A stretch of 40,072 nucleotides of DNA, taken from assembly GCF_000686665.1 (NCBI RefSeq), contig NZ_JMLH01000026.1:1-40072 (forward strand), written 5' to 3'. Of this stretch, positions 1 through 40,072 are shown in pieces (position 1 is the stretch's first letter; the number at the start of each line of letters is the position of its first letter). Made by a program: the position numbers and the translations under genes. The stretch comes from Thomasclavelia saccharogumia DSM 17460 (GTDB lineage: Bacteria; Bacillota_I; Bacilli_A; Erysipelotrichales; Coprobacillaceae). The notes beneath the pieces are model-generated. The model searched no databases and was not told where the DNA came from. It saw only the letters and a list, made by a program, of their open reading frames with translations.

Positions 1-135
1 AAAAAGCAGTATCATCAAGACTGTCAGGAATGGGTAGAGAGCTTAAGTGAAAAGCAATTAGAAGAAATAATTGAATTGATTTTTAAAGAAGAAGATTTTA
101 AAGTTTTTAAGCAAAAAATAGATATGATCAAGTGA
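1..135 (+). CDS. C-terminal end of an unrecognised protein (partial)
   Basis: An open frame runs from the first base to a TGA stop, giving 44 residues that end in KIDMIK. It is rich in Lys, Glu and Gln and looks like an amphipathic helical tail. The start lies outside the window, so no family can be assigned. It is followed by a hairpin with a T-rich tail, which fits the end of a transcription unit. Confidence 0.55.
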   Translation, partial: KKQYHQDCQEWVESLSEKQLEEIIELIFKEEDFKVFKQKIDMIK

Positions 136-171
136 TAAAGAAAAAGTTTTTATTAGCTAATGTACAAACGA

Positions 172-226
172 AATTAAGGAAGTTTTAATTATCGGCAATG
201 AAGTTAATACTTCCTTTTGTATTTTT
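172..226 (+). terminator. Likely rho-independent terminator upstream of pdp
   Basis: The arms AAGGAAGT (176-183) and ACTTCCTT (209-216) are perfect complements and are followed by TTGTATTTTT. The inner part of the loop can pair partly. It lies between the partial first gene and the phosphorylase, and I see nothing else in the 136-312 gap beyond AT-rich sequence. Confidence 0.55.
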
Positions 227-312
227 AGGAAATAAAAAAAGAATTAATTATCGAAGAAGAAATTTTAGTTAATATTTTGCTTTAATTTATATAAAAACTG
301 GAGGAGATATTT

Positions 313-1614
313 ATGCGGATGGTAGATTTAATTGATTTAAAGAAAAATAATCATTCTTTAACAAGAAAACAGTATCATTTTATAATTGATGGTTATTGTA
401 AAGGAAAAATACCTGATTATCAGATGAGTGCTTTTTTAATGAGTGTATGTTTCAATGGTTTAACGATGTCAGAAACGGTAATTTTGACAGATGAAATGAT
501 TCATAGTGGTGAGATAATTAATTTAAAGGATATTGATGGAATTAAAGTAGATAAGCATTCAACTGGAGGTGTTGGGGATAAAACATCATTAGTTTTAGGA
601 CCGATGATTGCAGCATGTGATGTCAAAATAGCAAAAATGTCAGGAAGAGGTTTGGGACATACTGGCGGAACATTAGACAAATTAGAGTCAATTCCTGGAT
701 TTAACATTCAAGTATGTAAAGCTGATTTTATTAAGCAGGTTAATGAAATTGGGATTGCTATTATTGGTCAAAGTACTAAAATTGTTCCTGCTGATCAAAA
801 AATATATGCCTTGCGCGATGTTACAGCTACTGTTGATAGCATTCCATTGATAGCTTCTTCGATCATGGCTAAAAAAATTGCTTCTGGCAGTGATGTAATA
901 TTATTAGATGTAAAATATGGTCAAGGTGCTTTTATGAAAACCAAAGAAGAAGCTGTGATATTAGCGCATACGATGATAGAAATAGGACAGCGATTAGGTA
1001 AAGATACTCGTGCAATTATTTCTGATATGAATCAGCCATTAGGTAATGCAATCGGTAATGCTTTGGAAGTAATCGAAGCGATCGATACATTAAAGGGCGA
1101 AGGACCGCAAGATCTATTAGAATTATGTTTACAAGCTGGTAGTAATATTTTAGTTCAAGCCAAAAGATGTCAAAATGAAGCTGAAGCCGTAAAATTATTA
1201 AAACAGACGATAGAAAATAAAACAGCACTAAAGAAATTAAGGACAATGGTTGATTATCAAAATGGTGATGTTAATTATATAGATGATACTGATTTATTTA
1301 AAAAAGCTAAGTTTATTATTCCTATCAAAGCTAAAAAAGGCGGGTATGTTAAAGAGATAAATGCTAAAGCATTAGGAATAATTTCAATGAAACTTGGGGG
1401 AGGAAGATTGGTAAAAGATGATATTATAGATCATAGTGTAGGAATTGTTTTGAATAAAAAAGTAGGTGATAAATGTGATAAGGGCGATGTTTTAGCTTTT
1501 CTTCATGGAAATGATGAAATTACTCAAGAATTAATTGAAGAGTTTTATGAGGCTTATAAAATAGTTGATTTTTTTGTAAAAAAGCCAATACTAATTGATG
1601 AAATTCTTGTATAA
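313..1614 (+). CDS. pdp: Pyrimidine-nucleoside phosphorylase (thymidine phosphorylase family)
   Basis: The enzyme reversibly cleaves uridine, thymidine and deoxyuridine with phosphate, giving the base and (deoxy)ribose-1-phosphate in cytosolic pyrimidine salvage. The phosphate-binding signature KHSTGGVGDK is at residues 81-90, followed by KMSGRGLGHTGGTLDKLE, the glycine-rich family motif. The 433-residue length is that of the Firmicute Pdp family, with an N-terminal helical domain, a central alpha/beta domain and a C-terminal domain after about residue 335. The ATG has a strong GGAGGAG site about 7 nt upstream. Another ATG two codons later is possible but less well spaced. The next gene, a HAD phosphatase, begins 22 bp downstream, so the two are probably cotranscribed. 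The family relation is firm. Whether it prefers ribo- or deoxynucleosides (Pdp versus DeoA) cannot be read from the sequence. Confidence 0.93.
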   Translation: MRMVDLIDLKKNNHSLTRKQYHFIIDGYCKGKIPDYQMSAFLMSVCFNGLTMSETVILTDEMIHSGEIINLKDIDGIKVDKHSTGGVGDKTSLVLGPMIAACDVKIAKMSGRGLGHTGGTLDKLESIPGFNIQVCKADFIKQVNEIGIAIIGQSTKIVPADQKIYALRDVTATVDSIPLIASSIMAKKIASGSDVILLDVKYGQGAFMKTKEEAVILAHTMIEIGQRLGKDTRAIISDMNQPLGNAIGNALEVIEAIDTLKGEGPQDLLELCLQAGSNILVQAKRCQNEAEAVKLLKQTIENKTALKKLRTMVDYQNGDVNYIDDTDLFKKAKFIIPIKAKKGGYVKEINAKALGIISMKLGGGRLVKDDIIDHSVGIVLNKKVGDKCDKGDVLAFLHGNDEITQELIEEFYEAYKIVDFFVKKPILIDEILV

Positions 1615-1636
1615 TATAAAAGAATGGAGGTTGAAA

Positions 1637-2479
1637 ATGTATAAATATTTATTTTTTGATATTGATGGTACGTTGATAGGTCCAAGTAAGCGTGTTAGTC
1701 AAAAAACGATTGAAGGAATTCGTCAGGCCCGTAAAAAAGGTCATAAAGCTTTTTTATGTACTGGAAGAGCACCGATATCAATCATGAAGGATGTCAAAGA
1801 TATTGGTTTTGATGGAATTATTTCATCGGCAGGGGGCTTTATTAGTATAAAAGATAAATATATATTTGAGAATTTTATTAATCAATATGTATTATCTGAA
1901 GTAATGCTTTTATTTACTAATGCTAGAATATTATTTAGTTTAGAAACAAAAGAAGCTTTATATCAGACTCCGGGAGTTCAAGATTTTTTTGATAAAAAGA
2001 ATAAAAATGTTGTAAAAGAAAATCTTGAATTAGCACGTTTTATGGAAGAACGGAAAAATGAGGAAGTTAGATTACCAATCAGTAAATTTGATATTTTAAA
2101 GACTAAAGTAGCTAAAGTATGTTTTATTTCTGAAGATAAATTAGCATTTTATGATTGTGTAAAGTATTTAAAAGAGTTTTTTAATATAGTTATATTTTCT
2201 AAAGAGTCAGACGATTTTATTAATGGTGAGATTATTTTGAAGAATTGTACTAAAGGAGATGCAATAAAACGAGTAGTAGATTATTTTAAAGCTGACATGA
2301 AAGATACGATTGCCTTTGGTGATAGTATGAATGATTATCAGATGATTGAAACGGCTGGTTATGGCGTAGTTTCATATTTGGCACCTGAAAAGTTAAAAGC
2401 GATTGCTGATGATACATTTGAGGAGCCTGATCATGATGGCATATATGAATGTATGAAACGACTTAAGTTAATTAAATAG
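1637..2479 (+). CDS. Cof-type HAD-superfamily phosphatase
   Basis: This is a 280-residue cytosolic hydrolase of the Cof/IIB branch of the haloacid dehalogenase superfamily, which removes phosphate from small metabolites such as sugar phosphates or flavin/PLP phosphates. Motif I is DIDGT at residues 8-12, with the nucleophile Asp8 and acid/base Asp10. Motif IV is GDSMND at 228-233, the Mg-binding acidic pair. The region between holds the C2B cap typical of Cof proteins. The open frame extends upstream to 1595, but the ATG at 1637 is preferred: GGAGG sits 6-7 nt before it and the catalytic DIDGT then falls at the usual distance from the N-terminus. It follows pdp closely, so a role in dephosphorylating a product linked to nucleoside or sugar metabolism is possible but unproven. 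Confidence 0.88.
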   Translation: MYKYLFFDIDGTLIGPSKRVSQKTIEGIRQARKKGHKAFLCTGRAPISIMKDVKDIGFDGIISSAGGFISIKDKYIFENFINQYVLSEVMLLFTNARILFSLETKEALYQTPGVQDFFDKKNKNVVKENLELARFMEERKNEEVRLPISKFDILKTKVAKVCFISEDKLAFYDCVKYLKEFFNIVIFSKESDDFINGEIILKNCTKGDAIKRVVDYFKADMKDTIAFGDSMNDYQMIETAGYGVVSYLAPEKLKAIADDTFEEPDHDGIYECMKRLKLIK

Positions 2480-2487
2480 GTGATATT

Positions 2488-2865
2488 ATTTTACCAGTAG
2501 GGTTAATCTTAAAACAGATTAGAAAATCAAAAAAGATTTCACAGAAGAAAATTGCAGAAATCTTAAACTTGAGTATAAGTTCTGTTTATCGTTTTGAAAA
2601 TGGTGGACAGATCAGTTATGAAAATTATCTTAAGTATTGTAAATATTTAGGGGTTTTCCCATATGTACCTCTAATTATTTGTAGTAATGATAAAGTGTTG
2701 CTTTTATACAATAAAATCAATCAAATAGTTTTGGATAAAGACACATTTGAAATGATTTTATTGATGCTTATTCAGGAATTAACACAAGGAGTAACTGAGC
2801 AGGCTGAAAAGATATTCCTTAAGTTAGATAAGAAAATTAGTGACGATTTTATTAAGATGATTTAA
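2488..2865 (+). CDS. Small XRE-family helix-turn-helix protein, apparent ATT start
   Basis: The frame gives a Cro/C1-type helix-turn-helix in residues 5-50: LKQIRKSKKISQKKIAEIL, then NLSISSVYRFENG, followed by about 75 residues of helical tail of unknown role. It is probably a DNA-binding regulator. The first in-frame ATG/GTG/TTG is the TTG at 2569, which would cut the HTH in half. The frame is open upstream to the TAA at 2473-2475, and the only initiation-like site is AGGTGA (2478-2483) followed at normal spacing by ATT codons at 2485 and 2488. I place the start at ATT 2488, giving 125 residues. It begins only 8 bp after the HAD gene, so it is likely the last gene of the pdp unit. A sequencing error at the start codon is the alternative. 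Confidence 0.65.
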   Translation: MLPVGLILKQIRKSKKISQKKIAEILNLSISSVYRFENGGQISYENYLKYCKYLGVFPYVPLIICSNDKVLLLYNKINQIVLDKDTFEMILLMLIQELTQGVTEQAEKIFLKLDKKISDDFIKMI

Positions 2866-2911
2866 TGAGATATTTATATGAGTTTATTTTAGATAAATAA
2901 TATTTTGATCT

Positions 2912-2942
2912 AGAAATAATTTACCGATTATTTCTTTTTTTA
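2912..2942 (+). terminator. Rho-independent terminator after the XRE gene
   Basis: Perfect 9-bp arms AGAAATAAT (2912-2920) and ATTATTTCT (2927-2935) enclose a six-base loop and run into seven T residues. It closes the pdp / HAD / XRE transcription unit. The rest of the gap to 3090 is AT-rich with no gene I can support. Confidence 0.75.
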
Positions 2943-3092
2943 TTTAAAAAATAAAGGAAATTATAAATATTATAATTAATGCTAATAGTTTTAAAGCAAA
3001 GAAATAGTAGTTAATGATTACAAAATAATATGTAAAAAGCAATAATAGGATGTAAATAGAAATTAATTATTTGTTATTATGTAAAATGATTA

Positions 3093-3128
3093 TAAAATGT
3101 CTGAAATATTTTTCATTTCAGACATTTT
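3093..3128 (-). terminator. Terminator of the dacF-like gene
   Basis: AAAATGTCTGAAAT and ATTTCAGACATTTT form a 14-bp perfect inverted repeat with a short T-rich loop. It lies directly downstream of the stop codon of the minus-strand carboxypeptidase at 3131. The A-rich left flank gives a U-tract when read on the minus strand. Confidence 0.7.
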
Positions 3129-3130
3129 AT

Positions 3131-4273
3131 TTAAAATAAAAATTTAAAAGTTTTGACCAGTCTAGAAAAATACGTAGGTTTACTAGCATCATTATCACTA
3201 TATAAATCATAATTTGCAGTCTCTTTACCATCGACGGTGACAGTCAAAGTGCCAATGATATCACCTTTTTTAACCGGTAGAATATTATTTTTATAAGTTA
3301 TTTTAGTTGAATATTTACTATCGCTATTTTTAACTTTAGTAAAAGCAATATCTTGTTTACATTTTACATCAATAGTTAAATTATCCATTTTATCAATTAC
3401 ATATTTTTCAATAATATTATCTTTTTTAAAAATAATTTCCTGTTTAAAATTATTAAAACCATAATCAAGTAAATTACACATTTCTTCATTTCTTGTTTTA
3501 GGAGCACTTTCCTTCATTAAAACCCCAATAATTCTTTGATTATCACGTTTTGAAGTAGTCACTAGACAATATCCAGCTTCTTTAGTATAACCAGTTTTTA
3601 ATCCATCAACACCATCATACAATTTTAAAAGTTTGTTTGTATTAACCAGCCAAAAACTTTGTTTGGTATTTTCACGGATATAGCTATCATAAAGTGAAGT
3701 GACACTTAATAGATCATCACCACCAATTTCAATCAAATATGCAGCCATTAAGGCTAGATCATGGGCACATGTATAATGATCATTATCATGTAAACCAGTA
3801 GCATTTTTAAAATGTGTATTTTTTAAATTTAATTGTTGAGCTTTATCATTCATCATCGAAACAAATTTATCGACACTTCCAGCAATATATTCAGCTACAG
3901 CAACACTAGCATCGTTAGCACTAGCAATAGCAATTGATTTAAACATATCTTTCAAAGACATGGTTTCGCCTTGTTCAAGATACACTTGAGAGCCCCCCAT
4001 ACTAGCAGCATATTTTGATGTAGTTATTTGATCATCAAAAGATATTTTATTGTCTCTAATCGCTTCAAACATTAAGATCATAGTCATTATTTTTGTTGTT
4101 GATGCTGGATATAATTTTTCATTAGAATTTTTATCATATAAAACTTGTCTTGAATTAGCTTCGATTAAAATGGCTGCTCTAGCATTAGGGGTAATATCAT
4201 TATCTAATGCTTTTACATTGGTTATTGGTAATAGACAAATAATTAGTAAGGTTATAAGTGTTTTTTTAATCAA
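3131..4273 (-). CDS. dacF: D-alanyl-D-alanine carboxypeptidase, DacF/PBP5 type
   Basis: This is a low-molecular-weight penicillin-binding protein that trims the terminal D-Ala from peptidoglycan stem peptides outside the membrane. All three active-site motifs are present: SxxK as STTK (Ser58 to Lys61), SxN as SAN (118-120) and KTG (226-228). A signal peptide covers residues 1-22 (hydrophobic core LITLLIICLLP, cleavage near NVKA). A C-terminal beta domain follows the KTG. The open frame extends to 4327, but TTG at 4273 has a GAGGCGA site at good spacing and gives a proper signal peptide, so I choose it (380 residues). In Bacillus subtilis dacF is the first gene of the spoIIA operon. Here it is next to spoIIA but points away from it, which supports a sporulation cortex role and is an unusual layout. 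DacA-type housekeeping function is the alternative. Confidence 0.88.
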   Translation of the reverse strand: MIKKTLITLLIICLLPITNVKALDNDITPNARAAILIEANSRQVLYDKNSNEKLYPASTTKIMTMILMFEAIRDNKISFDDQITTSKYAASMGGSQVYLEQGETMSLKDMFKSIAIASANDASVAVAEYIAGSVDKFVSMMNDKAQQLNLKNTHFKNATGLHDNDHYTCAHDLALMAAYLIEIGGDDLLSVTSLYDSYIRENTKQSFWLVNTNKLLKLYDGVDGLKTGYTKEAGYCLVTTSKRDNQRIIGVLMKESAPKTRNEEMCNLLDYGFNNFKQEIIFKKDNIIEKYVIDKMDNLTIDVKCKQDIAFTKVKNSDSKYSTKITYKNNILPVKKGDIIGTLTVTVDGKETANYDLYSDNDASKPTYFSRLVKTFKFLF

Positions 4274-4437
4274 TTTGATCGCCTCAATAAATAATATGTC
4301 CAAGATTGATAAAAATACATCAAACAATTAGAAAATATTAGTACATGTATATAAAGATAAAAGAATAATATAAATAAAATCATATTTAAGTTCATTTAGT
4401 TAAATTACTTCTATTTTTGTTACCATTATTCTAGTTT

Positions 4438-4444
4438 TGTCGAA
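4438..4444 (+). promoter_or_regulatory. Spo0A box upstream of spoIIAA
   Basis: The sequence TGTCGAA, within TTTTGTCGAAAG, matches the core 0A box bound by phosphorylated Spo0A. It lies about 28 bp upstream of a -10-like TATGAT (4472-4477), so it overlaps or abuts the -35 region, which itself is a poor match to TTGACA. That arrangement is the one known for Spo0A-activated promoters of sporulation operons. It is a short motif, so chance occurrence is possible, but its position before spoIIA is telling. Confidence 0.6.
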
Positions 4445-4497
4445 AGCATTTATTCATATTTTTAAAAGTTGTATGATAGCTTCGAGGAGATGAAATA

Positions 4498-4821
4498 ATG
4501 GAAAATAAAATAGAATATAAGATCTTAGATGATAAAATTACTATCTATTTTTATGGCGAACTAAGTTGTAGTAATGCAGCTAAGTATCGCAGCCTATTAG
4601 ATAGTATTTTAGATAAAAGCGGCGGCACAGTATATTTTGATTTTTTACATACAAGTTTTATCGATAGTTCAGGAATTGGTTTAGTATTAGGACGCTATAA
4701 TCAGTTAAATAACGAGAAACGAAAACTAGTTCTTGCAAACTTATCAAAAACATCGTATAAAGTATTTGAGTTATCAGGAATGTTTGATTTGATGGAATAT
4801 GTAGAGGGGGTAAAAGAATAA
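4498..4821 (+). CDS. spoIIAA: Anti-sigma F factor antagonist (STAS domain)
   Basis: SpoIIAA is the anti-anti-sigma factor that, when unphosphorylated, releases sigma F from SpoIIAB in the forespore. The 107 residues form one STAS domain. The phosphorylation loop FIDSSGIGLVLGRY spans residues 54-67, and the serine pair at 57-58 holds the phosphoacceptor (Ser58 in B. subtilis). The start ATG has a GAGGAGATGAAATA ribosome site. The stop codon overlaps the start of spoIIAB by one base (TAATG), implying translational coupling. Length and neighbours match the family exactly, so the assignment is firm. Confidence 0.95.
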   Translation: MENKIEYKILDDKITIYFYGELSCSNAAKYRSLLDSILDKSGGTVYFDFLHTSFIDSSGIGLVLGRYNQLNNEKRKLVLANLSKTSYKVFELSGMFDLMEYVEGVKE

Positions 4822-5255
4822 TGAATCAAATGGAACTTAGTTTTAATGCTAAAATTGAAAACGAACCCTTTGCAAGAACAAGCGTTGCATCATTTATCAC
4901 ATCTTTAAACCCTACTATTGATGAATTGGCTGAAATAAAGACGATTATCTCTGAAGGGGTAAGTAATGCAATAATTCATGGATATCAAAATAACGCCGAC
5001 TGTAAAGTAATTATTAAGGTATCGATTAAAGAAAATCGGGAAATAAAAATTGTAATCCAAGATTATGGTAAAGGAATAGAGAATATTGAGGAAGCAAAAA
5101 TGCCTATGTATACTTCATTAAAAGAGTTAGAACATGCCGGAATGGGTCTAACGATTATTGAAGCCCTTTGTGATAATCTAGAAATTCATTCAACTTTAAA
5201 TTTAGGAACAAAACTAACTATTAAAAAACAATTGAAAGATTCCAGCGTTGACTAA
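4821..5255 (+). CDS. spoIIAB: Anti-sigma F factor, serine protein kinase
   Basis: SpoIIAB is a GHKL-fold kinase that binds and inhibits sigma F and phosphorylates SpoIIAA. The 144 residues show the N box (ISEGVSNAIIHGYQN, with the Glu and Asn that bind Mg-ATP), the G1 box (IQDYGKGI) and the G2 region (AGMGLTIIEAL). It starts on the last base of the spoIIAA stop and ends 8 bp inside sigF, so the three genes are coupled. Together with spoIIAA and sigF it forms the partner-switching module that confines sigma F to the forespore. Confidence 0.95.
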   Translation: MNQMELSFNAKIENEPFARTSVASFITSLNPTIDELAEIKTIISEGVSNAIIHGYQNNADCKVIIKVSIKENREIKIVIQDYGKGIENIEEAKMPMYTSLKELEHAGMGLTIIEALCDNLEIHSTLNLGTKLTIKKQLKDSSVD

Positions 5256-5967
5256 AACAAATACAATTGAACTAATTGAAAAAGCAAGATGCGGGGATGA
5301 TCATGCTAAAGAATTAGTGGTAAGTCAAAATCTAGGTTTAGTCTGGTCGATTGTACATCGTTTTAAAAATAACTACTATGATAAAGAGGATTTATTTCAA
5401 ATTGGCTGTATTGGTTTAATGAAAGCCGTTAATAACTTTGATACTAACTATGGGGTTCAATTTTCAACTTATGCAGTACCGATTATTATGGGTGAAATCA
5501 AGCGTTACTTTAGAGATGATGGAACGATCAAAGTAAGTCGTTCTTTAAAAGAACTGAATCTAAAAATTAATAAAGTCCGTGAATTATTGATCAATCAAAG
5601 TGGACAGGAGCCCACAGTTGAAATGATAGCAAAATATTTAAAGGTTGATGTTCAAGATGTCGTAGAGGCAATTGATTCATCATATTATCCAACATCTTTA
5701 AATGAACCGATCTATGAAAAAGATGGCTCATCTATTTCGATGGAAGAAAGAGTTGAAGATAAGCATAATAAAATGTGGTTTGAAAAAATTGCTTTAAAAA
5801 TGGAAATTGACAAATTAGATGAAAAAGAAAAATTAATTTTGTATATGCGTTATCAGCTTGATTTTAATCAAGAAAAGGTAGCTCAAAGATTAAATATTTC
5901 ACAGGTACAGGTATCTCGTTTAGAAAAGAAAATTATCGCAAAATTACGTAATCACTTGAACGAATAA
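5248..5967 (+). CDS. sigF: RNA polymerase sporulation sigma factor F
   Basis: This forespore-specific sigma factor of the sigma-70 family has 239 residues. Region 2 includes EDLFQIGCIGLMKAVNNFD and FSTYAVPIIMGEIKRYFRDDG, region 3 lies around residues 90-150, and region 4 has LDEKEKLILYMRYQLDFNQ plus the recognition helix NISQVQVSRLEKK. The start is TTG at 5248, overlapping the end of spoIIAB by 8 bp. No later start keeps region 2 intact. There is no strong ribosome site, which fits translational coupling. The final codons overlap a predicted promoter for the next gene. SigG is the closest alternative, but the spoIIA context settles it. Confidence 0.94.
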   Translation: MTKTNTIELIEKARCGDDHAKELVVSQNLGLVWSIVHRFKNNYYDKEDLFQIGCIGLMKAVNNFDTNYGVQFSTYAVPIIMGEIKRYFRDDGTIKVSRSLKELNLKINKVRELLINQSGQEPTVEMIAKYLKVDVQDVVEAIDSSYYPTSLNEPIYEKDGSSISMEERVEDKHNKMWFEKIALKMEIDKLDEKEKLILYMRYQLDFNQEKVAQRLNISQVQVSRLEKKIIAKLRNHLNE

Positions 5968-5983
5968 TAAAACATGTTATAAT
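5956..5983 (+). promoter_or_regulatory. Sigma-A promoter with extended -10, inside the end of sigF
   Basis: TTGAAC (5956-5961), a 16-bp spacer and TATAAT (5978-5983) preceded by an extended -10 TG (5975-5976). The start point should fall near 5990, only a few bases before or at the AGGTGA ribosome site of the signal peptidase gene. This would let signal peptidase be made in vegetative cells independently of the spoIIA promoter. Confidence 0.5.
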
Positions 5984-5999
5984 GTCATCAGGTGATAAA

Positions 6000-6554
6000 A
6001 TGAATGAAGAAGTAGAAGTCAGCGGTGAAAAACCAGAAGTTAGAAAAATAGTAGTGAGAAGAAAAAGAGCTTGGGTAGAATATTTTCAAGTAATTGTAGT
6101 TACGCTGTTAATTACATATGGTATATTATATTTTGTTCAAATTTCCAGAGTATATGGGACTTCAATGCTTCCTACTTATCATGAAGGAAATATAGTATTA
6201 GTTGATAAAGTTTTTTATAAGCATAGTGAGCCTAAAAGAAATGATATTGTTGTAGTTGATTATAAAGATGCTAATTTAAAAGAAACATTTATAATTAAAA
6301 GAGTTATTGGTATTGGTGGCGATCATATTGAAATTAAAGATAATGAACTTTATTTAAATGGTAAGTTATTGGAAGAAGACTATATCAATGGTGTGATGAC
6401 TAATAGTGAGGATATGACTATCGACGTTCCAGAAGGTAAAATTTTTGTTATGGGGGATAATCGTAATAATAGTCTTGATTCTCGAAAACTAGGTTATTTT
6501 GACTTTGAAGATGATGTAATTGGTAAAGTGTTCTTTACAGTTCCTTTCTTTTAA
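6000..6554 (+). CDS. lepB: Signal peptidase I
   Basis: This type I signal peptidase (S26 family) cleaves signal peptides of exported proteins on the outer face of the membrane. Its 184 residues have a basic cytoplasmic N-terminus, one membrane segment (FQVIVVTLLITYGILYFVQI), the catalytic serine in GTSMLP (Ser55), the catalytic lysine in IIKRVIG (Lys100) and the conserved GDNRNNSLDSR box. The frame is open from an ATG at 5982, but the ATG at 6000 has AGGTGA five bases upstream and lies downstream of the predicted transcription start. It is followed by its own terminator. Firmicutes often carry several such enzymes (sip genes), so which one this is cannot be told. Confidence 0.92.
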   Translation: MNEEVEVSGEKPEVRKIVVRRKRAWVEYFQVIVVTLLITYGILYFVQISRVYGTSMLPTYHEGNIVLVDKVFYKHSEPKRNDIVVVDYKDANLKETFIIKRVIGIGGDHIEIKDNELYLNGKLLEEDYINGVMTNSEDMTIDVPEGKIFVMGDNRNNSLDSRKLGYFDFEDDVIGKVFFTVPFF

Positions 6555-6561
6555 AGATGAT

Positions 6562-6588
6562 AAAACAGGCATGGTGCCTGTTTTTATT
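6562..6588 (+). terminator. Terminator after signal peptidase
   Basis: ACAGGCA and TGCCTGT form a 7-bp GC-rich stem with a TGG loop, followed by TTTTTATTATT. It closes the spoIIA / signal peptidase unit. Confidence 0.8.
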
Positions 6589-6643
6589 ATTGGGTAGTTT
6601 TTAACGAAAAATATGTTATTTTAAAACTAAGGACGTGATACAA

Positions 6644-7955
6644 ATGATTGGCTCAACTAAATATACAACGATACTTTCACCATTTCCAATTAAGAAAAAG
6701 AATAAATCATTGAAATTTTTTTCTATTTTATAATTATTGTATTAATAACAGTTGTTATTGCTTTTTTTACAGGAGGAAAAGAACAGAAGGTTAATGAAAA
6801 TAATAAAAAAGAAATTGATGAGTTATTTAATTTATTGAAAGAAGATGATGATAAAGATAATATTTTTAAATATCTAAAAATATCTGAAATCGTCTTGATG
6901 CGAACATCGAAAATAATCATCAATATATTGCTAAAGCAATAGTAGAAGCAAAAATTGGAAATTATATTGAAAATACTGAGGCTGTTATGATCGAAGTGTT
7001 TGATGATACTGATGATTTAAAATTGCGTGTCGAATATTTAAAGGCTTAAAACGATTATTTAGATGAAATATACGAAAATGGGTATATATGGTAATTTACT
7101 AAATATGGCTGATTTGCTTAATAAATTTATTATTTATGCTAGAAAAAATATTTTAATGAGTGTTGATGATAGTATTAGTTCAGATTTGGTTTTAACTTAC
7201 AGCAATATAGTATATAAAGCGGTTGATAAAATGAATTTTGAACAAAATGATTTTCCTGCTTCAAAAGATCTTGATAAATTTGAAGAGTATTATGATGGTG
7301 AATTAAATGTTTGGAAATAAAAATATCCAAAAGATAGTTTGCTTAATGACATCAGTTTATTAGTAAACAATATGAATAAACAGGTTGATCTTGCTTATGC
7401 AACAAATAATAATAAATTAGTAACTAATTGTTTAGATGAGTTGAAATATTATGATGTAATAAAATATCAATAAGAATATTTGCATTGGAAAAAATTACTT
7501 ACAACAGTTAAAGAAAATCTTGATAATGATTTGATTTCTCCCGATATGATGGAAAAAAACAATGCATATAAACAAATGGTATATACTGAAGGAGAATATA
7601 TTATCAGTATAGATATTTTATCAGGTGAATATGTAGTTGTAAAAAATGATGATATCCAAAAAGGCAGTGTTTTTCTTGGACGTCAAGAATATGTTTCTAG
7701 TAATACTATTATTAATAGTAGGGATGATGATTTTATAGGTAAAAAATAGTTTTAAATGGGACGACAATGTACCATATTGATAATTCAGAACAAATTAAAT
7801 CAAAAATCACAAATACTTTTAAGGTTAAAAAACATATTGAAGCTGGTGAATATGAAGTTGGATCAGACTCTAAAACAATTAGCATTAAAAACGGTCAATA
7901 TATAGTTTGAAATTATAATAGTCTTCAAATAAGTAAAAAGCAGGTGAAAAAATGA
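6644..7955 (+). pseudogene. Decayed gene for a membrane-anchored protein with GEY repeats
   Basis: Coding-like sequence continues for 1.3 kb but is split by frameshifts and stops. It opens at ATG 6644 (AAGGACGTGAT ribosome site), reads 29 residues to a TAA, then shifts to a frame giving a membrane segment (VLITVVIAFFTGG) and a charged helical region. It shifts again near 6897 (DANIENNHQYIAKAIVEAK). From 7063 to about 7745 one frame is open apart from two TAA stops (7318-7320 and 7471-7473). It then shifts once more and crosses a TGA at 7908 to end at 7953-7955. The later part has repeated elements such as EGEYIIS, SGEYVVV and AGEYEVG, suggesting small beta modules on the cell surface. The final stop overlaps the ATG of the next pseudogene (ATGA), so the pair was once coupled. 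Original function unknown. Confidence 0.75.
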
Positions 7956-8475
7956 TTGAAAAGAACATTGTTGCTAAAATTATGAAGATGATTCTGATTT
8001 TAATAAAACGGAATTTAAACAGTGGGGTAATCAGGTATTAGAAAAACTGCAGATGTTTGGTCAAAAAAAAGACTTATAAACTTCATGAAAAACAGTTAAA
8101 TACAATGAAAAAAACGAAGTTGTAAATGTTGTTAAAGAAATGGAAATTATTGAAGCAAAAATCATTGATTTTGAATGATTGAGTGATTGTGAAGCAATAA
8201 CAGTTCAAATGTTTGTAAATTTAATTGATTATTACCAGAAAGAAGGTAATAGCATTGTTTTATCAGGCAAGATCGATCAAAAAGTAAGTGCAAATTATCG
8301 AATGAAGATCATCCGAGACAAATGTGTTTTGACAGAATGGTTAATAAATCATAATCCTGTTTGTCCTTTTTGTGGGGCGCTAATCAAAAATATTTTACAG
8401 ACAAGATGTGAATATTGTGATGGAATTTTAAAAACGATGGATAATTGTTATAAAGTTTATTCATTACAGATATAA
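7952..8475 (+). pseudogene. Decayed Tim44-like domain protein with C-terminal zinc ribbon
   Basis: Starting from ATG 7952 behind AGGTGAAAAA, the reading frame must shift at least three times and cross a TGA (8176-8178) to stay coding. Pieced together, it shows NYEDDSDFNKTEFKQWGNQV, then KLHEKQLNTMKK, then NEVVNVVKEMEIIEAKIIDF, then the longest open piece from 8179 to 8475. That last piece contains VNLIDYYQKEGNSIVLSGKI and a CPFCGA-x8-CEYC zinc ribbon. This is the pattern I recall for Firmicute Tim44-like domain proteins, which are usually membrane-linked and of unclear role. I consider the family assignment likely, not certain. The gene is non-functional as read. Confidence 0.65.
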
Positions 8476-8583
8476 TTTTAGATGAAAACTAATACTCGAT
8501 TTGTAATCATTTACATATAATTTATGTGGTCTTAACAACTTTTTTTAATTTATCAATAAATTTAATTTTTTTTACAATAAGTA

Positions 8584-8613
8584 TTGTATACAATAGAACT
8601 TTTATGTTAAAAT
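8584..8613 (+). promoter_or_regulatory. Promoter of the PEPCK-like gene
   Basis: TTGTAT (8584-8589), 18-bp spacer, TAAAAT (8608-8613) with an upstream extended -10 TG (8605-8606). The leader of about 45 bases holds a G-rich GTGGGGGAAG and the AGGGTGG ribosome site before the ATG at 8668. The 8476-8583 stretch upstream is AT-rich without a gene. Confidence 0.5.
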
Positions 8614-8667
8614 GACAAAAATCAATAAGTGGGGGAAGTACTTATTGAATAAAGAAAGGGTGGTTAC

Positions 8668-10422
8668 ATGGGTTATAAATTTAAAATTACACGCGGGAAC
8701 GCAATTTTAAACTTTTCTGAAGAATATTGTCAATCTCGTTGTCAGTTGATTGAGAGTGAATCATTTGCACGAGTGTTAAAAGGTTTTATACATGAATGTA
8801 AAAGAAAAGAAAATACGACCTATACGTATTTAAAAGAGGTAAAATCAGAAAGTATTGATATTGTTACCGATTTAAAAACGATTTTTAAATTATTACTAGT
8901 TATGTCAGTAGAAGAAGTATTACAGTCTTATCCACAGTTTGCTGGTTATTTTAGAAATCGTGATGAATTTGTTAAAGTCATTGAAGAAGTATATCTTTTT
9001 TGGAGAAAGTTACAACGGTATAGTGTTGTTTATAATGAAAGTACAAGCCATGGATATCAAAATGTTCAATTTGCTGATGCTCAAGCTAAGTTTGAAGAAT
9101 TAGTTCTTCAAGTGTATCGTACGATTGAAGAAACTGCTTTAGGATATCGTCATCAAGTGTATCGTCAAATTACGGCTGGTGTTAATGCTGGTTTAAGAGT
9201 AACAAATATGCGTTCTTTTTTACCATATGAGTATCGTAATTTAGATGATATTCCATTTATTGAAACAGTTATTATACACCCACCATTTATTACTTATTCA
9301 AAACGTAATAAACGTGATGGGGTTTTCCCAGAAATGAAACATAATCCCATCGAGGATTTAAAATTTGATCCTGAACAATGGTTCTGCTATCCTGCTAAAG
9401 TTGGAGACTTATTAGCATTTGTATATTTCAATGTTGCTTTCATGGCTCAAGGGGTTGCTTTATGTAACTTATTTGAACTTGCAAGCGAAGAAGAATATCG
9501 TAATCGTAAACCAGATATTATCTATGTATATGGATACGAAGATGGTAAAATGAATCAAAGTTTCTATCAAGATGATGAAAATGATATGATGGTAGCTTTA
9601 CTATCTGCAAGTGATGAATTTGATTATTTTGGATATATGAAAAAAATGATGTTGACTTTGCATAATGTTCGCAAAATCAATCAATACCAATTACCTATTC
9701 ATGGGGCAATGGTTAAAATAACTTTGCATAGTGGTGAAGTTAAAAATATAGTTGTCATGGGTGATAGTGGTGCTGGTAAATCTGAAACAATTGAACAAAT
9801 CAAAGTATTTGGTGCTGCATATATTCGTGATTTAGTTACTGTCTATGATGATATGGGGGTATTATCATTAGATCAAAATGGTAAAGTACAGACTTCTGGT
9901 ACAGAAATTGGTGCTTTTGTCAGACTTGATGATTTAGATGCGGGATATAGTTTTAAAGAGTTAGACCGTTCAGTATTTATGAATCCAGACAAAATCAATG
10001 CGCGAATCGTAATACCAATTACAGATTATAAAGATGTAGTTGCTAAACATGATGTTGACTTCTTCTTATATGCTAATAATTATGAAGAAGGTGGCGAATC
10101 ATTAAGTTTCTTTGATAATGTTGATGATGCTTTAACTGTATTTAGAGCTGGTAATCGTATGGCTAAAGGAACAACTACTGAATATGGATTAGTTGGAAGT
10201 TATTTTGCAAATCCATTTGGTCCAGTACAACGTCAGGAACAAACAGACCCTATTTTGGTGGATTATTTTAATCATATGTTTGATCAAGGAATTAAAGTAG
10301 GACAATTAAGAACTCGTTTAGGTATTAAAGGAAATGAGCATAAAGGGCCTCAAGAAGCAGCTATTGCAATTCTTAAATACATTACTGGTGAAAAAGAATT
10401 GAAACAGTTAGAAGATGAATAG
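8668..10422 (+). CDS. PEP carboxykinase / HPr kinase-fold P-loop protein
   Basis: This is a 584-residue cytosolic protein. The first 340 residues are helical and match nothing I recognise. The C-terminal part has a P-loop GDSGAGKSE (365-373) in the same Gly-Asp-Ser-Gly-x-Gly-Lys-Ser-Glu form as HPr kinase/phosphorylase, an acidic metal-binding pair in VTVYDDMG (Asp394-Asp395), and a PEPCK-like late motif AKGTTTE (499-505) followed by a GPxxRQ segment. I infer a nucleotide-dependent phosphotransfer or carboxykinase-type reaction, but the substrate-binding elements of classical ATP-PEPCK are not clearly visible. It is monocistronic, with its own promoter and terminator and a codon bias that suggests high expression. 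Calling it PEP carboxykinase outright would be over-reading. Confidence 0.65.
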   Translation: MGYKFKITRGNAILNFSEEYCQSRCQLIESESFARVLKGFIHECKRKENTTYTYLKEVKSESIDIVTDLKTIFKLLLVMSVEEVLQSYPQFAGYFRNRDEFVKVIEEVYLFWRKLQRYSVVYNESTSHGYQNVQFADAQAKFEELVLQVYRTIEETALGYRHQVYRQITAGVNAGLRVTNMRSFLPYEYRNLDDIPFIETVIIHPPFITYSKRNKRDGVFPEMKHNPIEDLKFDPEQWFCYPAKVGDLLAFVYFNVAFMAQGVALCNLFELASEEEYRNRKPDIIYVYGYEDGKMNQSFYQDDENDMMVALLSASDEFDYFGYMKKMMLTLHNVRKINQYQLPIHGAMVKITLHSGEVKNIVVMGDSGAGKSETIEQIKVFGAAYIRDLVTVYDDMGVLSLDQNGKVQTSGTEIGAFVRLDDLDAGYSFKELDRSVFMNPDKINARIVIPITDYKDVVAKHDVDFFLYANNYEEGGESLSFFDNVDDALTVFRAGNRMAKGTTTEYGLVGSYFANPFGPVQRQEQTDPILVDYFNHMFDQGIKVGQLRTRLGIKGNEHKGPQEAAIAILKYITGEKELKQLEDE

Positions 10423-10449
10423 AACTCTGATGAGTTCTATTTTTTTTTA
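10420..10449 (+). terminator. Terminator of the PEPCK-like gene
   Basis: AGAACTC and GAGTTCT form a 7-bp stem with a TGAT loop, followed by an A and a run of nine T residues. It begins at the stop codon. Confidence 0.85.
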
Positions 10450-10479
10450 CTTTGAATATGGTTTGATGAGGGGATAAAA

Positions 10480-11874
10480 GTGTCCAAATACAAGTTGATG
10501 TTGATTGTTTTAATTTTAATTATTTCATTAATAACTTTATCCATTCATCAAACAAATCAAATTATTTTATATAATTATCATCCAACAATAGAAATATCTG
10601 ATAAATTTGATCCTAAAGCTAATATTAAAAGAGTCATTGGTGGTTCAATCGATGATGTAAGTGTAGATACAAGCAAGATTAATTTCAATAAAACTGGTAA
10701 ATATCCAATCACATACACTTATAATAATATTAAAACAACAATCATAATTGAATTAAAAGATACGATCATACCCGATTTAGAAGTTCAAGAACTAACAATT
10801 GATTTAGGAATGAAAATAACAGCTGATGACTTGATCAAAACCCGTTTTGATTCTAAGCGAACAACAGTTAAATTCAAAGAAGATTATCAGTTTGATCAAA
10901 TTGGTGATTATGAAGTTGAAATCATTATTTGTCGCGGAAATAATCGTATTTCAAAAAAAACAATTGTTCATGTGTTAGCTAAAGATACAACCCCACCACA
11001 AATTTTAGGGATCCGTAATTTGACGGTTTTAAAAGATAGTGATATTGATTTATTATCGAGTGTTAGTGTTAAAGACAATCAAGATGATAGTCCGATTTTA
11101 ACGATTGATAGTTCAAATCTTGATATTTCAAAAGTAGGTGATTATCAGATAACTTATCATGCTAAAGATCGATCATTAAATACTACTGTCGAGACATGTA
11201 TTGTTAGTGTTGTTGAAAATAAAACAATTGGTACTTTTGAACAAAATGATCAAAAAATTGTTTACTTGACTTTTGATGATGGACCATCAGAGAATACCCA
11301 AAAAGTTTTAGATATTCTTGATGTTTATGATGTTAAAGCTACTTTTTTTGTTACTGGAACAAATGAAGAGTATTATTATTTAATTAAAAAAGCATATGAT
11401 GCTGGTCATACGATTGGCCTGCACAGTTACATTCATGAATATGACCAGATCTATAATTCTTCGTCAGCTTATTTTGCTGATTTAAAAAAAATCGAAGATC
11501 TTGTTTATAGTCAAATTGGTTCAATTCCTAAGTATATTCGCTTTCCTGGAGGAAGCAGTAATAATGTGTCAAAAAAATATTGTTATAAAATTATGACTAA
11601 ATTAACCAAAGAAATAATTAACCGCGGTTATCAGTATTACGATTGGAATGAAGATAGTGAAGATGGTTCGGGGCAATTATCAGTTAATCAGTTAATTAAA
11701 AATGCAACTGCTTCTAATGATAATAATATTATTTTATTATTTCATGATGCTAATGGTAAGGAAAACTCTTTAAAAGCACTAGGACCAGTAATTCAGTATT
11801 ATCAAAAAAAGGGCTATGTTTTTAAAGGTATCGATGATAGCTCTTATGTAGTTCATCATAGTGTAAATAATTAG
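10480..11874 (+). CDS. Membrane-anchored polysaccharide deacetylase with Ig-like modules
   Basis: This extracellular NodB-family (CE4) deacetylase probably removes acetyl groups from peptidoglycan GlcNAc or another wall polymer. Residues 5-25 are a single membrane anchor. About residues 30-245 form three short Ig-like or DUF5011-type modules (repeated GDYEVEI / GDYQITY endings). The NodB domain follows, with TFDDGPS (264-270), the metal ligands in HSYIH (His315, His319), RFPGG (354-358) and LLFHD (419-423). All catalytic residues are present. The start is GTG at 10480 with GAGGGG upstream. It is flanked by terminators on both sides, so it is transcribed alone. Likely function is lysozyme resistance or wall remodelling, in the manner of PgdA. 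Confidence 0.88.
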   Translation: MSKYKLMLIVLILIISLITLSIHQTNQIILYNYHPTIEISDKFDPKANIKRVIGGSIDDVSVDTSKINFNKTGKYPITYTYNNIKTTIIIELKDTIIPDLEVQELTIDLGMKITADDLIKTRFDSKRTTVKFKEDYQFDQIGDYEVEIIICRGNNRISKKTIVHVLAKDTTPPQILGIRNLTVLKDSDIDLLSSVSVKDNQDDSPILTIDSSNLDISKVGDYQITYHAKDRSLNTTVETCIVSVVENKTIGTFEQNDQKIVYLTFDDGPSENTQKVLDILDVYDVKATFFVTGTNEEYYYLIKKAYDAGHTIGLHSYIHEYDQIYNSSSAYFADLKKIEDLVYSQIGSIPKYIRFPGGSSNNVSKKYCYKIMTKLTKEIINRGYQYYDWNEDSEDGSGQLSVNQLIKNATASNDNNIILLFHDANGKENSLKALGPVIQYYQKKGYVFKGIDDSSYVVHHSVNN

Positions 11875-11902
11875 AATTCTAATAAGAATTCTTTTTATTT
11901 TT
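11872..11902 (+). terminator. Terminator of the deacetylase gene
   Basis: AGAATTC and GAATTCT pair across a TAATAA loop and run into TTTTATTTTTAT. It starts at the stop codon. Confidence 0.75.
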
Positions 11903-11927
11903 ATACATATAATGTATTGGTGATTAG

Positions 11928-12926
11928 ATGAAAGAAAAATTAATCAAGTATGGATATTATTTGATGCTCTTAATTATTGCGATTATTGTTACATATGTAT
12001 TGATCAACTGGCTAATTCCGCTTTTTTTTAGCTGTTTGATCGTTTTGATTTTACAGCCGTTATTGAATAAGGAAATTGAAGTTCTGAAAATAAAAAATGT
12101 TTTTTTTGCTAAAAGCATAATTGTGTTTAATTATTTATTATTTATTGCTGTAATTATCGCCATAATTATTTTTTGCTGTATCCAAATTTATACAGTTTTA
12201 GAATTACTGCCAGATTATTTATTTAATCTATATAATTTACTTAGTCAAAATAACTATATCATTGATACCGCTAGATTTCTCGATATTATTTATAATGGTT
12301 CAATGAGTATCGTTGAAAGTATTTCTAATGGATTTATTACGGGACTAGTTACCGTTATTATGAAAATTCCTAGTATTTTGTTTGATTTGATTTTTATGAT
12401 CATTACTTCGTTATTCATTTTATTAGATTATCAAAGAATAGATAATTTGGTTATTCAAAGATATCCCATGGTTTCTTTAGTTATTAATATGATCAAAGAT
12501 GTTTTAAGTAATATGTTTAAAGCATATTTTATAATCATGATCGTTACTTTTGTTGAATTATGGACTGGTTTTATGATTATAAAATTAGATAACTGTATAA
12601 TGCTGGCATGTATTATTGCTATTTTTGATTTTATGCCGGTTTTAGGAATTGATATGATCATGATTCCCTGGATCATTATCAATGCTTTAACAAATCGCAT
12701 ATCAATGGCTTTAGGCTTATTAGTTATATATATGATAATCGTTATTACTAAAAATATTTTAGAACCTAAATTAATTGCTAAAAATTTAGGAGTTAGTCCA
12801 TTAGTATCATTGATTGGAATGTATTTAGGAATGAAGATCTTGGGAATAACAGGATTAATAATTGTTCCGACAATATTAATGATTATTATCCAGATCATTA
12901 AAGTAAAATATGAACTGAAGGAGTGA
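11928..12926 (+). CDS. AI-2E family (PerM/YtvI-like) transporter
   Basis: This 332-residue polytopic inner-membrane protein has about seven to eight hydrophobic segments. Two lie near the start (residues 10-45), one around 65-90, and a cluster runs from about residue 140 to the end, with the family-like stretches IFDFMPVLGIDMIMIPWII and NILEPKLIAKNLGVSPLVSL. The ILEPKLI-x-G-x-PL signature near the C-terminus is characteristic. Members export or exchange small solutes (AI-2, ions), and the real substrate here is unknown. The ATG at 11928 follows a TGGTGATTAG site. The next gene starts 5 bp downstream, so it heads a three-gene unit with the tocopherol-cyclase-like protein and a GNAT. Confidence 0.85.
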   Translation: MKEKLIKYGYYLMLLIIAIIVTYVLINWLIPLFFSCLIVLILQPLLNKEIEVLKIKNVFFAKSIIVFNYLLFIAVIIAIIIFCCIQIYTVLELLPDYLFNLYNLLSQNNYIIDTARFLDIIYNGSMSIVESISNGFITGLVTVIMKIPSILFDLIFMIITSLFILLDYQRIDNLVIQRYPMVSLVINMIKDVLSNMFKAYFIIMIVTFVELWTGFMIIKLDNCIMLACIIAIFDFMPVLGIDMIMIPWIIINALTNRISMALGLLVIYMIIVITKNILEPKLIAKNLGVSPLVSLIGMYLGMKILGITGLIIVPTILMIIIQIIKVKYELKE

Positions 12927-12930
12927 AAAT

Positions 12931-13878
12931 ATGCATCAAAGAAAACAAGAAATACAATTACATTTAAAAGACAAAGGAATGTTTGAAGGCTGGTATTTTA
13001 GAGTTAGTGATCGGAAAGTTTCTTTAGCGGTTATTGTGGGAGTTAGTGAGACAATGGCTTTCATTCAAACGATCGATACGTATACTAATGTTAGTCAAAT
13101 GCTTGAATTTGATTTGAATGAGTTTGAATATGGTAATGATCCATTTTTTATCAGAATAAAAAATAATTATTTTTCTAAAGAAAAAATTATTTTAAATCTA
13201 GATCAGGGTACAATCATAATAAGAGGAGTATTAGAAAATGATGCTTTTACACCATTAAAAGCCTCATTATATGCACCTACTATTATGGGTCCCTTTCATT
13301 ATTTAGCGAAGATGGAATGTAATCATGGAATCATTAGTTTATCACATCAAATAAAAGGCCGTTTGATCATTAACCAGCAAAAAATAAATATAAATGGAAT
13401 TGGTTATATGGAAAAAGATTGGGGATATTCATTTCCCAAAGATTATTTATGGTTACAATCAAATGATTGTAACCAATGTAAAGCCTCATTGTTTTTAGCC
13501 ATAGCTAATATTCCTGTTAAAATTACTAGTTTTACTGGAATTATTATGGTTTTGATGATAGACGATAAACAATATCGAGTTGCTAGTTATTATGGCGCAT
13601 ATTTAAAAAGATGGTTGATTAAAAAGGGCCAATATTATTTAATCATTAAACAGTATCCTTACAGTTTTTATATTAAAATTATTCCTGGTGATAGTTATTT
13701 GTTGAAGGCGCCACAACTGGGAATGATGAACAGTGATGTAAAAGAGAGTTTAAATTCTAAAGTTACTGTGTTAATATATAAGCATCATAAACGAATCGAT
13801 AAATTAGACTTTATTGCTTGTGGAACAGAGTTATTTGGAGGGTTTAATGATATTAAAAAGCGAGCGGTTGATTCTTAA
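12931..13878 (+). CDS. Tocopherol cyclase-like protein
   Basis: The 315-residue protein shows the pattern of the tocopherol-cyclase-like family. Near the start is MFEGWYFRVSD, in the middle are MGPFHYLAKMECNHGIIS and the strong signature YMEKDWGYSFPKDYLWLQSN, and the chain ends with beta-rich sequence. Plant and cyanobacterial members cyclise the chromanol ring of vitamin E, but anaerobic Firmicutes do not make tocopherol. The bacterial branch is therefore probably a lipid- or isoprenoid-binding lipocalin-like beta barrel of unknown function. No signal peptide is seen. AGGAG precedes the ATG. It overlaps the downstream GNAT by 32 bp. Confidence 0.78.
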   Translation: MHQRKQEIQLHLKDKGMFEGWYFRVSDRKVSLAVIVGVSETMAFIQTIDTYTNVSQMLEFDLNEFEYGNDPFFIRIKNNYFSKEKIILNLDQGTIIIRGVLENDAFTPLKASLYAPTIMGPFHYLAKMECNHGIISLSHQIKGRLIINQQKININGIGYMEKDWGYSFPKDYLWLQSNDCNQCKASLFLAIANIPVKITSFTGIIMVLMIDDKQYRVASYYGAYLKRWLIKKGQYYLIIKQYPYSFYIKIIPGDSYLLKAPQLGMMNSDVKESLNSKVTVLIYKHHKRIDKLDFIACGTELFGGFNDIKKRAVDS

Positions 13879-14362
13879 AAGACCGGAAATAGAAGATGTT
13901 GATGAAATTTTAAAAATTCATAATAGTGAATATGTGCAGCGTTATAATGCGATGAAACTTTATCGTCGCGAAGATATGCTTAAAGATATTGTTGATGATC
14001 GTAAAAATACTTATTATTTACAGCTGCCTGATTCTAAACGCATAATTGGGGCTGTTTTTGTAGGCCAAGATCAATTACGATATCAAGTAAATGCTGTTTG
14101 TCTTTCATATTATTTAGATAAAAATTATCAGGGTCAGGGTTATATGTATGAGGCTTTAAAACTTATAATCAAAGAATTATTTGAGCAGGGAATTGAAGTT
14201 ATTAGTGCTAGAGTCTTTGTTGATAATACGGCTTCAAAAAAACTATTGATAAAGTTAGGATTTGTTTTGGAAGGACATTTAAGAAGAGCTGTTAAAGGAT
14301 ATCAAGGGATCATTTATGATGATTTGCTTTTTTCTTTGCTCAAAGATGATAAACTGATTTGA
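13847..14362 (+). CDS. GNAT-family N-acetyltransferase (RimJ/RimL-like)
   Basis: This 171-residue acetyl-CoA-dependent acetyltransferase opens with the classic MILKSERLILKRPEIEDVDE. It has the acetyl-CoA loop in YLDKNYQGQGYMYEALKLII and the RimJ/L-type ending NTASKKLLIKLGFVLEGHLR. The target could be a protein N-terminus or a small amine. The open frame extends to 13814, but ATG 13847 has GGAGGG at correct spacing and gives the family N-terminus. It begins inside the tocopherol-cyclase-like gene, so translation is likely coupled. A consensus promoter for the next unit overlaps its stop. Confidence 0.85.
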   Translation: MILKSERLILKRPEIEDVDEILKIHNSEYVQRYNAMKLYRREDMLKDIVDDRKNTYYLQLPDSKRIIGAVFVGQDQLRYQVNAVCLSYYLDKNYQGQGYMYEALKLIIKELFEQGIEVISARVFVDNTASKKLLIKLGFVLEGHLRRAVKGYQGIIYDDLLFSLLKDDKLI

Positions 14363-14387
14363 CAGCAATAAAGTTAATTGATATAAT
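14359..14387 (+). promoter_or_regulatory. Perfect consensus sigma-A promoter for the SDR/symporter unit
   Basis: TTGACA (14359-14364), exactly 17 bp, TATAAT (14382-14387). The start point should be near 14394. The transcript would then begin with a stem-loop (14397-14414). Confidence 0.8.
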
Positions 14388-14396
14388 TCCTACACT

Positions 14397-14421
14397 GCGT
14401 TGATTATTCAGCGCTTTTATT
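14397..14421 (+). other. 5'-terminal stem-loop of the SDR/symporter mRNA
   Basis: GCGTTGA and TCAGCGC pair (one G-U) around TTAT and are followed by TTTTATTAT, then directly by the AGGAGG ribosome site. It looks like a terminator for the upstream genes. Because it starts just after the predicted start point, it could equally be a 5' mRNA stabiliser or attenuator. Confidence 0.5.
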
Positions 14422-14438
14422 ATGAGGAGGTAAAAAGA

Positions 14439-15284
14439 ATGCTAAAATTATGGATCGTTGGTTCAAATAGCCAGGTAGGGACAGCTTTAAATGAATTGAT
14501 TGAACCCTTGGATATTGAAGTATTTAATACTGATAAAGAAGAAATAGATATTGCCAATACTAATGATATTATCCGCTTTGGAGAAATAAATCGTCCTGAT
14601 GTAATTATTAATTGCGCTGCAATCACGAATCTTGATGAGTGTGCCAGTGATAAAGATCAGGCTTTTAGAGTAAATGCTTTAGGACCTCGTAATTTGTGTA
14701 TTGTTGCGCGAAAAATTGGGGCTAAAGTAGTTCAGTTGTCTACTGATGATGTTTTTGATGGGACAAATGATCGGCCCTATAATGAATTTGATCGTACTAA
14801 TCCCCAAACTATTTATGGCTGTTCTAAAAAAGCCGGTGAAGATTATGTAAAAGAATTTACTCATAAACATTTTATTATTCGTAGTAACTGGGTATATGGT
14901 AAAAAAGGAAAGAATTTTGTTAATGATCTTTTAAATTATGATCAGGCAGTTTTAAATGTTGCTAGTAATCAGCTAGGATCGCCTACTAGTGCTAAAGATT
15001 TAGCACGAGCTATTTTATATTTAATTAAAACAAATGAATATGGTACTTATCATATTACTTGTAAAGGTGTTTGCAGTCGCTATGAATTTGCTCAATATCT
15101 TAAAGAAAGAGCTAATAAGAAAATTGAATTAAAAAAAGTCGAAGCTAAAGATATTGATAAAGGTACTGTTAGACCAGCATATGCAGTTTTAGATAATTTT
15201 ATCTTACGTTTAGTAAATGAATTTGAAATGCCAGATTGGAAAACATCATTAGATGAATATTTAAAAGATATAAAGGAGGACTAG
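14439..15284 (+). CDS. SDR-family NAD(P)-dependent reductase, dTDP-4-dehydrorhamnose reductase-like
   Basis: This 281-residue Rossmann-fold protein is of the RmlD substrate-binding family. The cofactor loop VGSNSQVGTALNE is at residues 6-18, followed by IINCAAITNLDECASD, the QLSTDDVFDG segment and the catalytic YGCSKKAGE Tyr-x3-Lys. RmlD reduces dTDP-4-keto-rhamnose in wall or capsule sugar synthesis. No other rml genes are nearby, so it may instead reduce another nucleotide sugar. The ATG at 14439 has AGGAGG upstream, while the longer open frame from 14400 lies partly in the leader stem-loop and is rejected. It is followed after 1 bp by the symporter gene, an odd pairing. Confidence 0.8.
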   Translation: MLKLWIVGSNSQVGTALNELIEPLDIEVFNTDKEEIDIANTNDIIRFGEINRPDVIINCAAITNLDECASDKDQAFRVNALGPRNLCIVARKIGAKVVQLSTDDVFDGTNDRPYNEFDRTNPQTIYGCSKKAGEDYVKEFTHKHFIIRSNWVYGKKGKNFVNDLLNYDQAVLNVASNQLGSPTSAKDLARAILYLIKTNEYGTYHITCKGVCSRYEFAQYLKERANKKIELKKVEAKDIDKGTVRPAYAVLDNFILRLVNEFEMPDWKTSLDEYLKDIKED

Positions 15285-15285
15285 G

Positions 15286-16566
15286 ATGGCATTAGAAAAA
15301 AGAAAGAAAAAGATGGGTTTAACGACCAAGATCTTTATTGCCTTATTATTAGGAGCAATTTTAGGAATTATTTTATATACTTTACCAGCTAGTTCTGTTC
15401 GTGATGATATTGTAGTCGATGGGATTTTATATGTAGTTGGCCAGGGATTTATAAAGTTGATGAAAATGCTTGTTGTACCATTAGTATTCTGCTCATTAGT
15501 TTGTGGCAGTATGGCAATTGGTGATACAAAAAAATTAGGATCGGTAGGCGTTAGAACGATTATTTTCTATCTTATAACTACAGCACTAGCAATAACCGTA
15601 GCTTTATTAGTAGGAAACTTGATCAATCCTGGAATAGGATTAGATATGTCGACGATTCAAGCTAATGTAACGAGTGTTGATAGTGTGGAATCAACATCAT
15701 TAGTTGAAACGATCTTAAATATTATTCCTGATAATCCGATTAGTTCATTAGCTAGTGGTAATATGTTACAAATCATTGTATTTGCTTTATTAGTAGGAGT
15801 GATCTTAGCTAAATTAGGTGAAAAGACAGAAGTAGTAGGCAATTTCTTCAGTCAATTTAATGATATTATGATGGAAATGACAATGATGGTAATGGCTGTT
15901 GCGCCAATTGGGGTGTTTTGCTTGATTGCCAGGACTTTTGCTGGAATCGGATTTAGCGCTTTTTTACCATTAGGAAAATATATGATTGGGGTCTTGTTGG
16001 CTTTAGCAGTGCAGTGTTTCTTTGTTTATTTAGGTTTATTAAAACTATTTACAGGTTTAAATCCAATAAAATTTATCAAAAATTTTTTTCCGGTTATGGC
16101 ATTTGCTTTTTCAACGGCAACTTCAAATGCTACGATTCCATTATCGATTGATACTTTAGCCAAAAAAATGGGCGTTTCAAAAAGAATTTCATCTTTTACG
16201 ATTCCCTTAGGAGCAACGATCAATATGGACGGAACTGCCATTATGCAAGGTGTTGCTGTTGTTTTTGCGGCTCAGGCTTTTGGAATTAATCTCGACTTTA
16301 CAGATTATATTACTGTAATTGGAACGGCAACTCTAGCATCGATTGGAACAGCGGGAATCCCTAGTGTTGGCTTAGTAACACTAACGATGGTTTTCAATTC
16401 AGTAGGACTTCCAGTTGAGGCGATTGGAATGATCATGGGAATTGATCGAATCTTAGATATGACAAGAACTGCTGTAAATATTACTGGTGACGCTGTTTGT
16501 ACAACGATAGTTGCCCACCAAAATAAAGCTTTAGATAAAAATGTATTTATTAATAGTATTAAATAG
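15286..16566 (+). CDS. Dicarboxylate/amino acid:cation symporter (DAACS family)
   Basis: This 426-residue membrane transporter brings in glutamate, aspartate, serine/threonine or C4-dicarboxylates with Na+ or H+. It has about eight membrane helices and two re-entrant hairpins. The first hairpin serine-rich tip appears as FSTATSNATIP. The cation/substrate motif NMDGTAIMQ is intact, and the second hairpin GTAGIPSVGLVTLTMV precedes the last helix with DRILDMTRTAVNITGD, whose Asp/Arg/Asn bind substrate. The ATG follows AAAGGAGGACTAGG. A terminator follows. The presence of Arg in DMTRTAVN favours an acidic substrate (glutamate/aspartate), as in GltP/GltPh. Confidence 0.9.
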   Translation: MALEKRKKKMGLTTKIFIALLLGAILGIILYTLPASSVRDDIVVDGILYVVGQGFIKLMKMLVVPLVFCSLVCGSMAIGDTKKLGSVGVRTIIFYLITTALAITVALLVGNLINPGIGLDMSTIQANVTSVDSVESTSLVETILNIIPDNPISSLASGNMLQIIVFALLVGVILAKLGEKTEVVGNFFSQFNDIMMEMTMMVMAVAPIGVFCLIARTFAGIGFSAFLPLGKYMIGVLLALAVQCFFVYLGLLKLFTGLNPIKFIKNFFPVMAFAFSTATSNATIPLSIDTLAKKMGVSKRISSFTIPLGATINMDGTAIMQGVAVVFAAQAFGINLDFTDYITVIGTATLASIGTAGIPSVGLVTLTMVFNSVGLPVEAIGMIMGIDRILDMTRTAVNITGDAVCTTIVAHQNKALDKNVFINSIK

Positions 16567-16584
16567 TTTTTACATACATTTATT

Positions 16585-16614
16585 AAAACATCTTATGACA
16601 AGATGTTTTTTTAT
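16585..16614 (+). terminator. Terminator after the symporter
   Basis: AACATCTT and AAGATGTT form an 8-bp perfect stem with loop ATGAC, followed by TTTTTTATTT. Confidence 0.8.
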
Positions 16615-16623
16615 TTAAATAAA

Positions 16624-16640
16624 TATAGTTTGAAACTATG
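16624..16640 (+). promoter_or_regulatory. MET-box operator upstream of metE
   Basis: The sequence TATAGTTTGAAACTATG contains the perfect inverted repeat ATAGTTT-G-AAACTAT. It matches the MET-box described for the streptococcal LysR regulator MtaR/CmbR (TATAGTTT-n-AAACTATA). Its centre carries TTGAAA, which could serve as a -35 with TATAAG 18 bp downstream (16654-16659). A LysR gene follows metE, so this is probably its binding site. The remaining leader has a TTTAAAGA / TCTTTAAA stem (16696-16722) without a T-tract, and no T-box. Confidence 0.7.
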
Positions 16641-16741
16641 TTCAACTAATTATTATAAGTATTTTTAAATATTAAGACAATCTAGTATTCTTATATTTAA
16701 AGAAGGCGGTTGCGTCTTTAAAAAAATTATGGGGGTAAAAG

Positions 16742-19021
16742 ATGAAAACAGCAGTAATTGGATATCCACGAATTGGATCGAAACGTGAATTAAAATTTGC
16801 AATTGAAAAATATTTAAAAGGACAAATAGAACAGAGTGAGTTAATTACTAAAGCCAAAGCATTAAGAAAAATAAATTGGCTTGATCAAGATAATCAAAAA
16901 ATCGATTTTATTTCATCAAACGATTTTTCATTTTATGATAATGTTTTAGATACAGCATATTTATTAAATATCATTCCTAAACGTTATCAAAGTTTGGATC
17001 TAGATCCTCTTGATAAATACTTTGCTATGGCTCGAGGATATCAAGGTAAAGCAGGTGATGTAAAAGCTTTAGCAATGAAAAAATGGTTTAATACAAATTA
17101 TCATTATTTAGTACCAGAAGTTGAAGATGATGTTCAAATTGAATTAAATGGAACTAAAATATTTGATGAATATCAAGAAGCTAAAGATTTGAATATAAAT
17201 ACTAAACCAGTAATTATTGGACCGTATACATTAATTAAATTATTACGCTTTACAGGAACTTTAACTATTCAGGATATCGTAGATGATGTTATTAGAGTGT
17301 ATGTAGAAATAATCACTAAATTTAATGATTTAAATGCACAATGGTTTGAATTTGATGAACCAGCTTTAGTGCTTGATATGGATGAAGCGGATATTGGATT
17401 ATTTAAAAATATATATACTAAGATCTTGAAGGAAAAAGGAGCGATAAAGGTTTTATTGCAAACTTATTTTGGAGATATACGAGATTGTTATAATGATATT
17501 ATGGCATTAGATTTTGATGGTATTGGTCTTGATTTTATTGAGGGTAAAGAAACTTTGAATTTAATCAAAAAATATGGTTTTGATCAAAATAAGATATTAT
17601 TTGCAGGTATTGTCAATGGTAAAAATATTTGGAAGAATGATTATCAAAAGACGATTATTTTGCTAGAGGAAATTAACGAAAATGTCAATGATATTGTCAT
17701 CAGCACATCTTGTTCATTATTACATGTGCCATATAGTTTGGAAAACGAAGAAAAGTTAGATGAAAAGTATAAAAGACATCTTGCTTTTGCAAAAGAAAAA
17801 TTAGTTGAATTATTCCAGTTAAAAATAATTTCTAAATTAGGAACGAAGCATAGCTATTATGTTGATAATGCGAATATTTTTAATGAAGCTGCCAATCGTA
17901 GTAATGCAAGCGTTCAAGCTCGTTTAGCTTCATTGAAAGAAAGTGACTTTATTCGTCAGCCATTGTTTGATCAGCGTCGTGAAATTCAAAAAGAAAAGTT
18001 AAAATTACCTCTTTTACCAACAACGACGATCGGTTCTTTTCCTCAAACAAGTGAAGTTCGTGCTAATCGGCGGGCATATCGTAAAGGGGAAATAGATGAA
18101 ACAACATATTGCAATTTCAATCATACAATGATTCAAAAATGGATCAAATATCAAGAAGAAATTGGTTTAGATGTACTTGTTCATGGAGAATTTGAAAGAA
18201 ATGATATGGTTGAATATTTTGGTGAAAATCTTGATGGTTATTTATTTACTGAAAATGGCTGGGTTCAATCATATGGTACTCGTTGTGTCAAACCACCTGT
18301 GATCTGGGGCGATATTTCTAGAAATCATCCTTTAACGGTTGATTATGCTGTTTATAGTCAAAGTTTGACAGATAAACCAGTAAAAGGAATGTTGACAGGG
18401 CCTGTTACAATGTTGAACTGGTCATTTCCAAGAGTTGATATTTCTTTAAAAGAAGTAGCTTTACAATTAGCTTTAGCAATCAAAGATGAAGTTTTAGATT
18501 TAGAAGCTAAGGGAATTAAGATCATCCAAATTGATGAAGCAGCTTTAAGAGAAAAATTACCGTTACGTAAAAGTGACTGGCAAAGTGAATATTTAGATTG
18601 GGCAATTCCAGCTTATCGTTTGGTTAGCAGCAGTGTTCAGGCTGATACGCAGATTCATAGTCATATGTGCTATAGTGAATTTGATGATATTATTCAAGCA
18701 ATTGAAGATATGGACAGTGATGTTATTTCATTTGAGGCCTCTCGTTCTAATTTAACATTATTAGATACTTTAAATAAAGTTAAATTCAAAAGTGAAGTAG
18801 GTCCTGGGGTATATGATATCCATTCACCAAGAATTCCTAGTGTTGAAGAATTTGAAACAGCATTAAAGGCAATGATTGAAAAAATACCAGTAGATAAATT
18901 ATGGGTCAATCCGGATTGTGGATTAAAGACACGTGGAGTTTTCGAGACTCAAAGCAGTCTTGAAAATATGGTAACAGCGACTAAAAATATTCGTCTTAAA
19001 CTTCAACAAATTAAAAAATAA
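16742..19021 (+). CDS. metE: Cobalamin-independent methionine synthase
   Basis: MetE transfers a methyl group from 5-methyltetrahydropteroyl-tri-glutamate to homocysteine, the last step of methionine synthesis, in the cytosol. The 759 residues form the usual duplicated barrel. The zinc ligands fall at the same numbers as in E. coli MetE: His641 and Cys643 in HSHMCYSEF and Cys726 in VNPDCGLKTR. The homocysteine/folate motif TTTIGSFPQTSEVRANRRAY is complete. The ATG has GGGGGTAAAAG upstream. Gene plus MET-box plus LysR regulator forms a self-contained methionine-synthesis locus. Full length and intact. Confidence 0.96.
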   Translation: MKTAVIGYPRIGSKRELKFAIEKYLKGQIEQSELITKAKALRKINWLDQDNQKIDFISSNDFSFYDNVLDTAYLLNIIPKRYQSLDLDPLDKYFAMARGYQGKAGDVKALAMKKWFNTNYHYLVPEVEDDVQIELNGTKIFDEYQEAKDLNINTKPVIIGPYTLIKLLRFTGTLTIQDIVDDVIRVYVEIITKFNDLNAQWFEFDEPALVLDMDEADIGLFKNIYTKILKEKGAIKVLLQTYFGDIRDCYNDIMALDFDGIGLDFIEGKETLNLIKKYGFDQNKILFAGIVNGKNIWKNDYQKTIILLEEINENVNDIVISTSCSLLHVPYSLENEEKLDEKYKRHLAFAKEKLVELFQLKIISKLGTKHSYYVDNANIFNEAANRSNASVQARLASLKESDFIRQPLFDQRREIQKEKLKLPLLPTTTIGSFPQTSEVRANRRAYRKGEIDETTYCNFNHTMIQKWIKYQEEIGLDVLVHGEFERNDMVEYFGENLDGYLFTENGWVQSYGTRCVKPPVIWGDISRNHPLTVDYAVYSQSLTDKPVKGMLTGPVTMLNWSFPRVDISLKEVALQLALAIKDEVLDLEAKGIKIIQIDEAALREKLPLRKSDWQSEYLDWAIPAYRLVSSSVQADTQIHSHMCYSEFDDIIQAIEDMDSDVISFEASRSNLTLLDTLNKVKFKSEVGPGVYDIHSPRIPSVEEFETALKAMIEKIPVDKLWVNPDCGLKTRGVFETQSSLENMVTATKNIRLKLQQIKK

Positions 19022-19051
19022 TGTTAAAATAGCTAAAAAGGAAGTGAGAAA

Positions 19052-19960
19052 ATGACATTACAACAACTACGTTATATTATTACTACAGCTCAAAAAGGAA
19101 CGATAAGCGAAGCGGCTAAGGAATTATTTATTTCACAGCCAAGTTTATCTAATGCAATCAAAGAATTAGAAAAAGAGCTAGGGATCGTCATTTTCTCGCG
19201 AACTAATAAAGGCATCATAATCAGTGATGAAGGACTTGAATTTTTGGGTTATGCACGCCAAGTTGTGGAACAGGCGGATCTATTGGAAAATAGATATTTA
19301 CAAGATAAAGTGACAAAAAAGCGTTTTAGTATTTCGACACAGCATTATTCTTTTGCTGTCAATGCATTTGTTGATCTGGTAAAAAAATATCGTGATAATG
19401 ATTATGAATTTATGATTAGAGAAACGCGAACTCATGAAATTATTGAAGATGTTAAAACATTAAAAAGTGAGATCGGAATCTTATATTTAAACGAATTTAA
19501 TAAAAAAGTAATAAATAAATTATTAAAAGAAAATGATCTGGTTTTTAATAAGCTGTTTGATGCTAGACCGCATATTTTTGTAAGTGATACTAATCCTTTA
19601 GCTGGCAAAAAGATCGTAACACTTGAAGATATTGAACCTTATCCTTATTTATCATTTGAGCAGGGACAATATAATTCATTTTATTTCTCTGAAGAAATTT
19701 TAAGTACGATGATTCATCAAAAGATGATCAAAGTAAGTGATCGGGCAACGCTATTCAATTTATTGATTGGTTTGGATGGTTATACGATATGTACAGGTGT
19801 TATTAGCGAGGAGTTAAATGGTAAAAATATCATTGCCATTCCCCTTGATGTCGATGAAATAATCAGTATTGGTTATATTGTTCATAAAGATACTATTCGC
19901 AGTAATTTAGGTCAGATTTTCATTGAGGCGCTAAAGAAAAATACCCAGGAATTGTTGTAA
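19052..19960 (+). CDS. LysR-family regulator, probable MetR/MtaR (CmbR) type
   Basis: The 302 residues start with a canonical LysR winged helix-turn-helix (MTLQQLRYIITTAQKGTISE, then LFISQPSLSNAIKELEKELG) and continue into a periplasmic-binding-like effector domain. It lies 30 bp after metE in the same direction with an AAGGAAGTGAG ribosome site, so it is likely cotranscribed. In streptococci a LysR protein (MtaR/MetR/CmbR) controls methionine and cysteine genes through MET-boxes, and one sits upstream of metE here. I infer it senses a sulphur intermediate such as homocysteine or O-acetylserine. Direct autoregulation through the metE promoter is likely. Confidence 0.82.
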   Translation: MTLQQLRYIITTAQKGTISEAAKELFISQPSLSNAIKELEKELGIVIFSRTNKGIIISDEGLEFLGYARQVVEQADLLENRYLQDKVTKKRFSISTQHYSFAVNAFVDLVKKYRDNDYEFMIRETRTHEIIEDVKTLKSEIGILYLNEFNKKVINKLLKENDLVFNKLFDARPHIFVSDTNPLAGKKIVTLEDIEPYPYLSFEQGQYNSFYFSEEILSTMIHQKMIKVSDRATLFNLLIGLDGYTICTGVISEELNGKNIIAIPLDVDEIISIGYIVHKDTIRSNLGQIFIEALKKNTQELL

Positions 19961-20020
19961 GATGTCAATATCGTTCAAGTAAGTTTTTTTATTTATGTTA
20001 TATTGATTATGGTGATGATG

Positions 20021-20176
20021 ATGGAAGAAAAAAGAATTATTGTTTATGATGAACAGTTAAAGATCGAAGCTTACCAGTTTATAGGTGTTATGCAAAAATT
20101 TCCTAATCATTTTCATGATTATTATGTAATCGGTTTTATTGAAAAAGGGAAACAGCTTTTATTTTATAAGATATAA
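20021..20176 (+). pseudogene. N-terminal fragment of an AraC-type regulator
   Basis: A 51-residue frame with MQKFPNHFHDYYVIGFIEKG matches the cupin-type sensor N-terminus of AraC-family regulators, where the HFHDYY histidines line the barrel. It then diverges and stops. No AraC helix-turn-helix follows, because the PHP gene starts 13 bp downstream. It appears to be the remnant of a gene whose 3' two-thirds were deleted when the PHP gene was joined to it. Confidence 0.6.
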
Positions 20177-20189
20177 AAGGAGGATTAGG

Positions 20190-20912
20190 ATGGAAAATTA
20201 TGAATTAGATGTACATACGCATACTTTGGCTAGCGGTCATGCTTATTCAACTATTAGCGAAATGGTAAATGAGGCTAAAAATAAAGGGTTAAAATTACTT
20301 GGAATCGTTGAACATGATCAAGGTATTCCCGGGACCTGCAATCCCATATATTTTAAAAATCTTGGGGTTGTTCCTAGAAAGATCAATGGTGTAAATTTAT
20401 TGTTAGGAATTGAAATTAATATTCTTGATTACGATGGTAAGTTAAGTATTGACGCTGATTTATATAAATATGTTGATTATTGTATGGCAGGAATCCATTT
20501 ACAGTGCTATCATGCTGGAACGATCGAGCAAAATACAAGAGCAGTAATTGAAACAATCAAAAATCCACATATTAGTGTAATCGTACATCCTGATGATGGG
20601 AATTGTCCTCTTGATTATCAAAAAGTTGTTTTAGCTGCTAAAAAGTATCATACTTTATTAGAAGTTAATAATAATGCACTACGTAGTTCATCAAGGTTAA
20701 ATTCACGTAATAATGTAATTAAGATGCTTAAGTTATGTAAAGAATATCGAGTTAAGATTATTTTAGGTAGTGATGCTCATATTCATTTTGATATTATTAA
20801 TTATGATCAAATTGAAAGTATTTTGCAGGAAATTAATTTTCCTAAAGATTTAATTGTTAATTATGATATAAATAGTTTTTTAGAATTTCTTGAGGATAAT
20901 AAAAACAAGTGA
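20190..20912 (+). CDS. PHP-domain phosphatase (YcdX-like)
   Basis: This 240-residue cytosolic metal-dependent phosphoesterase belongs to the PHP superfamily. The metal-ligand motifs are in order: DVHTHTLASGHAYST at residues 6-20, the EHD in GIVEHDQGIPG, a glutamate in GIEINI, IVHPDDGNCP, and GSDAHIHFD near the end. These are the H-x-H, EHD, HPD and D-x-H motifs of trinuclear PHP phosphatases of the YcdX type. Substrate unknown. The ATG at 20190 follows AAGGAGGATTAGG. The frame is open further up to 20139, but that part lies within the AraC remnant. Its stop codon is inside a large palindromic terminator. Confidence 0.88.
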   Translation: MENYELDVHTHTLASGHAYSTISEMVNEAKNKGLKLLGIVEHDQGIPGTCNPIYFKNLGVVPRKINGVNLLLGIEINILDYDGKLSIDADLYKYVDYCMAGIHLQCYHAGTIEQNTRAVIETIKNPHISVIVHPDDGNCPLDYQKVVLAAKKYHTLLEVNNNALRSSSRLNSRNNVIKMLKLCKEYRVKIILGSDAHIHFDIINYDQIESILQEINFPKDLIVNYDINSFLEFLEDNKNK

Positions 20913-20936
20913 GAATTTAAATTCTCACTTGTTTAA
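20903..20936. terminator. Bidirectional terminator, perfect 16-bp palindrome
   Basis: AAACAAGTGAGAATTT (20903-20918) is followed immediately by its exact reverse complement (20919-20934). It includes the stop codon of the PHP gene and has A- and T-rich flanks on both sides, so it can also stop transcripts from the convergent small gene at 20990-21241. Confidence 0.75.
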
Positions 20937-20989
20937 TTCTATTAAACTGCTTGATTCACATCAATCATTTTTATCCATAAGACCCAGCC

Positions 20990-21241
20990 TTAGTGGGCCA
21001 CCAATATAATTGGGGGTCTACGTTTCATATTTAGTCGATAATCCTTTTTTTTATTGATTTTAAGAATTAATGGAGTGATTTTAATATGAATTAAATTAAT
21101 AAAATTCTTTTTTGGATAAATATATTTATCTTCGATTGTATTGCTTTTATTCATCAATAAGCGATATGTACTTAATAATGCTTCACTTAAAATTAATAAT
21201 GTATACAACATTAATACTGTAATTACATACATTTCATTCAT
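20990..21241 (-). CDS. Small membrane protein of unknown function under a cre site
   Basis: The 83-residue product has one N-terminal membrane helix (MYVITVLMLYTLLILSEALL) followed by a strongly basic cytoplasmic tail ending in KRRPPIILVAH. I recognise no family. Support for it being real: AGGAG 9 nt before its ATG, a TATAAT at 21282-21277 on the minus strand, and a perfect catabolite-response element at 21304-21317 near the -35. An inverted repeat AGACCC / GGGTCT (20980-21019) covers the end of the frame. The last nine or so residues may belong to foreign sequence, so the frame could be 3'-truncated. Confidence 0.55.
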   Translation of the reverse strand: MNEMYVITVLMLYTLLILSEALLSTYRLLMNKSNTIEDKYIYPKKNFINLIHIKITPLILKINKKKDYRLNMKRRPPIILVAH

Positions 21242-21276
21242 ATTATCAACTCCTTTCTCCTAATCCTTTCCTCACT

Positions 21277-21317
21277 ATTATAATAACACATTTCCTATAA
21301 AAATGAAAGCGTTTTCA
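21277..21317 (-). promoter_or_regulatory. Promoter with CcpA cre site for the small membrane gene
   Basis: TGAAAGCGTTTTCA at 21304-21317 fits every position of the CcpA cre consensus TGWAANCGNTNWCA. On the minus strand a TATAAT -10 lies at 21282-21277, so the cre overlaps the -35 area. This suggests repression by glucose through CcpA and HPr-Ser-P. No strong -35 hexamer is seen. Confidence 0.65.
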
Positions 21318-21428
21318 ATAAAAAATATATGATTTTATCAATAAATTTTAAAATATACTTTAATTGATTTGACAATTGCTATCATAATTTTGCTGTTTAC
21401 AAAAAATATCTTATTTATCAAGGTATAA

Positions 21429-21638
21429 GTTGATAGTTTGGATTATATTGTAGCAGATATATCATGCTGTTATAATGTGGATATAAAGAAATAAGTGTAT
21501 TATTAAATTGGAGATAATTATATGATAATAGAAGAAGATGAGTATTGATTTGGATTAATTGAAAATATTTCATATTACTTATAACCAGTTGATTTTTTAG
21601 AATATGATTATTATATACTAAAACATTCAATTATATAA
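21429..21638 (+). pseudogene. Decayed reading frame of unknown family
   Basis: One frame keeps a protein-like composition over 69 codons but is crossed by four stops (TAA at 21492, then TAA, TGA, TAA). The pieces read VDSLDYIVADISCCYNVDIK, IGDNYMIIEEDEY, FGLIENISYYL and PVDFLEYDYYILKHS. No family is recognised. The acidic, Tyr-rich pattern resembles small cytosolic immunity-like or hypothetical proteins, but that is only an impression. The rest of the 21318-21752 gap is AT-rich and empty. Confidence 0.4.
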
Positions 21639-21752
21639 GTGTTTTTTGATTAGATTTGTTTAGTTTTTATGGTAAAATAAGAAAATATATGATTTGTATA
21701 TTATGAATATTTCAAACTGGGGTGGAAGAGAATTTACGGAGGACAATGAAAT

Positions 21753-22280
21753 ATGAACAAATTAATTTTAAGACGTATTATATCTGTTGAAGATAAGAAT
21801 ATATTTATAAGTGAAATTCAAGAAGCTTTTCAAGAAGCTTATATAAAAGAATTTGGAAAATTTGAAAAAATAATTCTTCCAATAGAGGACATTGAAGAAT
21901 CATTTGAAACTAAAGGCGCTGAAGCCTATATTGCAGAAGTTAATGGTGTAAGAGTTGGTGGTACAATAATAGCAGTAGATGATAAAACCGGGTATAATTC
22001 ACTCCATCTTTTATATGTGAAGTCAGGTTCACAAAATGCTGGAAATGGATTTAAGATATGGAAATCAATTGAAGAATTACATCCAGAAACAAAGATTTGG
22101 GAAACACATACACCATATTATGATAAGCGAAACATTCATTTTTATGTAAATCGTTGTGGCTTCAAGATTGTAGAATTTTTTAATCCAAAACATAAAGATC
22201 CACATCAAATAAGTGATACTGCTGGAAATATTCCCCCAGAAAACAATTATTTTTTTAGATTTGAAAAAGAAATGAAGTAA
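21753..22280 (+). CDS. GNAT-family N-acetyltransferase
   Basis: This 175-residue acetyltransferase-fold protein has the strand AYIAEVNGVRVGGTIIAVDD, then LHLLYVKSGSQNAGNGFKIW in place of the usual acetyl-CoA loop (QNAGNG for Q/R-x-x-G-x-G/A), and a C-terminal FYVNRCGFKIVEFFNPK. Its substrate is unknown. It resembles the small GNATs common in mobile or accessory regions of gut Firmicutes. The ATG follows ACGGAGGACAATGAAAT. A strong terminator follows, shared with the convergent HxlR pseudogene. Confidence 0.83.
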   Translation: MNKLILRRIISVEDKNIFISEIQEAFQEAYIKEFGKFEKIILPIEDIEESFETKGAEAYIAEVNGVRVGGTIIAVDDKTGYNSLHLLYVKSGSQNAGNGFKIWKSIEELHPETKIWETHTPYYDKRNIHFYVNRCGFKIVEFFNPKHKDPHQISDTAGNIPPENNYFFRFEKEMK

Positions 22281-22308
22281 ATAATTTAGAATTTACAAGA
22301 TTGTATAA

Positions 22309-22341
22309 AAAATAAACAAGATTAAATTTCTTGTTTATTTT
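22309..22341. terminator. Bidirectional terminator between GNAT and HxlR pseudogene
   Basis: AAATAAACAAG and CTTGTTTATTT form an 11-bp perfect stem, with Ts after it on the plus strand and A-rich sequence before it. It lies over the convergent ends of both genes. Confidence 0.75.
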
Positions 22342-22659
22342 TTTCACCCCATTCACACAATTGCTCTAAAATTGGCATTAATGATTTTCCTTTTTCAGAT
22401 AAATAGTATTCAACTTTTGGTGGAATTTCTTGATATTCTTTTCTTATAATAAGTCCACAATCTTCTAAAGTTTTCAAATTAGAAGTTAGTGTTTTAAAAG
22501 AAATAGGATCTAAAAATCTTCTTAATCATTATATCTAAATGTGCCATAACATGCTAAAGAATATAATATGGGTAATTTATATTTTCCAGATATTAAAGAC
22601 ATACTATATGAAAAACCTGTATCTTGAAAATTTATTCCCTTTTCTATACACTTATTCAT
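22322..22659 (-). pseudogene. HxlR-family regulator inactivated by a frameshift
   Basis: Read on the minus strand from ATG 22659 (AAGGAGAGTG site), the frame gives SLISGKYKLPILYSLACYGT-FRYND, the N-terminal half of an HxlR winged helix. It then hits a TAA near 22524-22530. Moving by one base restores LRRFLDPISFKTLTSNLKTL and EYQEIPPKVEYYLSEKGKSL to the natural end at 22322. A single-base deletion therefore separates two good halves of about 112 residues. HxlR proteins sense electrophiles or redox state and usually repress an adjacent oxidoreductase gene; here the flavin reductase gene is divergent. Real mutation, phase variation or a sequencing error cannot be told apart. Confidence 0.8.
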
Positions 22660-22684
22660 TTTACACTCTCCTTTAGGTAAGTAC

Positions 22685-22724
22685 TTTACAAAAATATTAT
22701 GCATTTATATAATATTTTTGTAAA
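22685..22724. promoter_or_regulatory. Palindromic operator overlapping two divergent promoters
   Basis: TTTACAAAAATATTAT (22685-22700) and its exact complement (22709-22724) flank an 8-bp spacer. On the plus strand TTTACA, 17 bp, TATAAT (22708-22713) makes a good promoter for the flavin reductase. On the minus strand the mirrored TTTACA, 17 bp, CATAAT serves the HxlR gene. A GTAAGTACTTTAC element (22677-22689) adjoins it. It is the likely HxlR binding site. Confidence 0.7.
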
Positions 22725-22747
22725 TAGTTTTAGAGGAGGATTTTAAA

Positions 22748-23314
22748 ATGAGAAGAAATATTAAAACTACTGAGGCGATATTTCCAATGCCTGTGTTAAT
22801 GATAGCAACATATAATGAAGATGGAAGTATTGATGTCATGAATGCAGCATGGGGAACTATGTTATCTCGAAATCATGTTATTCTTAACTTGACAGAAACA
22901 CATAAAACCGTTAAGAATATTAAGGAAAGAAAAGCATTTACTGTTAGTATAGCTGATAGTAAACATGTTGTAGAAGCTGATTATTTTGGGGTGGTATCAG
23001 GAAATAATACACCAAACAAATTTGAAAATAGTGGATTAACAACTACAAAATCACAAAATGTGGATGCACCAGTTATAAATGAATTTCCTATTTGCTTTGA
23101 ATGTGAATTTATAGAATATCAAGATGGTGAATATGGTTGTGGAGTAATAGGCAAAGTAATAAATGTAACTGTTGATGAAAGTGTTATGAATGGAGAAAAT
23201 GTTGATATTGAATTGGTTAATGCTATTGCATTTGATCCATATACTCATGGTTATTATAAAGTTACAGAAAGAGTTGGTAATGCTTTTAAAGATGGTCTAC
23301 AATTAAAAAAATGA
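22748..23314 (+). CDS. Flavin reductase family protein (FMN-binding split barrel)
   Basis: The 188 residues belong to the flavin reductase / flavoredoxin-like group that binds FMN and passes electrons from NAD(P)H or other donors. The opening FPMPVLMIATYNEDGSIDVM, then NAAWGTMLSRNHVILNL and the late AFDPYTHGYYKV fit the family. It is cytosolic and the physiological partner is unknown. GAGGAGG precedes the ATG. It is divergent from an HxlR gene and shares a palindromic operator with it, implying induction by reactive electrophile, quinone or redox stress. With HxlR broken, expression could be constitutive. Confidence 0.88.
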   Translation: MRRNIKTTEAIFPMPVLMIATYNEDGSIDVMNAAWGTMLSRNHVILNLTETHKTVKNIKERKAFTVSIADSKHVVEADYFGVVSGNNTPNKFENSGLTTTKSQNVDAPVINEFPICFECEFIEYQDGEYGCGVIGKVINVTVDESVMNGENVDIELVNAIAFDPYTHGYYKVTERVGNAFKDGLQLKK

Positions 23315-23348
23315 AAGGTAAATTTATAGGATAGATAATTTGAAAGTG

Positions 23349-23396
23349 ATTTAAAAATAAATGTACTTCTTTATTATTTGAGAAATCTTTTTTCTT
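23349..23396 (+). terminator. Weak terminator-like hairpin after the flavin reductase
   Basis: An imperfect stem pairs GATTTAAAAATAAA with TTTATTATTTGAGAAATC and runs into six Ts. Mostly A-T pairs, so the call is tentative. Confidence 0.35.
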
Positions 23397-23812
23397 ATTT
23401 ACCTTAAATTAAAAATTGTTAATCTTTTTATGTTGTAATTACTTAGATAAATTCTAGTTTATAAAGATATTTAAATAAATATTAACACTACAATAACTGA
23501 TATGTGGGATAGAATTATATTATTATGCTTATATTTGAATATGAACTGAATGAATATATGATTGACTTAAGAATTGTGCTTATGTGTCGATGTAAAAAGT
23601 TAGAAGTGCACTTCTGATTTTTCTATGAAAGATTCTGTTTTTAGATTAAAAAACAAGATTATCCGTATAAATACTATATTTAATGAGGTTTAAAGGGGAA
23701 AATATCAAGGAAATTACAACGAATTTTGCAACAAACGAAAGAGCCTTGAATAACGACTTATGAAAAGAAAGACATGGTTATGAGATAATAGTAAAAAAAT
23801 ATTTCAAAAGAA
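23397..23812. other. Gene-poor spacer with a short remnant frame
   Basis: No intact gene is visible. A frame from ATG 23685 reads 25 residues (FKGENIKEITTNFATNERAL) to a TGA and stays open beyond it. It resembles a helix-turn-helix fragment (IKEITTNFATNERAL), possibly debris of a regulator or recombinase. The remainder is AT-rich with no clear signals. Confidence 0.35.
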
Positions 23813-23836
23813 AAGACCAAGGAAATCCTAGGTCTT
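23813..23836 (-). terminator. Terminator of the cupin gene
   Basis: On the minus strand AAGACCTAGG and CCTTGGTCTT pair with one mismatch around a short loop and run into TTTCTTTTG. It lies 20 bp past the cupin stop codon. Confidence 0.65.
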
Positions 23837-23856
23837 AAACAAGTCTGAATGGAAAA

Positions 23857-24213
23857 TTATTTGATTATTTCTGCGTCAGTCATAGTATATGTATCCAAAG
23901 AATTTTCTTTAACTTGGATACATATATAAGTAATCGGTGAATTTTCTCCAGCAAAAAATTGACGTTTAGCTGCTGGAGAAATTTTAATCCAATCGCCCGC
24001 TGTTAATGCTATCTCTTCATCGTCAATAATGGCTTTGCCGTTTCCTGAAATAATACCATAGATTTCTTCATTGTATTTATGGCAATGGACAAATGGTACG
24101 CATTCACCAGCCGGTAAAGTGTTAATACTAATTTCTGCTCCAGTCAAAGATAATGTTTCATGCAATTCTGTTCTTGCTTCATTTGTAATGTGTGTGTGTT
24201 TAAAATTTGACAT
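23857..24213 (-). CDS. Cupin-domain protein
   Basis: The 118 residues form one small beta barrel of the cupin superfamily. Cupin motif 1 is visible as GECVPFVHCHKYNEEIYGII, with the His-x-His...Glu metal ligands (HCHKYNEE). Motif 2 is weaker (ALTAGDWIKISPAAKRQFFA) and lacks the second conserved His, being Arg/Gln there. It may be a metal-dependent isomerase, oxygenase or small-ligand sensor; its substrate is unknown. It is divergent from an intact HxlR regulator with a palindrome between the genes, so expression is probably controlled by that regulator. TAGGAGGA precedes the ATG. Confidence 0.85.
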   Translation of the reverse strand: MSNFKHTHITNEARTELHETLSLTGAEISINTLPAGECVPFVHCHKYNEEIYGIISGNGKAIIDDEEIALTAGDWIKISPAAKRQFFAGENSPITYICIQVKENSLDTYTMTDAEIIK

Positions 24214-24233
24214 ATTTTTATCCTCCTAATAAT

Positions 24234-24260
24234 TTGTAAAACATTTAATTGTTTTTACAA
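24234..24260. promoter_or_regulatory. Operator-like palindrome between cupin and HxlR
   Basis: TTGTAAAA (24234-24241) and TTTTACAA (24253-24260) are exact complements separated by 11 bp. It lies just upstream of the cupin ribosome site on the minus strand. Likely HxlR operator. Confidence 0.5.
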
Positions 24261-24315
24261 CTGAAATTATACATGTTTGCAGTGATGTTTGGTAGTACGC
24301 ACTTTTTTGTAACTG

Positions 24316-24344
24316 TGTATTATTTATAGAATGTGTAGTATAAT
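24316..24344 (+). promoter_or_regulatory. Promoter of the intact HxlR gene
   Basis: TGTATT, 17 bp, TATAAT (24339-24344). The start point near 24351 excludes an upstream ATG at 24331 and supports the start at 24370. Confidence 0.5.
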
Positions 24345-24369
24345 AAAAAAACAGGAAGGTATAAGACAT

Positions 24370-24690
24370 ATGAAGAAAAAAGAAGATTTGCCAGAATGTC
24401 CTATTGCAACGACAATATCATTAATTGGAAGCAAATGGAAATTGCTTATTATAAGAAATTTAATGAAACGTTCTTGGCGGTTCAACGAACTTCAAAAGTC
24501 ATTAGATGGTATTTCGCAAAAGGTACTTACAGAAAGTTTAAGACAATTAACAGAAGATGGTCTTGTATATAGAAAAGACTATAAAACAAATCCACCTAAA
24601 GTTGAGTATGGAATGACAGAATTAGGCAAGAAATTGGTGCATGTTTTGAAATCCATGGAGGAATTTGGCAATTTTTATAAATCATTATAA
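24370..24690 (+). CDS. HxlR-family transcriptional regulator
   Basis: This 106-residue winged helix-turn-helix protein has the full HxlR pattern. CPIATTISLIGSKWKLLIIR holds a conserved Cys (Cys9) that is the usual redox or electrophile sensor. Then come FNELQKSLDGISQKVLTESL with the recognition helix, and PPKVEYGMTELGKKL forming the wing. AGGAAGG lies 10 nt before the ATG at 24370. The longer frame from 24331 is rejected because it would begin within the predicted promoter. It probably controls itself and the divergent cupin gene. Confidence 0.9.
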   Translation: MKKKEDLPECPIATTISLIGSKWKLLIIRNLMKRSWRFNELQKSLDGISQKVLTESLRQLTEDGLVYRKDYKTNPPKVEYGMTELGKKLVHVLKSMEEFGNFYKSL

Positions 24691-24727
24691 AAATATTTAT
24701 TGACTTTTTTCTTTGAAAAACAGTACA

Positions 24728-24740
24728 CATACTAAGTATG
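24728..24740. other. Orphan palindrome and promoter-like stretch without a gene
   Basis: CATACT-A-AGTATG is a perfect short inverted repeat, preceded by TTGACT and TTGAAA and followed by a GGAG ribosome-like site near 24761, but no reading frame follows. It looks like the control region of a lost HxlR-controlled gene. The rest of 24691-24880 is AT-rich and empty. Confidence 0.35.
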
Positions 24741-24882
24741 CTTATAAATATACTTTTTGGAGAAATTTAGGAAATAAAAAATTTATTTATAACTATTTTA
24801 TAATAAATGAAAGTGACTTATATAGAGATAGATACAAAGGAATGGTACTAAAATATTGAACTTGCATATTTGGTAATAAAGA

Positions 24883-24919
24883 TGTAACTATTGACATTAC
24901 AATAAAGTGATTTTATAAT
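24883..24919 (+). promoter_or_regulatory. Rrf2 promoter with embedded TGTAA-N9-TTACA operator
   Basis: TTGACA (24891-24896), 17 bp, TATAAT (24914-24919) is a perfect consensus promoter. Its -35 lies inside TGTAA-N9-TTACA (24883-24901). The same 19-bp sequence recurs before the SnoaL operon at 25475, so this is the probable autoregulatory Rrf2 site. Confidence 0.75.
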
Positions 24920-24944
24920 TATAATGAGAAAGCGAGGATTAATT

Positions 24945-25391
24945 ATGCAAATTTCAAGTCGTTTTACAATTGCAGTTCATATATTTGCTTGTATTGATAC
25001 TTTTAAAAATGATTTTAAAATAACAAGTGATTTTTTAGCGTCAAGTGTGAATGTTAACCCTGTTATCATTCGTAAAATACTATCGCAGTTAAAATCAGCT
25101 GATCTAGTAACAGTTCAGCGCGGTAGTGGTGGAGCAACGATCACAAAAGAACTTGATGAAATTAGTTTTCTTGACATCTACCATGCTGTAGATTGTATTG
25201 AAAAAGGAGAATTGTTCCACTTCCATGAAAATCCAAATAGTAATTGCCCTGTTGGAAGAAATATTCATAATGTTCTGGATAGTAAACTAGAACAAGTACA
25301 AAGTGCTCTGGAAAATGAACTAAAACAGATTACATTAGCAGACGTAATGAAAGATACCCAGTACTATATTGCAAAAGAGAATAAAGAATAA
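24945..25391 (+). CDS. Rrf2-family transcriptional regulator (YwnA-like)
   Basis: The 148-residue winged helix protein opens with MQISSRFTIAVHIFACIDTF and has the DNA-contacting helix region LASSVNVNPVIIRKILSQLK and the wing VTVQRGSGGATITKELDEIS, all standard for Rrf2. The three-cysteine Fe-S cluster loop of IscR/NsrR is not present. Only Cys in AVDCIEKGE and NSNCPVGRN are near it, so cluster binding is doubtful and a thiol switch is possible, as in YwnA/CymR-like members. The ATG at 24945 follows GCGAGGATTAATT. It is monocistronic, with a consensus promoter and a large terminator. The operator repeats indicate that it controls itself and the next operon. Confidence 0.9.
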   Translation: MQISSRFTIAVHIFACIDTFKNDFKITSDFLASSVNVNPVIIRKILSQLKSADLVTVQRGSGGATITKELDEISFLDIYHAVDCIEKGELFHFHENPNSNCPVGRNIHNVLDSKLEQVQSALENELKQITLADVMKDTQYYIAKENKE

Positions 25392-25396
25392 TTTAT

Positions 25397-25460
25397 AACA
25401 CTCTATATGAAACAGATTTCTTGTAAGAGATTTGCTTAATACATATAGAGTGTTTTTTAT
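25397..25460 (+). terminator. Terminator after the Rrf2 gene
   Basis: AACACTCTATATG (25397-25409) pairs with CATATAGAGTGTT (25442-25454) over 13 bp with a structured loop, followed by a T-run. It separates the regulator from the operon it controls. Confidence 0.8.
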
Positions 25461-25474
25461 GCAAAAAAATTAGT

Positions 25475-25537
25475 TGTAACTATTGACATTACATCAAATT
25501 AGAGTTATGCTTTAGTTGTAATAAAGAAAGTTACAAC
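25475..25537 (+). promoter_or_regulatory. SirTM-operon promoter with two Rrf2-type operators
   Basis: TTGACA (25483-25488), 17 bp and TATGCT (25506-25511) form the promoter. TGTAA-N9-TTACA occurs at 25475-25493 over the -35, identical to the Rrf2 promoter copy, and again at 25517-25535 within GTTGTAA-N9-TTACAAC, just past the -10 near the start point. Two operators straddling a promoter is a typical repressor layout. Confidence 0.75.
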
Positions 25538-25603
25538 AAAGAAATCAATATTATGACAATATTTTCAAAACTGTTCAATAAAAATTTAAAGGAGGAAACA
25601 AAA

Positions 25604-26377
25604 ATGACACAGATTGAAAAAGCATTAGAACTTATTAACACATTTGCAACAGGAGACACAAAAAAGGCTGAATCACTTTTAGCTGAGGGATATATTCAGC
25701 ATAATCTTGCCTATGGTACAGGTCGTGATGCCTTTGTAGGAAGTGTTGCTTATCTAGCATCTGCCCCAATAAAAACAACAGTAAAAAATATTCGCGCATT
25801 TGAAGATGGTGACAAAGTATTTCTTCATAATGTTTACAACTTTGCTGGTGCTGGTGAACAAGTTGCGTTTGACATTTTTCGTTTTGACAACGAGGGGAAA
25901 ATTGCAGAACATTGGGATAATCTTGCCACAAAAGCAAAACCTAATCCATCTGGACGTACACAGATTGACAATGTATCAGAAGTTATTGATTTAGATAAAA
26001 CAGAAGAAAATCGCCAGATTGTCAAGAATTTCTTGTTTGATGTGATGCAGGGAAACAATGCACAAAAAACACCAGAATATTTTGAGGGTGATATTTATAT
26101 TCAGCATAACACAAGTATTGCTGACGGTTTATCAGGACTTGGTGCAGCATTAGAAGCATTGGCTAAAGAAAATATTCAAATGATTTATACAACAGTTCAT
26201 CAAGTGTTAGCACAAGGAAATTATGTGTTAGCTGTCAGCGAAGGAACATTTGGCGGTGTGCCAACAAGCTACTATGATTTATGGCGAGTAGAAAACGGCA
26301 AGATTGCGGAACATTGGGACGTTATGGAAACCATTGCGGACAAATCAATTTGGCAGAATACAAATGGCAAATTTTAA
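25604..26377 (+). CDS. Tandem SnoaL/NTF2-like protein
   Basis: The 257 residues consist of two copies of an NTF2-fold SnoaL-like domain, about residues 3-120 and 130-250. Each copy has a LxxYIQHN strand (GYIQHNLAYG, IYIQHNTSIA) and ends with IAEHWDN / IAEHWDV. SnoaL-like domains bind small hydrophobic ligands and in some cases act as cyclases or isomerases, but this stress-associated branch has no proven reaction. The ATG at 25604 has AAAGGAGGAAACAAA before it. The open frame from 25553 is rejected. It is the first gene of the Rrf2-controlled operon. The stem-loop after it (26385-26412) lacks a T-tract and probably tunes mRNA levels. Confidence 0.82.
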   Translation: MTQIEKALELINTFATGDTKKAESLLAEGYIQHNLAYGTGRDAFVGSVAYLASAPIKTTVKNIRAFEDGDKVFLHNVYNFAGAGEQVAFDIFRFDNEGKIAEHWDNLATKAKPNPSGRTQIDNVSEVIDLDKTEENRQIVKNFLFDVMQGNNAQKTPEYFEGDIYIQHNTSIADGLSGLGAALEALAKENIQMIYTTVHQVLAQGNYVLAVSEGTFGGVPTSYYDLWRVENGKIAEHWDVMETIADKSIWQNTNGKF

Positions 26378-26384
26378 GGAACGC

Positions 26385-26412
26385 AAGCAGAGTTAGTAAA
26401 ATAGCTCTGCTT
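26385..26412 (+). other. Intercistronic stem-loop
   Basis: AAGCAGAG and CTCTGCTT form an 8-bp perfect stem with a 12-base loop, and no T-tract follows. It sits between the SnoaL-like and flavin/ferredoxin genes and may limit downstream expression or protect the upstream mRNA. Confidence 0.6.
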
Positions 26413-26432
26413 ATTAACAATGGAGGATAAAA

Positions 26433-27056
26433 ATGGACACACGCAGTTATTTAGAGTATCTGACAAATCAAATACATACAGTTATCATGGCGACAATAGA
26501 CAATTTGGGAAATCCCTTTACTTGTGCGATTGATATTATGGATTTTGACGAACAAGGTTTATATTTTCTGACTGCAAAAGGAAAAAAATTATATGAGCGA
26601 TTAAAACAGAATAACACAATATCCATAACAGGCTTACAAGGCGATAACACTCTTTCTAGTAGAACAATTACGATATATGGAAAAGTAAAAGAAATTGGTT
26701 TGCTTCGTTTATCAACACTTTTTGAAAAAAATCCATATATGTATAAAATATATCCGACAAAAGAAGGTCGCAAAGCTTTAACAGTTTTTCAAATATATCA
26801 AGGAAACGGTGAATTTTTTGATTTAAGTGTACATCCAATTTTCAGAGAAAGATTTTCTTTTGGAAATTGCGTATTGGAAAGAGGAGGTATGTTTTGCATC
26901 AGTGATAACTGTATCAATTGTGATAAGTGCATTTCTGTCTGTCCTCAAAAATGTATCGTCTATGAAAATAACCAGACGACTATTTTACAGGAACATTGTC
27001 TGCATTGTGGAAACTGCTACAACATTTGTCCTGTAAAAGCTGTTGAAAAGGAGTGA
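26433..27056 (+). CDS. Pyridoxamine 5'-phosphate oxidase-like flavoprotein fused to a 2[4Fe-4S] ferredoxin
   Basis: The 207-residue protein has an FMN-binding split barrel of the PNPOx-like type in residues 1-145 (VIMATIDNLGNPFTCAIDIM, FLTAKGKKLYERLKQNN, SRTITIYGKVKEIG). A ferredoxin domain follows in 150-200 with two CxxCxxCxxxCP sets: Cys160/163/166/170 and Cys189/192/195/199. The arrangement implies electron transfer between iron-sulphur clusters and flavin, perhaps reducing a small molecule or an oxidised protein. It is cytosolic. The ATG follows GGAGGATAAAA. Its stop is 7 bp before the macrodomain start. In this operon it takes the place where other SirTM operons have a flavin oxidoreductase. 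Confidence 0.88.
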   Translation: MDTRSYLEYLTNQIHTVIMATIDNLGNPFTCAIDIMDFDEQGLYFLTAKGKKLYERLKQNNTISITGLQGDNTLSSRTITIYGKVKEIGLLRLSTLFEKNPYMYKIYPTKEGRKALTVFQIYQGNGEFFDLSVHPIFRERFSFGNCVLERGGMFCISDNCINCDKCISVCPQKCIVYENNQTTILQEHCLHCGNCYNICPVKAVEKE

Positions 27057-27063
27057 TAAAGAT

Positions 27064-27837
27064 ATGACACAGGAAGAAAGATTAGATTATTTGATACATT
27101 ATTTGTTAAACGAAAATGAGCAGTATCAAGGATTTAACATTTTGAGCAATGAAACAGATAAGAAAAGGCTGCTGCGTTCGCTAATGAATGTTCGTCCACC
27201 AAAAAAAATTCCCCAGAATTTTTTAAATATCCAAGATCTATATTTACAAGAAGAACTAAAAAAACAAAAAATAATTTCTATAGAAGAATTAGTTTCAGTG
27301 CAAAAAGGACTATATTTATGGCAGGGTGATATCACAAAACTGAAAGCAGATGCCATTGTAAACGCTGGAAATAGCGCATTATTAGGCTGTTTTATTCCTT
27401 GCCATGGATGTATTGATAATGCGATACATTCTTATGCAGGTGTTCAGCTGCGTTTGGAATGTCAGCATATCATGGAAAAACAAGGAATGCCAGAACCGAC
27501 AGGAAAGGCGAAAATCACAAAAGGCTATAATCTTCCTGCAAAATATGTATTGCATACAGTCGGACCGATCATACGAGGAAAATTAACGGAAAAAGATTGT
27601 GAATTATTGGCATCTTGTTATCGCTCTTGTTTGGAATTAGCTGATGCGTATCGATTAAAGTCGATTGCATTTTGCTGCATATCAACAGGAGAATTTCACT
27701 TTCCTAATGATATGGCAGGGTATATTGCAGTCAATACAGTAAAAGATTATTTAAAACAAACGAATTCAAAAATCGAGGTGATATTCAATGTTTTCAAAGA
27801 AGAAGATTATCAGATCTATAAGCGATTATTGGGATAA
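27064..27837 (+). CDS. Zinc-dependent macrodomain protein-ADP-ribose hydrolase
   Basis: The 257-residue protein has a leading helical extension and a macrodomain in about residues 85-250. ADP-ribose-binding motifs are GDITKLKADAIVNAGNSALL and the late CCISTGEFHFPNDMAG phosphate loop. The PCHGCIDNAIH segment (Cys113, His114, Cys116) matches the zinc-binding loop of the SirTM-linked Zn-Macro subclass, which removes mono-ADP-ribose from protein targets. It is cytosolic. ATG 27064 follows AAAGGAG, with the spacing a little long. The gene overlaps the SirTM gene by 50 bp, so the writer and eraser of the modification are made together. Confidence 0.92.
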   Translation: MTQEERLDYLIHYLLNENEQYQGFNILSNETDKKRLLRSLMNVRPPKKIPQNFLNIQDLYLQEELKKQKIISIEELVSVQKGLYLWQGDITKLKADAIVNAGNSALLGCFIPCHGCIDNAIHSYAGVQLRLECQHIMEKQGMPEPTGKAKITKGYNLPAKYVLHTVGPIIRGKLTEKDCELLASCYRSCLELADAYRLKSIAFCCISTGEFHFPNDMAGYIAVNTVKDYLKQTNSKIEVIFNVFKEEDYQIYKRLLG

Positions 27838-28663
27838 CATCAAAAATCTTAAAAAAGTAATAAATAATGCCGATGCAATTGTTATAGGCGCTGGAGCAGG
27901 ACTTTCTACTTCAGCCGGATTAGAATATGGTGGAAAAAGATTTTTTGATAATTTTTCAGATTTTGTGGATAAATATGGTTTACAGGATATGTATTCAGCG
28001 GGTTTTTATCCGTTTGAAACATTAGAGGAATATTGGGCATATTGGAGTCGCCACATTATGCTAAATCGCTATCAGACAGATATTGGTAAACCTTATATAG
28101 ATTTATTGTCCTTAGTAAAAGATAAAGATTATTTTATTGTGACAACGAATGTCGATCATTGTTTTCAAAGAACAGGATTTGATAAACAGCGCCTGTTTTA
28201 TACCCAAGGGGATTATGGGCTTTGGCAGTGCTCTAAAGCCTGTCATCAAGAAACTTATGATAACGAAAAACAAGTCAAGGAAATGGCTGTAAAGCAAAAA
28301 AATATGAATGTACCAGCTGATTTAATCCCCTATTGTCCTCATTGTGGAGCACCTATGACAATGAATTTACGTATTGATGACAAATTTGTTCAAGATGAGG
28401 GATGGTATTTGGCTTCAAATAGATATCATGATTTTTTAAAACGACATGAAGATCTTCATATTTTATTTTTAGAATTAGGTGTTGGAAATAATACGCCAGT
28501 AATTATAAAATATCCTTTTTGGAAGATGACAGCCAAAAATAAACATGCTGTATATGGATGTATCAATTATCAGGATGCTTCTTGCCCGATTCAAATTGAA
28601 AAACAGTCTATTTGTATTCAAGAAGATATTGGAAAGGTCATTCATGATTTGTTATCAGTATGA
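27788..28663 (+). CDS. Class M sirtuin, SirTM protein ADP-ribosyltransferase
   Basis: The 291-residue Sir2-fold enzyme is of the macrodomain-linked class M. The NAD-binding GAGAGLSTSAG is at residues 34-44, with TTNVDHCF at 119-126 (Asn121). At 140 a Gln stands in place of the catalytic His of deacetylase sirtuins, in FYTQGDYG. The Asn/Gln spacing of 19 agrees with the Asn118/Gln137 pair I recall from Streptococcus pyogenes SirTM. Zinc Cys4 is Cys148, Cys152, Cys183 and Cys186. The family mono-ADP-ribosylates a lipoylated carrier GcvH-L, but neither GcvH-L nor the lipoate ligase is in this operon, so the target here is open. ATG follows GAGGTGATATTC. Last gene of the Rrf2 operon. Confidence 0.92.
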   Translation: MFSKKKIIRSISDYWDNIKNLKKVINNADAIVIGAGAGLSTSAGLEYGGKRFFDNFSDFVDKYGLQDMYSAGFYPFETLEEYWAYWSRHIMLNRYQTDIGKPYIDLLSLVKDKDYFIVTTNVDHCFQRTGFDKQRLFYTQGDYGLWQCSKACHQETYDNEKQVKEMAVKQKNMNVPADLIPYCPHCGAPMTMNLRIDDKFVQDEGWYLASNRYHDFLKRHEDLHILFLELGVGNNTPVIIKYPFWKMTAKNKHAVYGCINYQDASCPIQIEKQSICIQEDIGKVIHDLLSV

Positions 28664-28829
28664 TAAATGATCACGGTTAAGACATTTATAGCAGAATTAA
28701 TAGATATTGGATTATTTTCACAATCAAGACAAACGAAGTAATCTGGTGGTTAAAGGCAGTGCGTTATAACATTGATGTTTACTAAAAATGTACGGAAATA
28801 AAAACATTAGATAAAATAACAACAAAATA

Positions 28830-28858
28830 TTGACACTAATAAAAAATAGTTATATGAT
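28830..28858 (+). promoter_or_regulatory. Promoter of the trp operon
   Basis: TTGACA (28830-28835), 17 bp, TATGAT (28853-28858), giving a start near 28865, right where the T-box leader begins. The 28664-28829 gap before it holds no gene I can support; short frames such as one from ATG 28668 are too small to credit. Confidence 0.75.
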
Positions 28859-28864
28859 TTCTAT

Positions 28865-29137
28865 AAAGAAACCGATGAAGTGGAGATAAAAATAGATCGT
28901 GCACTTACAGAGAGCTTGGATGGTGGAAACAAGCAGAACGCAGCCTATTAAATGGACCACGGAGGGCAAAGTGAAAAGCATTAGCTTAGTATTCTTTGAC
29001 GTAAGACTTACGTAAGTAGTCATAGATGTGATAGCATCTACTAAGGGCACGAGTGTATCGTGAAACAAGGTGGCACCGCGGAATATTATATTATCCGTCC
29101 TTGACAGAATTATTTTCTGTCGGGACGGTTTTTTATT
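28865..29137 (+). ncRNA. Tryptophan T-box riboswitch
   Basis: The leader has the T-box architecture: a long stem I, a specifier region with UGG (28953-28955) followed by A, and the T-box core AAGGTGGCACCGCGG (from 29068). A terminator follows, with stem CCGTCC...GGACGG (29095-29128) and a T-run. UGG is the tryptophan codon. The T-box UGGC pairs with an NCCA end having discriminator G, which fits bacterial tRNA-Trp. Uncharged tRNA-Trp would stabilise the antiterminator and turn on the operon. Confidence 0.92.
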
Positions 29138-29159
29138 TAAAAAGAAGGAGGAAAAAGCG

Positions 29160-30626
29160 ATGTATTATCCAACATTAGATCAGGTAAAAGAAATAATAAA
29201 AAATAACGAATATGATTTAGTTCCTATTAGTAAAGAAATTTATGGTGATAGTATTACACCGATTGAAGTTATGCGAATTTTAAAAAATTATAGCAAACAC
29301 TGTTATATGTTAGAAAGTGTGGATGATACAAAACGCTGGGGTCGCTATACTTTTATGGGATATAAGCCAAAAAGCGAAATAACTTGTTTAAATAATGTTA
29401 TGAATGTTGATGGTAAAGAGTTTAAAGTTGATCATCCTGGAATATATATAAAAGAATTATTAAAACGTTATCGGAGCCCTAAAATTGCTGGTTTACCAAC
29501 TTTTACTGGTGGTTTAGTAGGTTACTTTGCTTATGATTATTTTAAATATAGTGAACCAGTATTGAATTTAAAAAGTGATGATAAAGAGGGGTTTAATGAT
29601 GTTGATTTAATGTTATTTGATCAGGTTATTTGTTTTGATAATTATAAACAGAAGATTATTTTGATTGCAAATGCCAAGGTCAAAGATCTTGATGACAGTT
29701 ATCAAAAAGCAACTGCTAAGCTCGATAAATTACATGAATTGATTATCAAAGGACTAAAGGCAAGAATTGAGCCGTTAAAATTAAAGGGTGAATTTAATCC
29801 TTTATTTAGTCAAGATGAGTATTGCTCGATGGTGAATAAAGCTAAGAAATATATTAAAGAAGGAGATATTTTTCAAATTGTTTTATCAAATCATTTAGAA
29901 GCTAAGGCTTCTGGTAGTTTATTTGACACATATCGAGTTTTAAGAACCACAAACCCTTCACCTTATATGTTTTATTTTTCTAGTGATAATCAAGAAATTG
30001 CCGGAGCTTCACCAGAAACTTTAGTAAAGCTTGAAGATCAAACTCTATATACTTATCCTTTAGCAGGAACCCGACCAAGAGGTAAAGATGAACGTGAAGA
30101 TAAACAGTTTGAAGAAATTTTATTGACAGATCAAAAAGAGCTGGCTGAACATAATATGTTAGTAGATCTAGGAAGAAATGATATTGGTAAAATTGCTAAG
30201 TTTGGCAGTGTTACAGTAGAAAAATACTTGGAAATCTTGAGATTTTCACATGTTATGCACATTGGTTCGACAGTATCGGGAACGATTTTAGATAATTTAG
30301 AAGCTGTTGATGCTATTGATGCTTTACTTCCAGCTGGAACATTATCAGGGGCACCCAAGATTCGGGCTTGTCAAATCATTAATGAATTAGAAAATGATCG
30401 TCGTGGTATTTATGGTGGTGCGGTTGGATATATTGATTTTACGGGAAATTTAGATACTTGTATTGCTATTCGTTTGGCATATAAAAAGAATGATAAAGTT
30501 CATGTTCGCAGTGGGGCAGGAATTGTTTATGATAGTATACCGGAGAATGAGTATCAAGAATGCTTAAATAAAGCTAAAGCTGTTGTTAAGGCATTAGAGA
30601 TAGCTAATGGAGGAATAGAACAATGA
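29160..30626 (+). CDS. trpE: Anthranilate synthase component I
   Basis: TrpE turns chorismate and ammonia into anthranilate, the first step of tryptophan synthesis, with TrpG supplying ammonia. The 488 residues have the N-terminal anthranilate synthase domain, with a segment (YMLESVDDTKRWGRYTFMGY) in the area of the tryptophan-feedback pocket, and the chorismate-binding domain with SPYMFYF, GASPETLVKL, YPLAGTRPRG and LPAGTLSGAPKIRA. The start is ATG 29160 with GAAGGAGGAAAAA. A longer frame from 29070 runs through the T-box and terminator and is rejected. It overlaps trpG by 4 bp (ATGA). Confidence 0.96.
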   Translation: MYYPTLDQVKEIIKNNEYDLVPISKEIYGDSITPIEVMRILKNYSKHCYMLESVDDTKRWGRYTFMGYKPKSEITCLNNVMNVDGKEFKVDHPGIYIKELLKRYRSPKIAGLPTFTGGLVGYFAYDYFKYSEPVLNLKSDDKEGFNDVDLMLFDQVICFDNYKQKIILIANAKVKDLDDSYQKATAKLDKLHELIIKGLKARIEPLKLKGEFNPLFSQDEYCSMVNKAKKYIKEGDIFQIVLSNHLEAKASGSLFDTYRVLRTTNPSPYMFYFSSDNQEIAGASPETLVKLEDQTLYTYPLAGTRPRGKDEREDKQFEEILLTDQKELAEHNMLVDLGRNDIGKIAKFGSVTVEKYLEILRFSHVMHIGSTVSGTILDNLEAVDAIDALLPAGTLSGAPKIRACQIINELENDRRGIYGGAVGYIDFTGNLDTCIAIRLAYKKNDKVHVRSGAGIVYDSIPENEYQECLNKAKAVVKALEIANGGIEQ

Positions 30627-31198
30627 TATTATTAATTGATAATTATGATAGTTTTGCATATAACTTATATCAGCTGATTGGATCGATTGATAAAAAAATC
30701 AAGGTGATTCGTAATGATGAGATGACAGTTGATCAAATTGAAAAATTAAATCCTGATGTAATTATTATTTCTCCAGGACCAGGAAAACCTAGTGAAGCCG
30801 GTAATATTGAAGAAGTTATTAAATATTTTTATGATAAAAAACCAATTTTAGGCGTATGTTTAGGCCATCAGGCTATTTGTGAAGCATTTGGCAGTACAAT
30901 TACCTATGCTAAAGAATTGATGCATGGTAAGAGCTCGATAATTGAAATAACAGATGATAAGATTTTTAAAGGTGTTGAAAAAAAGACAAAAGTTGCAAGA
31001 TATCATTCTTTAGCGGTAAAAAAAGATACTTTGGCTAAAGAATTAAAAATTATTGCATTAAGTGATGATGATGAAGTTATGGCTGTTAAACATCAGGATT
31101 ATCCAGTTTATGGGTTACAGTTTCATCCGGAATCGATTTTAACTAGTCAAGGAAAATTAATGATCAAAAATTTTTTGGAGGTAAATGAAAATGATTAA
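30623..31198 (+). CDS. trpG: Anthranilate synthase component II, glutamine amidotransferase
   Basis: TrpG hydrolyses glutamine and channels ammonia to TrpE. The 191 residues have the class I amidotransferase nucleophile Cys79 in [10 protein letters not shown] and the His/Glu pair in LQFHPESIL, plus the opening [16 protein letters not shown]. It could also serve folate synthesis as PabA, since the two functions are often shared. It overlaps trpE by 4 bp and trpD by 8 bp. Confidence 0.95.
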
Positions 31199-32198
31199 AG
31201 AAGCGATTATTAAATTATCAAAAAAAATTGATTTAACTAAAGAAGAAGCATATGAATGTATGAATGAAATCATGAATGGTGAAGCCAGTGATATTCAAAT
31301 GAGCAGTTATTTAACAGCTTTAAGTTTAAAAGGCGAAACGATTGATGAAATCACAGGAAGTGCTGCAGGAATGCGGGAGCACTGTATAAAATTATTAAAT
31401 GATGAAGATGTTTTAGAAATCGTTGGAACTGGTGGTGATGGTTCTAATTCATTTAATATTTCAACGACATCATCGATCGTAATTGCAGCAAGTGGAGTGA
31501 AAGTAGCTAAGCATGGTAATCGGGCGGCCAGTTCTAAATGTGGAGCGGCTGATGTTTTAGAAAAATTAGGAGTAAAAATTGATGTATCACCTGAAAAAAG
31601 TGCTACAATATTGAACAAGATTAATATCTGCTTCTTATTTGCTCAAAATTATCATATTGCAATGAAATATGTAGCTCCAGTAAGGCGCGAGTTAGGAATC
31701 AGGACCGTATTCAATATTTTAGGACCTTTAACTAATCCGGCCGGAGCTAGTAAACAGGTAATGGGAGTATATGATGAGACATTAGTCGAACCATTGGCTA
31801 AAGTTTTAAGTAATTTAGGTGTCAAAAGAGCCATGGTAGTATATGGACAAGATTGTTTAGATGAAATTTCTCTTTCTGCTCCAACTAGTGTTTGTGAAGT
31901 AAAAGATGGTAAATATGCTCGCTATGTAATTACTCCAGAACAATTTGGGTTTAAACGTTGTGTCAAAGGAGATCTAGTTGGCGGTGATCCTGAATATAAT
32001 GCTAAGATCACTCGTGAGATTTTAAGCGGTAAAAAAGGTCCTCAGCGTGATGCGGTATTATTAAATGCTGGGGCAGCGATTTATATTGCAGGTCGTAGTG
32101 AAACGATGCAAGAAGGAATTGAATTAGCAGCTAAATTGATTGATGAAGGGAAAGCTTTAGCTAAACTTGAACAGTTCATTGAAGAAACTAATAGATAA
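31191..32198 (+). CDS. trpD: Anthranilate phosphoribosyltransferase
   Basis: TrpD adds phosphoribosyl from PRPP to anthranilate. The 335 residues have [38 protein letters not shown], and the conserved region [20 protein letters not shown] followed by LGPLTNPA. Two ATGs six bases apart compete: 31185 is only three bases from GGAGG, while 31191 is nine bases away, so 31191 is preferred. It overlaps trpG by 8 bp. Its fold is shared with the pyrimidine phosphorylase at the start of the window, but the motifs here are clearly TrpD. Confidence 0.95.
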
Positions 32199-32211
32199 AG
32201 GGGTTATGAAA

Positions 32212-33012
32212 ATGATTATTGATGATATTGTTGAAAGAACTAAAGAAAGAGTAGCTGAAAATAAAAAAAGAAATTCGATTGATAAATTAGCAAAATTGGC
32301 TTTTGATCAACCAATTAACAAAGATTATCCTTTTGAAAAAGCTTTACGTAAACCAGGAATGTCATATATTATGGAAGTAAAAAAAGCTTCACCTTCAAAA
32401 GGGGTAATTACCCAAAATTTTGATTATAAAACAATTGCTAAAGAATATGAAGATATTGGAGCAGCCGCTATTTCTGTTTTGACAGAACCAGACTTTTTTA
32501 AAGGGGATGATGATTTCTTAGCAGAAATTGCAAAAATTGTTAAAATACCAGTGTTGAGAAAAGATTTTGTAGTAGATGAATATATGATCTATGAAGCTAA
32601 ATTATTAGGTGCTGATGCAGTGTTGTTGATATGCAGTGTTTTAGATGAAATAACTTTGATGCGTTGTTTAAATTTAGCTGAGCGTTTAGGGATGAGTGCT
32701 TTAGTCGAGGCGCATAGTTCAATGCAGGTAAAAAAAGCTTTACGAGTAGGCGCAAAAATTATTGGAGTCAATAATCGTGATTTAAGAAATTTTGAAGTAG
32801 ATATGAAAAATAGTATTGAATTACGTTCGATGGTACCTGATGATATTGTTTTTGTTTCTGAAAGCGGCATTAAAACATATGATGATATCAAAATTTTAGA
32901 GGAAAACAAAGTTGATGCGGTTTTAGTTGGTGAAATATTGATGCGTAGTCATGATAAACGAAAAACTTTTGAAATTTTACAGGGGTTAAGAAAACCAGAT
33001 CATGAAAATTAA
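32212..33012 (+). CDS. trpC: Indole-3-glycerol phosphate synthase
   Basis: TrpC closes the indole ring from carboxyphenylamino-deoxyribulose phosphate. The 266-residue TIM barrel has the signature YIMEVKKASPSKGVI, then LTEPDFFKGDDDFL, VLRKDFVVDEYMIYEAKLLG, GVNNRDLRNFEVD and SESGIKTYDDIK. ATG 32212 is chosen over 32206 because GGGG lies 8 bp before it. It overlaps trpF by 11 bp. A longer frame from 32167 overlaps trpD and lacks a ribosome site. Confidence 0.95.
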   Translation: MIIDDIVERTKERVAENKKRNSIDKLAKLAFDQPINKDYPFEKALRKPGMSYIMEVKKASPSKGVITQNFDYKTIAKEYEDIGAAAISVLTEPDFFKGDDDFLAEIAKIVKIPVLRKDFVVDEYMIYEAKLLGADAVLLICSVLDEITLMRCLNLAERLGMSALVEAHSSMQVKKALRVGAKIIGVNNRDLRNFEVDMKNSIELRSMVPDDIVFVSESGIKTYDDIKILEENKVDAVLVGEILMRSHDKRKTFEILQGLRKPDHEN

Positions 33013-33598
33013 GATTTGTGGTTTGTTTAGAAGTGATGATATTGATTATGTAAATGAAGCCAAACCTGATTATGCTGGATTTGTTTTTGCCCAAAGTAAG
33101 CGTCAAGTAAATTTTGATCAGGCCAAACAATTAAAAGCAAAGTTAGATAAACAAATAAAAGCAGTAGGCGTTTTTGTTGATAGTCCAATTGCAGATATCG
33201 TCAATTTAGTGAATCAAGAAGTAATTGAGGTGGTTCAGCTTCATGGCAGTGAGGATAACATTTATCTACAACAATTAAAGCAATTTATTGATGTTCCCAT
33301 CATCAAAGCAATCAAAGTAGATCACGCTAGTGATTTAGATGATCTAAATTACGATGTTGATTATTATTTATTAGATAATAAAATTAGCGGCAGTGGTGAA
33401 AGTTTTGACTGGTCGTTGATCAAACAATTGGATAAACCATTTTTTCTCGCTGGTGGAATTGATTTAACTAATTTAAATGATGCTTTGAAAATAAAATGTT
33501 TTAGTTTAGATGTCAGTAGTGGAGTTGAAACTAAGGGAATTAAAGATCGTAACAAAATTAATGAAATAGTAAGGAGAGTTAGAAATGGCGACAGGTAG
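33002..33598 (+). CDS. trpF: Phosphoribosylanthranilate isomerase
   Basis: TrpF isomerises phosphoribosylanthranilate before the TrpC step. The 198-residue TIM barrel begins [20 protein letters not shown] with the catalytic Cys of ICGL, has [15 protein letters not shown], a catalytic Asp in [15 protein letters not shown] and the phosphate-binding end [14 protein letters not shown]. Standard length. It sits between trpC and trpB with overlaps at both ends. The usual Lys-Ile-Cys-Gly-Leu is intact, so it should be active. Confidence 0.94.
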
Positions 33599-34769
33599 AT
33601 ATGGAATACATGGGGGTCAATATATTCCAGAAACATTGATGAATGAGATCCATCATGTAGAAAAAGCATATGAGTTTTATAAAAATGATCCAGAATTTAA
33701 TCAGGAATTAGATAAATTATTAAAAGAATACGCTGGCAGACCATCACTTTTATATTATGCAAAAAAAATGACAGAAGATTTAGGTGGAGCTAAAGTATAT
33801 TTAAAACGTGAAGATCTAAATCATACTGGATCTCATAAAATTAATAATGTATTAGGTCAAGTGTTGATGGCTAAAAAAATGGGGAAAACGCGCGTAATTG
33901 CTGAAACTGGAGCAGGACAGCATGGGGTAGCAACAGCAACTGCAGCAGCTCTTTTAGGGCTTGAATGTGAAATCTTTATGGGGAAAGAAGACACTGATCG
34001 GCAAGCTTTAAATGTTTATCGAATGGAACTTTTAGGAGCTAAAGTTCATAGTGTGACTAGTGGAACGATGACTTTAAAAGATGCTGTTAATGAGACGATG
34101 CGTGAATGGACAAAACGGGTCGATGATACTTTATATGTTTTGGGTTCTGTTATGGGACCACATCCTTTTCCCATGATCGTTAGAGATTTTCAAAGTGTTA
34201 TCTCTAAAGAAGCAAGAGACCAGATCTTAGAATATGAAGGAAAATTACCAACGGCAGTCATGGCTTGTGTTGGTGGCGGTAGCAATGCAATGGGAATGTT
34301 CTATAATTTTATTAACGATTCTTCAGTTCAATTGATTGGTTGTGAAGCAGCTGGTAAGGGGGTTGATACAGCTTTAACAGCAGCAACGATCAATACCGGA
34401 ACATTGGGTGTATTTCATGGGATGAAATCATATTTTTGTCAAGATGAATATGGTCAAATAGCACCTGTTTATTCGATTTCAGCTGGTTTGGATTATCCCG
34501 GAATTGGACCGGAACATGCGCATTTACATGATATTGGTAGAGCAAAATATGTACCCGTAACTGATGATGAAGCAGTAGCTGCTTTTGAATACTTAGCGAG
34601 AATGGAGGGAATCATTTGTGCAATCGAAAGTGCTCATGCTGTAGCTCATGCTCGTAAGATCGTTCCCACAATGAAAAAAGATGATATTGTTATTATTTGT
34701 TTATCAGGACGTGGCGATAAAGATGTCGCAGCTATTGCAAGATATCAGGGGGTGAATATTCATGATTAG
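33585..34769 (+). CDS. trpB: Tryptophan synthase beta subunit
   Basis: TrpB joins indole and serine to form tryptophan with PLP. The 394 residues have the PLP lysine Lys85 in [15 protein letters not shown], the cofactor phosphate loop [10 protein letters not shown] and [15 protein letters not shown]. It is the TrpB1 class that pairs with TrpA, fitting the next gene. GTAAGGAGAGTTAGAA precedes the ATG. It overlaps trpF by 14 bp and trpA by 8 bp. Confidence 0.96.
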
Positions 34770-35529
34770 AATTAATGAAGTTTTTAAAGATAAAAAAGCC
34801 TTTATTGGTTTTTTAACAGCTGGGGATCCCTGTCTGGAAAAAACGATCGAATATATTTTAGAAATGGAAAAAGCAGGGGCCTCTTTAATTGAAATTGGTA
34901 TTCCTTTTAGTGATCCAATTGCTGAAGGACCAGTTATCCAGGAAGCTAATATTCGAGCATTAACAAATAACATGACAACTGATAAAGTATTTGAAATTGT
35001 TAAAGAAATCAGAAAAGTTTCCAACATACCATTATGTTTAATGACCTATTTAAACCCTGTATTTCATTATGGTTATGATAACTTCTTTAAAAAATGCCAG
35101 GAAGTAGGTATCGATGGAATAATTATTCCTGACTGTCCTTTTGAAGAAAGCAAAGAAGTTAGTGATATTTGTTATCAATATGATGTTGATTTAATTTCGA
35201 TGATTGCACCAACATCTAAAGAAAGAACATTAGAGATTGCAAAACAGGCAAGAGGCTTTATTTATCTTGTTTCTTCAATGGGAGTAACAGGTATGCGTAG
35301 TAAGATCGTTACAGATATTGAAGGAATTGTAGAATTAATTAAATCCGTTACTGATACGCCTGTAGCAGTTGGGTTTGGAATTAATAATCAAGAACAGGTA
35401 AAGCATTTTGCATCGATCGCTGATGGTGTAATCGTTGGTAGTGCGATAGTTAATATCATCAAGGAAAATGGGGCTGATGCTAATAAACCATTGTATGATT
35501 ATGTAAAATCATTGACTGATGTTATGTAA
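34762..35529 (+). CDS. trpA: Tryptophan synthase alpha subunit
   Basis: TrpA splits indole-glycerol phosphate and channels indole to TrpB. The 255-residue barrel has the catalytic Glu and Asp in [20 protein letters not shown], then [14 protein letters not shown], the phosphate-binding [13 protein letters not shown] and [12 protein letters not shown]. Last gene of the operon. A terminator follows. The N-terminus is short, beginning [20 protein letters not shown], which is normal. Confidence 0.95.
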
Positions 35530-35542
35530 AATATATGTAGAT

Positions 35543-35576
35543 GACTAGATGTCGTTAGACTTCTAGTCTTTTTTTG
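35543..35576 (+). terminator. Terminator of the trp operon
   Basis: GACTAGA-T-GTC pairs with GAC-T-TCTAGTC around GTTA and is followed by seven Ts. Confidence 0.85.
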
Positions 35577-35674
35577 ATTTTTTATAACAGTAAAAAATCA
35601 AGTGACAAATTTCATAGAGAATAATAGCTAAAATAAAGATATGTTATTATATGCATTTGAAAAGGGGCGTTATA

Positions 35675-36214
35675 ATGAAGAAAATTATAAATTTATTTAT
35701 TAGTTTAATGATCTTGACGGCGTGCAGGACCATAGATCCTGCACCACCAGCAGCTATAAAACAGATAAAACAAACTAATATTTTTTTAGAAAAAATAAAT
35801 GAAAATAAACAAATATTAGTACTATATTATGATCCTTATGATTTACTTGATGAAATAAATGCAATGATTCAAAAAAAGCTGCTTGTTGATTTATATGAAA
35901 TAGGAGTCAATGATTCATTATCATTAGAAAAATATGATTTGATTTTAATTGGAAGTGTAATTCAAAATAATCAAGTTTCGATAGAATTAAAAAACTTTTT
36001 AAGTGAATATGATTTTAATGGTAAAGATGTATCATTTTATTGGTTTGAGGATGATGATTATGAAGAATATGAAAAAAACATTTGTGAATATGTAAAAAAT
36101 GCCAATATATTATCCAGCTTTGTTTTAAATAATAACGAAGTTTCAAAGCCAGAATTAGTTGATCCTTTACTAGATGGCTGGTTAACTTCTGTTTATACTC
36201 CAGTCAATCAATGA
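35675..36214 (+). CDS. Lipoprotein with a flavodoxin-like fold
   Basis: The 179-residue protein has a short signal peptide with a lipobox ILTAC (lipid-attached Cys at residue 17), so it is anchored on the outer membrane face. The mature part has ILVLYYDPYDL, then YDLILIGSVIQNNQVSIELK and LSEYDFNGKDVSFYWFEDDD, the alternating strand-helix pattern of flavodoxins (YDLI-x-G-S-x-I / FLSEYD-x-x-GK). The usual flavin phosphate loop (T/S-x-T-G-x-T) is missing and an acidic stretch appears instead, so FMN binding is uncertain. It is transcribed alone. The ATG at 35675 follows AAAAGGGGCG. No family name known to me. Confidence 0.7.
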   Translation: MKKIINLFISLMILTACRTIDPAPPAAIKQIKQTNIFLEKINENKQILVLYYDPYDLLDEINAMIQKKLLVDLYEIGVNDSLSLEKYDLILIGSVIQNNQVSIELKNFLSEYDFNGKDVSFYWFEDDDYEEYEKNICEYVKNANILSSFVLNNNEVSKPELVDPLLDGWLTSVYTPVNQ

Positions 36215-36223
36215 TTTTAATAT

Positions 36224-36253
36224 TTGATACATAATCGATAAATGTGGTATTAT
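36224..36253 (+). promoter_or_regulatory. Promoter of the DNA glycosylase gene
   Basis: TTGATA (36224-36229), 18 bp, TATTAT (36248-36253), then a GGGGGG-rich ribosome site before the ATG at 36286. Confidence 0.5.
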
Positions 36254-36285
36254 GACAGTATAAAATAATTGATTTGGGGGGCATT

Positions 36286-36783
36286 ATGAAAGAATATCAT
36301 TTAATTGAACCAGTATATAATAAAGAATCACAAATATTGATTTTAGGATCATTTCCATCAGTAAAATCAAGAGAGGGTAATTTTTTTTATCATCATCCTC
36401 AAAATCGTTTTTGGAAAATTTTAGCTAATATCTATGATCATGAGCCATTAGAAACAATATCTCAAAAAAAACAATTTTTATTAGAAAATCATCTTGCCCT
36501 ATGGGATGTAATTGCTAGTTGTGAAATAAATGGTTCTAGCGACAGTAGTATTAAAAATGTAACGGTTAATGATTTAGAAAAGATCATTAACCAAAGCACA
36601 ATAACTCATATTTATACAAACGGTAATTTAGCAGATAAGTTATATCATCGATATTTTGATGATATAATTGATTTGCCGGTGATTAAACTACCATCATCTT
36701 CACCAGCTAATGCCTGTTATTCGTTAGAAAAATTAATTGATCATTGGCAGATCATTAGAAATGTTGAGCAGAAGATAAAATAA
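36286..36783 (+). CDS. DNA-deoxyinosine glycosylase (uracil-DNA glycosylase superfamily)
   Basis: The 165-residue enzyme is of the hypoxanthine-DNA glycosylase type, which removes deaminated bases (hypoxanthine, possibly uracil) in base excision repair. The opening ILILGSFPSVKSREGNFFYH corresponds to the uracil-glycosylase active-site loop, with HHPQNRFWKIL next and LPSSSPANACYSLEKL near the end matching the SSP-A/N DNA-binding motif. Bases GGGGGGC before the ATG are the ribosome site. It stands alone between the lipoprotein and the MATE exporter. Confidence 0.87.
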   Translation: MKEYHLIEPVYNKESQILILGSFPSVKSREGNFFYHHPQNRFWKILANIYDHEPLETISQKKQFLLENHLALWDVIASCEINGSSDSSIKNVTVNDLEKIINQSTITHIYTNGNLADKLYHRYFDDIIDLPVIKLPSSSPANACYSLEKLIDHWQIIRNVEQKIK

Positions 36784-36875
36784 TATTATAAATAGAAACA
36801 AATGATCTTAGATAATATATATTTAATAATAGTCAAAGCAAAATTAGTAGAGTTTAAAATGATTGGAGTAATAAT

Positions 36876-38198
36876 ATGGAAACTGATCTTACAAAGGGAA
36901 ATATAACAAAATCATTACTATTATTTTCATTACCGATGATTTTGGGGAATCTACTGCAACAGTTATATAATGTGGCAGATACTTTTATTGTTGGTAAATA
37001 TATCGGTTCTGATGCTTTAGCGGCAGTAGGATCTTCATTTACAATAATGACGTTTTTGACTTCGATTATTTTAGGTTTATGTATGGGAAGCGGTATTTTA
37101 TTTTCGATGTTATATGGAGCTAAACAGACAGATAAAATGAAAATATCTTTTTTTGTTTCTTTTATAGCTGTGGGAATTATTACTATATTATTAGAAGGAA
37201 TCTGTATATTTGCAATTCATCCTATTTTAACTTTTATGAACATTCCTAAAGATATTTATCAAATAACATATGATTATTTAATTATTATATTTATTGGACT
37301 TATATTTACATTTATTTATAATTATTTTGCTTCATTACTAAGAGCATTAGGAAATTCTAAAATACCACTATTATTTCTAGGAATTGCTTCAATTATTAAT
37401 ATTGTTTTAGATATCTTTTTTATTGTAAATGTTAATATGAAAGTATCAGGTGCAGCTCTAGCAACATTACTTGCCCAAATTTTTAGTGCTTTAGGTATTA
37501 TGTTATATGTCTTGGTTTTTAAAAAGGAACTTATCCCTCAAAAACAACATTGTCATTTTGATTATGAAATCTTTAAAAAGATAAAAGATTATTCATTGTT
37601 GACATGTATCCAGCAATCAGTAATGAATTTTGGTATTTTAATGATTCAAGGATTAGTAAATAGTTTTGGAATAATAACGATGTCTGCTTTTGCAGCAGCT
37701 GTTAAAATTGATTCATTTGCTTATATGCCAGTTCAGGATTTTGGTAATGCATTTTCAACATATATTGCTCAAAATAAAGGTGCCAATTTACAAGATAGAA
37801 TAAAAAAAGGCTTAAAAGCAGCAATTAAAGCAGCAGTAATCTTTTGTTTAATTATTTCTTTTTTAGTTTTTATTTTTGCAGATAATTTAATGATGATATT
37901 TATCGATGGATCTAAAGTAGAAATAATTAGGGAGGGAGTTGCATATCTTAGAATAGAAGGTGCTTGTTATTTAGGAATTGGTTGTTTATTTTTATTATAT
38001 GGATATTATCGCGGTATCGGTAAACCGGGGATATCTGTTGTATTGACGGTAGTATCTTTAGGTACTAGGGTTTTACTTGCGTACTTATTAGCACCGGTAT
38101 TTGGGACACAGGCAATTTGGTGGTCGATACCAATTGGCTGGTTTTTAGCTGATATGATAGGAATAATATGTGGTATTAAAAAAGAAAAATGGTTATAA
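36876..38198 (+). CDS. MATE-family multidrug efflux protein
   Basis: The 440-residue membrane protein has twelve predicted helices in two six-helix halves. The start LLFSLPMILGNLLQQLYNVA and DTFIVGKYIGSDALAAVG are signature sequences, as is the inner GAALATLLAQIFSALGIML and the late AIWWSIPIGWFLADMIG. Such proteins export cationic drugs or metabolites using a Na+ or H+ gradient. The second half mirrors the first (SVMNFGILMIQGLVNSFG). A terminator follows. The substrate cannot be inferred. Confidence 0.92.
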   Translation: METDLTKGNITKSLLLFSLPMILGNLLQQLYNVADTFIVGKYIGSDALAAVGSSFTIMTFLTSIILGLCMGSGILFSMLYGAKQTDKMKISFFVSFIAVGIITILLEGICIFAIHPILTFMNIPKDIYQITYDYLIIIFIGLIFTFIYNYFASLLRALGNSKIPLLFLGIASIINIVLDIFFIVNVNMKVSGAALATLLAQIFSALGIMLYVLVFKKELIPQKQHCHFDYEIFKKIKDYSLLTCIQQSVMNFGILMIQGLVNSFGIITMSAFAAAVKIDSFAYMPVQDFGNAFSTYIAQNKGANLQDRIKKGLKAAIKAAVIFCLIISFLVFIFADNLMMIFIDGSKVEIIREGVAYLRIEGACYLGIGCLFLLYGYYRGIGKPGISVVLTVVSLGTRVLLAYLLAPVFGTQAIWWSIPIGWFLADMIGIICGIKKEKWL

Positions 38199-38202
38199 AA
38201 AT

Positions 38203-38242
38203 ATCGAGAAAAGGATTACTTATTTTCTCGATGTTTTATTTT
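38203..38242 (+). terminator. Terminator of the MATE gene
   Basis: ATCGAGAAAA (38203-38212) pairs exactly with TTTTCTCGAT (38223-38232), followed by GTTTTATTTTATG. Confidence 0.8.
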
Positions 38243-38295
38243 ATGATGATTTTAATAATCAAATATATAAAATGATATTATAAATAATGTATATG

Positions 38296-38324
38296 TTGAC
38301 TCATGAATGATTAGTGATTATAAT
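38296..38324 (+). promoter_or_regulatory. Sigma-A promoter without an obvious gene
   Basis: TTGACT (38296-38301), 17 bp, TATAAT (38319-38324). It faces the small membrane protein genes at 38590 and 39131, about 260 bp away. Confidence 0.65.
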
Positions 38325-38589
38325 ATAAATGTAGAGATAATAAAAAGAAATAAAAGCAATTCAACAATTAATTTGATAGGTTAGGAGGGAAGATTTTTAT
38401 ATCACGATTGTTAGTTTTGTTTGAAATATTTTTAAGATGAATATTTTATTGAAATTTAAAGAAAGTATTTGTAAGAGATAAAATATTTTATGGAATAAAG
38501 AAAGATTATAAATAATTAAGTATTGGATTATTTCTTGATACTTTTATAATAGTTTTAAAGTAAAATATAATTTTAGGAGAAATTTAAAT
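38325..38589 (+). other. Leader or decayed gene between promoter and small membrane genes
   Basis: A strong ribosome-like site (TTAGGAGGGAAG, 38381-38392) is followed by ATT and a 15-codon frame FISRLLVLFEIFLR ending in TGA. The same frame continues with KVFVRDKIFYGIKKDYK after a second stop. This may be a dead small gene or simply leader RNA. Nothing else is seen. Confidence 0.35.
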
Positions 38590-39051
38590 GTGAAAAAAAT
38601 TAAATGGATAATTTTATTTGTGGCTGGTGTATGTGTTTTAGTAGTGGGGTTCTTTTTTACAAACTCATATGATTTTGTATTAAAAAATCATTCTATCCAA
38701 GAATTGATTAATGAATCTTTTGCAACATCATTAGATGAAAACGCATCTGTTATTTATGAAGTAGATACCATAAAAGGTTTTGATCGAGATGGTGAAAGAT
38801 ATTTAATATTGGATTATAGTAGTAGTGATATTGGAGATATTGAAGAAAATTTTGTTAAAGAGAGCGATTCTTCATTTGAAAATGAAGTAAGTAAAATTTT
38901 GCATGAGATTGATATTGATAATAAATATTTACCCTTATTTACAGATGATTACTATTCAAAAGAAATAGATTATTCAAATAGAGATGATAAGCTTTATTTA
39001 ATTTATTTTCCAGAAAAGAAACAATTATATGCTTTAGCTTATTATATATAA
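38590..39051 (+). CDS. Membrane-anchored protein of unknown function
   Basis: The 153-residue product has one N-terminal membrane helix (WIILFVAGVCVLVVGFFFTN) and a hydrophilic, acidic domain of about 125 residues that should lie outside the cell. No Cys lipobox and no known motif. The start is GTG 38590, with TAGGAGAAATTTAAAT upstream. The in-frame start context overlaps an out-of-frame ATG followed by TGA. It looks like a small extracytoplasmic protein related to its neighbour only by position. Confidence 0.65.
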   Translation: MKKIKWIILFVAGVCVLVVGFFFTNSYDFVLKNHSIQELINESFATSLDENASVIYEVDTIKGFDRDGERYLILDYSSSDIGDIEENFVKESDSSFENEVSKILHEIDIDNKYLPLFTDDYYSKEIDYSNRDDKLYLIYFPEKKQLYALAYYI

Positions 39052-39130
39052 TTTAAAGTGATGAAAAGTTGATACTCAAAGCCAGAATAATAATATTGTA
39101 ATCTTGAATTATAGAGAGGACGAGAATTAT

Positions 39131-39310
39131 ATGTTGAAATATATAGCAGCAGTATTTATAACTATAATCGGTTTTTTATCATTGTTTGCAATATTGATGA
39201 TTCCTTTTATGAATTATACAGGAGAGCTGTTTTGGATATTATGTAGTGCTTTAACACTATCTATTCAAATGTCGATAATAGCAGTATATTTTAATAATAA
39301 GAGAGAATAA
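39131..39310 (+). CDS. Small two-helix membrane protein
   Basis: The 59 residues form two membrane helices (YIAAVFITIIGFLSLFAILM and LFWILCSALTLSIQMSIIAV) with short ends. The ATG at 39131 is preferred, with GAGAGGAC about 10 nt before it. An upstream TTG at 39104 is possible but adds only charged residues. Unknown function. It lies 79 bp after the preceding gene and may be cotranscribed with it. Confidence 0.55.
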   Translation: MLKYIAAVFITIIGFLSLFAILMIPFMNYTGELFWILCSALTLSIQMSIIAVYFNNKRE

Positions 39311-39353
39311 ATTGTATTTGATATTAAAACGTTTATGACAGTTATATAAAATC

Positions 39354-39386
39354 AAAAAGCCAGGTATAAATTAGCACCTGGTTTTG
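39354..39386. terminator. Terminator after the small membrane genes
   Basis: CCAGGT (39360-39365) and ACCTGG (39376-39381) pair across a 10-base loop, with AAAA before and TTTT after, so it could act in both directions. Confidence 0.55.
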
Positions 39387-39575
39387 ATAAAATATTACAT
39401 ATGCTAATAAAAAATATCTTTCAATTTGAAAAGGGTATAACATCGCTTTTTTATAGTATGAATTAAAAGTTGATATAATTTGCTTAATGTTTCTAATAGA
39501 ATATACGATCATAGTTTGCAGCAACGACGAGTAAATTTTTTCTGGCTAAAAAGTATGATAAAATATAGATGACAG
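39387..39575. other. AT-rich spacer before an insertion sequence
   Basis: No gene is visible. A TATGATAAAAT (39553-39563) could be a -10 for the transposase. The left inverted repeat of the element must lie here, but its partner is outside the window, so it cannot be placed. Confidence 0.4.
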
Positions 39576-39608
39576 GGAGAGTATGGGATCATGCTCTCTT
39601 TATTTTTT
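39576..39608 (+). terminator. Hairpin with T-run ahead of the transposase
   Basis: GAGAGTAT and ATGCTCTC pair (one G-T) around GGGATC and are followed by TTTATTTTTTC. It lies 31 bp before the transposase start and would block read-through transcription into the element. Confidence 0.6.
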
Positions 39609-39638
39609 CTAATAAAATCAAAAAAAGGATGAAGGGCT

Positions 39639-40072
39639 ATGAAAAAAACAAGAAAAGAAAAAAGAATTTCAGAAAGCAGTTTTGGAAGTTTTAAAGAACT
39701 TATCAAAATCATCAGACATTATTTTCCTGATTTCAATAAGCAGTTATCACTGATTGATGATCCAAGACATCAAAGTTATATCACCTATAAGCAGGAAGAA
39801 ATACTATTTACGAGAATCATAAGCTACTGTTGTCAGTTGAAAAGCATGAAGGAAATCAATAGAGAACTTAACAATGATAATGTCATCAAATCATTCAAAC
39901 TTCTTTTTAGAAAAGAATTAGAAGAAATACCACATGGAGATACGATAAACAGTTATCTCAAAGAAGTAGCGATCAATCAGCTAAGAAATATCCTGTATGA
40001 AATGGTCAGACATCTCATGAATAAAAAGTTTTTTGACGGATTCAAAATAAATAACGAATATTATCATGTCAT
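39639..40072 (+). mobile_element. Insertion sequence: DDE-type transposase, N-terminal part (cut by window edge)
   Basis: About 144 residues are present. The features ELIKIIRHYFPDFNKQLSLI, DDPRHQSYITYKQEEILFTR, then SYCCQLKSMKEINRELNNDN, EIPHGDTINSYLKEV and the start of the catalytic core (FDGFKINNEYYHV) fit the IS-type transposase family whose first Asp comes in the next residues. The ATG follows GGATGAAGGGCT. The catalytic DDE residues are outside the window, so whether the element is intact is unknown. Codon use is slightly richer in G+C than in the flanking genes. Confidence 0.8.

Follow-up and report, generated by a model that had tools for sequence, protein, structure and literature searches.

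Genes and promoters of the rrf2-SirTM locus

The window, by which we mean the whole 40,072-nucleotide stretch of Thomasclavelia saccharogumia DSM 17460 DNA that was analysed, encodes an Rrf2-family regulator followed on the same strand by an operon that includes a class M sirtuin (SirTM). The features of this region, with operators named as predicted, are as follows.

24883 to 24901, no strand: operator of the rrf2 promoter, TGTAACTATTGACATTACA, single copy, over the -35
24891 to 24919, plus strand: rrf2 promoter, -35 TTGACA (24891-24896), 17 bp, -10 TATAAT (24914-24919), 12/12 consensus
24945 to 25391, plus strand: Rrf2-family regulator gene, SifR/YwnA-like, 148 aa, single CPVG cysteine C101, Pfam Rrf2 E 4.5e-33
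25397 to 25454, plus strand: intrinsic terminator, hairpin and T run, -22.6 kcal/mol, between rrf2 and the operon
25475 to 25493, no strand: upstream operator of the SirTM operon promoter, TGTAACTATTGACATTACA, over the -35
25483 to 25511, plus strand: SirTM operon promoter, -35 TTGACA (25483-25488), 17 bp, -10 TATGCT (25506-25511), 10/12 consensus
25517 to 25535, no strand: downstream operator of the SirTM operon promoter, TGTAATAAAGAAAGTTACA, over the likely start point
25604 to 26377, plus strand: tandem SnoaL-like (NTF2-fold) protein, operon gene 1, SnoaL_2 8.1e-20, SnoaL 8.9e-13
26433 to 27056, plus strand: PNPOx-like domain fused to a two-cluster 4Fe-4S ferredoxin, PNPOx_N 3e-7, Fer4 2.5e-9
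27043 to 27837, plus strand: Zn-macrodomain protein-ADP-ribose hydrolase, NF003163 370.6 bits (cut-off 272), PDB 8RSI and 5KIV
27788 to 28663, plus strand: SirTM, class M sirtuin (protein ADP-ribosyltransferase), PDB 5A3A E 3.7e-78

The promoter overlapped by the first operator lies 44 bp ahead of the start of the Rrf2 protein (MQISS). The terminator hairpin was omitted by a strict terminator scanner because its loop is above the scanner's limit; its position between rrf2 and the operon promoter makes of the two a pair of separate transcription units. The Zn-macrodomain protein matches PDB 8RSI at 1.7e-83 and its gene overlaps that of SirTM at 27788-27837, as expected of SirTM/Zn-macro pairs. 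From the operon promoter to the trp T-box the ORFs are those of SnoaL2, PNPOx-ferredoxin, macrodomain and SirTM only, and neither ORFs nor profile matches in that interval reveal a GcvH-L or LplA2 gene.

Several neighbours of the operon are also of note. The T-box leader (28866-29105, Rfam RF00230, 94.1 bits) opens a trp operon 3' of the SirTM operon, and directly 5' of rrf2 a minus-strand cupin gene diverges from an HxlR gene (23857-24690). Cupins 62-64% identical to the one in the window are the first genes under twin operators, of the kind described below, in L167, L176 and L177. PNPOx-ferredoxin fusions of the type encoded at 26433-27056 are frequent neighbours of Zn-macro/SirTM genes, and in L134, L156 and L183 such genes are themselves under twin operators; the PNPOx-ferredoxin protein is a possible substrate or partner.

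Operator sites in the window, the home genome and relatives

A sequence-only reading of this DNA had pointed to three copies of TGTAA-N9-TTACA between 24883 and 25535, each of which is an exact match. As that reading also held, the copies at 24883 and 25475 are the same over 19 bp (both read TGTAACTATTGACATTACA) and have the -35 hexamers of the rrf2 and operon promoters, TTGACA at 24891 and at 25483, embedded in them, and the third copy lies near the start point, beginning 6 bases past the operon's -10 and therefore covering the likely start point. The clustering is beyond chance, as had been claimed: with about 0.0023 sites expected in 653 bp under a first-order Markov model of the window, or 0.0025 from the genome-wide rate of the reversed pattern, the probability of three or more is about 2e-9, and there is no further exact match in the whole 40 kb window. 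What had not been remarked is that the operon's two operators are 42 bp apart from start to start, a spacing that, to judge from the comparisons below, is a conserved feature of the pair.

By pattern matching, the 3.14 Mb home genome contains 17 exact sites and 12 matches to the reversed pattern, which means that the motif by itself has no diagnostic value. Five sites stand out: those of the window and two on contig C4, at 6642 and 6684, which are 42 bp apart, hold a -35 in the same register and precede a ywnB-like gene (Pfam NAD_binding_10). When up to 3 mismatches to TGTAACTATTGACATTACA are allowed, the home genome adds only five matches to the three sites already known, each with 3 mismatches and no better than background. 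The stretch 3' of the C4 ywnB-like gene, at 7415-8445 of locus L016, retains the truncated start of a macrodomain gene and 56 residues of a SirTM C-terminus, at 77% identity and with a stop; by its sequence, a second SirTM operon has decayed here. The relative G007 (L118) has ywnB-like, macrodomain and SirTM genes intact behind the same twin promoter.

Conservation in relatives had been named beforehand as a test of the operator reading, and in many genera the site does recur, both 5' of Rrf2 orthologues and 5' of SirTM operons. We fetched and mapped 59 regions of relatives. The stricter pattern TGTAANNATTGANATTACA has matches in 21 of 60 relatives (the reversed control has two), and in the host's GTDB family SirTM is found in 30 and a window-like Rrf2 in 31 of 43 genomes. 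An exact site lies near the Rrf2 genes of 23 distinct relatives among 38 examined, and TTGA, which this search did not require, is embedded in 20 of these 23 own-promoter sites; none of 22 such promoters (the window included) has a second operator above background, the best candidates having 3 to 5 mismatches. Twin promoters were collected by a search that did require TTGA inside the first site, so that the -35 register in this set is there by construction. In 23 of the 31 distinct members the two sites start exactly 42 bp apart; other spacings are 36, 41, 43, 48 and 49, as well as 26, 47 and 50 with one mismatch allowed. Their first genes encode macrodomain, ywnB-like, SnoaL2, cupin and PNPOx-like proteins and an apparent membrane transporter. 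In 395 genomes of the host class the twin pattern has 11 matches in 8 genomes, versus 0 for the reversed control. As far as comparative sequence analysis can tell, a layout of one site at the regulator and two at the target is common to dozens of related gut bacteria.

A search for SirTM operons by protein homology, which makes no use of the site, leads in the same direction. In the host family 29 such operons had sufficient sequence 5' of them; 22 of these carry an exact site no more than 3.5 kb upstream, accompanied in 21 of the 22 by a second at 24-51 bp. Where a family operon has the site and no adjacent Rrf2 gene, the genome has an Rrf2 elsewhere in 10 of 11 cases. Of 77 named SirTM loci, mostly from Clostridia, six have the site and five of the six also have Rrf2 (p = 1.6e-5), most SirTM operons of the named Clostridia being without either. 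At the genome level, 19 genomes have both the pattern and Rrf2, 3 have Rrf2 only, 1 has the pattern only and 14 have neither (Fisher p = 1.5e-6, a value that ignores the kinship of the genomes); the family genomes G017, G026 and G027 have Rrf2 without the stricter pattern TGTAANNATTGANATTACA, and G034 has sites without a close Rrf2. From this co-occurrence among operons and among genomes, we conclude that sites and regulator travel together.

At many SirTM operons a divergent HxlR gene takes the place of Rrf2, e.g., L194, L207 and L246 and, within the family, L130, L133, L135, L136 and L138. No exact site occurs at the five family SirTM operons that have HxlR in this position, nor at any of the 36 among the 77 named loci that do. 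HxlR appears to be the alternative regulator of SirTM operons. The sequence AAGT-N4-ACTT, found in 22 of 47 HxlR upstream regions, could be its operator, the reversed control being uninformative for inverted repeats. Another arrangement is seen in L148 (G008:C284, 2792-6709), where four tandem divergent SirTM-like genes (33-38% identity) stand beside a divergent Rrf2-like gene (31%).

The regulator, its predicted action and rival readings

The window protein has the features of the winged-helix Rrf2 fold, with a Pfam Rrf2 match of 4.5e-33 and an RGSGG wing tip. The nearest solved structures are PDB 1YLF, a B. cereus-type Rrf2, and B. subtilis YwnA (1XD7), and the CP-G cysteine matches as well. 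Among 15 aligned relatives C101-P-V-G is invariant in all 15, while C16 and C83 vary. The protein thus has one conserved cysteine and lacks an Fe-S ligand set, and TGTAA-N9-TTACA stands at the target promoters, as in the SifR/YwnA monothiol class. An Fe-S cluster regulator of the IscR or NsrR type was rejected because a single cysteine is conserved and because scores against the IscR, RirA and SUF models fall well under the cut-offs. The best NCBIfam match is the HypR equivalog NF041852, at 64.5 bits far under the cut-off of 180, and a HypR orthologue was rejected on that score. Assignment to the SifR/YwnA-type monothiol Rrf2 repressors is well supported by these sequence criteria.

We regard it as highly probable that an Rrf2 repressor of this type acts at the window sites with negative autoregulation. 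The operator and the autoregulatory circuit proposed in the sequence-only reading draw support from the SifR/HypR motif, from conservation and from co-occurrence, from which we infer binding, repression and autoregulation by the window protein. A dimer, as expected by homology to SifR, would bind each TGTAA-N9-TTACA. One dimer over the -35 would lower transcription of rrf2 itself, a mild autoregulation; the hypR-merA operon is likewise autoregulated by HypR. Two dimers would flank the operon's -10, over the -35 and the start point and with centres about four helical turns apart, and would shut off the SnoaL2/PNPOx-ferredoxin/Zn-macrodomain/SirTM operon more tightly, the second one blocking the start region. 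Strict helical phasing was rejected as a rule: spacings other than 42 bp occur, so the two dimers may not need to be in phase. Modification of C101 by a quinone or other electrophile, or by another thiol-reactive oxidant, is predicted to take Rrf2 off the DNA, which would derepress both rrf2 and the SirTM operon. The ywnB-like NAD(P)-binding protein gene, with the same twin operator, would be the second genomic target.

The alternatives differ in which part of this scheme they replace. That the sites are chance AT-rich palindromes has a negligible probability: the bare motif is weakly enriched genome-wide (17 versus 12), but conservation at orthologous promoters, the cluster probability of about 2e-9 and the 11 twin matches against none in the control rule this out. 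It is very unlikely that the sites belong to another factor, i.e., to the HxlR protein (24370-24690) or to a second, cysteine-poor Rrf2 encoded beside the ywnB promoter (L016, 6108-6551). The genes of both adjoin twin-operator or SirTM promoters, and elsewhere it is usually an HxlR gene that lies divergent to a SirTM operon. However, the second Rrf2 was recognised in two mapped loci only (L016 and L118) and has no such site upstream of its own gene (best 2 mismatches), and the window-type Rrf2 gene is the one that tracks with the sites, by the Fisher test that ignores kinship. HxlR was rejected as the binder, the site being present in 0 of 41 HxlR-divergent SirTM operons. Somewhat less improbable, yet still unlikely, is the view that regulation is by the -35 site alone, the second operator being a leftover of promoter duplication that plays no active part. 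The twin spacing does vary somewhat and one promoter module may be the ancestor of many twin promoters; against this, in several GTDB families and as far as Clostridia both arms and the spacing are kept where the intervening bases and the genes that follow are not.

The rival that deserves most weight, although we hold it to be the lesser possibility, leaves the repressor in place and changes its signal to hypochlorite, another oxidant or a metabolite. HypR, whose core operator is the same, responds to hypochlorite by way of a C33-C99 disulfide (PMC9218516); the best NCBIfam match of the window protein is to HypR, though under the cut-off; and the S. aureus SirTM operons respond to oxidative stress (PMC4518038). 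The invariance of C101 alone, with C16 and C83 variable, fits the monothiol SifR class and not the dithiol HypR class. The chemistry proposed for C101 is borrowed from SifR, and on that analogy the regulator probably senses quinone-like or thiol-reactive stress, derepression of the SirTM operon by electrophiles or quinones in the SifR manner being the most likely course. That quinones are the natural signal we hold with somewhat less confidence than the repressor assignment itself.

Comparison with known systems

PMC11490716 calls the physiological role and the targets of SirTM/Zn-macro ADP-ribosylation elusive wherever the extended operon is not involved. The present analysis would tie SirTM operons to a sensor class of known operator and chemistry, and thereby name a concrete inducer, and with the twin-operator signature further members of the regulon can be sought in any genome. 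A broader proposal, to which we give a rather small chance of being right, is that SirTM/Zn-macro of gut Firmicutes may be a dedicated quinone/electrophile response switched by either of two redox repressors that can replace one another, the twin-operator Rrf2 and the divergent HxlR, with the co-transcribed PNPOx-ferredoxin or SnoaL2, and not GcvH-L, as substrate.

The operator and the regulator class are already published, whereas no mention of SirTM as a target or of the one-site/two-site architecture turned up in the open-licence literature searched. No Rrf2 regulator is mentioned in PMC4518038 or PMC11490716 and no literature link between Rrf2 and a macrodomain or sirtuin/SirTM came to light among the open-licence papers searched, a scope within which an earlier report could have been missed. 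In S. pneumoniae D39, SifR binds TGTAA-N9-TTACA upstream of catE, ywnB, yhdA and fre, as measured by fluorescence anisotropy, and is released from DNA on quinone modification of its C102 (PMC9218516). The system analysed here resembles it in the operator, in a predicted ywnB-like target and, as with YwnA, in a single conserved cysteine ahead of the dimer helix (HxxPNPxC in SifR, HENPNSNC in the window protein). It differs in that a SirTM operon is not among the reported SifR targets and in that the window regulator gene adjoins the operon and carries the operator in its own promoter; the text of PMC9218516 mentions neither sirtuins nor autoregulation nor two operators.

PMC9218516 gives TGTAA-x9-TTACA as the core operator of S. 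aureus HypR. The claim that the three copies define an Rrf2 operator is supported by comparison, and the motif is not new, having been published for both SifR and HypR. HypR has the same core operator and is a redox repressor, as the window protein is predicted to be; it differs in being a dithiol sensor with hypR-merA as its known operon, and the window protein falls far below the cut-off of the HypR model. With the SirTM/Zn-macro operons of PMC4518038 and PMC11490716 the window operon shares the overlap of the Zn-macro and SirTM genes, and it differs from them in having SnoaL2 and PNPOx-ferredoxin in place of GcvH-L and LplA.
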